Positions 1 to 64,000 of a DNA stretch of 64,000 nt are shown one piece after another (positions within the stretch are counted from its first letter, which is position 1; each line of letters begins with the position of its first letter). The DNA is from Acidobacteriota bacterium (lineage in GTDB: Bacteria; Acidobacteriota; Blastocatellia; Pyrinomonadales; Pyrinomonadaceae), in assembly GCA_003222945.1 (NCBI GenBank), contig QHXM01000072.1, positions 1 to 64,000 of the forward strand, given 5' to 3'. The notes beneath the pieces are model-generated. The model was not told the origin of the DNA. It saw nothing but the letters and a program-made list of their open reading frames with translations, and searched no databases. The translations under genes were made by a program, and so were the position numbers.

Positions 1-195
1 ACGGCTTTCAATGGACAGGCAGGCGTCAGAGCAGGCGGCGCTGGCTCAACTCTGGTTATATCGAACACCAGCATCATGAACAACCAGCTTGGACCGGCCA
101 GCGGTGGCGGCTCTTTTGTGTCGCATGGCAACAATCAGATCAGCGGCAATTTGACTGCTGGAACTGCGCCTAATCCCAACATCGGTCAACAGTAG
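1..195 (+). CDS. C-terminal fragment of a Gly/Asn/Ser-rich protein, possibly parallel beta-helix type (5' end outside window)
   Basis: Frame 1 is open from base 1 to TAG at 193-195: TAFNGQAGVRAGGAGSTLVISNTSIMNNQLGPASGGGSFVSHGNNQISGNLTAGTAPNPNIGQQ*. Confidence 0.5.
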   Translation, partial: TAFNGQAGVRAGGAGSTLVISNTSIMNNQLGPASGGGSFVSHGNNQISGNLTAGTAPNPNIGQQ

Positions 196-221
196 GCTCA
201 AGGTTCACCCAGTCTCCTTTA

Positions 222-254
222 GCATGTCCGCCTCGCATTGGGAGGCGGACATGC
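222..254 (+). terminator. Strong hairpin downstream of the first CDS
   Basis: GCATGTCCGCCTC / GAGGCGGACATGC, perfect 13-bp stem with 7-nt loop; no clear U-tract. Confidence 0.55.
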
Positions 255-430
255 AGGAGGGCAGTCAGCAAAAGCCTTGAGCCGAGTGGCTGAATCTTTT
301 TAGCCTTGGCCGACGAGAGGCTGTCCAAGTTCCCTTTGAACTTCAGTTAACCTTCGTATCGTTACCGTTGAGCCATGATTTCTTTTACAGAATTGAATTG
401 TTTTGTAGGCGTGTTAAAGGAGGCCTATCC

Positions 431-3400
431 ATGTTCAGATCCGACTTGTCGAAATCTATTTACCGGTCAATGCTAGGGACGCGCTTAAGTTTGAGAGTCG
501 CCCGCTTTCTTGTCTTCTCTATTTTCATTACTCTTGCTGCGGCGCTTCTATTTACGGCTTCCTCTGCTGCGACTTCCAACCACTCGGCTTCGACTTCCCC
601 CAACTTTGCTAGCGATATAATGGGCTTCTCCACTTCAGCATTTGATGTTGATAGCTGGAAGAAAGCTTTGAGAGGGGATTCGTCGAGGTCTAAATCAGAC
701 CTATTCGCATTTATGCCGTTGCCGCAGTCCGGCTCAGAGCAAGTTACGACTTATGATGCGACATGTACCACTCCAAAGAGTGCTTTCATATTGGGCGACA
801 TCGTTTGCGCTAAGGTAGAGGGAGGGCCTAGCTTCCAGCGCCGCCTTGCCTTAATAGACTCTTACCCGCTGGTAAGAGACTCTCAACCGATTACATCAGA
901 CCCACAAAATATCTTGTTTACACTGCCCGCGCTGCCGGTCTCCACCATTAATGGGCAGACCTATGATAACCGGGGCGTTTGGCGTGTGAATATCGTTCCC
1001 TCGTCACGATTCTCCGTGAGGGCCACCGCATCATTCACAGTTAGTAATCCAGTTTTGCCAGAGGCAAATCTTGCGATTTTCAACTCCAGCAGCGCAGGCG
1101 ATTCGATAACGGCTGGCTCGAACATCTTCTATAATGTGGTCGTGCAAAATCCAGGCCCGGACGTAGCGCAGAATGTTCAGGTAACAAGCAGTATTCCAGC
1201 CAACACCACCTTCTTATCCGGCGCACAGGATTCACCCGGAGCGCAGAATACTTTTACTTGCACATTTCCTAACGCGAACGACTCAACGGGTAGCACGACG
1301 TGCACGATAGCGTCGTTACCCGCCGGACAGACCGCTACATTCATGCTTGTTTATAACGTGAATTCCGGCGCTGGCGCTGGCACGGTCATCTCAAGCACAG
1401 CGTCCGTTTCAAGCGACACGCCGGATAGCGACAACGCAGATAATTCTTCCACGTCCAACACATCAATAGTCGCTGGCGCGCCAACCAATACCTGCACGCT
1501 GGATTGCCCGACGAACATTACTGTGGCCGCCGACACGACTGAGAACAGTCAGCGAGGCGCACATGTAACGTTCCCCAATCCGTCAACAGTAGGCGATTGT
1601 GGTAATCCGCCTGTGTTGACTGCAACGCCTTCATCAGGCTCCTTCTTCCCGGTGGGCAGAACTACAGTCAACTTTACTTCTGCGACGGGCGACGGTGCTT
1701 GTAGCTTCGACGTTACCGTTATTGATACCGGCACCAATCCGCCGACAATTTCCTGTCCGCCAGACAAGACAGCTAATGCTGACAGTAACTGCTCGGCAAC
1801 CGTGGTGTTGGGTACTCCGACCACGACGGGTGACAACGTAACAGTCGTTGGCAGCCGCAGCGATGGCCTGCCAATGTATGACTGTGACGCGAACGGTGAA
1901 AACTGTGTACGGAAGTCTCAGGACCTGCCGTTCTCGGCCGGTCAAACGACTATCACCTGGACGGCGACATCGCACGATACTCCAGGTCCTTGGGCTGACG
2001 AGTCACTTCATACCACTGGCACTGCTTCGTGCACACAGATCGTGACGGTAAATGATGTCACGCCGCCGAACATAGCTGCGACAGATCAAACAGTTTCGGC
2101 GGATGCAAATTGCCAGGCGACCGTGCCAGACTACTCCAGCACTGTCACTGACAATTGCGCGTGTGATAGTTCTGACAGTGCGGAGGCTTGCGCCGGACAC
2201 CCGCATGTTACCGTTACTCAAAGTCCAGCTCCGGGCACTATTGTCGGGCGCGGACCGCACACGATTCACATCACTGCGAACGACGGCTCCAGCAACAATA
2301 ACGGTGCCGGCAATACATCAGAGAAGGACATCACTTTGACGGTCAACGACACAACCGCGCCGTCAATCAGTTGTCCGAGTGACATCTCGGTCACCAGCCC
2401 GACGGGCGCTTGTTCAGTGACCGTGAATCTGGGTGTTCCAACTGCTACGGATAATTGTGACGGTAACGTAACGCCCGTTCCAAGCCGCAGCGACTCGAAG
2501 CCCATAACCGATCCATTCCCTGTGGGCACAACCACGGTCACTTGGACGGCCACTGACTCATCAGGCAATCACTCGTCGTGCGACCAAAAAGTAGTTGTGG
2601 CAGACAACGAGCCGCCAGTAATCAGTTGTCCGGGCAATGTTGATACAACCACTGATACGGGCGCCTGTTCTGCTTCGCACGTTAATCACGGAACGGCCAC
2701 GGCTACGGACAATTGCAGTGGCGCCACGGTAAGCGGCACGAGAAGTGACGGACACGGCCTGGATGATCCTTATCCGAAAGGCACAACCACGATCACTTGG
2801 ACTGCCACTGATGCTTCTGGTAATCACTCATCGTGCGATCAGACGGTCACGGTGAAGGACAAAGAGGCACCTGTAATCTCTTGCCCGGCGAACATCGTTC
2901 ACGGGACTGATCCGGGCATGTGTTCGGCAAATCTTAATCCGGGAACGGCGACCGCGACGGACAACTGCGATAATCCAACTATCAGCAGTGCCAGAAGCGA
3001 TGGTCAGGCTTTGAATGCGCCTTATCCGAAAGGCACAACGACCATCACATGGACTGCCACTGATAGTTCGGGCAATCTCTCATCGTGTGCGCAGACGGTC
3101 ACGGTGAACGACACCGAGGCGCCGACATTGACGCTCAATGGCAACACGCCCTCGATGTGGCCGCCGAATCACAGTTATCACACGTTCCACGTTACGGACT
3201 TCGTGACGGGTGCGAGCGACAACTGTGACACACTCAGCGTAAGCGATGTCGTCATCGCAAAGGTGACGAGCGATGAGGCAGAGAACGCCAACGGCAGCGG
3301 CAACACGTTGAACGACATCGTGATCGCCGGCGATTGTAAGTCCGTCCAGTTGCGCGCCGAGCGCGAGCAAAGCGGTAATGGTCGCGTCTATACAATCACG

Positions 3401-3526
3401 TTTAGAGTTCGTGACTCGGCTGGCAACGAAACGACCCGCACGGCCAAGGTTACCGTGCCCGTTAATTCGGGCGGAACAGCCGTGGATAGCGGGCCGCATT
3501 ACACGGTTACGAGTAGTTGCCCGTGA
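431..3526 (+). CDS. Secreted multi-domain protein with DUF11-like domain followed by several HYR-type repeats
   Basis: ATG at 431 preceded by AAAGGAGG; signal-like hydrophobic N-terminus; repeated 'ISCP..N....TGACSA......TATDNC....SRSDG....PYPKGTTTITWTATDSSGN.SSC.QTVTV' units. Confidence 0.85.
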   Translation: MFRSDLSKSIYRSMLGTRLSLRVARFLVFSIFITLAAALLFTASSAATSNHSASTSPNFASDIMGFSTSAFDVDSWKKALRGDSSRSKSDLFAFMPLPQSGSEQVTTYDATCTTPKSAFILGDIVCAKVEGGPSFQRRLALIDSYPLVRDSQPITSDPQNILFTLPALPVSTINGQTYDNRGVWRVNIVPSSRFSVRATASFTVSNPVLPEANLAIFNSSSAGDSITAGSNIFYNVVVQNPGPDVAQNVQVTSSIPANTTFLSGAQDSPGAQNTFTCTFPNANDSTGSTTCTIASLPAGQTATFMLVYNVNSGAGAGTVISSTASVSSDTPDSDNADNSSTSNTSIVAGAPTNTCTLDCPTNITVAADTTENSQRGAHVTFPNPSTVGDCGNPPVLTATPSSGSFFPVGRTTVNFTSATGDGACSFDVTVIDTGTNPPTISCPPDKTANADSNCSATVVLGTPTTTGDNVTVVGSRSDGLPMYDCDANGENCVRKSQDLPFSAGQTTITWTATSHDTPGPWADESLHTTGTASCTQIVTVNDVTPPNIAATDQTVSADANCQATVPDYSSTVTDNCACDSSDSAEACAGHPHVTVTQSPAPGTIVGRGPHTIHITANDGSSNNNGAGNTSEKDITLTVNDTTAPSISCPSDISVTSPTGACSVTVNLGVPTATDNCDGNVTPVPSRSDSKPITDPFPVGTTTVTWTATDSSGNHSSCDQKVVVADNEPPVISCPGNVDTTTDTGACSASHVNHGTATATDNCSGATVSGTRSDGHGLDDPYPKGTTTITWTATDASGNHSSCDQTVTVKDKEAPVISCPANIVHGTDPGMCSANLNPGTATATDNCDNPTISSARSDGQALNAPYPKGTTTITWTATDSSGNLSSCAQTVTVNDTEAPTLTLNGNTPSMWPPNHSYHTFHVTDFVTGASDNCDTLSVSDVVIAKVTSDEAENANGSGNTLNDIVIAGDCKSVQLRAEREQSGNGRVYTITFRVRDSAGNETTRTAKVTVPVNSGGTAVDSGPHYTVTSSCP

Positions 3527-3608
3527 GTCTGCAAGTGTACGGCTCTAACATAAACTGGGCGGGCGTCTCTGGCGCTCGCCCACTCCAACCCTTCGAGAGG
3601 AGTAAAGG

Positions 3609-3986
3609 ATGAGAAACCCACATAACTTGCGCACCGTGCGCCGTCTTATTATCTTCTGCGCAGTCATCTGTGCTCTGGTGGCTTTGCCGATGCTTTCACG
3701 TGCGCAGTCAGCAACCTCGGTAAATATCGTAAATAATTCAGGCCGCTCAGTCATTCACGTCTATCTGTCGCACGTCAACGCTGATGATTGGAGCGGTAAC
3801 CAGCTGGGTGACGCGACCATTTCGCCCGGCCAGTCATTTAACCTCGGCAACGTTGCCTGCGACGCGCAGCAGGTCAAAGTCATCGCTGAGGACCAGAACG
3901 GATGTTTTCTTTCGACTGTAGTCAACTGCGGTGATAATGCCACTTGGACAATCACCAATGACACGGCAGCCGATTGCGGCGGCTAA
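3609..3986 (+). CDS. Small secreted protein of unknown function
   Basis: 125 aa ORF with signal peptide (LIIFCAVICALVALPMLSRAQS), GAGAGG RBS just upstream. Confidence 0.7.
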   Translation: MRNPHNLRTVRRLIIFCAVICALVALPMLSRAQSATSVNIVNNSGRSVIHVYLSHVNADDWSGNQLGDATISPGQSFNLGNVACDAQQVKVIAEDQNGCFLSTVVNCGDNATWTITNDTAADCGG

Positions 3987-4029
3987 TGTAGAGAGCGGCG
4001 CTCTCGAAACATTCCGACGAATACACTAT

Positions 4030-4078
4030 TGCCCCTGTTGGTAGCTGCTCTCGTTTTGAGTAGCAATCAACAGGGGCA
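4030..4078 (+). terminator. Long hairpin after the 3609 CDS
   Basis: TGCCCCTGTTG ... CAACAGGGGCA perfect 11-bp outer stem, with inner GCTGCTC/GAGTAGC stem. Confidence 0.7.
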
Positions 4079-4265
4079 CTTCTCATTTAACGCTTAGGAC
4101 ACGCTATCCTCCTTCAGAGGGTTTACAATGCACTCTCATGCTGAGATTATGGCTCGTGCTCGTCCGAGCGAGCACAACTGACAGCAGAAGACTGTGTGGC
4201 GTCTGACAAAAGCTTTGAGAGACTTCGCGCAGGCCGCTCCAATTATGAGGAAGACCCACTAAGCC

Positions 4266-5351
4266 ATGAAGGTGATGACCATCCTGGGCACGCGCCCGGA
4301 GATAATTCGCTTGAGCCGTGTCGTTGAGAAGCTGGACCGCTTGTGCCAGCACGTCCTTGTACACACGGGGCAGAATTTCGATCCTAACCTGAATGACGTT
4401 TTCTTTCAGCAACTCAATGTACGACAGCCAGACTATTTCCTGGGCGTGCGCGGCGAGACGTTCGGCGAGCAGGTCGGACAGATCATTGTGGAAGCCGAGC
4501 GCGTCATGCTCAAGGAGAGGCCGGACCGCCTGCTCATTCTTGGAGACACGAACAGCGGGCTGACGGCGATAGTGGCAAAGCGTATGGGGATTCCCGTTTA
4601 TCACATGGAGGCAGGCAACCGCTGCTATGATGACCGCGTGCCGGAAGAAGTCAACCGGCGCGCAATCGATCACAGCAGCGATATTCTGATGCCTTATACG
4701 GAGCGCAGCCGAGCGAACCTCCTGCGCGAAGGCATAGAAAGCAGGCGCATCTTTGTAACAGGCAATCCCATCCTCGAAGTTCTGCGTTACCATGAATCGG
4801 AGATCATTAAATCGGATGTCTTAACGCGCTTGCAGATCAAGCCGCAGGGCTATTTTTTGGTGACGATGCACCGGGCCGAAAATGTTGACGTAGAGGAGCG
4901 CCTGCGCGCTTTAACCAGCGCTCTTGAGATGCTCGAAAAGGAGTATAGTCTTCCGGTCATTTGCAGCCTGCACCCTCGAACCCGTAGCAAGATGGAGCGC
5001 TTCGGCGTCACATCCTCAAAGATTCAGTTTCATGCTCCCTTCGGTCTCTTCGACTTCATACAGCTTGAGCGCAACACCTTCTGCGCGCTGAGCGATAGCG
5101 GAACTGTTCAGGAAGAGTGCTCTATCTTTCGTGTGGCTAATGTGACGATTCGTGATGTGACGGAAAGGCCGGAGACCGTTGAGTGCGGCAGCAACATGCT
5201 GAGCGGGGCAGAGCCTGAAATGATACTGCGCTCGGTCCGCACGGTTCTTAATCAAAAGGGAGAGTGGAAACCGCCCGCAGAATACATGGTCGAGAACGTG
5301 AGCAATGTGGTCGCCAAGATCGTGCTCGGCTATCGTCATGCTTCAATCTAG
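4266..5351 (+). CDS. wecB: UDP-N-acetylglucosamine 2-epimerase (non-hydrolysing)
   Basis: MKVMTILGTRPEIIRLSRV..., HMEAGNRCYDDRVPEEVNRR, VTMHRAENVD, SDSGTVQEE motifs. Confidence 0.93.
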   Translation: MKVMTILGTRPEIIRLSRVVEKLDRLCQHVLVHTGQNFDPNLNDVFFQQLNVRQPDYFLGVRGETFGEQVGQIIVEAERVMLKERPDRLLILGDTNSGLTAIVAKRMGIPVYHMEAGNRCYDDRVPEEVNRRAIDHSSDILMPYTERSRANLLREGIESRRIFVTGNPILEVLRYHESEIIKSDVLTRLQIKPQGYFLVTMHRAENVDVEERLRALTSALEMLEKEYSLPVICSLHPRTRSKMERFGVTSSKIQFHAPFGLFDFIQLERNTFCALSDSGTVQEECSIFRVANVTIRDVTERPETVECGSNMLSGAEPEMILRSVRTVLNQKGEWKPPAEYMVENVSNVVAKIVLGYRHASI

Positions 5352-5404
5352 TCTGTCAGCCGGACGAGATGATTCTAATGAACCTGGGGTACTGTTGATT
5401 CGAG

Positions 5405-6625
5405 ATGAAGTTCGCTCTGATTTCGCAAGCCTTGCCGCCCGGAGGCTCTGGGCAGGCTATGGTCATCTATCGCCTGCTAAGCCCGCTTAGCCCGGACACC
5501 TACTGCCTGATCTCACAGCAAGATCACAATCCTCAAAAGGGTGGGCCGGACTATTTCGGTCGTCTTCCGGGAAAATATTTTCACCTGCCGCCGGAATATC
5601 CTATCGCTCCTGAGGCGGCGCGCTGGCGCAGGCGTGCGCGCATTCTGCAAGGCTTGCTCTTCGGACTCTTCCTGCGCGCTCGAAGGATTGCGAAGATCGT
5701 AAGAGACGAGAGGTGCGAAGCTATTGTTGCCTGCACGGGCGGCGACATGCTGAATCTTCCTGCCGGTTATCTAGCCAGTCGTAAACTGCGCGTTCCCTTC
5801 TACGCCTACATCTTTGACGACTACGCTAACCAGTTGCCCACCTTGCGAATGATTGCCAAGAGACTTGAGCCGCTCATGCTGAAAAGAGCCGCAGGCATCA
5901 TCACGCCTAACGAGTTCATGCGCGACACGCTCAGGAAACGTTACGGGGTCGAAGCGACTATCATACGCAATCCTTGTGACATCTCTCAGTATAAATGGTC
6001 GCCGGACGAGGAGGATGCGGCGAAGAATGGCGCGGGCGAAATTAAGATAGTTTATACGGGCGGCGTTTACGGCGCGCATTTCGATGCCTTCCGGCGATTG
6101 ATAGCCGCCATGCAGATGCTCGAGCGACCCAATCTGAAGTTGCACATCTATACGCTCGACCCCGTAGAGGAACTCCAGGCCGAAGGCATCTCAGGGCCAT
6201 CTGTGGTTTTCAACGAGTATCAGAAACTATCTTCCATCGCACGCGTGCAGCAGGAAGCTGATCTGCTCTTTCTGCCGCTCGCGTTCTCGTCGCCTTTTCC
6301 AGAGTTGATTAAAACCTCTGCTCCGGGCAAGACCGGAGAGTTGCTGGCTGCGCGCCGCCCCATCCTTGTTCACGCGCCGCCGGACTCTTTCATCAGTTGG
6401 TATTTTCGTTACCACGAGTGCGGTCTTGTAGTTGATGAAAGCGACACCTCAAAGTTGGCCGAAGCGATTGACCGCATACTGACCGACAAAGATTTAAGAA
6501 GAGTTTTGAGCGATCACGCATGGGAGCGCGCCTGCACTGACTTTAGCTCAACCCATGCTCAAGCCGAGTTTGCACACCTGCTGAATCTGGATATACTGAA
6601 TCGAAATCCTGCTATCAAAAGCTGA
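5405..6625 (+). CDS. Glycosyltransferase, GT4-like
   Basis: 406 aa; N-terminal PPGGSGQA, C-terminal PGKTGELLAARRPILVHAPPDS region. Confidence 0.8.
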   Translation: MKFALISQALPPGGSGQAMVIYRLLSPLSPDTYCLISQQDHNPQKGGPDYFGRLPGKYFHLPPEYPIAPEAARWRRRARILQGLLFGLFLRARRIAKIVRDERCEAIVACTGGDMLNLPAGYLASRKLRVPFYAYIFDDYANQLPTLRMIAKRLEPLMLKRAAGIITPNEFMRDTLRKRYGVEATIIRNPCDISQYKWSPDEEDAAKNGAGEIKIVYTGGVYGAHFDAFRRLIAAMQMLERPNLKLHIYTLDPVEELQAEGISGPSVVFNEYQKLSSIARVQQEADLLFLPLAFSSPFPELIKTSAPGKTGELLAARRPILVHAPPDSFISWYFRYHECGLVVDESDTSKLAEAIDRILTDKDLRRVLSDHAWERACTDFSSTHAQAEFAHLLNLDILNRNPAIKS

Positions 6626-6639
6626 AAGGTCAACTATTC

Positions 6640-7404
6640 TTGGCTACTTTTCGAGAGCGAATGTTGGAGATTTTTGATTGGTACGCGCGGCGAATGCCCG
6701 CGCCGCTTCTGCTGCCCTTGAGCCTTCCGCTGGGGCGGCAGATGAAGACCGAGCAGTTCTTTCTATACGAGAACGCGCGCATGATAGAAACCGCCTTCGG
6801 GTTCATTCACAATAACGAGATTAAGGGCGATTACGTAGAGTTCGGCGTCTTCCGTGGCAGAACATTTGTAGAGGCTTGTAACGCAGCGCGTCGTTACGGG
6901 ACGAAAGAGATGCGCTTCTTCGCCTTCGACTCTTTTGCCGGACTGCCGGAAATCTCCGAAAAGGATGCCGGGGGCGCATTCAAGACAGGGCAGTTCAGTG
7001 CTGCACGCAACGTCTTCGAGCAGGCTTTAAGACGTAACCGCGTGGACAGATCACGCGTTCACGTCGTAGAGGGTTTTTATGACGAGACATTGAAGGCGGA
7101 GCGCCGCAAAGAGCTTGGAATAGAAAGAGTGGCAATCGCCTGGATTGATTGCGACCTGTATGCCTCGACTGTGCCGGTTCTAAATTTTCTTTCAGAGGTT
7201 CTGGTTGACGGAGCGTTGTTGATCTTCGACGACTGGTACTGCTTTAACGGCCACGCAGACCGAGGCGAACAGCGCGCCTGCGCCGAATGGCTCGCGGCCA
7301 ACCCGCAGATAAAACTTGTCGAGTACCAGAATTTTCACTGGGCCGGTCGCTCCTTTATAGTTAACCGGCTTGACAGCCTTGATAGCGAGCGCGCCGCCTC
7401 TTAA
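6640..7404 (+). CDS. TylF/MycF-type O-methyltransferase-like protein
   Basis: GDYVEFGVFRGRTF, FAFDSFAGLPEI, AWIDCDLYASTVPVLNFL, LLIFDDWY motifs; start uncertain (TTG 6640 or ATG 6661). Confidence 0.8.
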   Translation: MATFRERMLEIFDWYARRMPAPLLLPLSLPLGRQMKTEQFFLYENARMIETAFGFIHNNEIKGDYVEFGVFRGRTFVEACNAARRYGTKEMRFFAFDSFAGLPEISEKDAGGAFKTGQFSAARNVFEQALRRNRVDRSRVHVVEGFYDETLKAERRKELGIERVAIAWIDCDLYASTVPVLNFLSEVLVDGALLIFDDWYCFNGHADRGEQRACAEWLAANPQIKLVEYQNFHWAGRSFIVNRLDSLDSERAAS

Positions 7405-7430
7405 AGCTTAAATCCTGGAGATTCTCTTTT

Positions 7431-8591
7431 TTGTCTTCGCTCAAATCCATGCACATTTGCCAGTTATCTTCGACGACCCTGGACTCTCACTACTTCGGTA
7501 GTCTTGGGCTGGGTTTCTCTGCGAGCGGCGCAACACAGGTCTGCGGCAGTCTGATGGAGAAGAATCCGCCGACGTGGTTAACGGAAGCTGAAAGGATAAG
7601 CTATTTCTGTCTGAACGCACGAGGCCGTCTGCATTACCCGCAAGCAGTCCTTCGACTCGCACGCCTTCTGCGCCGTGAGCGCATAGAGATTTTGCAGACG
7701 CACCTTTATGATGCCGGTGTTGTAGGCATCCTGGCCGCGCGCATGGCGCGCACGCCCGTTGTGGTCGTCGCACGTCATCACCTGGACGAGCCGCAACTAT
7801 TAGGGACGCGCTGGCACGTCAAGACAGATGGTTGGATGGCGCGCAGGGCAAGTTGTGTGGTCGTTCCTTCGGACGCCGTGCGTCGTCACATGATCGCGCG
7901 TGAGGGACTTTCGGGCGACAACATAGAGGTCATACACTACGGCTTCGACTTCGACGAATTCCTGGCGACTGAAGAGGACGGAAAGCGCGTTCGCCGCGAG
8001 TTCGGACTGGAAAACGCGTTCGTGCTCGGCAATGTCGGAAGATTCTTTAAGAACAAAGGTCACGCCTATTTGATAGAAGCGCTCAAAGAGTTGGCACTAG
8101 AGATTCCGAACATCAAGCTGCTACTGCTGGGCAGCGGCGACCGCGCTTCGATTGAAGAGATGGCGCGGCGTGAAGACGTCGAAGATAGAGTCGTCTTCGC
8201 AGGCTTTCGCAAAGATGTGTCGGCCTGTATGCGCGCATTTGACTTGCTGGTTCATCCGTCTTTGAGCGAAAGCTTCGGGCAGGTGCTTGTCGAAGCGATG
8301 GCTGTCGGGACTGTTGTTGTGGCGAGCCGAGTCGGGGGCGTGCCGGAGATTGTCTCAGACGGCGAGACGGGACGGCTTGTTCCGCCTATGGATTCGGGCG
8401 CGATTGTCAGCGCGGTGCTTGACCTTTATCGCAATGCGGACAGGCGCGAGCAGTTGGGCCTGGCCGGACAAAAGAGCGTGCGCGAGCGTTTCACGGATGC
8501 GCAGATGGTCAACGGCTATCTGGACTGTTACCGACGTTATTTAGAGAAATCTTTCAAGGGGCAGAAGAACTATGTCGCGGCCCAGACTTGA
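7431..8591 (+). CDS. Glycosyltransferase family 4
   Basis: LGNVGRFFKNKGHAYLIEA, LLGSGDR, HPSLSESFGQVLVEAMAVGTVVVASRVGGVPEIV motifs. Confidence 0.9.
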   Translation: MSSLKSMHICQLSSTTLDSHYFGSLGLGFSASGATQVCGSLMEKNPPTWLTEAERISYFCLNARGRLHYPQAVLRLARLLRRERIEILQTHLYDAGVVGILAARMARTPVVVVARHHLDEPQLLGTRWHVKTDGWMARRASCVVVPSDAVRRHMIAREGLSGDNIEVIHYGFDFDEFLATEEDGKRVRREFGLENAFVLGNVGRFFKNKGHAYLIEALKELALEIPNIKLLLLGSGDRASIEEMARREDVEDRVVFAGFRKDVSACMRAFDLLVHPSLSESFGQVLVEAMAVGTVVVASRVGGVPEIVSDGETGRLVPPMDSGAIVSAVLDLYRNADRREQLGLAGQKSVRERFTDAQMVNGYLDCYRRYLEKSFKGQKNYVAAQT

Positions 8592-9360
8592 GCCATCCTT
8601 AGAAAGCCCGCCCGGCTCGCCCTGGTACGTCGTACACATGGCGCGTTATCTCTTCGCGCAACAGCGCGTCGAGAGCGGCCTAACGCTGGACATCGCTTGC
8701 GGGACTGGCTACGGGCTTCCAGTCTTGCAGGCGCGTGCGCGTAAAGTTATCGGCGTCGAACTGGACCCGCGTGCTGCGCGCGAGGCGCTCAGGTATGTTG
8801 AAGGAAGTCCGGCTGCGGTGATTATGGCCGACGGCTGCGTTCTGCCCTTTGCAGACGAGACATTCGATTGCATCACATCGTTCGAGACGATAGAGCATCT
8901 GGAAGAGCGTCGCAGTTTCGTAGCCGAGTTGCGGCGTGTCCTCAAGCGCGAAGGCATCTGCATTCTCTCTACGCCGAACGCTTATCACACGAAGCCCGTC
9001 AATGGAAAGCCCAGACATCCCGACCATGTTCATGAATACACGCCGGAAGAGCTAGAGGCGGAATTGCGTGATTACTTCAAGGAAGTAGAACTGCTCGGTC
9101 AGTCTTTGGATGAGCGTTACAGGATTCCGCCTTTCTGGGACGAGCAGGAGGAGTTGAAGACAAAATCTGCGAGCCTGCGAATGCAGGTCGGTCTCTGGCG
9201 AGTTTTGAACAAAGTGCCATGGCGTGCGCGCGAGCGCTTGAGCCGCGCATTTCTGGGGCACTCCTTGATTCCAGCGGAGAACGATTACCGGTTCACTCAA
9301 GCGACTATCAAGACTGCTCCTGTTACAGTGGCAATCTGCCGAGGACGTTTACACGAATAA
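8572..9360 (+). CDS. Class I SAM-dependent methyltransferase
   Basis: LDIACGTGYGLPVL, GVELDPRA, FDCITSFETIEHLEE motifs; overlaps upstream gene by 20 bp. Confidence 0.85.
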   Translation: MSRPRLEPSLESPPGSPWYVVHMARYLFAQQRVESGLTLDIACGTGYGLPVLQARARKVIGVELDPRAAREALRYVEGSPAAVIMADGCVLPFADETFDCITSFETIEHLEERRSFVAELRRVLKREGICILSTPNAYHTKPVNGKPRHPDHVHEYTPEELEAELRDYFKEVELLGQSLDERYRIPPFWDEQEELKTKSASLRMQVGLWRVLNKVPWRARERLSRAFLGHSLIPAENDYRFTQATIKTAPVTVAICRGRLHE

Positions 9361-9367
9361 GAAACTC

Positions 9368-10300
9368 ATGCACAAGCCTCTGGTCAGCGTCATCATTCCG
9401 AGCTACAACTACGCGCGCTACATAGGCGAGGCGATTGATAGCGTTCTAGCGCAGACTTACGCGAACGTGGAAGTCGTAGTCGTTGACAATAGTTCTACTG
9501 ATAACACGCTCGAAGTCTTGCGCGGCTACGGCGACTCCATAAGATGGTTTCAGCAGCCCAATCAGGGAGTGTCAGGATCGCGCAATCGTGGGATAGTGGA
9601 GAGTGGCGGTGAGCTTGTGGCCTTTCTGGATGCAGACGACGTGTGGCTGCCGGAAAAGCTCGCACGCCAAGTGGAATTTTTTAACGACCCGTGCATTGGA
9701 ATGGTCTATTGCGGATTGCAGTTCATAGATGCGCTGGGCAATCCGCTTGAACGAAGCGTTGAAGGTTTGCGCGGGCAGGTGCTTAAACGGATGGCTCTGC
9801 TTGAAGCGCCGGGAATTCCTGCTTGCGGCAGTTCTGCGATTGTGAGGCGCGAGGCACTGGAGAAAGCTGGAGGGTTCGACCGAGAGCTTTCAATATCAGC
9901 AGACTGGGACATGTGGCGGCGAATCAGTTGCCACTACGACGTGGAGTTTCTGCCAGAACCGCTCGTACTCTATCGCCAGCACGATTCAGCTATGCATCTG
10001 AAGGTCGATGTCTTCGCGCATGACATGTTGCACGCCTTCGAGAGCATGTTCTCGGATGCGGCGGCGCGTGAAGTTCATCCTCTGCGAAGACGATGCTATG
10101 CGAACCTTTACGCGCAATTGTCCGGCTCATACCATTATGCTGGACAATGGAGAAAGAGCATTCGTTACGGAATCAAGAGCGCACTCCTTTGGCCGCCGCG
10201 TCTCGCTTACTTGCTCGCATTCCCGTACAGAAGATGGCAAAGGCGCGCGGCGGCAAAGAATAGTTCGACTCTCCCTGCGACCGGGATGAAAGATGGATGA
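9368..10300 (+). CDS. Glycosyltransferase family 2
   Basis: VSVIIPSYNYARYIGEAIDSVLAQTY, VAFLDADDVW motifs. Confidence 0.92.
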   Translation: MHKPLVSVIIPSYNYARYIGEAIDSVLAQTYANVEVVVVDNSSTDNTLEVLRGYGDSIRWFQQPNQGVSGSRNRGIVESGGELVAFLDADDVWLPEKLARQVEFFNDPCIGMVYCGLQFIDALGNPLERSVEGLRGQVLKRMALLEAPGIPACGSSAIVRREALEKAGGFDRELSISADWDMWRRISCHYDVEFLPEPLVLYRQHDSAMHLKVDVFAHDMLHAFESMFSDAAAREVHPLRRRCYANLYAQLSGSYHYAGQWRKSIRYGIKSALLWPPRLAYLLAFPYRRWQRRAAAKNSSTLPATGMKDG

Positions 10301-10393
10301 CGGCACTTTTGATAAAGTGTGGTTTCATGTTACGTTAACGTCTTTGAATCGCGCCCGGAAAATCCTAATCTCAGTTAACGACGAAGAAGCTAA

Positions 10394-11110
10394 ATGAAAG
10401 TAGTTATTCTATGCGGCGGTCAGGGCACACGCCTACGCGAAGAGACTGAATATAGGCCAAAGCCTCTGGTCGATGTCGGAGGCCGCCCCATACTCTGGCA
10501 CATCATGAAGCTCTACGCTCATCACGGGTTTCGTGATTTTGTACTCTGCCTTGGCTATCGCGGCAACATGATTAAGGAATATTTTCTTAACTACGAGGCC
10601 ATGAACAACGACTTCATGATCTGCTTAGGTCAGAAGCATCACATCAATTATTTCGGCGCGCACGAGGAGCAGGATTTTCGCGTCACACTGGCCGACACAG
10701 GCCTTGATACCATGACGGGCGGGCGCGTGAAGATGATTGAGCGCTACATAACGGAAGACCTTTTCATGGTCACTTACGGCGACGGCCTGAGTGATGTGGA
10801 CATCACAAAGCTCCTGGAGTTTCATAAATCTCACGGGCGTCTTGCTACTGTGACGACCATGCGACCCATCTCGCGCTACGGCATCCTGGAGTTGGACGAG
10901 CAGGGCAACGTCACAGACTTTGCCGAGAAGCCGCAGATTGACGGCTGGGCTAACACAGGGTTCTTCGTCTTCAACCGCGCGGTCTTCGATTACATAAGCT
11001 GCGAGGCTGAATGCATTCTGGAGCGCGAACCGTTAGAAAGACTCGCGCGAGTCGGACAACTGATGGCTTACAGGCACGAGGGCTTGGCTTGTCGGCAGTT
11101 GGCTGGTTAA
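10394..11110 (+). pseudogene. rfbF: Glucose-1-phosphate cytidylyltransferase, C-terminus lost at a fusion/deletion junction
   Basis: MKVVILCGGQGTRLREETEYRPKPLVDVGGRPILWHIMK... up to LMAYRHEG (11083), then off-family residues and a stop. Confidence 0.85.
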
Positions 11111-12026
11111 AAGCCTGGTTGACGCTCGCGCGGATGTCGTCTGCTTAGTCCGCGACTGGGTCCCGCAATCGGAACTGGTGCGCGGGTCTGTGATAGAGAA
11201 TGTGAAGGTCGTTCGCGGAGACGTGTGCGACCAGCCGCTCTTGGAGCGCACGCTTGGTGAGTACGAGATTGACACTGTAATTCATCTGGCGGCGCAAACC
11301 ATCGTGGGCATTGCGAACCGCAACCCTTCGTCAACCTTCGAGAGCAACATCAAGGGGACGTGGACGCTTCTCGAAGCTTGTCGCAGAAGCCCTCAAGTCC
11401 GGCAAGTCGTCATCGCATCATCAGACAAAGCCTACGGCGATCAGGAGCAACTGCCTTATGACGAGCAGACGCCTTTGCAGGGACGCCACCCTTACGATGT
11501 CAGTAAGTCCTGCGCCGATCTAATCACGCACGCCTACGCGGTCACTTACAAGCTGCCCGTCGCCATCACACGCTGCGGAAATTTTTACGGAGGCGGCGAC
11601 CTGAACTGGAATCGGATTGTGCCGGGAACGATTCGTTCCATCCTGCGCGGGCAGCCGCCCGTCATACGCTCCGATGGCGACTACATACGCGACTATTTTT
11701 ACGTCAAGGATGGCGCAGCCGCTTACATGCTGCTTGCAGAGGCTCTAGCCGCACGGCCAGAACTTCGCGGCGAGGCTTTCAATTTCTCTAACGAGTTGCA
11801 GATAACGGTGCGTGAATTGGTTGATCGCATCCTTCTGCTTATGAATTCCGAACTCGTGCCTGAAATTAGAAATGAAGCTACGAACGAGATTCGCCGCCAG
11901 TATCTTTGTGCGGAGAAGGCGCGGACCTGTCTCAACTGGTCTCCCGTTTATAATCTTGATGCGGGCTTGAAAGAGACGATTGACTGGTATCGACAGTTTT
12001 TCTCTGTGGAGAGTCTCTATGATTGA
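11085..12026 (+). pseudogene. rfbG: CDP-glucose 4,6-dehydratase lacking its extreme N-terminus
   Basis: Frame from 11085 reads [47 protein letters not shown]..., a SDR with [11 protein letters not shown]; the initiating Met and most of the nucleotide-binding Gly-rich motif are absent. Confidence 0.8.
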
Positions 12027-12468
12027 CGGAGTCGAGGTGATTCCCTTAAAGCAGATTCCTGACGAGCGCGGGAAGATCATGCACATGCTCAGAAGCGACG
12101 ACCCGCACTTCGAGCAGTTCGGCGAGATATATTTTTCAGTCGTCTATCCGGGCGTCATTAAGGGTTGGCACATACACCGCGTGATGACTCTCAACTACGC
12201 CTGCGTACACGGCACGATCAAGCTGGTGCTCTATGATGACCGCGAAGGCTCACGGACGCGCGGACGTTTGCAGGAGCTTTTCATAGGCGAGTCTAACTAC
12301 GCTCTGGTTAAGATACCGCACGGCGTGTGGAACGGGTTTAAGGGCGTGGGCGTGGCCGCTGCGATTGTCGCCAACTGTTCGACCATCCCGCACGACCCTC
12401 ACGAGATAGACCGCTTAGACCCTTTTGATCCAGGCATCCCTTACGATTGGTCGTTGAAGCACAGATAG
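12019..12468 (+). CDS. dTDP-4-dehydrorhamnose 3,5-epimerase-like (RmlC family)
   Basis: [28 protein letters not shown]... [17 protein letters not shown] overlaps end of upstream gene. Confidence 0.82.
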
Positions 12469-12482
12469 GGAGAAGTCAACGG

Positions 12483-13352
12483 GTGAAGATTCTTGTCACA
12501 GGCGCGGGCGGGATGCTCGGCTCGGATTTGTGTCGGGTACTCGAAGGATACGGGCACGAGGTTGCAGCCTACGCGCGCGAGCGCCTGGACGTGCGTGAGT
12601 TGAAGCAGGCCAGAGAGCTAATCTCACTTGAGCGTCCGCGTTGTGTCATTCACGCTGCGGCATTCACCAACGTTGACGAGAGCGAAAGGAATCCTGACAC
12701 GGCTTACGCTGCGAACACTCTGGGCGCTTGGAACGTAGCCCTGGCTTGCGCGCAGTTCGATGCCACGCTCGTTTACGTCAGCAGTTGCGGCATCTTCGAC
12801 GGGCAGAAGGAAACGCCCTACACAGAATTTGACGAGCCGCGTCCGCTGACGCATTACCATCGAAGCAAATACCTGGGCGAGCAATTGGTCGCACGCCACT
12901 CGGCACGCCACTTCATAGTGCGCCCCGGTTGGCTCTACGGCGGAAGCCTCACGCACCGGCGCAATTTCGTAGAGGCTCGCCGCCGCGAGGCTTTAACCAA
13001 GCCTGAGATTGTAAGCGCCAAAGATAAGTTCGGGTCTCCGACCTACACTGTGGATTTCGCGCGCCAGATTATGGAATTGATAGAGACCGAAGCTTACGGC
13101 ACTTACCACGTCGCCAATCTGGGCTTCGGCTCTCGTTTCGATTACGTCAGAGAGATCATCAAACACTTAGGGTTGCCGAATGAGGTGAAGCCCGTCGGCT
13201 CGGACCACTTCCAGCGCGCAGCGCCCGTCCCGGACTCTGAAGCGCTTGAAGATTGTTGCTTGAGGTTAAGAGGCATACTCAGGATGCGCCCTTGGCAGGA
13301 GGCTCTGGAAGATTATGTGAAGAACAGATTTCTACCGGAGTTGAATCAATAG
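12483..13352 (+). CDS. NAD(P)-dependent sugar nucleotide reductase (RmlD-like)
   Basis: GTG start; MKILVTGAGGMLGSDLCRVLEGYGHEV, AAFTNVDESE, YHRSKYLGEQ motifs. Confidence 0.85.
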   Translation: MKILVTGAGGMLGSDLCRVLEGYGHEVAAYARERLDVRELKQARELISLERPRCVIHAAAFTNVDESERNPDTAYAANTLGAWNVALACAQFDATLVYVSSCGIFDGQKETPYTEFDEPRPLTHYHRSKYLGEQLVARHSARHFIVRPGWLYGGSLTHRRNFVEARRREALTKPEIVSAKDKFGSPTYTVDFARQIMELIETEAYGTYHVANLGFGSRFDYVREIIKHLGLPNEVKPVGSDHFQRAAPVPDSEALEDCCLRLRGILRMRPWQEALEDYVKNRFLPELNQ

Positions 13353-13383
13353 TTCTGTCTAATTCAATTTGTTAGATAAATTG

Positions 13384-13438
13384 CCTACAGCTTTAGCTGT
13401 AGGAATGAGTAAGAAAAAAGATTTTGGCTTTAGCCGAA
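13384..13438 (+). repeat. REP-like double-hairpin element
   Basis: CCTACAGCT-TT-AGCTGTAGG perfect 9-bp stem (13384-13403), followed by TTTGGCT-TT-AGCCGAA (7 bp with one G:T; 13423-13438). Confidence 0.55.
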
Positions 13439-13449
13439 CCACGCGGCGC

Positions 13450-14694
13450 ATGACACTCAAAGACAAGCGCGTTCTCTTCATCTCCTACAACGGGATGCTT
13501 GACCCTTTAGGGCAGAGCCAGGTCATTCCTTATTTACGCGAGTTGAGTCGCATTGGATTGCGTTTCACTTTGCTGAGCTTTGAGCGCGATGCAGCCTGGG
13601 ATTCGGAAGGCGTTGCAAAGTGCGAGGAATTAAAAGAGCAGTTGAACGCATACGATATTGAGTGGCATCGCCTTCGTTATCACAGGCGGCCTTCGCTGCC
13701 CGCGACCCTTTACGATGTGATGGCGGGCACGCGCTTCGCAAGCCAGCTTGTTCGGAAGAATCGAATCGAGGTAGTTCACGCGCGAAGTCACGTCCCGGCC
13801 ACCATCGCACTCAACTTAAAAAGAAGGTTTCCGTTAAAGATGATCTTTGACGTGCGCGGGCTGATGGCCGAAGAGTATATGGACGCGGGACACTGGCGTG
13901 AAGGAAGCCTTAAATACCGTTTGACGAAACGAACCGAGCGGCGCTTGTTTGCGGCGTCGGACGGAGTGGTCACGCTGACAGAAGCCATCTGGCCTCTGAT
14001 AAAGAATTGGGATGGTCTGGGCGGGCGCAATGTCTCGCACGCGGTCGTTCCCTGCTGCGCCGACCTTGAAAGGTTCAGGTTTGATGCGGAAGCAAGAGCG
14101 CGACGGCGTGCGGAGTTGCAGGTCGAAGATAAGTTCGTAGTGGTTTACAGCGGCTCAATCGGCGGCTGGTACATGACAGGCGAGATGATGGATTTCTTCG
14201 CGTCGCTCAGAGCCGCCGACTCGCGCGCTCACTTTCTATGGCTGACGACGGGCGCGCACGATGTGGTTAAAAGTATGATGCAGGCGCGAGGGATAGCCGA
14301 GGCGGATTACACTGTGCGCTCTGCTTCGCCTGCGGACGTTTCGTCGTACCTATCCGCGAGCGACGCAGGAATGGCTTTCATCAAACCCTGCTTCTCTAAG
14401 CTCGCTTCGTCGCCCACGAAGACCGCTGAATATCTGGCCTGTGGGTTGCCGCTCATACTCAATGCCGGAGTCGGTGATTCAGACGTGCTCGCAACGCGCG
14501 AACGAGTCGGCACGCTGGTCCATGATTTCACTTCGGAAGAGTATGAGCGCGCCGCTTCGGAAATCTTGAAGATGGCGGAAGACGTGGAAGCGAAGCGTGC
14601 GCGGACGCGCGAGGTCGCGGAGAGATTGTTTGACGTGCGCGGCGTGGGGCTTGAGCGATACGCTCGCCTTTACGAAGAGGTGAGTCGTAGTTAA
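13450..14694 (+). CDS. Glycosyltransferase family 4
   Basis: ORF open from 13369, but conserved sequence begins after ATG 13450 (MTLKDKRVLFISYNGMLDPLGQSQVIPYL); C-terminal ASSPTKTAEYLACGLPLILNAGVGD. Confidence 0.85.
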   Translation: MTLKDKRVLFISYNGMLDPLGQSQVIPYLRELSRIGLRFTLLSFERDAAWDSEGVAKCEELKEQLNAYDIEWHRLRYHRRPSLPATLYDVMAGTRFASQLVRKNRIEVVHARSHVPATIALNLKRRFPLKMIFDVRGLMAEEYMDAGHWREGSLKYRLTKRTERRLFAASDGVVTLTEAIWPLIKNWDGLGGRNVSHAVVPCCADLERFRFDAEARARRRAELQVEDKFVVVYSGSIGGWYMTGEMMDFFASLRAADSRAHFLWLTTGAHDVVKSMMQARGIAEADYTVRSASPADVSSYLSASDAGMAFIKPCFSKLASSPTKTAEYLACGLPLILNAGVGDSDVLATRERVGTLVHDFTSEEYERAASEILKMAEDVEAKRARTREVAERLFDVRGVGLERYARLYEEVSRS

Positions 14695-14751
14695 GACAAA
14701 GCTTTTGCTTTTATTGACAAGTGAAGCGCGAGGCGATGCAAGACCTTTGTC

Positions 14752-14988
14752 GGCTGCGAGAACGTTATTGTAAGGCTTGTCAATGACATTTACATGCCTG
14801 ACAACGCCATTTACACGCCATACAGAGACGTTTACATGCATGTAAACGTCTCTGTATGGCGTGTAAACTTCAATTACATGCGTGTAAACGTTCTTGTATA
14901 GCTTGTAAACGTCATTTACATGCGTGACAACGGCGTTGCATGGCTTGTAAATGGCGTTGTCGGGCATGTAAATGGCGAAGTTGAGGCT
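14752..14988. repeat. Array of 21-bp degenerate repeats arranged head to head around a perfect 58-bp palindrome
   Basis: Core GTAAA[C/T] (or GACAAC) at 14842, 14863, 14884, 14905, 14926, 14947, 14968, 14989, each exactly 21 bp apart; mirrored units on the left at the same spacing; palindrome 14810-14867. Confidence 0.9.
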
Positions 14989-15054
14989 GTAAACAACGAT
15001 CTTTTATTCAATTAATTGCTGGCCTCACGCTGCAATGGAGTTCTTAGACCCTCT

Positions 15055-16158
15055 ATGAAAGTTCTGGCCTTAGCCTCGTATCCCGTACAGGCTGCCGCGA
15101 CGCGCTACCGTCTTGAGCAGTTTGTAGAGCCTCTGGCCGAACGCGGCATAGAGTTGGACGTGCGCCCGTTTCTCAACTCCAATCTTTTCACTTCGCTCTA
15201 CCGTCGCTCGGAATTGGCGCGCACGTCCTTCGGTCTTCTAAAGGCTGCGCTCAGGCGCGGCGATGATCTATTTGATGTGCGGGGCGCAGATGTAATCCTG
15301 GTGCAGCGCGAGGCTATGATGTTCGGTCCGCCCGTCTTTGAGTGGCTCTCGACGCGCGCCCTGCGACGCCCGATGGTTCTGGACTTGGACGATGCTACCT
15401 ACGTCTCATATACTAGCCCGACTTATGGACGCCTTGCGAGCGCCCTAAAATGGTTTAGAAAAACAGACGACCTGATTCGATGGGCGCGGGTTGTGACCTG
15501 CGGCAATCGCTATATAGCCGACTATGTGTCGAGTAAGAATGCGAGCGCCGTCATCATCCCGACTGTCGTTGACACGGACCGCTTTCGCCCTGTCGAAAGA
15601 GAGAGGGAGAACGACCCGCCGATCCTGGGTTGGATAGGTACGCATTCAACGTTTCCCTTTCTTGAGATGATCTTTCCAGCGCTCAGTGATCTTGCGCGCA
15701 CGCATCGCTTCAAACTGAAGGTGGTCGGAGCGGGTAAGCATGATGTTGAGATTCCGGGCGTAGAGGTAGAGAGCCTTGATTGGAAAATGGAACGTGATAT
15801 AGAGGATTTTCAATCTTTCGACATTGGCCTTTATCCGATTGACCTTGAGCGTTACGGTGCGGAATGGGTGATTGGCAAGTCAGGCTTTAAGGCCATACAG
15901 TACATGTCTGTTGGCATCCCCTATGTCGTCACACCCGTCGCCGCCTGCGCTGAAATCGGCGAAGCTGGCGTCACACATTTTTGTGCCGACACGCAAGGTG
16001 AGTGGCGCGAGTCTCTTGCGAGATTGATCTCGGACAGAGAGATGCGCCGGCGCATGGGCGAGGCCGGACGCCGCAACGCACTTCAGCATTACACGGTAGC
16101 AAAGCAGGCCGACACGCTCGCAGAAGTTTTGCGCGAAGCAGCCCGAAAGAATTTATGA
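15055..16158 (+). CDS. Glycosyltransferase family 4-like
   Basis: MKVLALASYPVQAAATRYRLEQFVEPL..., LGWIGTHSTFPFLE, GKSGFKAIQYMSVGIPYVVTPVA. Confidence 0.85.
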   Translation: MKVLALASYPVQAAATRYRLEQFVEPLAERGIELDVRPFLNSNLFTSLYRRSELARTSFGLLKAALRRGDDLFDVRGADVILVQREAMMFGPPVFEWLSTRALRRPMVLDLDDATYVSYTSPTYGRLASALKWFRKTDDLIRWARVVTCGNRYIADYVSSKNASAVIIPTVVDTDRFRPVERERENDPPILGWIGTHSTFPFLEMIFPALSDLARTHRFKLKVVGAGKHDVEIPGVEVESLDWKMERDIEDFQSFDIGLYPIDLERYGAEWVIGKSGFKAIQYMSVGIPYVVTPVAACAEIGEAGVTHFCADTQGEWRESLARLISDREMRRRMGEAGRRNALQHYTVAKQADTLAEVLREAARKNL

Positions 16159-16234
16159 TGCATGGAGAGAACGATGCCGCCGCAGTAGCCACGAACCGGA
16201 ATGCTCAGACGGCTTCGACAGAAAAGAGGAGGCG

Positions 16235-16993
16235 GTGGCGAGAGTTGCGACCGAGCGTGTTCGTTCGTCAAGCCGTGTTTCACGCGCGCGTCTTGTTAGC
16301 CTGGCTTTCATCGCTCTGCTTCCGTCATTCCTGAAGAGGTTCTGTTACAGGCTCTTCTTCGGCTACCGCATTGGCAAGCGCGTTTCGATAGGCTTGAGTA
16401 TCCTGGATGCAGCCGAATGCGAGATTGCGGATGATGTCAGCATAGGCCACCTGAATCTAGTCATCGGCGTAAAGAGATTAAGCATGGGAGATCACGTTCG
16501 CATAGGGCATCTGAATATTTTGCGGGGCGGCGACGAGATTCAGATAGGACGATACGCCGAGATTATTAGAATGAATGAGATCAATTCGATTCCAGAACCC
16601 GATGCGGTCAATCCTGTGAACCCAAGGTTTCTGCTCGGAGCGGGCAGCATCGTCACCACAGGCCACAAGATAGATTTCACTGATCGAGTGGAGATTGGTC
16701 GTCGCACCATTCTGGGCGGGCGCAACTCTTCACTGTGGACGCACAATCGCCAGCGCACGCTGCCCATAGAGATAGGCTCATTTACTTACATAGGCTCTGA
16801 GATTCGCGTCGCTCCCGGAGGAGCAATACCCTCTCGTTGCATAGTAGGCATCGGAGCGGTCATCACGAAAAAGCTAAAAGAGGAGAACTATTTAATCGGA
16901 GGAGTCCCTGCCAAACCGATCAAGCCGCTCGACGCGGAGGACATCTTCCTTATAGAACAGAAAACGCGACCGGACCTGCCTGATAACATCTGA
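16235..16993 (+). CDS. Left-handed beta-helix (hexapeptide-type) acyltransferase-like protein
   Basis: Hexapeptide-like IGHLNLVIG..., ILGGRNSSLWTHNRQRT, GSFTYIGSEIRVAPGGAIPSRCIVGIGAVITK, IGGVPAKPI. Confidence 0.75.
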   Translation: MARVATERVRSSSRVSRARLVSLAFIALLPSFLKRFCYRLFFGYRIGKRVSIGLSILDAAECEIADDVSIGHLNLVIGVKRLSMGDHVRIGHLNILRGGDEIQIGRYAEIIRMNEINSIPEPDAVNPVNPRFLLGAGSIVTTGHKIDFTDRVEIGRRTILGGRNSSLWTHNRQRTLPIEIGSFTYIGSEIRVAPGGAIPSRCIVGIGAVITKKLKEENYLIGGVPAKPIKPLDAEDIFLIEQKTRPDLPDNI

Positions 16994-17046
16994 TCGAACG
17001 GAAGCGCAAGGGTAGAATAGTTTGCGTATAACAGCTTCCGCCCAGG

Positions 17047-18504
17047 ATGCTCTACAAGTTTTTGCGCGCTCGCCCTTTTGTAATTAAGCAGGAACGCCCG
17101 AAGCCAGTTTTCATCCGTCCGTTTCCTAAAAAGCCTATGGGAGCAAAAATACTGAGCAGGGTCTCAGCATGGTTTGGTATCAAGAAGCAAAGGGATTTCT
17201 GGCGGTTGATTGCTATTGCTGCTTGCCTGCATGTTGCGCTGGTTCTAATAATCTATCTGGTGGGACGCGTTCATCTTCTTTCCGATACATTCGACGAGCA
17301 CGGAATCGGAATATCGTTTGCCATTGACTCCGCGAGCTACAGAATCGAGGCGAGCAAGTTGGCCGGGCTTTTAGGCAACTGGGACATTGCGGGTTGGATA
17401 GCGCTTGGCTCGCAGTTTCACGTCAAGCTCTATTCAATTTGCTTTGCAACATTCGGGCGCGTTCTGGGCTTCAACATTTTAAGCAACGAGCCGCTGAACC
17501 TTTTCTATTACCTTATTACTTTGTCGCTGGTCTTCGCTCTGACGAAAGAGGTGTTTGATAGGCGAAGTGCGCTCGTTGCGATGAGCATAGTGGGCGTGTG
17601 GCCTTCGTTTTTACTGCACACAACACAGATGCTGCGCGATCCCCTGTTCATCGCAGCACTTCTGTTACTCTTTCTTATCCTCGTCAGGTGGTTGACGAGA
17701 ACGCTCTCATTGCATCTTGGCGCGATTGCCGGAACAATCGGCGGCTTTGCGTGCCTTTTTTTGTGGCTGAGCCGTGGCGACATGTGGGAAGTGATATTCG
17801 TGAGCGTGCTCGTCGGTTGCCTTTTCTTTATAATCAGGCAGATACGCGAGCAGCGATTGCTTGCGGGCAATATGATAGGCGTTGCCTTGCTGCTGGCAAT
17901 CGCGCTCTTCATGCCACGGCTCGTGCCCGCCTACAGACAGACGACGGAGTCGCTGACCTTCAAGAACGCGCAGCCCACTAAATTAGAAGGGCAACGCGCA
18001 AGCGTATGGTCGCAGATTCCTATTAGAATCACTTTATTGAGGCACAATTTTATAGCGGCATATCCGCAGGCAGGCTCAAACATAGATACGGAAGTCGAGT
18101 TGGTCGGGATCAAGGATATTATCCGATACTTTCCGCGAGCAGTCTTAATCGGACTCATGTCCCCGTTTCCGAATATGTGGTTCGTTGCGGGTGCTAACGT
18201 TGGGCTGAAAGGTAGAATCCTGAGCGGGGCGGAGGCGCTCATCATGTACCTGTTTATAGCGTTGGCAGCGTTGACCGTTTGGCGAAGGCGGGCGCAATTG
18301 TCTGTCTGGATGCTCTCCGTAATCATACTGGTGGGAGCGACTGCGCTCGGCTACGTGGTCGTCAACATCAGCACGCTGTATCGTATGCGATATGCTTTCT
18401 GGATGCTGGTTATAATATTAGGCACGGACGCGCTGGTTAATCTACGCTGTTTAAGTTTCTCAAGGTTAGAAGGGGCGGCTAAAGACTCTCCTTCTAACCT
18501 TTGA
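17047..18504 (+). CDS. Polytopic membrane protein of the polysaccharide locus
   Basis: 485 aa with many hydrophobic segments, located among glycosyltransferases and flippase. Confidence 0.65.
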   Translation: MLYKFLRARPFVIKQERPKPVFIRPFPKKPMGAKILSRVSAWFGIKKQRDFWRLIAIAACLHVALVLIIYLVGRVHLLSDTFDEHGIGISFAIDSASYRIEASKLAGLLGNWDIAGWIALGSQFHVKLYSICFATFGRVLGFNILSNEPLNLFYYLITLSLVFALTKEVFDRRSALVAMSIVGVWPSFLLHTTQMLRDPLFIAALLLLFLILVRWLTRTLSLHLGAIAGTIGGFACLFLWLSRGDMWEVIFVSVLVGCLFFIIRQIREQRLLAGNMIGVALLLAIALFMPRLVPAYRQTTESLTFKNAQPTKLEGQRASVWSQIPIRITLLRHNFIAAYPQAGSNIDTEVELVGIKDIIRYFPRAVLIGLMSPFPNMWFVAGANVGLKGRILSGAEALIMYLFIALAALTVWRRRAQLSVWMLSVIILVGATALGYVVVNISTLYRMRYAFWMLVIILGTDALVNLRCLSFSRLEGAAKDSPSNL

Positions 18505-18572
18505 TTAAGATACTGAATTCGGCAAGGATGCCGAGTCCTCTTTCGTCGTCGTCCTCTGGTTGAAGCAACCTG

Positions 18573-19895
18573 ATGTCAACTCTGCGATTATCGCTGGTCA
18601 ATTTTGGAATGAGGGTGGCCCTGCTGCTGATTGTCACGGCCAACGCTCTCATACTTGCGCGCACGCTTGGGCCTGACGGCTTCGGTCAATATTTCCTCTT
18701 CTTAAGAGTGGCGTCGGTGCTGGCGGTCCTGGCAGATTTGGGGCTATCGCAAAGTGCAAACGCTTTCTTCGGACGTTACAGCGAGTGGCGTGGCTCTCTG
18801 CACCGCATCATACTGCGGCTTGTCCCGCTCTTTTGGCTGGGGATGATTCTCGTCGGCGGGATAACGATCTGGAGCGTGGGCGATGCTCTGCTGCCACACT
18901 TCCCGCTTCTATTAACTGTGCTGGCCTTCGCTATTCTCCCCTTACTGCTCTACGCGAATCTATGGAACAGCATGATGATCGGAATGGGATACATCGTGCG
19001 CGTCAATCTTGTGCAGCTAGTGATGTGCACTCTCTCGCTGACATTAACGATTGTCTTCGTTGTTGGTCTTTCAGGTCGGGTGGTCGCGGCGGCCATTATT
19101 TATCTCTTCACAATGTTCATTCAGTTTCTAGCTATGTTCATCATAGCGTTTCGCGTGAGCGCGGATGATGCGGCCAACGAGCCGCCGGAGAAATTATCTC
19201 GCCAGGTTCTGAATTTCGGCCTGCGAGGTTACATAGGTTCGCTCTCATCTCTTCTATGGACGCGCGTTCTGGTTTTCATCCTGAACGCCACACACGGCGT
19301 CGTGGCCGTAGGCATCTTCTCCATAGCACAGCAGGTGATAGAGAAGATGTTACTGCCCGTGCAGGCGATTCAGGATGTTATATATCAGAAGATGTCCGTG
19401 CTCTCGCCTGAGCGCGCCACGGTGGCAATGAACCGCTATCTGAGACTAACCTGGTGGAGTATGCTGGTAATCGTACTCGCCGGAGCGTTGCTAGCGCCCT
19501 GGGTGGTTGTGATGATTCTCGGAGAGAGCTATGTGAAGACTGTAACGGTCGCACGCATTCTCTTAATCGGTTCCGCTTTCATGGGCGTTTCGATGCTGCT
19601 CGACACTTACTTCATCAACCAGATGCACAGGCCCGGTCTGGTTTCTATCCTGGCCTGGGTGAACATGCTTGTGGGAGTTATCCTGGCTCTGCTTTTCATT
19701 CCCAGACTCGGAGAAACGGGGACGGCCTGGGCGCAGGCGTTGACCTACATTGCGGGCACATTGATTTACTTGGGCATCTATTTACGAATCAGTGGGACGA
19801 AGCTCAAGCAGTTGCTCTTTATACACAACGGAGATGTTGTGCTGATTCGAGAACAGGTTGCTTCCATGTTAAGATGGAGGGAAAGCAGAGGATAA
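18573..19895 (+). CDS. Polysaccharide flippase (Wzx-like, MOP superfamily)
   Basis: 440 aa polytopic; LILARTLGPDGFGQYFLFLRVASVLAVLADLGLSQSANAFFGR N-terminus. Confidence 0.85.
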   Translation: MSTLRLSLVNFGMRVALLLIVTANALILARTLGPDGFGQYFLFLRVASVLAVLADLGLSQSANAFFGRYSEWRGSLHRIILRLVPLFWLGMILVGGITIWSVGDALLPHFPLLLTVLAFAILPLLLYANLWNSMMIGMGYIVRVNLVQLVMCTLSLTLTIVFVVGLSGRVVAAAIIYLFTMFIQFLAMFIIAFRVSADDAANEPPEKLSRQVLNFGLRGYIGSLSSLLWTRVLVFILNATHGVVAVGIFSIAQQVIEKMLLPVQAIQDVIYQKMSVLSPERATVAMNRYLRLTWWSMLVIVLAGALLAPWVVVMILGESYVKTVTVARILLIGSAFMGVSMLLDTYFINQMHRPGLVSILAWVNMLVGVILALLFIPRLGETGTAWAQALTYIAGTLIYLGIYLRISGTKLKQLLFIHNGDVVLIREQVASMLRWRESRG

Positions 19896-19954
19896 CGATC
19901 AACCTCCTCATGGCTGTCGTCACTATAAACTCGGCACTCTTAGTCTGATCAGAT

Positions 19955-21310
19955 ATGAATGCGCTACTTACGGCTCTGGCTCTGTTACTGAGCGCCGCTA
20001 TCTTATTCATCGTCCCAGCAGCGGGCGGCTCGGCGCTGGTCGTGTGCATACTGTTCGCCGTCCCTGCCGGGCTATTCATTTCGCGTACAGGCAGCGACAA
20101 GAATTTCCTGTTGCAGTTGTTTTTCGGCGCACTGTTGGTCAGAATCGCGGTCGGGACAACGATCTACTTTCTAAACTTGCAAGAGTTCTTCGGCGGAGAC
20201 GCCTATACCTACGACATATTTGGCAATGCTCTGCTTAAAGTTTGGCAGGGAGATAAGTCTTACAATTATCTGGTTAATATGTTTGTCGGCAGCGCCGCAG
20301 GCAGTGGCTGGGGGATGCTCTACATGGTCGCCTCCGTCTATGGAATAGCCGGACGCAACATGTTAGCCGTACAGTTTTTCAACTCGGTGCTGGGCGCTGC
20401 CACCGCGCCAGTGATTTTTCTCTGCGCGCAGCACATCTATAGAAACCATAGAGTCTCGAGAATAGCCGCACTGGCTGCCGCCTTTTACCCGTCACTCGTG
20501 CTATGGTCCTCGCAAGGTTTGAAGGACGGCCCTATCGTTTTCTGTCTGGCAATCTCTATCCTGGCTACGCTTCACCTTAGCGAGAAGGTCACTATAAGCT
20601 CTCTGTTGATGCTGCTCGGCGCGCTCTTAGCTTTACTCAGTCTGCGGTTTTATATCTTTTATATGATGGTGGCGGCAAACGTCGGAGCATTTTTAATCGG
20701 AATGCGTCAGGCTTCTGCTCGAAGTATCGCCCAACAGTTTGTCGTGATTTTGACGCTTGGCCTGGCCCTGACTTATTTGGGAGTGCTGCGGACCGCCGGC
20801 TTGCAGTTTGAAACATACGGCAACCTTGAGATGCTACAGAACAGCCGTCTTGATCTACAGCAGACGGCTAATTCGGGCTTCGGCAAGGACGTTGATCTCT
20901 CGACGACTTCGGGAGCACTCAGCACAATTCCCTCCGGTCTTGCTTATCTGCTGTTTGCGCCGTTTCCGTGGCAATTGGGCAGCCTGCGGCAGAGCATCAC
21001 CCTGCCGGAGATGGTCATCTGGTGGGTCTCTTTTCCGCTTCTTGTGCTCGGGCTTTGGTTCACCATTAAGTACAGGCTGCGGCAGACGCTCCCCATCCTG
21101 ATCTTTACAATAATGCTGACGCTTGCTTATTCAATGTTTCAGGGTAACGTGGGGACAGCTTACCGCCAGCGTTCGCAACTTCTGGTCTTCTACTTTATCT
21201 TTGCAGGGGTTGGCTATGTGATACTGAAAGAGCGGCGAGAAGACCGCAGACAGCAGGCTCTCATCTCAAAGCGTTCGGCGATGCTGGCGGGGCGTCGCCC
21301 GGTTTCCTGA
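19955..21310 (+). CDS. Polytopic membrane protein, polymerase-like or GT39-like
   Basis: 451 aa polytopic; AALAAAFYPSLVLWSSQGLKDGPIVF region. Confidence 0.6.
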   Translation: MNALLTALALLLSAAILFIVPAAGGSALVVCILFAVPAGLFISRTGSDKNFLLQLFFGALLVRIAVGTTIYFLNLQEFFGGDAYTYDIFGNALLKVWQGDKSYNYLVNMFVGSAAGSGWGMLYMVASVYGIAGRNMLAVQFFNSVLGAATAPVIFLCAQHIYRNHRVSRIAALAAAFYPSLVLWSSQGLKDGPIVFCLAISILATLHLSEKVTISSLLMLLGALLALLSLRFYIFYMMVAANVGAFLIGMRQASARSIAQQFVVILTLGLALTYLGVLRTAGLQFETYGNLEMLQNSRLDLQQTANSGFGKDVDLSTTSGALSTIPSGLAYLLFAPFPWQLGSLRQSITLPEMVIWWVSFPLLVLGLWFTIKYRLRQTLPILIFTIMLTLAYSMFQGNVGTAYRQRSQLLVFYFIFAGVGYVILKERREDRRQQALISKRSAMLAGRRPVS

Positions 21311-21327
21311 GAGGCGCGCAGACCTTT

Positions 21328-23211
21328 ATGTGTGGAATCGTAGGAATAGTTAATCGTAATGGGCGCGCCGTGGACCGCGACGTGCTCGCGCGTATGTGCG
21401 AAGCCATACGGCACAGAGGCCCGGACGAAGATGGATTCTACCGTAAGGATCGGGTCGGGCTTGGGATGCGACGGCTCGCCATCATTGATCTCAAGAGCGG
21501 ACAGCAGCCCATTCATAATGCGGACCGAACGGCGTGGATAGTCTTCAACGGTGAAATCTACAACTATCGTGAGCTTCGCGCGAAACTGGAAAAGCTAGGC
21601 CACCGCTTTTACACAAACAGCGACACCGAAGCCATAGTCCTCGCCTACGAACAGTACGGCGCGGATTGCCCGAAGCATCTGCGCGGCATGTTCGCCTTCG
21701 CAATCTGGGACGAGCGCACAGAGGAACTATTTTTAGCGCGCGACCGCGTTGGCAAGAAGCCCCTGCTCTACTCTCTCGTCAATAATCAATTCATCTTCGG
21801 CTCAGAGTTCAGCGCGCTCCTCTTGCATCCTGAGATAAGCCGCGAGATTGCGCCCGAAGCGATTCACTACTACCTCTCTTTCATGTGCGTGCCCGCACCC
21901 TTAACCGCCTATCGCGCCATAAAGAAGCTTGAGCCGGGGCACTCTCTTCGTCTCACGCGCGAAGGCGAAGTGAAGATAGAGCGTTACTGGCAGCCGGATT
22001 TTTCGCACAAAGTTAAGCTGAGCGAAGAGGAAGCAGGCGAGCGAGCAATTGAGACCTTGCGCGAAGCGGTTCGCGTGCGCTTGATGTCGGAAGTTCCGCT
22101 CGGAGCTTTTCTTTCCGGCGGAGTTGACTCTTCGGCTGTGGTCGCATTGATGAGCGAGGAATCGAGCGAGCCTGTTAAGACCTTCTCCATAGGATTTGAA
22201 GAGCAGGATTTCAGCGAACTACATCACGCGCGCCGCGTCGCAGAACATGTCGGAGCGGACCACCACGAGTTCATAGTCCGACCCGATGCTCTGGAAATTC
22301 TTCCCCTCCTCGTCGAGCATTACGGCGAGCCTTATGCCGACTCGTCCGCCATTCCAACCTACTACGTTTCGCGCGAGACTCGTCGTCATGTGACTGTGGC
22401 GTTGAACGGCGACGGTGGCGATGAGTGCTTCGCAGGTTACGAGCGCTACGCTGCTATGCGATTGGCGGAGCGTTACGGGAGACTTCCGGGCGTTATGCGC
22501 GAAGGTTTAATTAAGCAGGCGGTCAATCTTCTTCCTTCATCGGAGTTGCGTCGTGGTCGCGTGCGAAGTCTTAAGCGTTTTCTGCAATCGGCCTTGCTGC
22601 CTCCGGTTGAGCGTTACCTGCGCTGGGTGAGCGTGCTCGACAGCGCCGCGAAGGATGAGCTTTACACGAACGAGTTTCGCAGCGAGATGGCTGGCTATGA
22701 TCCTGGCAGTTGGATAGCTCCCTGGTTTGCTAAGGCCAACGGCGCAGGCGTTGTTGACGCGAGCCTTCTTGCGGACACGATGACCTATTTGCCGAACGAC
22801 CTGCTGGTCAAGGTGGACATTGCCAGCATGGCCGTCTCTTTGGAAGCCCGCTCGCCTTTTCTGGATCATCACGTTATAGAGTTCGCCGCGAGCCTTCCTG
22901 AAAAATTTAAGCTGCGCGGTTTGACTACTAAGTATCTCTTAAAGCGCGTTCTCAAAAAACTTGTGCCCGTAGAGAATCTCAATCGAGCAAAGATGGGCTT
23001 CGGCGTCCCCATAGGCTACTGGTTTCGCGGGCGTATGAAAAAATTCTTAGGCGAAACGATTTTAAGCGAAAAGGCATTAAAGCGCGGCCTCTTCAAACCT
23101 CTTGAGATCAGGCGAATGTTTGAACTTCACACGAGCGGCGAACGAGACTACGCGCATCAGCTCTGGACTTTGCTGATGTTAGAATTATGGTTTGAGAGAT
23201 TTATTGATTGA
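21328..23211 (+). CDS. asnB: Asparagine synthase (glutamine-hydrolysing) type amidotransferase
   Basis: MCGIVGIVNRNG, HRGPDEDGFY, FNGEIYNYRELR, PLGAFLSGGVDSSAVVALM motifs. Confidence 0.93.
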   Translation: MCGIVGIVNRNGRAVDRDVLARMCEAIRHRGPDEDGFYRKDRVGLGMRRLAIIDLKSGQQPIHNADRTAWIVFNGEIYNYRELRAKLEKLGHRFYTNSDTEAIVLAYEQYGADCPKHLRGMFAFAIWDERTEELFLARDRVGKKPLLYSLVNNQFIFGSEFSALLLHPEISREIAPEAIHYYLSFMCVPAPLTAYRAIKKLEPGHSLRLTREGEVKIERYWQPDFSHKVKLSEEEAGERAIETLREAVRVRLMSEVPLGAFLSGGVDSSAVVALMSEESSEPVKTFSIGFEEQDFSELHHARRVAEHVGADHHEFIVRPDALEILPLLVEHYGEPYADSSAIPTYYVSRETRRHVTVALNGDGGDECFAGYERYAAMRLAERYGRLPGVMREGLIKQAVNLLPSSELRRGRVRSLKRFLQSALLPPVERYLRWVSVLDSAAKDELYTNEFRSEMAGYDPGSWIAPWFAKANGAGVVDASLLADTMTYLPNDLLVKVDIASMAVSLEARSPFLDHHVIEFAASLPEKFKLRGLTTKYLLKRVLKKLVPVENLNRAKMGFGVPIGYWFRGRMKKFLGETILSEKALKRGLFKPLEIRRMFELHTSGERDYAHQLWTLLMLELWFERFID

Positions 23212-24173
23212 TTTATCAGAAGCTAAAGGCCAGCGCACTCGAAGGCCCGGCAGATACTCTCAAGATGAAAGACGAAGAACAATATCGGTGGCTGCCGCAG
23301 AATTGCCCCATCTGTGAGAAGCCACCTTCAAAGTTCGTGGGAATGCGGGGTGGGCGGGCGCATCGTCAACATCTGGGCGTGGAATGTAGTATCTCGCGCT
23401 GCGGAAGTTGCGGCCTGCTCTTTCCCAACCCGATGCCAATTCCCCTTAACGGGCCGGATCAGCACTACGGGGTGCTCCCGGAAGACTACTTCCAGCATCA
23501 TGATATGAACGTCAAAGGCGGGTCGGCTCTTAAGCTCTTACATCAAGCCCAGGAGTTAACAGGCGGAAAGGGACGTTTGTTGGATATAGGAACGGGAAGG
23601 GGTGAGCTGTTACGCGCTGCGATTCAGGAAGGGTGGACAGTGAAAGGTATTGAACCGTCCAACGCCTTCGCGGATTTTGCGGTTCAATATACCGGAGCGG
23701 AAATCAAGCGCGAACCTGTCGAGCGCTGCGGTTTCGATGCCGAATCATTTGATGTAGTAATGCTGGCCGCTGTCCTGGAACATTTATACAACCCGGATGA
23801 GACCATAAGGGAGATAGCGCGTATCCTGCGACCTGGTGGCGCACTTTTCGTTGACGTGCCAAATGAAAAGGGTCTTTATTTCAGAGTGGGTAATCTCTAC
23901 CAAAAATTGCGTGGGCGCGACTGGGTCGTTAATCTTGCGCCCACATTCTCGCCATTTCACGTCTTCGGATTCAGCCCCCGCTCATTGCGCGCCCTGCTTA
24001 AGAAATATAAGTTGAAGCCCGAATATTGGCACGTCTATGCAGGAAAGGCTATGGTTCCTAATCGCGGTGGAATTCTCGGCGGTCTGGAACGCTTTGCGGC
24101 GAATGCCATCACGACCCTCAGTAATTTCGGGGAGTTAGGAACATATATTGAGACTTGGGCGATTAAAGTTTAG
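23208..24173 (+). CDS. Class I SAM methyltransferase with N-terminal zinc-ribbon-like segment
   Basis: CPICEKPPSKFVG...CGSCGLLFPNP; RLLDIGTGRGELLRAA; FDVVMLAAVLEHLYNPDETI; start may be 23265. Confidence 0.8.
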   Translation: MIYQKLKASALEGPADTLKMKDEEQYRWLPQNCPICEKPPSKFVGMRGGRAHRQHLGVECSISRCGSCGLLFPNPMPIPLNGPDQHYGVLPEDYFQHHDMNVKGGSALKLLHQAQELTGGKGRLLDIGTGRGELLRAAIQEGWTVKGIEPSNAFADFAVQYTGAEIKREPVERCGFDAESFDVVMLAAVLEHLYNPDETIREIARILRPGGALFVDVPNEKGLYFRVGNLYQKLRGRDWVVNLAPTFSPFHVFGFSPRSLRALLKKYKLKPEYWHVYAGKAMVPNRGGILGGLERFAANAITTLSNFGELGTYIETWAIKV

Positions 24174-24274
24174 AAGCCGCATTAGGCACGATTCTATTTT
24201 AGAATCCAACAGGTGTGCCGGGTAAAATCCAGATTAGTATCGGATAAAGAAAAGAAGCACTGAAGGAGGCCGGG

Positions 24275-25054
24275 TTGATGAAAGGTGTTGTTTTAGCTGG
24301 TGGGCTTGGGACAAGGTTGATGCCGCTCACGGCTGTGACGAACAAGCATCTGCTCCCAGTCTATAACCAGCCGATGGTCTATTACCCGATTCAGACGCTT
24401 GTGAACGCCGGAATCAGTGAGATTATGATCGTCACGGGCGGCAACTCTGCCGGTGACTTTCTAAAACTTCTTAAGAACGGCAGGGCGTTCGGCCTCAAGC
24501 ATCTCAACTACACTTATCAGGAAGGCGAAGGCGGGATTGCCGCCGCATTGTCGCTCGTCGAAGACTTTTCCGACGGCGAGCCTATCTGCGTAGTCCTCGG
24601 CGACAACATAATAGAAGGCAACATCTGCAAGGCCGTGCGCGCATACCGGCATCAGGGCAGCGGCGCGAAGATCATATTGAAGAAAGTTTCGGACCCGCAG
24701 CGCTTCGGCGTGCCTGAACTTGAAGGTCGCAGCGTCCTGCGAATTGAAGAGAAGCCCGCCGAGCCGAAATCCGATTACGCCGTCATAGGCATCTATATGT
24801 ACGATGCGGAAGTCTTCCGTATCATACGCACGCTCAAGCCTTCGGGTCGCGGAGAGCTTGAGATAACGGACGTGAACAATGCCTATATCGAGCGCGACGA
24901 GATGACGTGGGATGAACTCGAAGGCTGGTGGACCGATGCCGGAACGTTCGACAGCCTGCTTCACGCCTCAAATCTGGTTGCAGAGACAGGCGCAAACAAG
25001 ATGGAAGTTAAAGAGGCGTCTGCGGTAGGGAATGGTCAGTACCGCCTGCGCTAG
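24275..25054 (+). CDS. rfbA: Glucose-1-phosphate thymidylyltransferase
   Basis: MKGVVLAGGLGTRLMPLTAVTNKHLLPVYNQPMVYYPIQTL... with upstream AAGGAGG. Confidence 0.92.
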   Translation: MMKGVVLAGGLGTRLMPLTAVTNKHLLPVYNQPMVYYPIQTLVNAGISEIMIVTGGNSAGDFLKLLKNGRAFGLKHLNYTYQEGEGGIAAALSLVEDFSDGEPICVVLGDNIIEGNICKAVRAYRHQGSGAKIILKKVSDPQRFGVPELEGRSVLRIEEKPAEPKSDYAVIGIYMYDAEVFRIIRTLKPSGRGELEITDVNNAYIERDEMTWDELEGWWTDAGTFDSLLHASNLVAETGANKMEVKEASAVGNGQYRLR

Positions 25055-25072
25055 CGAGCGGGTAAGATAAAC

Positions 25073-25137
25073 GATGAACTATGAACTGAAAAGCTTTTTA
25101 CTTCCGCGTTCATCGTTCCGACTTCCGCGTTTCCTTT
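25073..25137. repeat. Heptamer-repeat island 1
   Basis: ATGAACT ATGAACT tandem plus repeated ACTTCCGCGTT. Confidence 0.5.
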
Positions 25138-25138
25138 T

Positions 25139-26467
25139 ATGAAGGTCGTTCGCATCATCGCAAGGCTTAATGTCGGAGGGCCTGCGCGTCATGTCGTTTG
25201 GCTCACGGCGGGACTGCGCGAAAAGTGCGAGACGCTGCTGGTCGCTGGCCGCGTGCCGCCGGGCGAGGATGACATGGGCTACTTCGCAACCGCAAATCGG
25301 GTTGTGCCCCTCATCATCCCGCAGATGAGCCGTGAGATTTCATCGAAAGATTTATGGACGATCTGGAAACTCTATCGTCTGTTTGTGAGAGAGCGACCAG
25401 ACCTTGTTCACACGCACACGGCGAAAGCAGGAACTGTTGGCCGCGTCGCTGGCCTTCTTTATAGATGGCTGACGCCTCGCGCGCTCATAGGCCGCCCGCG
25501 CCCGTGCCGCTTCGTTCACACTTATCACGGCCACATCTTTCATAGCTATTACGGAAAGCTCAAGACGCGCATCTTTCTCTTGATTGAAAAAGCTCTTGCG
25601 CGTCTAGCGACGGATCGCATAATAGTTATCAGCCCGCAGCAGTACAGAGAGATTCACGAAGAGTTCGGCGTCGGGCGCTCCCGGCAGTTTGCAATCATCC
25701 CGCTAGGTCTGGACACAAGCGCTTTCACAGATTGGTCCGCTCGTCGCCACCTTATGCGCGATGAGTTGGGTGTAAGTGAGAGCGATTTGCTCATAGGCAT
25801 CGTAGGGAGACTGACGGAGATTAAGAACCACTCGCTCTTTCTACGGGCCGCGGCGCTTTATAAAGAGAGATTCGGAACTCGGAAAGATGGACGGCGCGTG
25901 CGATTCCTTATTTTGGGAGACGGGCAGTTGCGCGAGCGACTTGAGGGGCAGGCGCGCGAGCTAGGGCTTGAGACGGACGTAGAGTTTATGGGTACGCGCA
26001 ACGACCCGGAAAATTTTTATCCTGCGCTAGACATAGTCGCTCTAACGTCGCTGAACGAAGGAACGCCCTTAACGCTCATAGAAGCTATGGCGAATGCGCG
26101 CCCAATAGTTGCAACGGCTGTTGGCGGCGTTGTCGATCTCTTAGGCGAAGAGGTTGATTCATCTCAAGACTTGGAAGCCCGTGGCTACATTCTCGGCAAG
26201 CGCGGCGTTCGTGTTCGCGCAGGCGACGCCGCTAGTTTCTGTGATGGGCTTCGACGATTGATTGAAGATGAAGAGTTGCGACACGCTTTGGGCGAGCGCG
26301 GTCGTGGGTTTGTTGAAGAGAACTATTCAAAAGAGAGATTGCTAACAGACATAATGAACCTTTACGATGACTTGGCGCAGGAAAAATCCGTTGAGTCTGT
26401 CTCGTCAAAAGCGCGTCTGAAGTCAAAGACAATGGGTAGTTCTTCGGCTTCGGACTCCAGACTCTGA
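25139..26467 (+). CDS. Glycosyltransferase family 4
   Basis: RLNVGGPARHVVWL, VHTHTAKAGTVGR, GIVGRLTEIKNHSLFLRAA, LNEGTPLTLIEAMANARPIVATAVGGV. Confidence 0.92.
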   Translation: MKVVRIIARLNVGGPARHVVWLTAGLREKCETLLVAGRVPPGEDDMGYFATANRVVPLIIPQMSREISSKDLWTIWKLYRLFVRERPDLVHTHTAKAGTVGRVAGLLYRWLTPRALIGRPRPCRFVHTYHGHIFHSYYGKLKTRIFLLIEKALARLATDRIIVISPQQYREIHEEFGVGRSRQFAIIPLGLDTSAFTDWSARRHLMRDELGVSESDLLIGIVGRLTEIKNHSLFLRAAALYKERFGTRKDGRRVRFLILGDGQLRERLEGQARELGLETDVEFMGTRNDPENFYPALDIVALTSLNEGTPLTLIEAMANARPIVATAVGGVVDLLGEEVDSSQDLEARGYILGKRGVRVRAGDAASFCDGLRRLIEDEELRHALGERGRGFVEENYSKERLLTDIMNLYDDLAQEKSVESVSSKARLKSKTMGSSSASDSRL

Positions 26468-26490
26468 GATTATTTGAGAGGATATAAAGT

Positions 26491-27456
26491 TTGCGAGTAT
26501 TGATTACAGGCGGTGCGGGCTTTATCGGATCGCATCTTTCGGACGCGTACATTGATCGCGGCGACGAGGTCTTCGTGATTGACGACCTCTCGACGGGCAG
26601 CATAGAAAACATAGCGCACTTGAAGTCGCACCCGCGCTTCCGCTACACGATTGATTCGGTAACAAACCAACCCGTGCTGGCAGAACTCGTTGACCAGTGC
26701 GACGTGATTTTTCATCTGGCTGCGGCTGTCGGCGTCAAGCTCATCGTCGAAAGCCCTGTCAGAACGATTGAGACAAACGTTCACGGCACTGAGGTCGTGC
26801 TCTCTTTAGCGAACAAGAAGAAGAAGAAGGTTCTGATCGCTTCGACTTCAGAAGTATATGGCCTGAGCACGGAAGTTCCTTTCCGTGAAGACGGCTCGCT
26901 CGTGATGGGAGCGACGACGAAGGGTCGCTGGTCTTACGCCTGCTCAAAAGCTATTGACGAATTCTTAGCTTTAGCCTACTGGCGCGAGAAGAAGTTGCCG
27001 ACAATCGTCGTCCGTCTCTTCAACACGGTCGGCCCTCGACAGACTGGACAGTACGGAATGGTCATCCCGACCTTCGTCAAGCAGTCTCTTTCAGGAAGAC
27101 AGATAACCGTCTATGGCGACGGGCGGCAGTCGCGCTGCTTCGGATACGTCGGCGATATCATTGGCGCGCTAATCAAGTTGATGGACCATCCCGATTCTGT
27201 GGGTCAAGTCTTCAACATTGGCTCGAACGAAGAGGTGACGATTCTTGAACTGGCAAAGCGCGTCAAGGAGTTGACTCACTCGGAATCCGAGATAACGTTC
27301 GTCCCGTATGATGAAGCTTATGAAGAAGGTTTCGAGGACATGCCGCGCCGCGTACCTGATATCGCGAAGGTTGGCGCGCTCGTCGGCTTTCGCCCTCGCA
27401 TGTCGCTCAACGGAATCTTGCAGAGCGTAATAGATTTTCACAGCGGGCGACCGTAG
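26491..27456 (+). CDS. NAD-dependent sugar-nucleotide epimerase/dehydratase
   Basis: TTG start; MRVLITGGAGFIGSHLSDAYIDRGDEVFVIDDLSTGS; W-SYACSKAIDE motif. Confidence 0.88.
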   Translation: MRVLITGGAGFIGSHLSDAYIDRGDEVFVIDDLSTGSIENIAHLKSHPRFRYTIDSVTNQPVLAELVDQCDVIFHLAAAVGVKLIVESPVRTIETNVHGTEVVLSLANKKKKKVLIASTSEVYGLSTEVPFREDGSLVMGATTKGRWSYACSKAIDEFLALAYWREKKLPTIVVRLFNTVGPRQTGQYGMVIPTFVKQSLSGRQITVYGDGRQSRCFGYVGDIIGALIKLMDHPDSVGQVFNIGSNEEVTILELAKRVKELTHSESEITFVPYDEAYEEGFEDMPRRVPDIAKVGALVGFRPRMSLNGILQSVIDFHSGRP

Positions 27457-27488
27457 GATTTTAATAGATGATGTTTGAGGAGAATGTT

Positions 27489-27905
27489 ATGTCGAAAGAA
27501 AGTAACACTCTGATTCATAGATGGTTTGAAGAGGTCTGGAATAAGGGGCGCGAGGATGCGATTGATGAGATGTTCGCGGCGGACGGCATCGCGCACGGGC
27601 TTGCGGACGAGAAGGATCAGAAGCTTCGCGGTCCAGAAGGTTTCAAACCCTTCTTCAAAAAATTTCGTGATGCTTTTCCTGATATTCAGGTCGTGGTTGA
27701 AGACTGCATCACGGAAGGCGATCTTATAGCTGCTCGCTGCACGGTTCGAGCCAGTCACACGGGCGATGCTCTCGGAGTTGCCGCCACAAATAAGCCGGTC
27801 GAGTTCACAGGGATGACGATTGTTCGCGTGCGGGACGGAAAGATCGTCGAGGGATGGAACAACTTTGATTTCATGAGCCTCTACCGGCAAATTGGTTTGC
27901 TCTAG
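27489..27905 (+). CDS. SnoaL-like ester cyclase family protein
   Basis: MSKESNTLIHRWFEEVWNKGREDAIDEMFAADGIAHG... DGKIVEGWNNFD. Confidence 0.8.
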   Translation: MSKESNTLIHRWFEEVWNKGREDAIDEMFAADGIAHGLADEKDQKLRGPEGFKPFFKKFRDAFPDIQVVVEDCITEGDLIAARCTVRASHTGDALGVAATNKPVEFTGMTIVRVRDGKIVEGWNNFDFMSLYRQIGLL

Positions 27906-28071
27906 TTTTCTGCTATACTGTCCTCTCAAAACCGACCGAGACGATTAATTAGAGAAAAGGGATAGCCGCGCTTTGCTGTGGACGCTTGAAAGTTTCCGCG
28001 TCATCGAATAGGGTTTTCGAGGTTCTACGAACTTAAAAAGCGCTCTCTCGAAAGCGCGGCTTCCACGATCA

Positions 28072-29907
28072 ATGCCTTTCCAGTTTTTACAACTCGTCGC
28101 TGTTGCCGTTGCGTTTGCGCTGGCGCTCGTCCTGACCCCTATAGTTCGCGCGCTTGCGCGGCGCTGGGGTGCGGTTGCGCGCCCGAAAACGGACCGCTGG
28201 CACAAGAAGCCTACGGCGATGCTCGGCGGCGTCGCAATCTTTCTATCGGTCGCGACGGTAATTCTCTTTTATCTACTCTTCGTTCCGGCACGAGCCGACG
28301 AGATAGCAAGGCACGAGCGCACCTTTCTATGGATTATCTTGGGCGCGAGCGCATTTCTCTTCGCGGTGGGACTCGTTGACGATCTCTTTCACGCTAAGCC
28401 TTATCAGAAATTGATAGGACAGGTGATGGGCGCGGCCTTCGTGGTCTATTACGGATTGACTCTGCCCTGGACAGGCTCTGCCCCGGTCAACATGGTGATA
28501 ACGATCTTTTGGTTAATCGGAATCACTAACGCCGTCAATCTGCTGGACAACATGGATGGGCTTGCGCCAGGGATAGCAGCAATCTCGTCAATCTTTCTTG
28601 CTGTAAATTTTCTGGCAGGCTCTCAAGCGTCGGAGGCGATGGTGCTGGCCGTGTTCGCCGCCGCGCTCGTTGGCTTTCTAGTCTATAACTCGAACCCTGC
28701 ATCCATCTTCATGGGCGACTGCGGCTCTATGTTCATAGGGTTCTTTCTGGCGAGCACGTCTTTGATGAGCGTGGCGGGCGGGCGCTCGCGTAGTTTCCTG
28801 CCCGTTCTGGCCGTGCCCATACTGATTCTTTTCATCCCTATATTCGACACGACCTTTGTCACGGTTCTAAGAAAACTTTCGGGCCGCTCGGCCTCGCAAG
28901 GCGGGCGCGACCACACGTCGCATCGCCTTGTAGCGTTAGGTATGTCCGAGCGGCGAGCCGTGTGGATGCTCTACGGGTTCGCGGCGCTCTCAGGGCTTCT
29001 GGCGATGATTGCGCGCGAGATGAAGACGGACGTGAGTATTGCTGCGATCCTTGGGTTCACTATCCTGCTCACGTTGCTGGGCGTCTATCTTGCGGGCGTC
29101 AAAGTCTATGACGAAGAGGAGGTGAAGGCGGCGCACGATAAACCGCTCTTTGCTTTCCTGATTGATCTATCCTACAAGCGCCGCGTCTTTGAAGTCCTGC
29201 TTGATCTGGTGTTGATAGTTCTCTCCTATTACGGGGCTTATGTTCTGCGATTCGGTCCGGTGGGAGAGGCCGGGACGCTCAGAATTTTTTTACGCACGCT
29301 GCCCGTGCTGTTGTTTGTAAAGATGGCCGCCTTTCTGGTGATGGGCGTTTATCGCGGCATCTGGCGTTATACGAGCGTTGACGATCTGGTGGTCTTTGTC
29401 AAAGCAGTAGTCGTAGGCTCGGTTGCAAGCGCGCTGGCGGTCCTCTTCGCTTTTCGATTTGAGAGCGTGTCGCGCACGGTCTTTGTGCTGGACGGGCTTC
29501 TGATGTTCATGCTGCTTGCCGGAAGCCGTATGGCTTTCCGTCTGTTCCGTCAGGTTCTGCCCACACCGAAGGCGCGCGACGGATGCCGCGTGCTTATCTA
29601 CGGAGCGGGCGACGGGGGCGAACTGCTGTTGAGAGAAATCTTGAATAACCGCGAGTTGCAGTACGCGCCCGTCGGTTTCGTTGACGACGATCCTACGAAG
29701 AAGGGCAAAGTCATTCACGGCTTGCGCGTCTTTGGCGGCAACGGCATGTTGAGAAGCCTGTGCAGAGCGCAGCGCATTGACGAAGTGCTTATCTCAAGCT
29801 CACGCTTTACAGAAGAGCGAACAGCCGAAATCTTACGCGACTGCAAAGAGGAGCAGGTCACGCTCAAGCGAATGAGAATCAGAATCGAGGAAGTTAGTGA
29901 TGAATAA
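28072..29907 (+). CDS. Fusion: WecA/MraY-like polyprenyl-phosphate sugar-1-phosphate transferase + CapD/FlaA1-type membrane and Rossmann N-terminal region
   Basis: N-terminal DRWHKKPTAMLGGVAIF, NAVNLLDNMDGLA, FMGDCGSMFIGF, GGRDHTSHRL; C-terminal GVYRGIWRYTSVDD, RVLIYGAGDGGELLLREIL, VGFVDDDPTKKGKVIHGLRVFG; ends without the epimerase catalytic domain. Confidence 0.85.
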   Translation: MPFQFLQLVAVAVAFALALVLTPIVRALARRWGAVARPKTDRWHKKPTAMLGGVAIFLSVATVILFYLLFVPARADEIARHERTFLWIILGASAFLFAVGLVDDLFHAKPYQKLIGQVMGAAFVVYYGLTLPWTGSAPVNMVITIFWLIGITNAVNLLDNMDGLAPGIAAISSIFLAVNFLAGSQASEAMVLAVFAAALVGFLVYNSNPASIFMGDCGSMFIGFFLASTSLMSVAGGRSRSFLPVLAVPILILFIPIFDTTFVTVLRKLSGRSASQGGRDHTSHRLVALGMSERRAVWMLYGFAALSGLLAMIAREMKTDVSIAAILGFTILLTLLGVYLAGVKVYDEEEVKAAHDKPLFAFLIDLSYKRRVFEVLLDLVLIVLSYYGAYVLRFGPVGEAGTLRIFLRTLPVLLFVKMAAFLVMGVYRGIWRYTSVDDLVVFVKAVVVGSVASALAVLFAFRFESVSRTVFVLDGLLMFMLLAGSRMAFRLFRQVLPTPKARDGCRVLIYGAGDGGELLLREILNNRELQYAPVGFVDDDPTKKGKVIHGLRVFGGNGMLRSLCRAQRIDEVLISSSRFTEERTAEILRDCKEEQVTLKRMRIRIEEVSDE

Positions 29908-29910
29908 ATT

Positions 29911-29991
29911 ATGAATTATGAGTTTTGAATTTTGAATTAAAGGAGACGGAATCGTTTTCAATTCAAAACTCAAAACTCAAAACTCATAATT
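29911..29991. repeat. Heptamer-repeat inverted island 2
   Basis: ATTATGAGTTTTGAATTTTGAATT ... AATTCAAAACTCAAAACTCAAAACTCATAAT. Confidence 0.8.
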
Positions 29992-29996
29992 CCTTT

Positions 29997-31349
29997 ATGG
30001 CATATTCCGATCAATTAAAGCTGATAGATGTGCGCAAGCCTCTCGTGCGCATGTTGCTCTTTGTGCCCGTCGCGTTGGCGCTACTGTTTGCGTGGTATGC
30101 CGTGCGCTGGTACGTGGGTGATGTTGTAGCTGAGTTTGCGCCTCAGATGGACCAAGGCCAGCTTGATGCAGCGCAGGAGGCCATGCGCCTTGCGCCCGAC
30201 GATCCATTGACGCATTGGATGGTAGCAGGGCTTAAGAAGCGAAGCTTCCTACCTGAAGATTTGGACGAGGCCGTGCGCCAATATGAAGAGGCTGCCAGGC
30301 TCTCGCCCTATGACTATCGCCTATGGATTGATCTGGGGCGCACCAGAGAAGAGGCGGGCGACATAGCTGGCGGCGAGAAGGCGCTTCGCCGCGCCGTAGA
30401 GCTTGCGCCAAATTATGCCTATCCTCACTGGTACTTGGGAAATCTACTGTTGCGCGCAGGGCATGGTGAAGAGGCTTTCGCGGAGTTGCGACGGGCAGCC
30501 GAAGCAAACTCCGATCTGCGTCCGCAGTTATTTAATGTCGCGTGGACGCTCTATGCGCAGGACGTTGATGCGATCAGGAAAGTTATAGGCGATGACCCGG
30601 ATGCACGCGCAGGCTTTGCTCTTTATTTGATGAACCAGAAGCGTTTTGATGAAGCGCTGGGCGTATGGTCCAGCTTAAGCCCTACGGAGAAGAAGGCGCA
30701 GAGCGAGACCGGCAAGAGGCTTATCAATTCGCTTCTGGTAGAGAAACGTTATCGCGCAGCTTTATCTATTTTCAGCGATCTGAACACAGGGATTGATTCA
30801 AAGGGGCAGCAGTTTGTCAACGGCAGTTTTGAAGATGACATTGACGCCCGGACGGAAAAACCTTTCGGCTGGCACATTAAGAGTGATCCGCAGGCACAGA
30901 TAGTTATTGATGGGGGCACGTGGCATAGCGGCGCACGCAGTCTGCTTATTCTTTTCAGATCACCGAATGGTCTCGCATTCAAAAACGTTTCGCAGCCAGT
31001 CGTCGTAGAGCCTTCGACGCAGTACCGCCTTGAGTTCTATGTTCGCGCAGAAGATTTGAAGAGCGCGGGCACAACGCTTGTACAGGTTACGGGTACTGTA
31101 GATGAAACAACTGTTCTGGGCGCGTCGCAGCCCGCTCCCCCCGGCACATACGATTGGCAGCCGGTTACTATTAACTTTAAGACGCCGCCGAAAACGGAGG
31201 CAGTCGTGGTGACGATTGTGCGCGCGCAATGCCTTGATGCTGTCTGCCCTATTTTCGGTAAGGTCTGGTATGACGACTTCAATCTACAAGCCGTCGGCGG
31301 AGCAACTGAGCCGCGAGACGCCAACAAAGAAAGTAAGAAAGGCAACTAA
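29997..31349 (+). CDS. TPR-repeat membrane-anchored protein with C-terminal carbohydrate-binding-like beta domain
   Basis: N-terminal TM helix; TPR-like AAQEAMRLAPDDPLTHWMVAG, AVRQYEEAARLSPYDYRLWIDLGRTREEAGD; C-terminal beta-sandwich-like region. Confidence 0.75.
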   Translation: MAYSDQLKLIDVRKPLVRMLLFVPVALALLFAWYAVRWYVGDVVAEFAPQMDQGQLDAAQEAMRLAPDDPLTHWMVAGLKKRSFLPEDLDEAVRQYEEAARLSPYDYRLWIDLGRTREEAGDIAGGEKALRRAVELAPNYAYPHWYLGNLLLRAGHGEEAFAELRRAAEANSDLRPQLFNVAWTLYAQDVDAIRKVIGDDPDARAGFALYLMNQKRFDEALGVWSSLSPTEKKAQSETGKRLINSLLVEKRYRAALSIFSDLNTGIDSKGQQFVNGSFEDDIDARTEKPFGWHIKSDPQAQIVIDGGTWHSGARSLLILFRSPNGLAFKNVSQPVVVEPSTQYRLEFYVRAEDLKSAGTTLVQVTGTVDETTVLGASQPAPPGTYDWQPVTINFKTPPKTEAVVVTIVRAQCLDAVCPIFGKVWYDDFNLQAVGGATEPRDANKESKKGN

Positions 31350-32693
31350 GCAAGCTGGCAGACCTCCTGCGGAATTGGTGCGGACGCTTGCCAGCCGATT
31401 CATCATCGTGATGCTTTGCATCGCAGTGGTGCTCTCCACACTTGCCTATGGCACTGTGCACTACTGGGCACTCGCACTCTTTCAACTGGGCGCAGTCGCA
31501 ATCGTCATCCTCTGGGCTGTTGACGCCTGGCGCAGCCGAACGCTTCGATTCAGCCGAAGCTCGCTGCAACTGCCCGTCATTGGTCTTATACTGCTCGGAC
31601 TCTTTCAGCTTCTACCGCTTAGAAGCACTGCGGGCGCAGCCGAAGCGCTCTCTTCTGCGCCTGTCAGCAGCCTTTCGCTCGACCCATATTCGACGCGCCT
31701 TGTTATTGTTCATTTATGCGCTCTTCTAATCTACTTCGCCGCCGCGCTCGCATTCATAGATAGCCCGAAACGCCTGCGGCTCGTCGCGCGCGTTGTAACC
31801 ATCTTCGGTTTTCTGCTTGCGATCTTCGGTGTCATACAGTCCTTCACAAGCTCCGGCAAAATTTACTGGCTGAAGGAACTGCCGCAGAGTGTTCCCTTTG
31901 GACCTTTCTACAACCGGCATCATTTCGCGGCCTACATGGAGATGGCATTGGCTCTGCCGCTTGGACTTCTATTCTCGGGGGCAATCGAGAGCGACAAGCG
32001 ACCGCTATACATCTTCGCCGTTGGGATGATGGGCATCGCGTTGATTATGACAGGCTCGCGCGGAGGAATGATTAGCCTTGCGGCTGAAATCGTCTTTCTG
32101 ATTGTTGTAATGGGTGGCAGAGGAAAAGAGTCTGAATCGTCCGGCGAAGAGAAGGGGAAGCGTGCGGGGCGCGCTCGCTCCGCTCTAATGCGCGCAGGGC
32201 TGGCGCTAGCGCTCGTTCTGGCGATTATCGGAGGCGCTGTGCTATTCGGCGGCGAAGATGCTCTGAGCCGTTTTGTTGGGACGGTCAACTCTGACGATCC
32301 TACGACGGGGCGCGCACACTTCTGGGCTATGACCCTCAACATCATTCGCGCGCATCCCGTTTTGGGCACAGGGCTAGGCTCATACGGACTGGCCTTCACC
32401 GAGTATGATACGCACAACGGCCTCTTCCGTCTTGAGCAGGCGCACAACGATTTCGGCGCGGTGTTGCGACGGGCGCGCTAACGGGCTGCTTCGCCGTGCT
32501 GGTTCACAGCTTCTTTGACTTTACGCTGCACACTACGGCCAACACACTTCTGTTTCTTGTGCTGGTCGCGCTCGCAACACTTAACGGTCGCGTCGAGGAA
32601 GTTTCAAAACATCGCCGTCGTCATCGCAGGTCTGTGAGAGAGCCGGGCCTGACGGAAACAGAAGCTGAGGTAATCACAGCAGGACAGTCATAG
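31270..32693 (+). pseudogene. O-antigen ligase/polymerase (Wzy/WaaL-like), interrupted by an apparent internal deletion/frameshift
   Basis: Frame A to ...LEQAHND (32451) then FGAVLRRAR*; the other frame from 32451 reads FRRGVATGALTGCFAVLVHSFFDFTLHTTANTLLFLVLVALATLNG to 32693. Confidence 0.8.
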
Positions 32694-32700
32694 AATTTCA

Positions 32701-33876
32701 TTGATGAAGAAGAGCCTTCTACAACTCATCGTCTGTCCGATGTGCCATGGAACGCTCCGCTGCGAAAGCTTTTTGGAGACCGAAACCGGTGAGATTGAGA
32801 GCGGCTTGATCTCCTGCTCCTGCGGCGCAAGTTATCCGCTCATCGAAAGAATCCCGCGTCTGCTCCCGCCCGCGCTTCAAAATATGTTGTGGGAGATTCA
32901 CCCGGAATTTTTCCGCGACTTTAGAGCGCGATTGCCTGAAGCGCTACTGCCCGGGGAAGAGAAGCAGGCGGCGCGAGCGAGCGAAGATAGGGCCATGAAG
33001 TTTCAGCGCGACACGGCGCGCAGTTTCGGTTACGAGTGGCAGGCATTTTCAGAGATGCTGCCCGACTATGAATCAAACTTTCGCTGGTACTTCGAGCGGT
33101 TCTCTAACAATTCATTCGCGGGCAAGCGAATCCTGGATGCGGGCTGCGGCACGGGCCGCCACACCTTTCACATGGCGCGAAGTGGCGCTCTGGAAGTCTT
33201 GGCGATGGATTTCAGTCAGGCCATAGAGGTCGCCGCACGCAACAACCTTGAGAACGCAAACACGCATTTTATTCAGGCAGACATTTATCACCCGCCTTTT
33301 GCGCCTGGCACTTTCGATTTCGTTTACAGTCTTGGCGTGCTACATCATCTGCCCGACCCGGAAAAAGGTTTTCGGCGGCTTCTGCCCCTCGTTCGCGCAG
33401 GCGGGTACATGAACATCTACCTCTACTGGAATCTTGAAGGCGAGGCCCGTTGGAGACGCGCCGCTCTCTCTGTAGTTACAACGGTGCGACGCTTGACAAC
33501 GCGCCTGCCTCACTCGCTTCTAAAGAAACTCTCGTGGCTGATTGCCGCAGGCTTTGAAGTGGCATTCGTGTTGCCCGCCCGCGCGCTCGCGCATTTCAAA
33601 CGCACACGATCTTTAGCCGACCGCGTTCCGCTCGGACATTATCGTAAATACTCTTTCCGCGTTCTTTACACGGACCAGTTCGACCGCTTTTCCGCGCCGA
33701 TTGAGAACCGCTACAGTCGCAGCGATGTGGCCGGGTGGTTTGAGCGCGCGGGTCTTGAGGATGTCGTCATACTTGGCGGCGCAGGCTGGCGCGCTTCTGG
33801 AAAACGCACTTCACGAGTTGCAGAAAATGAGAAGACAACTTTGAACGAAGCTGTTCTTACAGAGAGCTTAAGATGA
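32701..33876 (+). CDS. SAM methyltransferase with Trm112-like zinc-binding N-terminus
   Basis: LLQLIVCPMCHGTL...SCSCGASYPLIERIPRLLP; RILDAGCGTGRHTFHMA; FDFVYSLGVLHHLPDPEKGF. Confidence 0.85.
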   Translation: MMKKSLLQLIVCPMCHGTLRCESFLETETGEIESGLISCSCGASYPLIERIPRLLPPALQNMLWEIHPEFFRDFRARLPEALLPGEEKQAARASEDRAMKFQRDTARSFGYEWQAFSEMLPDYESNFRWYFERFSNNSFAGKRILDAGCGTGRHTFHMARSGALEVLAMDFSQAIEVAARNNLENANTHFIQADIYHPPFAPGTFDFVYSLGVLHHLPDPEKGFRRLLPLVRAGGYMNIYLYWNLEGEARWRRAALSVVTTVRRLTTRLPHSLLKKLSWLIAAGFEVAFVLPARALAHFKRTRSLADRVPLGHYRKYSFRVLYTDQFDRFSAPIENRYSRSDVAGWFERAGLEDVVILGGAGWRASGKRTSRVAENEKTTLNEAVLTESLR

Positions 33877-34298
33877 CACTACTTGAAACAATGCGAAGCG
33901 GCGCGGACCGGACCGTGCTCAAAACGCTCAACATCGAGATTGAATCTGCCGAGCGTGATAGAGTCTTGCTCTCCATGCCTGTTGACGAGCGCGTGCATCA
34001 ATACACTGGATTGCTGCACGGAGGCATCTCTGTTGTGCTTGCGGAAACAGCAGCGTCAATCGGCGCTGCTCTCAACACAGACCTTGAGCGGTACACGCCC
34101 GTAGGCGTTGAGATAAACGCAAATCACCTGCGCTCTGTAACGAGCGGCAGAATCAGAGCCGAAGCCGTGCCTGTTTACAAAGGCAGGCAGATGATGGTCT
34201 GGTCAATCGAGATACGCGACGAGCGCGACCGTCTTGTGTGTATCTCGCGCTGCACGCTGGCCTTAAAGCCCGGCAGCGCATTATCATCTGCGCAGTAA
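33873..34298 (+). CDS. PaaI-type hotdog-fold thioesterase
   Basis: ATGA overlap with upstream CDS; HQYTGLLHGGISVVLAETAASIGAAL; GVEINANHLRS. Confidence 0.88.
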   Translation: MTLLETMRSGADRTVLKTLNIEIESAERDRVLLSMPVDERVHQYTGLLHGGISVVLAETAASIGAALNTDLERYTPVGVEINANHLRSVTSGRIRAEAVPVYKGRQMMVWSIEIRDERDRLVCISRCTLALKPGSALSSAQ

Positions 34299-34320
34299 TG
34301 AGCCTTGCGCATATTTACCG

Positions 34321-36141
34321 ATGACAGATTCCACAAGCGAACCACACGGCAGTCTGAACACAGTTCCAAAATTCTGCCTCGCAGCGATTCAAAGGCACGC
34401 GAAAGCTGATGCGCTCAACACGAAGAAGAATGGCGAGTGGCAGCACATCGCCGCAGAAACTTTCGCAGAGCGCGTGCGCCGAGTTGCGCTAGGTCTCAGT
34501 CAACTGGGAATCAAAGCAGGAGACCGCGTTGCGCTGCTTTCTGAGAATCGCCCCGAATGGTCAATCGTTGATCTGGGCATCTTGAGTCTTGGCGCGATCA
34601 ACGTTCCCATATACACCACGCAGGCTGTCGAACAGGTGCGCTACATTCTGGAGGATTCCGGCGCGCGGGCAATCTTCGTCTCAGGCCGCAGGGTCTTCAA
34701 CCACGCGCGTCCCGGACTCGAAGGGGTCGAGAGTTTAGAAAATCTAATCTTCTTCGATGCTGATGCCGTTGATCTTGTCGAAGGCGCAATAACTTTAGAG
34801 GGCCTTGAGGCGCGCGGGGCGGCGCGCGAACGCGTTGAGCCTCACGCATTCGACGCACTGTTAGCTCCGGGTCGCGGCGATGAGCTTGCGACCGTTATCT
34901 ACACGTCGGGCACGACGGGCGAGCCTAAAGGCGTGATGCTCACACACTCGAACTTTATCTCGAACGTGCTTTCGATTTCGAGCGCGCTTCCAATCTCCGC
35001 TGAAGACACAGCGCTTTCAGTTCTCCCGCTCTCGCACATCTTCGAGCGGACAGTTTTTTACGTCTTCTGCTCGATGGGAGTCTCCGTCTATTACGCCGCG
35101 TCGTTCGATGTCGTTGGCGAACACCTGCGCGAAGTGCGGCCCACGATTATGACAGCCGTGCCAAGGCTCTTTGAGAAGGTCTATCAACGCATCGTCAAGA
35201 AAGGAATGGCGGCGGGCGGCTGGAAAACAAAACTCTTCGCGTGGTCGCTCGCGGTCGGGCAAAGATATTCCGAACTCAAAGACAGGCACGAGCCACTGCC
35301 TCCGCTTCTTGAACTCAAGCACGACATAGCGAACCGTCTAGTCTTCTCTAAATGGCGTGAAGGCATAGGAGGCCGCCTTCGCTATTTCGTTTCCGGCGGC
35401 GCACCGCTCTCGCCCACGCTCTCGCACGCCTTCTGGTCCGCAGACATTCCAATCCTTCAAGGCTACGGCATGACGGAAACCTGCATAGTCTCTGCCAATC
35501 ATCCCGACGACAACAAGGTCGGCTCTGTCGGTCTGGTCTTTCCCGGAATCGAAGTGAAGATAGCAATGGACGGCGAGATTCTTGTGCGCGGTCCGAATGT
35601 GATGCGCGGCTACTACAAGCATGATGATGCGACGCGCGCTGTGATTGACGAAGACGGATGGTTCCAGACGGGCGATGTAGGCCACATGGACGCGGAGAGA
35701 CACCTTTACATCACGGACCGCAAGAAGGATTTGTTCAAGCTATCAAATGGCAAGTACGTCGCGCCGCAACTCGTAGAGAGCCTGATTAAGCAGAGCGAGC
35801 TTGTCAATCAGGTCGTCGTAATCGGCGCAGGCCGCAAACAGCCCGCAGCACTTATCGTCCCCGATTGGGAAGCACTCGCCAACGCAATGTCGGAAGCAGG
35901 CGGCTCGCGCCCGAAGTCAAAAATTGAATGGAGTCGTGACCCTGCGGCCACAAAGATTGTGCAGCGTGAAGTGGCAGAGTTAACGAAAGAACTTCACGAC
36001 TACGAACGCGTCCGCCGCATAGCGCTTCTCCCCGACGAGTTTTCAATAGACTCAGGAGAACTCACGCCCACGCTCAAGGTCAAACGCCGCGTTGTTGATG
36101 AAAAGTATCATCAGCTAATCGAAGAACTTTACAGAGAGTAA
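34321..36141 (+). CDS. Long-chain acyl-CoA synthetase (AMP-dependent)
   Basis: VIYTSGTTGEPKGVMLTHSNF, QGYGMTETCIVSANHP, GWFQTGDVGHMD, ITDRKKDLFKLSNGKYVAPQ. Confidence 0.93.
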   Translation: MTDSTSEPHGSLNTVPKFCLAAIQRHAKADALNTKKNGEWQHIAAETFAERVRRVALGLSQLGIKAGDRVALLSENRPEWSIVDLGILSLGAINVPIYTTQAVEQVRYILEDSGARAIFVSGRRVFNHARPGLEGVESLENLIFFDADAVDLVEGAITLEGLEARGAARERVEPHAFDALLAPGRGDELATVIYTSGTTGEPKGVMLTHSNFISNVLSISSALPISAEDTALSVLPLSHIFERTVFYVFCSMGVSVYYAASFDVVGEHLREVRPTIMTAVPRLFEKVYQRIVKKGMAAGGWKTKLFAWSLAVGQRYSELKDRHEPLPPLLELKHDIANRLVFSKWREGIGGRLRYFVSGGAPLSPTLSHAFWSADIPILQGYGMTETCIVSANHPDDNKVGSVGLVFPGIEVKIAMDGEILVRGPNVMRGYYKHDDATRAVIDEDGWFQTGDVGHMDAERHLYITDRKKDLFKLSNGKYVAPQLVESLIKQSELVNQVVVIGAGRKQPAALIVPDWEALANAMSEAGGSRPKSKIEWSRDPAATKIVQREVAELTKELHDYERVRRIALLPDEFSIDSGELTPTLKVKRRVVDEKYHQLIEELYRE

Positions 36142-36243
36142 GGCAAAAGGAAAAAGGCAAAAGTAAGGCGGAAGCCATCTTTAATCAAGTGGGTTTCCGC
36201 CTAGCTTTCCCTTTTACCTTTTTCCTTCTACCTTTTGCCTTCT
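36140..36243. terminator. Bidirectional hairpin built of heptamer repeats between convergent genes (island 3)
   Basis: AAGGCAAAAGGAAAAAGGCAAAAG ... CTTTTACCTTTTTCCTTCTACCTTTTGCCTT, with inner GGCGGAAGCC/GGTTTCCGCC stem. Confidence 0.75.
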
Positions 36244-37748
36244 TACGGCGTTGCCTTCTTCGTCATGGGCTGGCCTTCTGTGTCATAGACTTCGACGCTG
36301 CCGTATTTCGCAAGCACGTCGCGGGCTTTCGAGGCGTCGCCAACGGCTACGATTTGAAGGTTAGCAAGGTTCACGTAACGTTGTGCGGCGCGCTGAACGT
36401 CTTCGGCTGTGATCGAAGAGACCATCTGCGGGTACGTGTCCCAGTAATCCGCCGGAAGGTTGTAGAGCTTCTGCAAGACTATGTTCTGAAGAAGCGCGTT
36501 CGGCTGTTCAAGAGAGAGCGCGAAGCTTCCAACTATTGCGCGCTTTGCGTTCTCCAATTCCGTCGGACTCACCTTCTCATCGCGTATGCGTTTGAGTTCA
36601 TACATGAACTCGTGCATTGCGCCTTCGGTCACGTCCGTTCTCACCTCAGAGCTTGAGATTACCGTGCCTCTGAACTTAGAGCCGCCGAACTGGCTGTACG
36701 CGCCGTAGGTATAGCCCTTGTCTTCGCGCAGGTTCAGAAAGAGACGCGCCGCCGGACCACCGCCCAGGATTTGGTTCATCACGAGCACGGCGAAGTAATC
36801 GGGGTTCGTGCGCTCTATTCCAAGATTGCCGAGTTGAAGAACAGTCTGCACCGAGCCTGGACGATCAATCAACTGAATGCGTGCCGTTCCCTGCTCAGGC
36901 GCAGCGGGAATCTTCGTCTCAGGCACGTCAGTCTTCTGCCAATCGCCAAACGCCTTTTCAAGTTTCGGCATGATCTCTTTCAGAGTCACGTCGCCGACGA
37001 TTGCGAGCATGGCGTTGTTGGGTCGGTAGTAGGTTGAATGGAAGCGCGCTAAATCGGCGGAAGTTATCTTCTTGATTGATTCGACGGGCGGAACGATTAG
37101 CCCTGCCGGATGATTGCCGTAGATTGCGCGCTGGAAACGCTCGGCAGCGAGAAATTGCGGGATGGAGCGTTGAAACTGAAGCTGCGCAATCTGGCGCTGC
37201 TTGTACTTATCAATCTCCTCCTGCGCGAACTTCGGGTTGCGTATGACATCCGCGAAAATGTCCAGCGTCTGATCGAAATTTTCCACGAGGCCGGAGGTCG
37301 TAATGGTGCTGGTGAAAGTTGAAAGACCGGCGTTTGCTGCGAGCGTTGCGCCGATGGTGTCAACCTGCTCGGCTATATCTTTGCTCGTGCGCTTCTGCGT
37401 TCCTTCGCGCAAGATAGCTGCTGTGAACGATGCCAGCCCATGATAATCGTTAGGGTCTGAAAGTCCGCCGCTTAAGACCACCATCTGCATTGTGAATGTC
37501 GGAACGCGATGGCTCTCCAGTAGAATCACGCGCAGGCCGTTTGAGAGCGTGGCCTCTTCAGCCTTCGGCAGTTTGACTTTGAGAATCTCTTTGTTTACAG
37601 GCGCGCGACCCTTTATGTCTGCGCCTTTGACCGATTGGCCTTGCTGCGGCGGAGCGCCACCCTTCTGCGCCGCAATCGGCATGACGGCGAAGGCGAAGAT
37701 GATTAGAACCGCTGACAATCTGTTTCTGAACTCTGTAAATTTCTTCAT
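36243..37748 (-). CDS. M16-family peptidase-like protein (no HXXEH; probably the non-catalytic partner)
   Basis: LSNGLRVILLESHRVPTFTMQMVVLSGGLSDP...GLASFTAAILREGT; AMLAIVGDVTLKEIMPKLEKAFGDW. Confidence 0.88.
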   Translation of the reverse strand: MKKFTEFRNRLSAVLIIFAFAVMPIAAQKGGAPPQQGQSVKGADIKGRAPVNKEILKVKLPKAEEATLSNGLRVILLESHRVPTFTMQMVVLSGGLSDPNDYHGLASFTAAILREGTQKRTSKDIAEQVDTIGATLAANAGLSTFTSTITTSGLVENFDQTLDIFADVIRNPKFAQEEIDKYKQRQIAQLQFQRSIPQFLAAERFQRAIYGNHPAGLIVPPVESIKKITSADLARFHSTYYRPNNAMLAIVGDVTLKEIMPKLEKAFGDWQKTDVPETKIPAAPEQGTARIQLIDRPGSVQTVLQLGNLGIERTNPDYFAVLVMNQILGGGPAARLFLNLREDKGYTYGAYSQFGGSKFRGTVISSSEVRTDVTEGAMHEFMYELKRIRDEKVSPTELENAKRAIVGSFALSLEQPNALLQNIVLQKLYNLPADYWDTYPQMVSSITAEDVQRAAQRYVNLANLQIVAVGDASKARDVLAKYGSVEVYDTEGQPMTKKATP

Positions 37749-37761
37749 GGGTCTTTCTCCT

Positions 37762-39126
37762 TTACTTGGCGGAAGCCGTCGCAGGCTTCTTCGGCATGGT
37801 GATGACGACCGTGCGGTTCGTCTGCGTCAGATATTTGTTTGCGACTCGCGCAACGTCCTCTTTGGTAACAGCCGCGACCTTGTCCATGCGCGTGTTGATG
37901 AGGTTCGGGTCGTTGTAGTAAATGGTCCAGACGCTCATCTGTATGGCGCGCGACAGAGAGCTTTGAAGGCCGTTGATGAAATTGCGCCGCGTGCCGTTCT
38001 TAGCTTTCTCCAATTCCCAATCCGCAATTCCGTCTTTCTTTACACGCTCGATCTCAGCATATATGGCCGATTCAACATCTTCGGTCTTAACGCCGGGGCG
38101 CAAGTTAGCAGTGACGTAGAAAGCTCCCGTGCCGCGCTTCTCATCCTGGAAGCCGAAGATGTTTGTGACGAGTGGCTTGTCTTTAACCAGAGCCTGATAG
38201 AGGCGCGAACTCTGCCCGCCCGCAAGCGAGGCGGCGAGAACCTGGAGCGCATAGAAATCCGGCGTGTTGCCGGGCACGGCCTTGAAAGCTATATCAACTT
38301 GCGGCGAGCGGGCGAGCGCGTCGTCAATGTTTGTGCGGCGCTCGGCAGTCTGCTGCGGCTCTGTCATGTCAACGGGCGGCGGGTCTGGCTGGCGCGGTAT
38401 CACTTCAAAATTCTGTTTGATCTTCTTGAGCGCGTCCGCGGTGTTGAAATCTCCGACTAGAGTGAGCACAGCGTTGTTGGGCGCGTAGTACATCTTGAAG
38501 AATGCGGCAACGTCTTCGACCGTAGCAGCGTTCAAGTCTTCCATAGAGCCTATGGTCGTGTGCTTATAGGCGAAGTTGTCGTAGAGCAGACCTTGCTGAA
38601 TCTCGCCGCTCTTCCCATAAGGCACATTGTCAACGCCAAGCCGACGCTCTTCCTGCACGGCGCTGCGCTGGTTGTCCAGGTTCTTTTGGTTGATGGCGAG
38701 CGAGCGCATACGGTCCGCTTCCAGGTAGAGCGCAAGGTCTAGCTGATTTGCGGGCAGGGCCTCAAAATATGTTGTGCGATCTTCGTTGGTCGTTCCGTTC
38801 ATCGTCCCGCCGTTGTTGAAGATCAGATAGAAATGCTCGCCCGTGCCCACGTTCTCCGAGCCTTTGAACATCATGTGCTCGAAAAGATGGGCAAACCCTG
38901 TGCGACCCTGCCGCTCGTTGCGCGAGCCTACGTTGTAGGTGATGTCAATGGCGATAACGGGCGTGCTATGGTCCTCGACCGTTATGACGCGCAGGCCGTT
39001 CTTTAGTTTCGTCTCTTTGTAATTAACGTGAACGTTGCGTTCACCTTTGGGCACTGCAAACACACTCGCCGAAAGACAGAGCGCACACATAAGCAGCGCG
39101 GTCAAAAATTTCTGCTTCGATCTCAT
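37762..39126 (-). CDS. M16-family zinc peptidase
   Basis: GFAHLFEHMMFKGSENVG (HXXEH), AVQEERRLGVDN, PNNAVLTLVGDFN. Confidence 0.9.
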   Translation of the reverse strand: MRSKQKFLTALLMCALCLSASVFAVPKGERNVHVNYKETKLKNGLRVITVEDHSTPVIAIDITYNVGSRNERQGRTGFAHLFEHMMFKGSENVGTGEHFYLIFNNGGTMNGTTNEDRTTYFEALPANQLDLALYLEADRMRSLAINQKNLDNQRSAVQEERRLGVDNVPYGKSGEIQQGLLYDNFAYKHTTIGSMEDLNAATVEDVAAFFKMYYAPNNAVLTLVGDFNTADALKKIKQNFEVIPRQPDPPPVDMTEPQQTAERRTNIDDALARSPQVDIAFKAVPGNTPDFYALQVLAASLAGGQSSRLYQALVKDKPLVTNIFGFQDEKRGTGAFYVTANLRPGVKTEDVESAIYAEIERVKKDGIADWELEKAKNGTRRNFINGLQSSLSRAIQMSVWTIYYNDPNLINTRMDKVAAVTKEDVARVANKYLTQTNRTVVITMPKKPATASAK

Positions 39127-39696
39127 AAACTGACTCCTTTTTTTGTGTAGGACAAAAGGTAATTAAAATGCCGTAACCGCGATCACCAGGGTTCTACCCT
39201 TCATTTGCGTCTTCGGCGAGGAAAGTTCCACGCTCTCTAGGCGCAAAGTAATCTCAGGCAATCGCACGCCGGAAACTTCTGCTGGGGAGACCTAATCTGT
39301 ACGAAGAACGGATTTTGTTGGCTCGGACTCAAGAAGCTGGGACTCGCCAGAGTCTCTAATTGCGCGTGCGGAAACCCTGAGAGCCGCGTCAAAAGTAAGC
39401 CTGACTCTAATGTCTGGCTGAGGTCCTGTCAAGCAGAGCATCTTAGACCCGCAGAACAGACCCGCACAGCCAACCTACGCGCCCGCCAAAGTCATCAAAA
39501 ACCTGACCGCACAGGAAGATATAAGACCTCCTCGCTCGGTCTCCGCCCGACCGTTAAAGCTAAAAGTCTCAGGCGGCGAAAAGTTTTGGATAAAGTTCTT
39601 GCGAGGGCTTCTCATTAAAGGCTCTCGCTCGAACAAGCAGACGACGTGTATAATTAACGTAAAATTTAAGAATTTGTTTCCGACGGACTTCTATTT

Positions 39697-41751
39697 ATGA
39701 CGAAAAAAGGCTATGGCGCTCTACGCGCTGCTGCCATATGGACAGCAACTCTCCTCTGCCTGTTAATTCCTGCCATGACGCAGGCTCAACAGACAGGCCG
39801 CGCACGCTTCGATGTCACGAATTACCGCATTGAGGCTCAACTCTTACCGGACCAACACCTGCTGCGCGCGGGCGCTGAAGTAACTTTTACGCCGCTCGAC
39901 GCAACTCGTTCCGTTATTTTCGAGTTGAACGGCTCGCTCAAGGTCACAAAAATTGAGCGCAACGGGAAGCCCCTGACCAACTTCGTTCAGGACGCGGCTG
40001 GCGCTGACACATCAATCGGACCGAATGTGCGCGTTGATCTGGGCGAGGTTGTCCCGGCAGGTCAGCCCATAGTCCTCAGATTCCAGTGGGAGGGCGGCCT
40101 GACCTCTCCCGAAGGCGGACCGCTTGCGACCAAGCGCCTCGCTTACGTCGGACCGGAAGGCTCTTACCTGATGTACGCCGCGCGCTGGTTTCCCTTCCAC
40201 GATTACGCAGCGGACCTTGCGACCTCAGATATTACAATCATCGTGCCCACAGGGATGCAGGTCGCAGGAACGAGTGATGACCCCGTCACGCCGCAAGTAA
40301 GCAAAGACGGCAACACGCGCTTTCGCTTCACTCATCACAAACCAGTATTGCCCGGCAATTTCGTCGCTGGTCAGTACATCACAAGGTCTCTTAAGTTCGG
40401 CAACTACGACATACAGTTCTACGCGAAAGTCGGAAGCGAGAATCGCGTGGAGAATTATGCAGAGTTGATGGGAACGGCCTTGCAGTTCTACACGCGCGAG
40501 TACGGCCAGCCCGCGTTCGGAACGCGCATGGTCGTTGCTCAGATTGACGACGAGAGCCTTGACACTTACAGCGGACTGGGCATGGTCTTTCTCGCCTCGA
40601 AACTTTTCGACCCGTCACGCCCCGTGCCTGAAGAGAAGTTGCAGCGCGAAGTAGCGTTTCAATGGTGGGGTCAGACCGTAGGCTTGAAATCTTTTGACGA
40701 CGCATGGATTTCGCAGGGGCTTGCGGAATGGAGCGCGTTCGCCTTGCGTGAATCGAATCTTCAGGGCGGAGCGTTAGACGCAGCGCAACGTGAAGAGCAG
40801 GAGCGAGCATTAACATTCGAGCAGACTGCTTCGATTGCTCGCGCGCCTTCTGCTTTAGACGATCAATCGGCTGCATATCAGTCCATAGTCTTCTACAAAG
40901 GCGCTATGGTCTTTCGTATGCTGCGCGAAACTCTAGGCAAAGATAAGTTTCGCCAACTGCTTCGCACATTCTTGGATCAGTATCGCGGCAAGAACGCTTC
41001 GATTGATGACTTTGAAAAACTCACGACGCAGATTGCCGGTCAGAACATGCGCTACTTCTTCGCGCAATGGGTCGAAGGAACGGGCGTTCCTGAGTTCTCG
41101 TCTGACTATCAGATCATACGCACGCGCACCGGAAAATTCCGCACGCGCGGCACAATCAAACAGAACATTGATAACCTGAACATGCCCGTCGAAGTCATGC
41201 TCCGAAGTGAGGGTGGCGACAATCCTATGACCACTTTGCAGCTTCAGGAGAAGAGCGAGGACTTTGATTTCGAGTCAACCGGACAGCCCATAGAGGTGGT
41301 CGTTGACCCGAACGATAAAATCCTGCACATGTCGGACGACATCAAGGTTGCGGTCGTTGCGCGTCGCGGCATAGAGCAGTTTCATGAAGGTCAATACGCA
41401 GAAGCTCAACAGCAGTTGGAAGCCGCGCTCAAGATGGACAAGTCGAACGCGTGGGTCTATTACAACCTGGGGCTTCTATACATGGAGCAGCGCAACTGGC
41501 AACTCGCGCTCGACAATTTCCAGGCAGCGCTTGATAACAGCAGCGCCAAACCCGATTGGCTGGACACTTGGGCGCACATCAAGCGGGGCAACGCCTACGA
41601 CGCGCGCGGTATGCGCCCGCAGGCCGTAAACGAATACAACAAGGCTCTGCAAACGGGAAGCAACTACGACAACGCGCAGGCTGCCGCGAAGAAGTTTCTG
41701 GCAACGCCTTACAACCCGCGAGAGACTACGGCGCAGTCATCTCTAAATTAA
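39697..41751 (+). CDS. M1 aminopeptidase-like protein with degenerate zinc motif and C-terminal TPR
   Basis: TYSGLGMVFLASKLFD...LQREVAFQWWGQTVGLKSFDDAWISQGLAEWSAF; C-terminal TPR (WVYYNLGLLYMEQRNWQLALDNFQAAL). Confidence 0.85.
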   Translation: MTKKGYGALRAAAIWTATLLCLLIPAMTQAQQTGRARFDVTNYRIEAQLLPDQHLLRAGAEVTFTPLDATRSVIFELNGSLKVTKIERNGKPLTNFVQDAAGADTSIGPNVRVDLGEVVPAGQPIVLRFQWEGGLTSPEGGPLATKRLAYVGPEGSYLMYAARWFPFHDYAADLATSDITIIVPTGMQVAGTSDDPVTPQVSKDGNTRFRFTHHKPVLPGNFVAGQYITRSLKFGNYDIQFYAKVGSENRVENYAELMGTALQFYTREYGQPAFGTRMVVAQIDDESLDTYSGLGMVFLASKLFDPSRPVPEEKLQREVAFQWWGQTVGLKSFDDAWISQGLAEWSAFALRESNLQGGALDAAQREEQERALTFEQTASIARAPSALDDQSAAYQSIVFYKGAMVFRMLRETLGKDKFRQLLRTFLDQYRGKNASIDDFEKLTTQIAGQNMRYFFAQWVEGTGVPEFSSDYQIIRTRTGKFRTRGTIKQNIDNLNMPVEVMLRSEGGDNPMTTLQLQEKSEDFDFESTGQPIEVVVDPNDKILHMSDDIKVAVVARRGIEQFHEGQYAEAQQQLEAALKMDKSNAWVYYNLGLLYMEQRNWQLALDNFQAALDNSSAKPDWLDTWAHIKRGNAYDARGMRPQAVNEYNKALQTGSNYDNAQAAAKKFLATPYNPRETTAQSSLN

Positions 41752-41856
41752 GAATTAAGAACTAAGAATTAAAGTTGGAAGACCAGAGAGAGCGCTTCCT
41801 GGTCTTCCATTTTTTACTTTTCAATTCTTAATTTCTAACTCTTAATTCTTAATTCT
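41746..41856. repeat. Heptamer-repeat inverted island 4 with nested hairpin
   Basis: AATTAAGAATTAAGAACTAAGAATTAA ... AATTCTTAATTTCTAACTCTTAATTCTTAATT; inner GGAAGACCAG/CTGGTCTTCC perfect 10-bp stem. Confidence 0.8.
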
Positions 41857-41925
41857 ATTTGCTACACTAGAGAGAGACCCCAAGCGAATTCGGACGCAGG
41901 ATTTATAAGAAGCGAGGAGAGTAAA

Positions 41926-42132
41926 GTGGCTGAAGAGAAACCGAAGGTAGAGAATGAGATTTCCGACGAGACCGGACAGCACGACGCGCGCTTTCTGCTG
42001 TGGCGAAGATTCTGCGCCGACAACAATATTCCTGTGGAGACAATGCCGGGCGACTTGAGCGGCGACGCGAAGCAGAAGTGGGAGAAGCTGAAAGAGAATC
42101 TACTGCCGAAAACTATTATTCCTAAATCGTAA
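41926..42132 (+). CDS. Small hypothetical protein
   Basis: 68 aa; GAGGAG RBS upstream; charged soluble sequence. Confidence 0.55.
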   Translation: MAEEKPKVENEISDETGQHDARFLLWRRFCADNNIPVETMPGDLSGDAKQKWEKLKENLLPKTIIPKS

Positions 42133-42133
42133 A

Positions 42134-42186
42134 CAGTGAATAGTGAATAATGAATAGTTAAGAACCGCTTCTCGCTATTCACTATC
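42134..42186. repeat. Heptamer-repeat island 5 between convergent genes
   Basis: CAGTGAATAGTGAATAATGAATAG ... CTATTCACTAT. Confidence 0.65.
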
Positions 42187-42678
42187 TCAGAAACGGATTT
42201 GTTAGCCGCTCGCGTCCGATGGTCGTCACGGGGCCGTGCCCCGAATAGACTTCAACATCATCGCCGAGCGGCAAGATTTTGTTCACGAGAGAATCCATCA
42301 ATTGCTCGCTCGACCCACCGGGCAAATCAGTTCTTCCGATTGAACCCGCGAAAAGACAATCACCGACAAAGACCTTTTGCTCCGCTTCGCTGGCAGCGCC
42401 ATGTAGAGCGATTCATCTTTCGCGTGAAGAATAATCTCCGCATCAGGCTTCAACCGCTTAAGCGCGGCGACGCCGCCGACGTGGTCCATGTGCGCGTGCG
42501 TCAAGGTGATTGCCTGTAGCTTCAATCCATTCCTCTCAAGCACATCAACAATGCGCTCAGCCTCGTCGCCCGGATCAATGCAGACGGCACGCCGCGTCTT
42601 CTCGCAACCGACGATGCGCGTGTGTTGCTGAAAGGCTGTGACGGTAATCTCTTCTATAATCATAAAACACTTCCCCAA
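42182..42678 (-). pseudogene. Metallo-beta-lactamase-fold hydrolase (glyoxalase II-like), disrupted by apparent internal deletion
   Basis: N-terminal part ITLTHAHMDHVGGVAALKRL...HAKDESLYMALPA; after the junction at ~42383-42392 the family resumes in another frame: EQKVFVGDCLFAGSIGRTDLPGGSSEQLMDSLVNKILPLGDDVEVYSGHGPVTTIGRERLTNPFLR* (42382 to 42182). Confidence 0.85.
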
Positions 42679-42765
42679 AGGCAGCAGGTTATTATTAATT
42701 GAGCATCTAAAGAAGTATAATTCCCCTATAAAAATTACGCTATTAGAAGAGGTTTTTAAGACGCG

Positions 42766-43839
42766 ATGCCTATGAGCGAACGCTCGGCCAGCTTAGCCGA
42801 AGTTTTAGACGAGATGACTGCGGAAGGCGCTCCCGAATTAACAGAGCATCTCGCAGACAACGCACTGCGCTGCTATGCCTGCGGCCACCGTTGCCTGATT
42901 AACGAAGGCAAGCGCGGCATCTGCAAAGTGCGCTTTAACGAAGGCGGCCACCTGCGCGTTCCCATGAACTACGTCGCCGCGCTCGCCTGCGATCCAACAG
43001 AGAAAAAGCCTTTCTTCCACGCGCTGCCCGGCTCAGACACGCTGACATTTGGAATGCTCGGATGCGACCTGCATTGCTCTTATTGTCAAAATTGGTTGAC
43101 GAGCCAGGCACTGCGCGACGGCGCGGCGGGCGTTGCGCCGAATGTTGTCTCTGTTGATAGGCTCATTTCGATGGCGAAGGCTTACGGCGCGTCGCTGGTC
43201 GGGACGAGTTACAACGAGCCTTTGATTACGGCTGAGTGGGCTGTGGATGTTTTCAAACGTGCGAAGCCGGAAGGGTTCAGGACGGCTTTCATCTCGAACG
43301 GTAATGCAACGCCGCAGGTCTTGGATTACATACGCCCCTGGACCGATTGCTACAAGATTGATCTGAAGTCAATGAACGACCGCAACTACCGGCAACTCGG
43401 CGGCGTCGTGGATAATATTTTAGAGACTGTGAAGATGGTCCACGAGCGCGGGTTCTGGGAAGAGATTGTGACGCTCGTGATTCCGGGCTTTAACGATTCT
43501 GAGGATGAACTAAAACGCGCGGCTGATTTCATCGCTTCCGTGTCGGTTGATATTCCCTGGCACGTGACTGCGTTTCATCAGGACTATCACATGACGGAGA
43601 ATGCTAACACGACGGCAGAGCAGTTGATACGCGCCTGCGAGATTGGGCGCGAGGCAGGGCTTCGTTACATCTACGCCGGAAATCTTCCGGGCAGAGTCGG
43701 ACGCTGGGAGGACACTTACTGCCACGCGTGCGATGAACTTCTAATCGAGCGCTACGGCTACATCATACGGCAGATGAAAGTGACGCGCGCAGGCACTTGC
43801 CCGAAGTGCGCGACTGTGATTCCGGGAATTTGGTCTTAA
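42766..43839 (+). CDS. Radical SAM protein of the AmmeMemoRadiSam / PFL-activase-like family
   Basis: RCYACGHRCLINEGKRGICKVR; TFGMLGCDLHCSYCQNWLTSQ (CxxxCxxC-like); GTSYNEPLI. Confidence 0.88.
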   Translation: MPMSERSASLAEVLDEMTAEGAPELTEHLADNALRCYACGHRCLINEGKRGICKVRFNEGGHLRVPMNYVAALACDPTEKKPFFHALPGSDTLTFGMLGCDLHCSYCQNWLTSQALRDGAAGVAPNVVSVDRLISMAKAYGASLVGTSYNEPLITAEWAVDVFKRAKPEGFRTAFISNGNATPQVLDYIRPWTDCYKIDLKSMNDRNYRQLGGVVDNILETVKMVHERGFWEEIVTLVIPGFNDSEDELKRAADFIASVSVDIPWHVTAFHQDYHMTENANTTAEQLIRACEIGREAGLRYIYAGNLPGRVGRWEDTYCHACDELLIERYGYIIRQMKVTRAGTCPKCATVIPGIWS

Positions 43840-43846
43840 CGAAGAA

Positions 43847-43962
43847 TAACCACAGAGTACACAGAGGAAATAATTTCAGACAGAAAAATTGAAAGCTTAA
43901 ATCTGCTATCTGAAATCCTATTTCTTCTCTCTTCTCTGTGCCCTCTGTGTACTCTGTGGTTA
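43847..43962. repeat. Inverted CACAGAG-type repeat island 6 between convergent genes
   Basis: TAACCACAGAGTACACAGAG / CTCTGTGTACTCTGTGGTTA perfect 20-bp inverted repeat. Confidence 0.85.
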
Positions 43963-43982
43963 AATCCTTCCTCGTCTAACTC

Positions 43983-44942
43983 CTACTTCTTAGCTGCTGG
44001 AGGCGCTGCCTGGACCGGAGTTCCCTGATGGAATTCGGCCTGCCAGTTTCCGTTGTGCTTGGCCCAGATGGTTGTATGTCGCTCGCCTTGCGGACCGGAG
44101 CCTGGAGACGGGCCTTTGACCATGTAGGTCACAAGCTGAGCGTCGCTATCAATATTGATGGTCTTGAAATCGCTCAACGTGAACTTTGAAAAATCGAACT
44201 GCGTGACCATTTTGACTGAGCCAGCTTTGTCATAAACGCCATCGGGTTCGACTTCAAGCGCATCGTCAGCCAGATAATTAGCGAAGCCGTTGGCGTCCTT
44301 CTTCTTCAGATCGTCCCAGACCATCTTCTCTCTTGCAGTAGCATCGTCGTTGCCGCACGCGGGCATTGACGCCATGCCGCCCGGACTTGCTTTCGCTTCA
44401 GGAGACTTAGCAGTAGAAGGCGGAGGAGTTGAAGCTGGTTTTACCTCGCATTCCTGATGATAAAGACCCAACCATTTGCCGCCGCGATTGACCCACAAAC
44501 TGCTTGCGCGCAATGGCGTGTCGGGTGTTGGCTTGCCGTTGCTCATACCCTTAGCCTTGACCGTGTAGGTCACGACGGCTGCGTCCTTATCTAGCATCAG
44601 AACCTTCCAATCAGATAATGTTATTTCGGTTGGTTCAAAACCCTTAAGGCCGTTGAGAGTCCCGGCTTTGTCGTAGATGCCGTCGGGCGCTATGTAGATG
44701 AAATCATCGGTCAGCATGTCGCCGACGGCAGCGTTGTCCTTCGCTTTGATCTTGTCCCAAATCTCTTTCTCTCTTGCGGTGATTGCGTCGCTAGGTGTCG
44801 TTGCCTCCGCTTTCGGCGTGGCGCTCGTGTTAGCGTTTGTGTCCGCAGGCGTGTTCGATGTGTTCGCATTGTTAGACGACGGCGTCGTGCTGCAAGCTGA
44901 GAAGCTGAGCAAGACTGCCGCCAGCAAAATTAATCGCTTCAT
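43983..44942 (-). CDS. Lipoprotein with two tandem SnoaL/DUF4440-like domains
   Basis: LLAAVLLSFSACSTTPSS lipobox; two EKEIWDKIKAKDNAAVGDMLTDDFIYIAPDGIYDKAG-type units. Confidence 0.8.
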   Translation of the reverse strand: MKRLILLAAVLLSFSACSTTPSSNNANTSNTPADTNANTSATPKAEATTPSDAITAREKEIWDKIKAKDNAAVGDMLTDDFIYIAPDGIYDKAGTLNGLKGFEPTEITLSDWKVLMLDKDAAVVTYTVKAKGMSNGKPTPDTPLRASSLWVNRGGKWLGLYHQECEVKPASTPPPSTAKSPEAKASPGGMASMPACGNDDATAREKMVWDDLKKKDANGFANYLADDALEVEPDGVYDKAGSVKMVTQFDFSKFTLSDFKTINIDSDAQLVTYMVKGPSPGSGPQGERHTTIWAKHNGNWQAEFHQGTPVQAAPPAAKK

Positions 44943-45040
44943 CTTTGAAGAACTCCTGGCAAAGGGATGTAAAAGGCATCTGTGCTTCTATGACAATCGG
45001 GCGCACAAGTCAAGGGCGGGAGGCAGGGCTGTTGGTTGGA

Positions 45041-46300
45041 TTAAAAATTTGATGACCTACGCTCGCCGCCTTCGGGCGTGCCGAAAACGGGCGCGTACTC
45101 GCCCGTCAACTCTGCGGCCTTCAACGCGCGCTTCAGTTCCGCAAAGTCACGCGAGACCTGATTGAACTCATCCTGATCGAACTGTTCAGGCTCGCCAGCA
45201 AACTTCAATACGCGGTCAATTCTCTCTACTGCACAATCGAGCGCGTCAACCGACAGCTTATTCTGTTCGATGGCTTCGACGATCAGATCGCGCGCGGCAA
45301 TGAAGTTTGCCTCCTGCTCGCAAATAAGAATCATGTCCGAGCCTGCCTGGATTGCGCGCAAAGTAGCTTCAGCAACCGAAAGAGTCTGCACGACCGCTCC
45401 CATCTCCATGTCGTCCGTGATGACCAGGCCATCGAATTTAAGAACTATTCGCAGGAGTCGCATGACGACGTTGCTGCTGATTGTCGCAGGAAGTTTATGA
45501 AAGCTTTCGAGCGCGGGCAGTTCGCCTGTGCGATGAAACCATGCCTGCAATAGCTCGGAGACTTCCGGGAAAGCGCCGTGGCTCACCATCAAGGCATGAA
45601 GGCGCTCGCCCGCGCTATGAAACATCAAGTCCATGAAGGGCACAAGATCATGCTCAAGAATCTCTCCCCACGAATGCTTAACAATGGGAAGCCTGCGATG
45701 CGAATCAATGTCGGAGCCTCCGAGTCCCGGAAAATGTTTTCCGCAGCCGATGACTTGATTCTTCTGAAGTCCGTCGAGGTAAGCTCCGGCGAGTCTTGAG
45801 ACTTCCGCAGCGGTTCTGCCGAAGGTTCGCCCGCGAAGTCCGTTCTCCTGATTGTCGCCCGATAGGTCCAGCACGGGCGCAAAGTTTATGTTGAAGCCAA
45901 GAAGACGAAGCGCGCGTGCGGAAAGCTCTCCAAACTTTTCTGCCAATTCGGATGAGCCAGCATCGCGCACAGCCTTGGCCGAAGGCATAGGCTCACAGAT
46001 TTTTCGGAAGCGATCAACGAGTCCGCCCTCCTGGTCAATGCCTATCAGGACAGGGTGGTCCACAGAGTCGCGTATCTGCGCGTTAAGGTTTGCGACCTGT
46101 TCAGCGGATTTAACGTTACGCCCGAATAGCACTACGCCTCCGGGCTGCACCTCGCCAAGCATAGCGCGCGTTCGCTTGGTCAACTCTGTGCCCGGCAACC
46201 CTATGAACAGCAATCGCCCGGCCTTGCGCTTGATCCCTTGCGCGTCCACCGCGCTCGTTCCCGCTTTTTTACTCTTCGGCATAAATTCGGTTTGTCGCAA
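45041..46300 (-). CDS. nagZ: Beta-N-acetylhexosaminidase (GH3, NagZ-like)
   Basis: PVLIGIDQEGGLVDRF, GKHFPGLGGSDIDSHRRLP, FDGLVITDDMEMGAV motifs. Confidence 0.87.
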   Translation of the reverse strand: MRQTEFMPKSKKAGTSAVDAQGIKRKAGRLLFIGLPGTELTKRTRAMLGEVQPGGVVLFGRNVKSAEQVANLNAQIRDSVDHPVLIGIDQEGGLVDRFRKICEPMPSAKAVRDAGSSELAEKFGELSARALRLLGFNINFAPVLDLSGDNQENGLRGRTFGRTAAEVSRLAGAYLDGLQKNQVIGCGKHFPGLGGSDIDSHRRLPIVKHSWGEILEHDLVPFMDLMFHSAGERLHALMVSHGAFPEVSELLQAWFHRTGELPALESFHKLPATISSNVVMRLLRIVLKFDGLVITDDMEMGAVVQTLSVAEATLRAIQAGSDMILICEQEANFIAARDLIVEAIEQNKLSVDALDCAVERIDRVLKFAGEPEQFDQDEFNQVSRDFAELKRALKAAELTGEYAPVFGTPEGGERRSSNF

Positions 46301-46447
46301 GCTTAATGTTCAAGGCAGACTTTAGCAAGAAGACTGCGGCGCGCGTGAGCTTTCCTGCCCTGCCCAGTCTTTGATGCTCGCTTGAACGAGTAACACTTGC
46401 AGCCTTACTATTCTATTTAGATTGCAGCGGACAGGGTTTCTAAACGA

Positions 46448-47410
46448 GTGAGCAATAATTCAAACAACGACACACCCGCTTCACGCTCGCGCAAGATTAA
46501 GGAGAGAGCCTGCGCGGAAGGCTTCCACTTGGTGGGCATCGTTAAAGCAGATGCATTAGAGCTTGAGCGCGAGCGTTTGCAGGAATGGTTAGAGCGCAGG
46601 CTTCACGGCGAGATGCGTTGGATGGAACGCGAGCCGGAGAAGAGAACAGACCCGCGCCTAGTTCTGCCTTCGACTCGCTCGGTTGTGGCTGTTGCGCTCA
46701 ACTACTACACGCCGCATAAACACACGGATGAGCCTTCGACCGGCAAGATTTCGCGCTACGCATGGGGAGACAATTATCATGATGTCGTAGGGGAAAAATT
46801 AAAGCGTCTTCTCGCATGGATCAAAGAGCAATGGCCTGAAACGGAAGGCAAGGTTTGCGTTGATATTCAACCCGTGATGGATAAGGTTTGGGCTGAGCGC
46901 GCAGGTCTTGGCTGGATTGGCAAACACTCTAACCTGATAACGCGCGAGCGCGGCTCCTGGGTTTTCCTGGGCGAGTTAATCTTAAACCTTGAGCTTGAAC
47001 CGGACGCAGGTAGGGTCGAAGATCACTGCGGAACTTGTACGCTCTGCATTGAAGCCTGCCCGACGAAAGCAATCGTAGAGCCTTACGTCGTTGACTCGAA
47101 CCGCTGCATCTCACATGCTACGATTGAGCTTCGCGCGCCTGAAATTCCCGACGATGTTTCTTCAAATCTAAAAGGATGGCTCTACGGCTGCGACATCTGC
47201 CAGGACGTATGCCCATGGAATCGCTTCGAGCAACAGACAGACGAATCAAGGTTTGAGCCGCGTGATAATAACGTCAACGCAAACCTGTCAGACATTCTCG
47301 AACTGACTCCCGAAACTTACGCTGAACGCTTTCGCCGAAGCGCAATCAAACGCGCCAAGCTCACAGGTCTTCAACGCAACGCACGCACACTCGTTGAGCA
47401 CAAGGCTTGA
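46448..47410 (+). CDS. queG: Epoxyqueuosine reductase
   Basis: WAERAGLGWIGKHSNLI, DHCGTCTLCIEACPTKAIVEPYVVD, GCDICQDVCPWNR iron-sulfur motifs; GTG start. Confidence 0.92.
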   Translation: MSNNSNNDTPASRSRKIKERACAEGFHLVGIVKADALELERERLQEWLERRLHGEMRWMEREPEKRTDPRLVLPSTRSVVAVALNYYTPHKHTDEPSTGKISRYAWGDNYHDVVGEKLKRLLAWIKEQWPETEGKVCVDIQPVMDKVWAERAGLGWIGKHSNLITRERGSWVFLGELILNLELEPDAGRVEDHCGTCTLCIEACPTKAIVEPYVVDSNRCISHATIELRAPEIPDDVSSNLKGWLYGCDICQDVCPWNRFEQQTDESRFEPRDNNVNANLSDILELTPETYAERFRRSAIKRAKLTGLQRNARTLVEHKA

Positions 47411-47670
47411 TTGATAGAGACTCGGAATAGAACACCCCGGAGAATGCTTCTCATACTCTGCGGCCAAAACGATTGGCGTCGTCTGTTTTAGACTTGCGCG
47501 GATAAATCGCATTACTAAACAAACTTGCCGCACACCGCGCGCGGGCAATATCAGACCGGCATTCATTGGAACGTGATTCGCCTCCCTCTTTCACGGCTCG
47601 CAAAGGCCAGCAACACCGACGCGAGCCGACTAGGGTTAAGACTGAAGAGAAAGTTATTATGTAAGGTTGA

Positions 47671-47710
47671 GGCTCAAGGCGTTAACTATAATGCCTTGAG
47701 CCTTCTTTTT
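47671..47710 (+). terminator. Rho-independent terminator
   Basis: GGCTCAAGGC gttaactataat GCCTTGAGCC then TTCTTTTT. Confidence 0.85.
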
Positions 47711-47811
47711 ATCTCACATCAATCTTACAATCCACGCGGAAGAAACCTTATAGAACTCTTCAACGTAGTCCAGGAGACCAGAATTTACATAAAGGAGCAG
47801 GCGAGCGAAGT

Positions 47812-48690
47812 ATGCGTATTCTCATCATCGGCGGCACGCGCTTCATAGGTCCATACGTTGTGCAGCGGCTTGCTAACGAAGGACACGACATCACAATCTT
47901 TCATCGCGGAGAAACAGAAGCTGACTCACGCGTTCGCGTCCAGGAGATTCACGGCGACCGCCGCGAGCTTTCGTCTTTCGTTGCAGAGTTCAAAACCGTG
48001 AAGCCTGACGTTGTGCTCGACATGATTGCTTACACAGAAGAAGATGCTCGCAATCTTTATCCACACCGCGCGCACGCCAAAGGCCAGGACGATTTCGCGT
48101 ATAATTACGAGAAGATTCTTGTAGAGCGTGTTGTGATGAGCGATGCGGCGCTTCCCTTCACTATCTTAAGACTTCCGGCTGTTTATGGTCCGAATGATTC
48201 GCAGCATCGTCTGTTCGGTTATCTGAAACGTATGGACGACCGACGGCCTGCGATCCTGCTCGAAGAGGAGCAATCGCGCTGGCGCTGGACGCGCGGCTAT
48301 GTTCAGAATGTGGCGGACGCTATCGCTCTGGCAGTAACAGATAATCGCGCAATGAATAGAATCTACAACGTGGGCGAACCGGAAGCATTGAGTGAAAGCG
48401 ATTGGGTTCACGCCATAGGCCACGCAGCCGGCTGGGATGGCCGAATTGTAGTTCTCCCGAAAGATTCCATGCCCGCGCACATGACCACGAACGCAGACTA
48501 CTCGCACCATCTGTTTACAGACACAAACCGCATACGCGCAGAGCTTGGGTTTAATGAACAGGTATCTCGTCAGGAATCTCTGCACAAAACGATTGACTGG
48601 GAGCGCGCGAATCCGCCAGCCGAACCCTTTCCGGCTGAGTCCGAATACGCAGCCGAAGATGCTATTCTCGCAAAGCTAAAAATAGATTGA
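47812..48690 (+). CDS. NAD-dependent epimerase/dehydratase with apparent in-frame internal deletion
   Basis: MRILIIGGTRFIGPYVVQRLANEGH...VVLDMIAYTEEDAR directly joined to NLYPHRAHAKGQDDFAYNYEKILVERVV; expected middle Rossmann segment absent. Confidence 0.8.
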   Translation: MRILIIGGTRFIGPYVVQRLANEGHDITIFHRGETEADSRVRVQEIHGDRRELSSFVAEFKTVKPDVVLDMIAYTEEDARNLYPHRAHAKGQDDFAYNYEKILVERVVMSDAALPFTILRLPAVYGPNDSQHRLFGYLKRMDDRRPAILLEEEQSRWRWTRGYVQNVADAIALAVTDNRAMNRIYNVGEPEALSESDWVHAIGHAAGWDGRIVVLPKDSMPAHMTTNADYSHHLFTDTNRIRAELGFNEQVSRQESLHKTIDWERANPPAEPFPAESEYAAEDAILAKLKID

Positions 48691-48700
48691 AGGAGAAGAG

Positions 48701-50422
48701 ATGAAACGCACACCCCTTTTGCCCCTATTGTTAATCACGCTCCTCGTTCTTGCTTTCACCACCGAGATGACAAACGCACAAACAAATTCGTCACCCGCGA
48801 GTTTACGCCAGATGGCACAAGATTATTACAACTGGCGCGACCGGAACTATCCGGTTGACAGCAGCAACGAAGGCTTACACACGTGGGACAATCGCATCAC
48901 GGATTACAGCCTCGCATCCGTCATGTCTCGCCGCCAGCACATAAAAGACCTGCTTGCGCGCGTTAACTCGATGCAAACTACTTCATGGCAGAAGGATGAT
49001 CGAATTGACTGGCTGCTGTTTCGCGCAGAGCTTGAGCGCGTGGCCTTCTTCGACCGCGTGCTGAATTTTGAAGCGACAAATCCGCAGGTCTATGTTGACG
49101 AATGCACAAACGCCATCTTCTCGCTTCTCAAGAAAGAGTACGACGCGCCGCGCACGCGCGCACTTTCGGCCACAGCGAGATTGAAGCAGATGCCCGCCCT
49201 GCTTGAAGAGGGAAAGAAGAATCTCACAAAACCGGTCCGCCTCTATGCGCAACTCGCCATAGAGGCCGCCCGCTCAATAGACTCTCTCTTTCAAGATAGC
49301 CTTATGACATTGGCGCGCGCGTCCTCGCCCGCAGAACGAGATGATCTTGTGAAGGCGCGTGACGCTGCGCTCAGTAGCATTCACGGCTTCGCAGACTGGT
49401 TGGAAGGTAGGCTTCAAGGCATGGTCGCCTTCGCGCCTATGGGCGAGGAGAACTACAACTATCTTTTGAAGCACGTCTATCTTCTCCCGCTCAACGCCGA
49501 ACAGGTAGAGATGTTGGGTCAAGCTGAATTAGCGCGTTATCGTGCTCTCGAATCTCTCTTACCAGACCCCACGCTCGCAGACCCTAACCCTGCGCGAAGC
49601 AAGAGCATTCCGAAAGATCAGGAAGCTTTCTTAAAAGCTTACGAACAGCGGCAGGCCGAGATGATCAGTTTCCTGCGCGACAACAATCTAGTAACGCTTC
49701 CCTCTTACTTGGGCACGTTCTACATACGCCAGCTTCCAGAGGCATTCAAACCGACAAGTCCGGGCGGCTTTATGAATCCACCGGGTAGGTACGACAAAGA
49801 CTCAAGCGGCTTCTACTTCATTCCGACCTACAATCCGCAGTCGAAGAACTTCTACATACGCGCAGCCATTGAAGACCCGCGCCCAATCTTAGGCCACGAA
49901 GGTATTCCGGGCCACTTTCTTCAACTCTCAATTGCAAACCATCTGATGGACGAGATACGCCGCCAACATTCTAACGGCATCTTCGTTGAAGGCTGGGCGC
50001 TCTACTGCGAAGAGATGTTGATGCGGACAGGGCTTTACCCTTTGAACTCCGCCTCGCAGGGCCAAATCCTACGCCTCTCTCGCTACCGCGCCGCGCGCAT
50101 TGGCGTTGATGTCAACCTGCACACAGGACGCTGGACCTTTGAGCAGGCGGTCAAATATTTTATGGAAGCAGGCGGCCTTGACCGTGAAGCAGCAGAAGGC
50201 GAAGCAGCGGGCGCTGCATCCAGCCCCACGCAGAAGATTTACTACATCGTCGGCAAGTGGCAGATCATGCGCCTTCTTGGTCGCTACAGAGATCGTCAGG
50301 GAGCAAACTTTCGTCTGGGCGGGTTTCACGATGAACTGATAAGCCACGGAAGCCTGCCTGTTTCCGTTCTCGAATGGATAATGCTCGACGATCCATCATC
50401 TTTAGAACAAGCGCTTCACTAA
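48701..50422 (+). CDS. DUF885-family secreted protein (putative zinc carboxypeptidase-like)
   Basis: Signal peptide; ILGHEGIPGHFLQL, FVEGWALYCEEMLMRTGLY motifs. Confidence 0.87.
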   Translation: MKRTPLLPLLLITLLVLAFTTEMTNAQTNSSPASLRQMAQDYYNWRDRNYPVDSSNEGLHTWDNRITDYSLASVMSRRQHIKDLLARVNSMQTTSWQKDDRIDWLLFRAELERVAFFDRVLNFEATNPQVYVDECTNAIFSLLKKEYDAPRTRALSATARLKQMPALLEEGKKNLTKPVRLYAQLAIEAARSIDSLFQDSLMTLARASSPAERDDLVKARDAALSSIHGFADWLEGRLQGMVAFAPMGEENYNYLLKHVYLLPLNAEQVEMLGQAELARYRALESLLPDPTLADPNPARSKSIPKDQEAFLKAYEQRQAEMISFLRDNNLVTLPSYLGTFYIRQLPEAFKPTSPGGFMNPPGRYDKDSSGFYFIPTYNPQSKNFYIRAAIEDPRPILGHEGIPGHFLQLSIANHLMDEIRRQHSNGIFVEGWALYCEEMLMRTGLYPLNSASQGQILRLSRYRAARIGVDVNLHTGRWTFEQAVKYFMEAGGLDREAAEGEAAGAASSPTQKIYYIVGKWQIMRLLGRYRDRQGANFRLGGFHDELISHGSLPVSVLEWIMLDDPSSLEQALH

Positions 50423-50479
50423 ATTCCATTTTCGTTATGTCGGAAGCGCGGTCTAATTATTCTTTAACCTCTAAAGCGT

Positions 50480-50585
50480 TTTTTCACCATAGAGGACACA
50501 GAGGAAATAATTTGAAATCAAAATCTGAAATCTCAAACCCTCTATCTCTAATTTCTAATCCCCCTCTGTGCCCTCTGTGGGAAAA
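50480..50585. repeat. Inverted CACAGAG-type repeat island 7
   Basis: TTTTCACCATAGAGGACACAGAGG ... CCTCTGTGCCCTCTGTGGGAAAA (imperfect inverted repeat); also heptamers in GAAATCAAAATCTGAAATCTC. Confidence 0.7.
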
Positions 50586-50729
50586 TTCATCTCGCCTGAC
50601 ACGCATAGATAGAGAAACCAATATGTGAAGCAATCAACTTAACGACTTGGAACGCGAACAGTAAGCAGCGTATGATTGTTGCTTAACATCTTATCGCCGC
50701 ATATTCGGAGTAATTCAAAGAAGTAGATA

Positions 50730-51728
50730 ATGTCTGGTTTGCTCAAAGATTCTTATAATCGTCAGATACGCGACCTGCGCGTGTCTTTAACGGATCGCTG
50801 TAACTTCCGCTGCTTTTACTGCCTGCCGCACGGCGAGCCGCCCGTAGCGCCGAAAGAGCAAATGCTCTCTTACGAAGAGATCGAATACGTCTCAGAGATT
50901 TTCGTCTCGCTCGGAATTGAAAAGATTAGATTGACGGGCGGCGAGCCTATGATGCGCCGCGACATAGAAACCGTCATACGAAAACTCTCGGCCTTGAAGC
51001 CGCGCCTGCACGACCTGGCCTTGACGACCAACGGATATTTTCTGCCCGACCGTGCCGAGGAGTTGAAAGAAGCGGGACTCGACCGCATCACTATTAGCCT
51101 CGACAGCTTGAAACGCGATGTGTTCAAAAGGATGACTGGCATTGATGTATTGGACCGAGTGTTGGAAGGAATCGAAGCGGCTAAGCGCGCAGGGTTGAAA
51201 CCGATAAAGATCAACGCAGTCATAGTGCGCGGCCACAATGAATGCGAGGTCGCGGACTTCGCTCGGTTCGCGCGCGAGCATGACGTGTGGATGCGCTTCA
51301 TAGAGTTCATGCCGCTCGATTCCGGCCACGAATGGTCGCGTGAGATGGTTGTGTCGGGGCGCGAGATTCGTGAAAGAATCGAAGAGCGATTTTCGCTCGT
51401 CCCTCTCAAAGTCCCGCGCGGTTCAGAGACATCTTCGCGCTATCGCTTCGCGGACAATGCTCCCGGCGAGATAGGCATCATCGCGCCCGTAACGGAACCC
51501 TTCTGCGGCGCTTGCTCGCGCATACGCTTGACCGCCGACGGGCAGATAAGAACCTGTCTCTTCTCAACAGTCGAACACAGTTTGCGCGATGTTGTGAGAA
51601 GCGGAGCGACGCGCGCTGAAGTCGTAGAGTTCATCGAATCAGTTGTCGAGAAGAAAGAGCCGCGCCACTACATCAACGATCCCGAGTTTCGCCAGCCCGC
51701 GCGAACAATGAGCTTTATCGGCGGATAG
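50730..51728 (+). CDS. moaA: GTP 3',8-cyclase
   Basis: LRVSLTDRCNFRCFYCLPHG (CxxxCxxC), RLTGGEPMMRRDIE, FCGACSRIRLTADGQIRTCLFS. Confidence 0.95.
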   Translation: MSGLLKDSYNRQIRDLRVSLTDRCNFRCFYCLPHGEPPVAPKEQMLSYEEIEYVSEIFVSLGIEKIRLTGGEPMMRRDIETVIRKLSALKPRLHDLALTTNGYFLPDRAEELKEAGLDRITISLDSLKRDVFKRMTGIDVLDRVLEGIEAAKRAGLKPIKINAVIVRGHNECEVADFARFAREHDVWMRFIEFMPLDSGHEWSREMVVSGREIRERIEERFSLVPLKVPRGSETSSRYRFADNAPGEIGIIAPVTEPFCGACSRIRLTADGQIRTCLFSTVEHSLRDVVRSGATRAEVVEFIESVVEKKEPRHYINDPEFRQPARTMSFIGG

Positions 51729-51758
51729 AATCTTCAAGGAAGAGGAGCACGAGTTTTA

Positions 51759-52319
51759 ATGTTGACGAATGGACAAGAGGTGGCAACGCTCGCGGGCGGA
51801 TGCTTCTGGTGTCTGGAAGCGGTCTTTGATGATCTGCGAGGAGTTGAGTCTGTCGAATCAGGATATGCTGGCGGTGATATTCCAAACCCAACTTACCAAC
51901 AGGTCTGCACAGGAAAGACAGGACACGCCGAAGTCGTGCAGGTAACTTTCGACCCTGATGTTGTTTCGTTCCGAGAGATTTTGGAAGTCTTCTTCGCAAT
52001 CCACGACCCCACGACTTTGAACCGTCAGGGCGCAGACATAGGCACGCAGTATCGCTCTGCCATCTTCTATCATTCGCCGGAGCAGAAAGAGGTTGCCGAA
52101 AAGTTAATCGCTGAATTGAACGCTGAAAACATTTGGGACGCACCCATCGTCACTGAGGTCGTTCCGTTCAAAGAACTCTACGTTGCCGAAGATTATCATC
52201 AGGAGTATTTCGCTAATAATCCTTCGCAACCTTACTGCCGCGCGGTCGTCGCGCCAAAGGTCGTAAAGTTTCGGCAGAAATTTTTAGGGAAACTGAAGAG
52301 CCGACAGCAGAACGCTTGA
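51759..52319 (+). CDS. msrA: Peptide-methionine (S)-S-oxide reductase
   Basis: ATLAGGCFWCLEAVFDDLRGVESVESGYAGG; AEDYHQEYF motif. Confidence 0.95.
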   Translation: MLTNGQEVATLAGGCFWCLEAVFDDLRGVESVESGYAGGDIPNPTYQQVCTGKTGHAEVVQVTFDPDVVSFREILEVFFAIHDPTTLNRQGADIGTQYRSAIFYHSPEQKEVAEKLIAELNAENIWDAPIVTEVVPFKELYVAEDYHQEYFANNPSQPYCRAVVAPKVVKFRQKFLGKLKSRQQNA

Positions 52320-52383
52320 AGCAATCTGCTTTAACGGCTACGTTCGTCAAGTTGTTTGTAGTAAACTGCTACAAGAGCGAAAA

Positions 52384-54391
<2,008 letters not shown>

Positions 54392-54393
54392 AG

Positions 54394-54457
54394 AAGGTAA
54401 AAGGAAAAAGGGAAGAGAAAGAGCGCGCCTCTCATCTTCCCTTTTTCCTTTTACCTT
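54394..54457. terminator. Bidirectional hairpin of heptamer repeats between convergent genes (island 9)
   Basis: AAGGTAAAAGGAAAAAGGGAAGA / TCTTCCCTTTTTCCTTTTACCTT perfect 23-bp stem. Confidence 0.85.
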
Positions 54458-54468
54458 TGCCTTTTGCC

Positions 54469-55506
54469 TTACTTCGTGCCTTCGACAATGCTCATAGGTG
54501 ATTCCGTCGGAATAACTCTCGTCAACTTGAATCCGCCAGCAGCGAAGAGGTCTCTATACTCAGCCTCAGTCCGCTCGCGCCCGCCCGTCATGACGAGCAT
54601 TTGCAGGTCCATCATCTTGGCAAACGATGGTTCGTTGCCTTCGGGCACAACTGTTTCTACAAGGAGCAAGCGGCCTCCATCCACCATTGCGCTGTGGCAG
54701 TTCTTCAGAATCAAACGAGCGCGCTCTTCATCCCAGTCGTGAATGATTAGCTTCATCACGTAGGCGTCGCCGCCCGTCGGCACTGAATCGAAGAAGTCGC
54801 CGCCCAAGACTTCCGCCCGGTCCGATACTCCTTCCGCAGCGAGCCGCTCTTTCGCGCCTTCGACGACCGTTGGAAGATCAAATAGGACTCCGCGCGTGCT
54901 CGGATTCGCTTTGAGAATAGCGGAGAGAAGTGCGCCGTGACCGCCGCCCACGTCAACCAGTTTTCTGATTGAAGAGAAATCGTATGCGGGGACGACCGCC
55001 TTGATGACAGCTTCCGAAAGGTTCGTCATCGCTTCGTTGAAAGGCTCGAACGATTCCTTGTGCTCCGCGTAGTAGGGGAAGACTTCCGCGCCGTTTGCGA
55101 GCGTGAAAGCGGTCTCGCCTGTTCTTACGCTTTCGAGAAGATTGCCCCATGCCTTCCAGGACGAATTTTCCGCGAGGTGAATCGCCATCGCGCGGAATGA
55201 GTTCGGGCCTGACTGCAAAGGTTCTGCAAGCGGCGTTAGCCCAAAACGCTTCTGCTCATCCTCTGCAAAGATTCCGAGTCCGGCCAGAGCGCGCAGAACG
55301 CGATAGAGCATGAAGGCATTCGTGTTCGTAGCTCGCGCAAGCTCTTCGCTTGTCTTCGGTCCGTCTTTCAGAAGGTCCGCTATGCCTAAGCGTGCCGCTA
55401 CATAGATTGATTGCGTGGTCCAGAAGCCCGTAGCCATCTGAAATAGAGCCATCTGCGGCGGCACATCGGGCTGATTGGGTGCAGTTCCTTTTTCCGTTGC
55501 ACTCAC
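54469..55506 (-). CDS. SAM-dependent O-methyltransferase (acetylserotonin/hydroxyneurosporene OMT-like)
   Basis: LVDVGGGHGALLSAILKANPSTRGVLFDLPTVV, GGDFFDSVPTGGDAYVMKLIIHDWDEERARLILKNC. Confidence 0.9.
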   Translation of the reverse strand: MSATEKGTAPNQPDVPPQMALFQMATGFWTTQSIYVAARLGIADLLKDGPKTSEELARATNTNAFMLYRVLRALAGLGIFAEDEQKRFGLTPLAEPLQSGPNSFRAMAIHLAENSSWKAWGNLLESVRTGETAFTLANGAEVFPYYAEHKESFEPFNEAMTNLSEAVIKAVVPAYDFSSIRKLVDVGGGHGALLSAILKANPSTRGVLFDLPTVVEGAKERLAAEGVSDRAEVLGGDFFDSVPTGGDAYVMKLIIHDWDEERARLILKNCHSAMVDGGRLLLVETVVPEGNEPSFAKMMDLQMLVMTGGRERTEAEYRDLFAAGGFKLTRVIPTESPMSIVEGTK

Positions 55507-55585
55507 GAGTTAAATTCTCCTTAAAAGTAATTTTTAAGATTGCATTGAAGAATAGGTTTGAGTTGAAGAAGAGTGTAAGCGTCTT

Positions 55586-55933
55586 TCATTCTGGATTCTG
55601 ATTGATGATCTTTGCTTCAATCCTTTCGATGCCTTCGTGCGCGATGGCGAACATTATGCAGTCCTCGCCTTCGAGCGCGATGGGGTTATGAGCCGAGCCT
55701 GCTTCGTTGATTATGTAATCGCCCGCGCGGTGCTCACCATTAGAATCGCGGTAGCCGCCCTGAAGAATTAAGACTTCCTCGACGCCTACGTGAAGATGCG
55801 CGGGGTATCCGCAGCCGGGCTGCATTCGTATGAAAACGGTCGCACCACATGTCTTTTCGTCACGACGCAGGATGTTCAGGAAAACTCCATTGTGCCGCGT
55901 CTCACGCCATTCAATTGTAGAAAAGTCGAACAT
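55586..55933 (-). CDS. Cupin-domain protein (ChrR-like)
   Basis: TVFIRMQPGCGYPAHLHVGVEEVLILQGGYRDSNGEHRAGDYIIN. Confidence 0.82.
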   Translation of the reverse strand: MFDFSTIEWRETRHNGVFLNILRRDEKTCGATVFIRMQPGCGYPAHLHVGVEEVLILQGGYRDSNGEHRAGDYIINEAGSAHNPIALEGEDCIMFAIAHEGIERIEAKIINQNPE

Positions 55934-55944
55934 CGCAGAAAAGC

Positions 55945-56012
55945 AGAAGTCAGAAGTCAGGAGCCAGAATAATAAAGCTGAAACCCGCTTTTATTTTATT
56001 CTGAATTCTGCC
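55945..56012. repeat. Heptamer-repeat island 10
   Basis: CAGAAGTCAGAAGTCAGGAG heptamers; AGAATAATAAAGC ... GCTTTTATTTTATTCT imperfect stem. Confidence 0.55.
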
Positions 56013-56229
56013 TTTCGTTGTGATCTACTATCTCTGTGATTGATGAGAAAGGTATTTTGATTATCTCGCCATCGCCGCGTTCTATTTTGACGCTGGGCGT
56101 TGTGAGCGCTTGCGTCATCTTCATGCTGCGGACTATGCCGCGTATGCGGATACCGTCCGAAGTAATAACCTCCACGTTGTCCTTGCCGTAGAGCGGACGC
56201 AGGGCTGCGAGGGCTTTTGTAACTTCCAC
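55996..56229 (-). CDS. Small hypothetical protein, Sm-like fold possible
   Basis: 77 aa: VEVITSDGIRIRGIVRSMKMTQALTTPSVKIERGDGEIIKIPFSSITEI. Confidence 0.5.
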   Translation of the reverse strand: MEVTKALAALRPLYGKDNVEVITSDGIRIRGIVRSMKMTQALTTPSVKIERGDGEIIKIPFSSITEIVDHNERQNSE

Positions 56230-56657
56230 TGTTTGTTCACCGCGCTTTCTTCATTTATTGATAGTCGCCTCTTGATCGAATACAAAGAAGACTCTGAACC
56301 TCTTTTAATCTTCAGCATTAAGCGTGCCGCAAAAGAGTTGATAAAGAGAGAGCAATCTTGCCGTACTCACCGATTGAAATCTTTCGACTAATATACCGCG
56401 ACGTGATGATTAACGGCAATGAAATAAGTGGCTGGAATGTGCGGGCTTGAATCTCAGAGCGCGGGTAAACTTCTATTTCTGAGTTGAGATGTTAATCAAG
56501 TAAGAGATTGATCGTTTATCTATTAGGCGTGGAAAGCCAAGCAGAAGTCTCGGCTTCTTTTATTTCTGGATTTGCTGCAACTTGATAGCTACGTATGGCG
56601 TATAAAGGTTCGGAAATTGAGACGAGGATTCATCCTACCCTTCTTCTAAGTGTTAGA

Positions 56658-57701
56658 ATGTTTGCCATGAAAACTGAAGCCCACAGGGAAACTTATGGCG
56701 CTAGCGTGCATGATGTGAGCGCCTGCCCGAATTGCCGAACGCTGATGCCGAGCGAGATGCGCTTTTGTCGCGCGTGCGGCTGTCGTCTTGGCGAAGGCGT
56801 CGAGGAATACACAGAGACCGTTCGGTTCGACAACGCCCCACATACTGCGCGTAACCAAAAGTCTAAGACAGCCGCGCCTGTGCCGCCCATTGTTCCGCCC
56901 TTTGGCGCAAGAAACTGGGCAACTTTCGCGCACAATACCAGAGAGCAAGCCATGAGCGCGACCGCTGGCTTGAGCCGCTTGCGCGTGGGGCGTGCGTGCA
57001 AGCGCGTGCCCAAGTGGATGATCTGGGTCTTTCTGCCTATCTTCGCGGTCACAATGTTAGGCAGCATGTCACAGCGCTCAAGCATTAGGTCCAGAGGACG
57101 CTCTGCGGCAATGGCGAGCACGACTGACGCAAGCCTGGGCGGTCATTACAAAACTGCTCAGGGCGCGGCTCTTGTTCAAGACGTTTCGCCTCCAGGCTCT
57201 GCTATGGATAAGGCAGGACTTCTGGGCGGCGATCTAATCACTAGCTTTGACGGCAAGCCCGTTAAAAGCGAGAGCGACCTGAACAATCTACTATCCAGCA
57301 TGCCGGTCGGTAAAACTATCGATGTTACTTTCACGCGCGACGGCGAAACTAAGACCGTGAAGCTTACTACTGTGTCCGAGAAAGAGAACGACAGGCTCGC
57401 GGGCATTTTCGATGATGGTCCGAAAGGTTTCTTGGGCGTAGAGGATAACTTCAAGCGCGTGCAAGTGCCGGGCACGAACATCTACGGTATGCAATTGCAG
57501 GATGTCTATAAGAATCGTCCCGCATATCTAGCGGGTTTGCGCGACGGCGACATCGTGATTGAGTTTAACGGGACTCCGATTCGCACCAGTGAAGAATTCA
57601 ACGCGCGTATTGATCGAGCAGCGCCCGGCAGTACGGTCAAGATCGTCGTTATGCGCGGCAGCGATCACCAAGAGTATATGGTTAAGATGGGCGAGGAATA
57701 A
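56658..57701 (+). CDS. Membrane-anchored protein with N-terminal zinc ribbon, TM helix and two PDZ domains
   Basis: CPNCRTLMPSEMRFCRACGCRLG; VQDVSPPGSAMDKAGLLGGDLITSFDGKPV; YKNRPAYLAGLRDGDIVIEFNGTPI. Confidence 0.85.
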   Translation: MFAMKTEAHRETYGASVHDVSACPNCRTLMPSEMRFCRACGCRLGEGVEEYTETVRFDNAPHTARNQKSKTAAPVPPIVPPFGARNWATFAHNTREQAMSATAGLSRLRVGRACKRVPKWMIWVFLPIFAVTMLGSMSQRSSIRSRGRSAAMASTTDASLGGHYKTAQGAALVQDVSPPGSAMDKAGLLGGDLITSFDGKPVKSESDLNNLLSSMPVGKTIDVTFTRDGETKTVKLTTVSEKENDRLAGIFDDGPKGFLGVEDNFKRVQVPGTNIYGMQLQDVYKNRPAYLAGLRDGDIVIEFNGTPIRTSEEFNARIDRAAPGSTVKIVVMRGSDHQEYMVKMGEE

Positions 57702-58034
57702 TCACGAGGGGCGCGCCTTTGAATATTCAGAGAGGCGCGCTTCCATCTCTCGTCTTACTTCTTCACGATCCTCTTCTCTTTCATCAGCTTCAAAAGTTTC
57801 AAACAGAGCGTAAGGAGTCTCGGATAGGAGGCGCAACTCCCAAGCTTCGCGCCCGGCGTGTGAGGGGCGAGCGAACCAGAGCGCGTCAATTGCAGAGTCT
57901 TCGATGAGCGCGTCTTCAAAAACTTCCGCCTCTAGCTCTTTCAGAAGAGAGCGCGTCTCCGGCTTTAGCAGCGCGCGTCTTAATCGCCAACCGTGCCTGG
58001 CGTAGGTTGCAATGATTTCATGGATGCGCTCCAT
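57702..58034 (-). CDS. Hypothetical acidic/basic helical protein
   Basis: 110 aa ORF; convergent with and immediately adjacent to the PDZ gene. Confidence 0.55.
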   Translation of the reverse strand: MERIHEIIATYARHGWRLRRALLKPETRSLLKELEAEVFEDALIEDSAIDALWFARPSHAGREAWELRLLSETPYALFETFEADEREEDREEVRREMEARLSEYSKARPS

Positions 58035-58102
58035 GCCTGTTTAGTCTCTAAGTGATAACGAAAGCCTTTCGTATCCTTCGCAGTTATTCGGGCAGCAGGA
58101 AT

Positions 58103-58486
58103 TTACTCGGAGTCTAATTTCCACTCGCCGTCTTCTTTAACGAAGCTCAAAGGTTTCCAGCTATCGGCTCTGGTCTGGACCTCGAGCGTTGCGCGGTCGC
58201 CCTCGATCTTCTCATTTCGGACCGCTGGCATTGCATCTGGAAGATTGACGTTGACAAGGATTTCATCAAGCGGCTTGCTGCGCTGCTTCGCCATCTCGTC
58301 CAGTTTGCTCAAAAGATTTTTCGAGATTGTTTTCTTCATGGCCTCCGCGTCCTTTTTCTTCGCTGCGTCGTAGAAGGCTTTGAACGTATCGGTCGGAGTT
58401 GATTTCTTCCCGCACGCTGCTGCGCCCATGAGCGCGATTGCCAGAAGCGTGATGATTGCAACCAGTCCTCTTCTATCTCTTTTCAC
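58103..58486 (-). CDS. DUF4878-like lipoprotein
   Basis: LLAIALMGAAACGKKSTPTDTFKAFYDAAKKKDAEAMKKTIS; RBS AAAGGAGAT upstream. Confidence 0.8.
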   Translation of the reverse strand: MKRDRRGLVAIITLLAIALMGAAACGKKSTPTDTFKAFYDAAKKKDAEAMKKTISKNLLSKLDEMAKQRSKPLDEILVNVNLPDAMPAVRNEKIEGDRATLEVQTRADSWKPLSFVKEDGEWKLDSE

Positions 58487-58782
58487 GACTTATCTCCTTT
58501 AAGTTTGCAGTAAGGCGAACGGCTGCCGAACGGCGTTCGCTTTTCGCTTTAGTTGAAGCGAGAATGCGCTCTCCACCCGGTTCACCTGAAATTTAAGGGC
58601 GGCGCAGTATATAACATTTTCCGCTCCAAAGCGCACGTCTAAACGCGCTCGTGCACACGCGCGCCGTCACCTGCAAGCTCGTCTGATGTGCGAGACGTTT
58701 GTTGACCTCAACAGCCGCCGCCAACTATCATCATCGCCGGAAACTGGCGCGCTTCGTCCCGATGTTCTAGTGTCGCGCGTGC

Positions 58783-59871
58783 GTGAGCCTTGCGACACTC
58801 GCCGGTAAAATCTCTATTCGTTTCGAGCGTTTCATGTTGCTAATGAAATTATCTTCCAGAGGGAAACCAGGAAGTCGCAAGTTGCGCGCGACCCTTTACA
58901 AAATTCGGCTGATAACTTTTGCCGCTCTCATCTCGCTCAACACGAGTTGCGCTTCCGTGAACAGCAACACCAACGGGCAGCAGCAGACGCGCGAGCGCAG
59001 AGTCGGGGCGAAAGATCAATCACAAAGTAATGCGAACTCTAAGGACGGAACAAATAGAACAGAGATGCAAGGTGAGAACCGAGAGACAGCATCCCCCTTC
59101 TACACTGCGCTGAAGAGGGCGCTCGATGCGCGTAAACTTAGGCTTGAGGACGTGTGCGACACTTCAGACCCGGTCTCGCGCAGAGTGTTGGAAGATTACG
59201 GCGCGATGTTTCTGGCCGATCAGAGCGTTATGCCTCCGCCCGTCTGCGTGTTCACGAGCGAGGCGGACGTTCTTGAGTTTCAAAGGCAGGCTAAGCCAAC
59301 TGCCGCGCAAATCGGAGGCTCTCGCATTGAGCTTCAACCCGCAGCAATGAAGGCATTGCTTGCGGCGCGCGAAGAGGCGCGCGCCGCTGGTCTTGACATC
59401 ACGCCGCGCGGAGGCACGGAGGCTGCGCGCCGAAGCTACGACGACACTGTGCGCCTCTGGAATACTCGTTTTTTTCCTGCGCTCGCGCACTGGAACAAGC
59501 TCGGACGATTATCCAAAGAGCAGGTAGAGCATCTCAGAAGCCTCGCTTTGCACGATCAGGTGGGCGAAGTTCTTGAGCTTGAAAAGACGGGCATCTACTT
59601 CAATACGGATTTCTCAAAATCAATTCTCTACTCAATAGCCGCGCCCGGCTCTTCGCAGCACATAGCAATGCTCGCCCTTGATGTAGAGCAGTTCTCGGAC
59701 GAACGCGTGCGAAAAATTCTGGCTCGTCACGGATGGTTTCAAACCGTCAAGAGCGACATGCCGCATTTCACTTATCTTGGATTGGACGAGCGAGATTTGC
59801 CTGCGCGCGGGCTTCGCGCTCTTTTAATTGGAAAGCAACTGTTCTGGATTCCGAACGTCAGTGGGGAATGA
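58783..59871 (+). CDS. Hypothetical lipoprotein, possibly peptidase M15-like
   Basis: LISLNTSCASVNSNTNG lipobox-like; C-terminal SSQHIAMLALDVEQFSDERVRKILARHGWFQTVKSDMPHFTYLG. Confidence 0.6.
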   Translation: MSLATLAGKISIRFERFMLLMKLSSRGKPGSRKLRATLYKIRLITFAALISLNTSCASVNSNTNGQQQTRERRVGAKDQSQSNANSKDGTNRTEMQGENRETASPFYTALKRALDARKLRLEDVCDTSDPVSRRVLEDYGAMFLADQSVMPPPVCVFTSEADVLEFQRQAKPTAAQIGGSRIELQPAAMKALLAAREEARAAGLDITPRGGTEAARRSYDDTVRLWNTRFFPALAHWNKLGRLSKEQVEHLRSLALHDQVGEVLELEKTGIYFNTDFSKSILYSIAAPGSSQHIAMLALDVEQFSDERVRKILARHGWFQTVKSDMPHFTYLGLDERDLPARGLRALLIGKQLFWIPNVSGE

Positions 59872-60840
59872 TTGATGAAACGCTGCCCGACATGCCAGCG
59901 CACTTATTCAGATAACACGCTCCGCTTCTGTCTTGAAGACGGAACACCGCTCGTCTCTGATTCTGCGCTTAGTTCTGACGCAACGCTTCTTATGGATTCG
60001 TCCAGCAACGAGCCTCCGCCGACAGAGATACTTCCTCTCGATTCAGCGCCGACCGTTCGCGCCTACGATATGGACGCGACCGAGCGCCGCAGGCAGCCCG
60101 CGCCGACGGCCAAACAGCAGGCGCGACCGACCATCAACGAGTTTCAGAATTCGGCTTCGCCCCTTGCGCCGAAGCAGCGCAGCACTTCGTCTGTCGTCGC
60201 CGTTACAGTAATTGGGACGATACTTCTTCTTGGCCTCGGCGGATTGGGCGCATGGTTGATCTTGAAGGACAGGAGCAATTCCGCGAGCGGCATCAATTCA
60301 AATGTTCTTGTGTCGAACAACAATCCCGGCTCGAACAGCAGCAACACGAACAGGCCGCCCGTGATCGTTTCAACTCCCAACGCCACTCCCAATGCCACTC
60401 CGTCGCAGACGGCGACTCCCTACGCCACGCCATCTTCTACGCCTACGGACACATCCACTGCGCGTAGAGAAGTGATGAATGCTCTGAACGGCTGGGTCGA
60501 GACGATGCGAGCGGGCAATCTGGATGCGCATATGGCCTACTACGCAGGCACGCTTCACACCTACTACCTGCAAAGCAACGTAAGCTCTATCCGCGTGCGA
60601 GCCTACATCGCTCCTGCGTTTGCTAAGTACACTTCGTTCGACGTGCGGCTCACAAACGTGCAGATAGATGTTGACCCATCGGGCGATAAGGCCACAGCAA
60701 CGTTCGACAAGACTTTCACCTTCAGCGGTGACAGCACTTATTCAGGCTCAGGCTTGAACCGTTTCTGGTTTGAAAAGTTTGGCAGTCGCTGGCTCATCAC
60801 AGGCGAGAAGGATTTGAAGACCTACTACATCAACAAATGA
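59872..60840 (+). CDS. Zinc-ribbon membrane protein with C-terminal SnoaL/NTF2-like domain
   Basis: MKRCPTCQRTYSDNTLRFCLEDGTPLV; TM helix SVVAVTVIGTILLLGLGGLGAWLIL; NGWVETMRAGNLDAHMAYYAGTLHTYY. Confidence 0.8.
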   Translation: MMKRCPTCQRTYSDNTLRFCLEDGTPLVSDSALSSDATLLMDSSSNEPPPTEILPLDSAPTVRAYDMDATERRRQPAPTAKQQARPTINEFQNSASPLAPKQRSTSSVVAVTVIGTILLLGLGGLGAWLILKDRSNSASGINSNVLVSNNNPGSNSSNTNRPPVIVSTPNATPNATPSQTATPYATPSSTPTDTSTARREVMNALNGWVETMRAGNLDAHMAYYAGTLHTYYLQSNVSSIRVRAYIAPAFAKYTSFDVRLTNVQIDVDPSGDKATATFDKTFTFSGDSTYSGSGLNRFWFEKFGSRWLITGEKDLKTYYINK

Positions 60841-61409
60841 ATGACGGACTGAACAATCCCGGCACGAAGACCCGCGACAATAACCCTCAAAATTTGTTAT
60901 CTTCTCTGCCCATATTCAAAGAGGGAGTTTCGTGCATGAAATATCTAAAGCTTGCGCTTTTACTTTCGGCCTGCATGGTTTTTGTCAACTGCGGCAAAGG
61001 CGCTAACACGACCAACACTAATACTAAGATTTCTACGGCGACCACGAACACGACCACCGCTACAACGACAACGCCGAGTCCACAAGCAACACCGCAGGCG
61101 ACCGCCTCGCCGTCCCGCACAATGTCTGCCGAAGACAAAAGCTCGACGCCTGAAGACGCCGCGCGCGGACTCTTCAACGCATTCGCAAGACACGACCGCG
61201 ATGCTGCCGCGAGGTTCGCATCCGACACTGCTATTGCGAAGCTCTTCAAGGAGAGCACAGGAACAGAAGGTATGCAGTTTCAAGGTTGCAATGATGAAGG
61301 CGATCTTCATTGCGCCTACTCTTACGAAGGCGGCGCGCTCATTATGCACGTGAAGGGAAGCAAGGAGGCTGGCTACAAGGTCCAGTCAGTAGAGTTCATT
61401 GCTGATTAG
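60837..61409 (+). CDS. Thr-rich lipoprotein, DUF4878-like
   Basis: MKYLKLALLLSACMVFVNCGKGANTTN lipobox (start may be 60936); EDAARGLFNAFARHDRDAAARFAS. Confidence 0.7.
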   Translation: MNDGLNNPGTKTRDNNPQNLLSSLPIFKEGVSCMKYLKLALLLSACMVFVNCGKGANTTNTNTKISTATTNTTTATTTTPSPQATPQATASPSRTMSAEDKSSTPEDAARGLFNAFARHDRDAAARFASDTAIAKLFKESTGTEGMQFQGCNDEGDLHCAYSYEGGALIMHVKGSKEAGYKVQSVEFIAD

Positions 61410-61421
61410 AAAGGAAACAAA

Positions 61422-61820
61422 ATGAAGAAGACAAATTTTGCCATGAAGTTTCGCGTTCTCTTCATCGCGACTCTTCTGCTTATAACAACCTGCGCTGCGG
61501 CGGGCGTGAGAGACCGCACGCGCCGCATACGATTCGAGCGTGGGCGCACGACGAAGGTCATAAAGGATGCGGTCGTGCGCGGCGACAGAGACCGCTTTAT
61601 ACTGCACGCGCGTGCAGGCCAAACTCTAATCGTCCACATAACTTCAGAAGAGAACAATGCCGTCTTCACCATCTATCGTCCGGGAGGCAGGCAGACTCTG
61701 GAAAATGCTCAAGAGAGTACAGACTGGAACGGCTCGCTGCCACGCACCGGAGACTACATCATAGAAGTCGGCGGCACCAGAGGAAACGCCAGCTACACGC
61801 TCGAAGTAACGGCCAGATAG
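61422..61820 (+). CDS. Secreted protein with PPC-like beta-sandwich domain
   Basis: DRFILHARAGQTLIVHITSEENNAVFTIYRPGG...TGDYIIEVGGTRGNASYTLEV. Confidence 0.7.
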   Translation: MKKTNFAMKFRVLFIATLLLITTCAAAGVRDRTRRIRFERGRTTKVIKDAVVRGDRDRFILHARAGQTLIVHITSEENNAVFTIYRPGGRQTLENAQESTDWNGSLPRTGDYIIEVGGTRGNASYTLEVTAR

Positions 61821-61824
61821 GAAA

Positions 61825-61867
61825 GCGGTCAGTCGGGTTCAGCTTTATCAACTGACAACTGACTAAT
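61825..61867. repeat. Heptamer-repeat island 11
   Basis: CAACTGACAACTGACTAA opposite GCGGTCAGTCGGGTTCAG. Confidence 0.5.
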
Positions 61868-62075
61868 TCCTTCCCCTGTCTCGGTAAAAAGTGCTAGACT
61901 ACGCACTCGCCCCGGTCGTAAAATTTCCCGGAGCGCGCCCCTTCTCCCCGTTACTGCACGGGCTAAAAACTAAAACTCCTTAAAAGTTAAGCGCCGTAAG
62001 ACCTGCGCGCCTTCAAACTCCCTTGCATTGAGACGAGGTCTTGCGACCCTTTATCCCGAAAAGAGGGTCAAAGAA

Positions 62076-63677
62076 ATGGATGTCCCCCAAATCATCGCCG
62101 GACGATTCCGCATTGAATGTGAAATCGGCACGGGCGGCATGGGCACTGTCTATCGCGCAAAGCATCTGGGATTGGACCGCCCCGTAGCCGTCAAGATTAT
62201 CAAACCCGAATACGCTTCCGACCCGGACGTTGCGGACCGCTTTATGCGCGAAGCACGCACGATGGCGCGTCTTCGCCACCCGCACGCAGCAATGATCTTC
62301 GACGCGGGCAACCTGCCGGACGGTCGCCACTTCATCATAATGGAATATGTCGAAGGCCAGACGCTTTCAGAAACTCTTGAGCGCGAAGGACGCTTCACAG
62401 CAGAACGCGCCGTCCGCATAGCTTCAGACATCTGCGACGTGTTAGCCGAAGCTCATCAACTCGGCATAGTCCACCGCGACCTGAAGCCGTCGAATATAAT
62501 GCTCAACGAGCGCGGCGTCTGCGTTCTGGATTTTGGCGTCGCTAAAGTTCTTGCGACATCTGCCGACGCGACGCACACGCACGCGACCACAGGTTCAGGC
62601 GTCATCGTAGGAACGCCGCGCTACATGTCGCCCGAACAATGTTTGGGTCAGCGCATCGGCGCGCGAAGCGATCTATATTCTCTTGGCGTTCTGCTCTACG
62701 AAATGCTTGCAGGGCAGCCGCCTTTCACAGACCCGCTCGCGTCGGCTGTGCTCGTCAGACAGGCGACAGCGCTTCCGCCTCCGCTTCCTAAAATGCGTGA
62801 TGATCTGCCTCGCCCGCTCGTTCTTGCGGTCCACACGCTTCTTGCTAAGCGTCCCGATGATCGCCCGAAAGATGCACGCGCGGCGCAGAAGCTTCTGGAA
62901 AAGAGCATCATGAAGCGCCCGCGTCCCGTTCTGGATGAGCAACCTTTCTCTTCTACAGTCGCGGCGCTCAATACAAAGCGGAGCGCCGTCTTTCGCGCAG
63001 CGACGCCGATTGCTATGGTCGCAGTTCTCGGACTTGGCCTTCTTGCGTGGGGACGAAGCGCGCAGACGAAGCAGGCAATGGAAGCGAGCGAGACTGCTTC
63101 ATCACAGCCTGCTGCCGCAACCGCTTCGCTCGATTCATCATTTTCAGGCGCGCCGCTTCAAAAGGTCGCCGCGTCAGAGCCGCTCTCAATGGACGTTGCG
63201 CGTCATCTGGTCACTTCCGCTTCGCACGGCGATGAGATTGGCGATGTGCGCGTGATCAATACGGACCGCAACCGAAATCAAGCCATCGTAGCAATTCACA
63301 ATGAGCGCAAGGAAGGCACATCACATCTTTTTGTGATGGAGAATCAGGCGGGACACTATCGCGTAGTAAGCCGCGCTCCGCTCGATGCGCCCGGTTTTCG
63401 CGGAGCGACTTGGACGGCGGAGAGCCGGGATGTTGATGGCGACGGCCTTGACGAAGTTATCTGCACGGGCACGAACGCCAAGGGTCGCGCGCTTGATTAT
63501 CGTTTTGTTCTATACGTTCCGCGCACTCGACAGACTTATGCCATGCGCGTTGAAAAGCAGGGACAAGGCTCGAAGGGAATGCGCGTGACCTATTCACAGA
63601 ACGCTTCGTCGCCGGAAGCCGCAGCCTATCGCACAGCATTGCAACAACGTGCGCGCTTAGCCGTTGCGTCTCTTTGA
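62076..63677 (+). CDS. Serine/threonine protein kinase with TM helix and extracytoplasmic domain
   Basis: GRFRIECEIGTGGMGTVYRAKHLGLDRPVAVKII, IVHRDLKPSNIMLNERGVCVLDFGVAK, GTPRYMSPEQ; TM AATPIAMVAVLGLGLLAWG. Confidence 0.93.
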   Translation: MDVPQIIAGRFRIECEIGTGGMGTVYRAKHLGLDRPVAVKIIKPEYASDPDVADRFMREARTMARLRHPHAAMIFDAGNLPDGRHFIIMEYVEGQTLSETLEREGRFTAERAVRIASDICDVLAEAHQLGIVHRDLKPSNIMLNERGVCVLDFGVAKVLATSADATHTHATTGSGVIVGTPRYMSPEQCLGQRIGARSDLYSLGVLLYEMLAGQPPFTDPLASAVLVRQATALPPPLPKMRDDLPRPLVLAVHTLLAKRPDDRPKDARAAQKLLEKSIMKRPRPVLDEQPFSSTVAALNTKRSAVFRAATPIAMVAVLGLGLLAWGRSAQTKQAMEASETASSQPAAATASLDSSFSGAPLQKVAASEPLSMDVARHLVTSASHGDEIGDVRVINTDRNRNQAIVAIHNERKEGTSHLFVMENQAGHYRVVSRAPLDAPGFRGATWTAESRDVDGDGLDEVICTGTNAKGRALDYRFVLYVPRTRQTYAMRVEKQGQGSKGMRVTYSQNASSPEAAAYRTALQQRARLAVASL

Positions 63678-63702
63678 GAGTCTAAATGAGATTCATAATG
63701 GA

Positions 63703-63891
63703 TCAAAGGATGCCCGCAATAAAACTATAGAACAGATTACGGGCGCGGAAGAACAGGTAATTAGCGGAGTAAGGTGGGAATTTCAGCTCAGCAAAATATG
63801 ACTTGACGTTCTTCCCTGCGCAGATGCCTTCAAGGGCTGCTGCAATAGCGCAGATAGCGAGTGAAATTAAGATTGCGGAACTTGCTGACAT
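63703..63891 (-). CDS. Small membrane protein, possibly truncated TspO/MBR-like relative
   Basis: MSASSAILISLAICAIAAALEGICAGKNVKSYFAELKFPPYSAN...; low-confidence family recall. Confidence 0.35.
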   Translation of the reverse strand: MSASSAILISLAICAIAAALEGICAGKNVKSYFAELKFPPYSANYLFFRARNLFYSFIAGIL

Positions 63892-64000
63892 ATCTCAATC
63901 TGCGGAAGAGCAAAATCTTTTCCTTTGGAATACGCGCGTCGTAATTGATGCCCTGTTGCTTAATCGCATCCTCGTCCACTCTATCCCGCGTCCGTTGCCT

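Follow-up and report, generated by a model that had tools for sequence, protein, structure and literature searches.

We show here that a repeat in a 64,000-nucleotide stretch of an Acidobacteriota genome (hereafter the window) is real, and we conclude with high confidence that it is a gene-less ('solo') copy of a dispersed, apparently undescribed DNA element. The complete form of this element is a strictly 21-bp-phased array of dyad units, followed by a leader and the gene for a small, mostly helical orphan protein of unknown function, and arrays of this kind were found upstream of such genes in at least five bacterial phyla (Acidobacteriota, Chloroflexota, Bacteroidota/Ignavibacteria, Pseudomonadota and Cyanobacteriota). 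How the element works is far less certain, and our reading of its mechanism is tentative.

The 21-bp array of the window and its relative on contig C134

The array lies between two glycosyltransferase genes, and the features at the locus are as follows.

13369-14694, plus strand: upstream neighbour GT1, a GT4-like glycosyltransferase (longest ORF, the true start may lie later), with its TAA stop at 14692-14694, where the array begins
14695-14994 (approximate ends), plus strand: 21-bp-period dyad array of about 14 units without phase slip, with oriented unit consensus C.TGTAAAcGgC.tTGtaagG
14810-14867, no strand assigned: perfect 58-bp palindrome at an orientation switch inside the array
14692-15020, plus strand: extent of homology with the gene-linked array of contig C134 (locus L008, reverse strand)
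14479-14967, minus strand: open frame read in an earlier note as heptapeptides, judged spurious (the period is divisible by 3)
15055-16158, plus strand: downstream neighbour GT2, glycosyltransferase group 1 (likely ATG at 15055), in the position that the small gene has on C134

The observation made in the earlier note was confirmed in all its coordinates. GTAAAC/T cores are present at 14842, 14863, 14884, 14905, 14947, 14968 and 14989, with GACAAC at 14926, all exactly 21 bp apart, and 14810-14867 matches its own reverse complement at 100% over 58 bp (E=3e-23). Self-match at lags 21 and 42 is 0.52-0.56 over 14701-15010, while lags that are not multiples of 21 reach at most 0.33. Within the window only 2 of 212 half-overlapping 600-bp segments pass the lag-21 threshold, and a census of the window found this array only, although at least eight short arrays of 7-bp units are also present (including 29907-29986, 36140-36246, 41746-41856, 42135-42158 and 54440-54470), reminiscent of cyanobacterial heptamer repeats. 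Two refinements are needed. First, the array is longer than the note had described, as degenerate GACAA/TTGTC units run back to the GT1 stop codon. Second, its description as mirrored around the palindrome is only loosely true: units occur in both orientations in one register (><><<<>>><>>> for the 13 scored units), but global mirror symmetry does not exceed that of unit-order shuffles (p=0.18 for the window, with 1 of 37 arrays at p<0.05).

A second array in the same genome, on contig C134, aligns with the window array end to end, differing by substitutions and mostly by whole 21-bp units. On C134 the array lies directly upstream of a gene for a small orphan protein (~120 aa) starting MAKNETRRIAPS, of which the contig holds the first 80 codons. 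The gene is cut by the contig start (L008:1-241) and the end of contig C126 (locus L053) carries a matching C-terminus, probably reflecting one gene split by assembly. In the window the small gene is absent and GT2 follows instead. The array alignment is strong, and the weaker 3' flank ends near where the Shine-Dalgarno and the small gene would begin. However, the 3' flank alone scores 21, which is not above shuffles, and this end of the homology is therefore suggestive only; that the window copy once had the gene is an inference. The C134 array (around L008:345-400) holds an equivalent perfect palindrome that differs by three changes in each arm, all mirrored. An assembly inversion had been named in advance as a possible source of the palindrome, and this second copy makes such an artefact unlikely, although no sequencing reads were examined.

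Arrays upstream of small orphan proteins

To ask whether the array belongs to a class, we searched further genomes with the unit and with the small protein. A weak hit in a different genus (genome G018) revealed a 21-bp array of different letters, again upstream of a homologue of the same small protein, whereas a weak blastn hit in genome G014 lies in unrelated, non-periodic sequence. Viral contigs gave only chance matches to the unit, without arrays. Searching with the small protein gave matches in 8 of 40 genomes, with 21-bp arrays of mostly unrelated sequence upstream of most copies. A wider profile scan gave 43 loci, titled as Acidobacteria, Chloroflexi groups, Cyanobacteria, Bacteroidetes/Ignavibacteria, Proteobacteria, Planctomycetota and Limisphaerales, and arrays were found in the first five groups. 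The cyanobacterial case is a Nostoc plasmid locus, which scores 0.95 at lag 21; no relative of the small protein was found in viral contigs or phages, and one was found on a plasmid.

Of 32 loci with enough upstream DNA to be tested, 21 have a lag-21 array upstream at threshold 0.5 and 0 of 32 have one downstream, and lags 19, 20 and 22 never pass. Two further small-protein families met in the census, A (~121 aa) and B (~217 aa), show the same arrangement in 12/19 and 14/19 loci, with none downstream. Lag-14 arrays, like the short 7-bp-unit arrays of the window a side observation, also occur downstream of small genes at three loci (L061, L067 and L203). Profile comparison suggests that A is distantly related to the C134 family, hereafter family 1 (probability 89%), and B perhaps (41%). 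The families have no Pfam or NCBIfam model, no convincing relative was found in PDB or PADLOC, and the AlphaFold model of family 1, which is all-helical, gave no significant match to a known fold. Family B proteins (e.g. L109:7088-7744) have a helical-looking N-terminus and a C-terminus that by eye resembles an Ig/Fn3-like domain, without a database match. No neighbouring gene is conserved among the loci.

Gene-less copies are common. In this genome (G000), each of three gene-linked arrays tested has same-unit copies elsewhere without the gene: C134 matches the window, C300 matches C74 and C20, and C135 matches C156 and C40. The small-protein profile finds no gene on the contigs of these copies, and the C20 copy runs to just before the start-codon region. 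Aligned copies have shared ends; those on C156 and C40 are very alike, and the likeness of two gene-less arrays on different contigs (L162:6670-6967 and L163:5172-5515) suggests recent dispersal of the array alone. In an unbiased sample, genome G023 has 16 arrays of period 20 or 21 in 400 kb and G000 has 5 in 312 kb, and only one in each sample is followed by a recognised family gene. The G023 arrays include strict 20-bp-period intergenic arrays (L100:15854-15994, L101:7097-7313, L101:19240-19401, L102:13702-13849 and L106:7331-7502) and one 21-bp array inside a 686-aa open frame (L112:14315-14488), the only one of the G023 21-bp arrays seen inside a long ORF. Solo arrays lie between convergent genes (3'-3') more often than background intergenic gaps (10/18 against 20/122, p=7e-4), which is not where operators sit. 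Most arrays therefore do not look like promoter operators where they now are; this supports dispersal and is the main weakness of a purely regulatory reading.

Unit architecture, coding and secondary structure

Unit sequences differ between loci while the architecture does not. First, the phase of the second half of an array equals that of the first half in 29/29 arrays tested (289 units). Two Accumulibacter genomes (L083 and L085) differ by one 21-bp unit in otherwise near-identical arrays, a variable-number locus. Second, dyad symmetry is significant (p<0.05) in 28/37 arrays and in 19/24 of a replication set, so that roughly a fifth to a quarter of arrays show no significant dyad. Lastly, when registered only on the odd dyad axis, 19 dyadic arrays of mostly unrelated sequence (the window and C134 arrays are homologous and both included) share one information profile, high at 3-7 bp from the axis and low at the axis and at 9-10 bp (p=0.0002 excluding the axis base, which symmetry forces to vary). 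Registration maximises symmetry and could bias this profile, but the contrast between 3-7 and 8-10 bp is not produced by symmetry itself. In families A and B the profile is broader and the test weaker (replication in 18 arrays, p=0.02), and five solo arrays gave no signal (p=0.55). The geometry places inverted half-sites alternately 10 and 11 bp apart, on one face of the DNA.

The interpretation offered in the earlier note was partly supported. Its statements that the array is not CRISPR, that 21 bp represents two helical turns with the cores on one face, and that no described element fits were all upheld, the phase being strictly kept. It had further proposed that copies be compared for shared period, head-to-head symmetry and position near polysaccharide genes; period 21 is indeed shared, global mirror symmetry is not found as a class, and a special link to polysaccharide genes is not supported since other copies have unrelated neighbours. 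The homologous array upstream of a small gene and the cross-phylum protein families had been missed.

A tandem heptapeptide gene (21 bp being seven codons), which the note had raised both as a reading and as a condition that would overturn a regulatory one, is highly improbable. One open minus-strand frame is present in the window and one plus-strand frame in C134, but stop-free frames over 37 arrays number 78 against 72.3 expected when unit columns are permuted, the peptides are unrelated between loci, and arrays lie in gaps between longer ORFs. The window frame runs antisense into GT1 and has no Pfam hit above cutoff; translation was not measured. Neither are RNA hairpins or DNA cruciforms a likely general function. 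The perfect palindrome with mirrored changes between two loci, an RNA fold of z=-10.8 for the whole window array and slightly positive arm pairing in four solo arrays of G000 speak for such structures. Against them, arms within a unit pair no better than arms of random units (Stouffer z=-1.3, 58 tests), foldability follows from any dyadic repeat, and Rfam matches are miRNA models below gathering score. A third possibility is that any bendable motif repeated every two turns yields a curved segment that organises the nucleoid or promoter without a sequence-specific binder. The strict period with unrelated sequences and the phase invariance would fit, but this reading, which we consider improbable, does not predict dyad symmetry, a fixed half-site zone or units flipped in register, and GC-rich arrays lack A-tracts (curvature itself was not computed).

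Interpretation and related systems

We infer, tentatively, that the most likely function of the gene-linked form is that of a cooperative protein-binding array upstream of the small gene. Each 21-bp unit carries two inverted half-sites of about 5 bp whose centres lie 10 bp apart, with 11 bp to the next unit, so that half-sites recur every ~10.5 bp on one face of the helix. In this view a dimeric DNA-binding protein, with locus-specific sequence preference but constant geometry, would bind cooperatively along the array and control the promoter of the small gene, gain or loss of a whole unit being tolerated but a phase slip not. Units would multiply, be lost and be flipped in register by replication slippage or template switching, with the palindrome a product of that, and gene-less copies would be spread by an unknown copying process and persist mainly at gene 3' ends. 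The period, phase invariance, dyad geometry, linkage to small genes and existence of solo copies come directly from our sequence analyses, whereas the binder, its cooperativity, the control of transcription and the copying machinery are postulated. Taken as a whole, identity and mechanism together, this explanation is about as likely as not. Although the arrays have the helically phased half-sites and constant geometry of a cooperative operator (not replicated on the five solo arrays), no binder has been identified, and neither binding nor transcription was assayed. The small protein is a plausible binder only for family 1 (basic, mean pI 9.0), as family B is acidic (mean pI 5.8), and with no known fold matched self-binding is doubtful. 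Unit sequence tracks protein identity in family 1, but the close pairs are mostly Accumulibacter, and it does not in families A and B (pairs with 60% or more identity have mean similarity 0.38 against 0.28 by chance); we therefore do not claim a dedicated protein-unit pairing. A sigma70-like promoter between array and ATG is clear in Accumulibacter, but promoter signals are weak elsewhere (8 of 28 at p<0.1).

The chief rival, which we regard as the less likely alternative, is a selfish MITE/REP-like satellite of no benefit to the host, spread by copying, tolerated at gene 3' ends and homogenised by slippage, with the small genes as cargo or relics of its mobiliser. Gene-less copies with shared ends, the convergent bias of solos, the turnover of unit sequence under a constant architecture, the high copy number in G023 and the lack of a shared partner gene are consistent with this. 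However, a neutral satellite should gain indels and drift in period, and a position upstream of three small-protein families in several phyla, never downstream, is not expected of random insertion. No terminal inverted repeats or target-site duplications were established, and the shared ends alone leave a transposon-relic origin undecided.

Comparison with known systems gave no full match. Plasmid iterons and par centromere arrays (e.g. RK2/R6K iterons and ParR-bound 20-bp parC repeats) are likewise tandem repeats of about two helical turns, private in sequence to each locus, upstream of a small protein gene and constant in phase. The present arrays were found mostly on chromosomal contigs of MAGs, in several copies per genome of which most are gene-less, without a shared partner gene, and the protein model has no strand as a ribbon-helix-helix ParR would need; in the absence of binding data these observations neither place the arrays among iterons or centromeres nor exclude them. 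REP/BIME elements with RAYT transposases also comprise palindromic dispersed units in both orientations, with solo copies biased to gene 3' ends and a gene-linked form, but here the array is strictly contiguous, its sequence differs per locus, and the linked protein has no nuclease relative, nor was an associated HUH (Y1) transposase found. PARCELs are tandem palindromic repeats with a punctate distribution across unrelated bacteria and suggested horizontal transfer, yet they are coding, 25-residue repeats inside ORFs, whereas our arrays are 21 bp, intergenic and without a coding signal. CRISPR and TIGR arrays are tandem arrays next to a protein family; the present units are contiguous without spacers and no cas-type neighbour occurs at the window (TIGR was compared by unit structure only). 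Cooperative operator arrays have inverted half-sites about 10 bp apart in phased repeats upstream of a gene, while the arrays described here have about 4-16 contiguous units, locus-private sequence, gene-less copies at 3' ends and no known regulator.

We regard the element as categorically new in the sense that no known kind tested here fits and that literature searches of an open-access library, which did not cover subscription papers and preprints, found no description. It is possible, though somewhat less likely than not, that it represents a cross-phylum class in which architecture (21-bp phase, dyad half-sites at fixed distance) is conserved while sequence is free to change, recognised by a fast-evolving DNA-binding partner and attached to several families of orphan helical proteins, with gene-less copies dispersed through genomes. 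An intergenic repeat whose spacing and symmetry are kept across at least five phyla while its letters are not would be missed by sequence searches. It offers a simple periodicity signature for finding many more loci, an entry to orphan protein families of unknown function, and a testable case of selection on DNA geometry rather than sequence.
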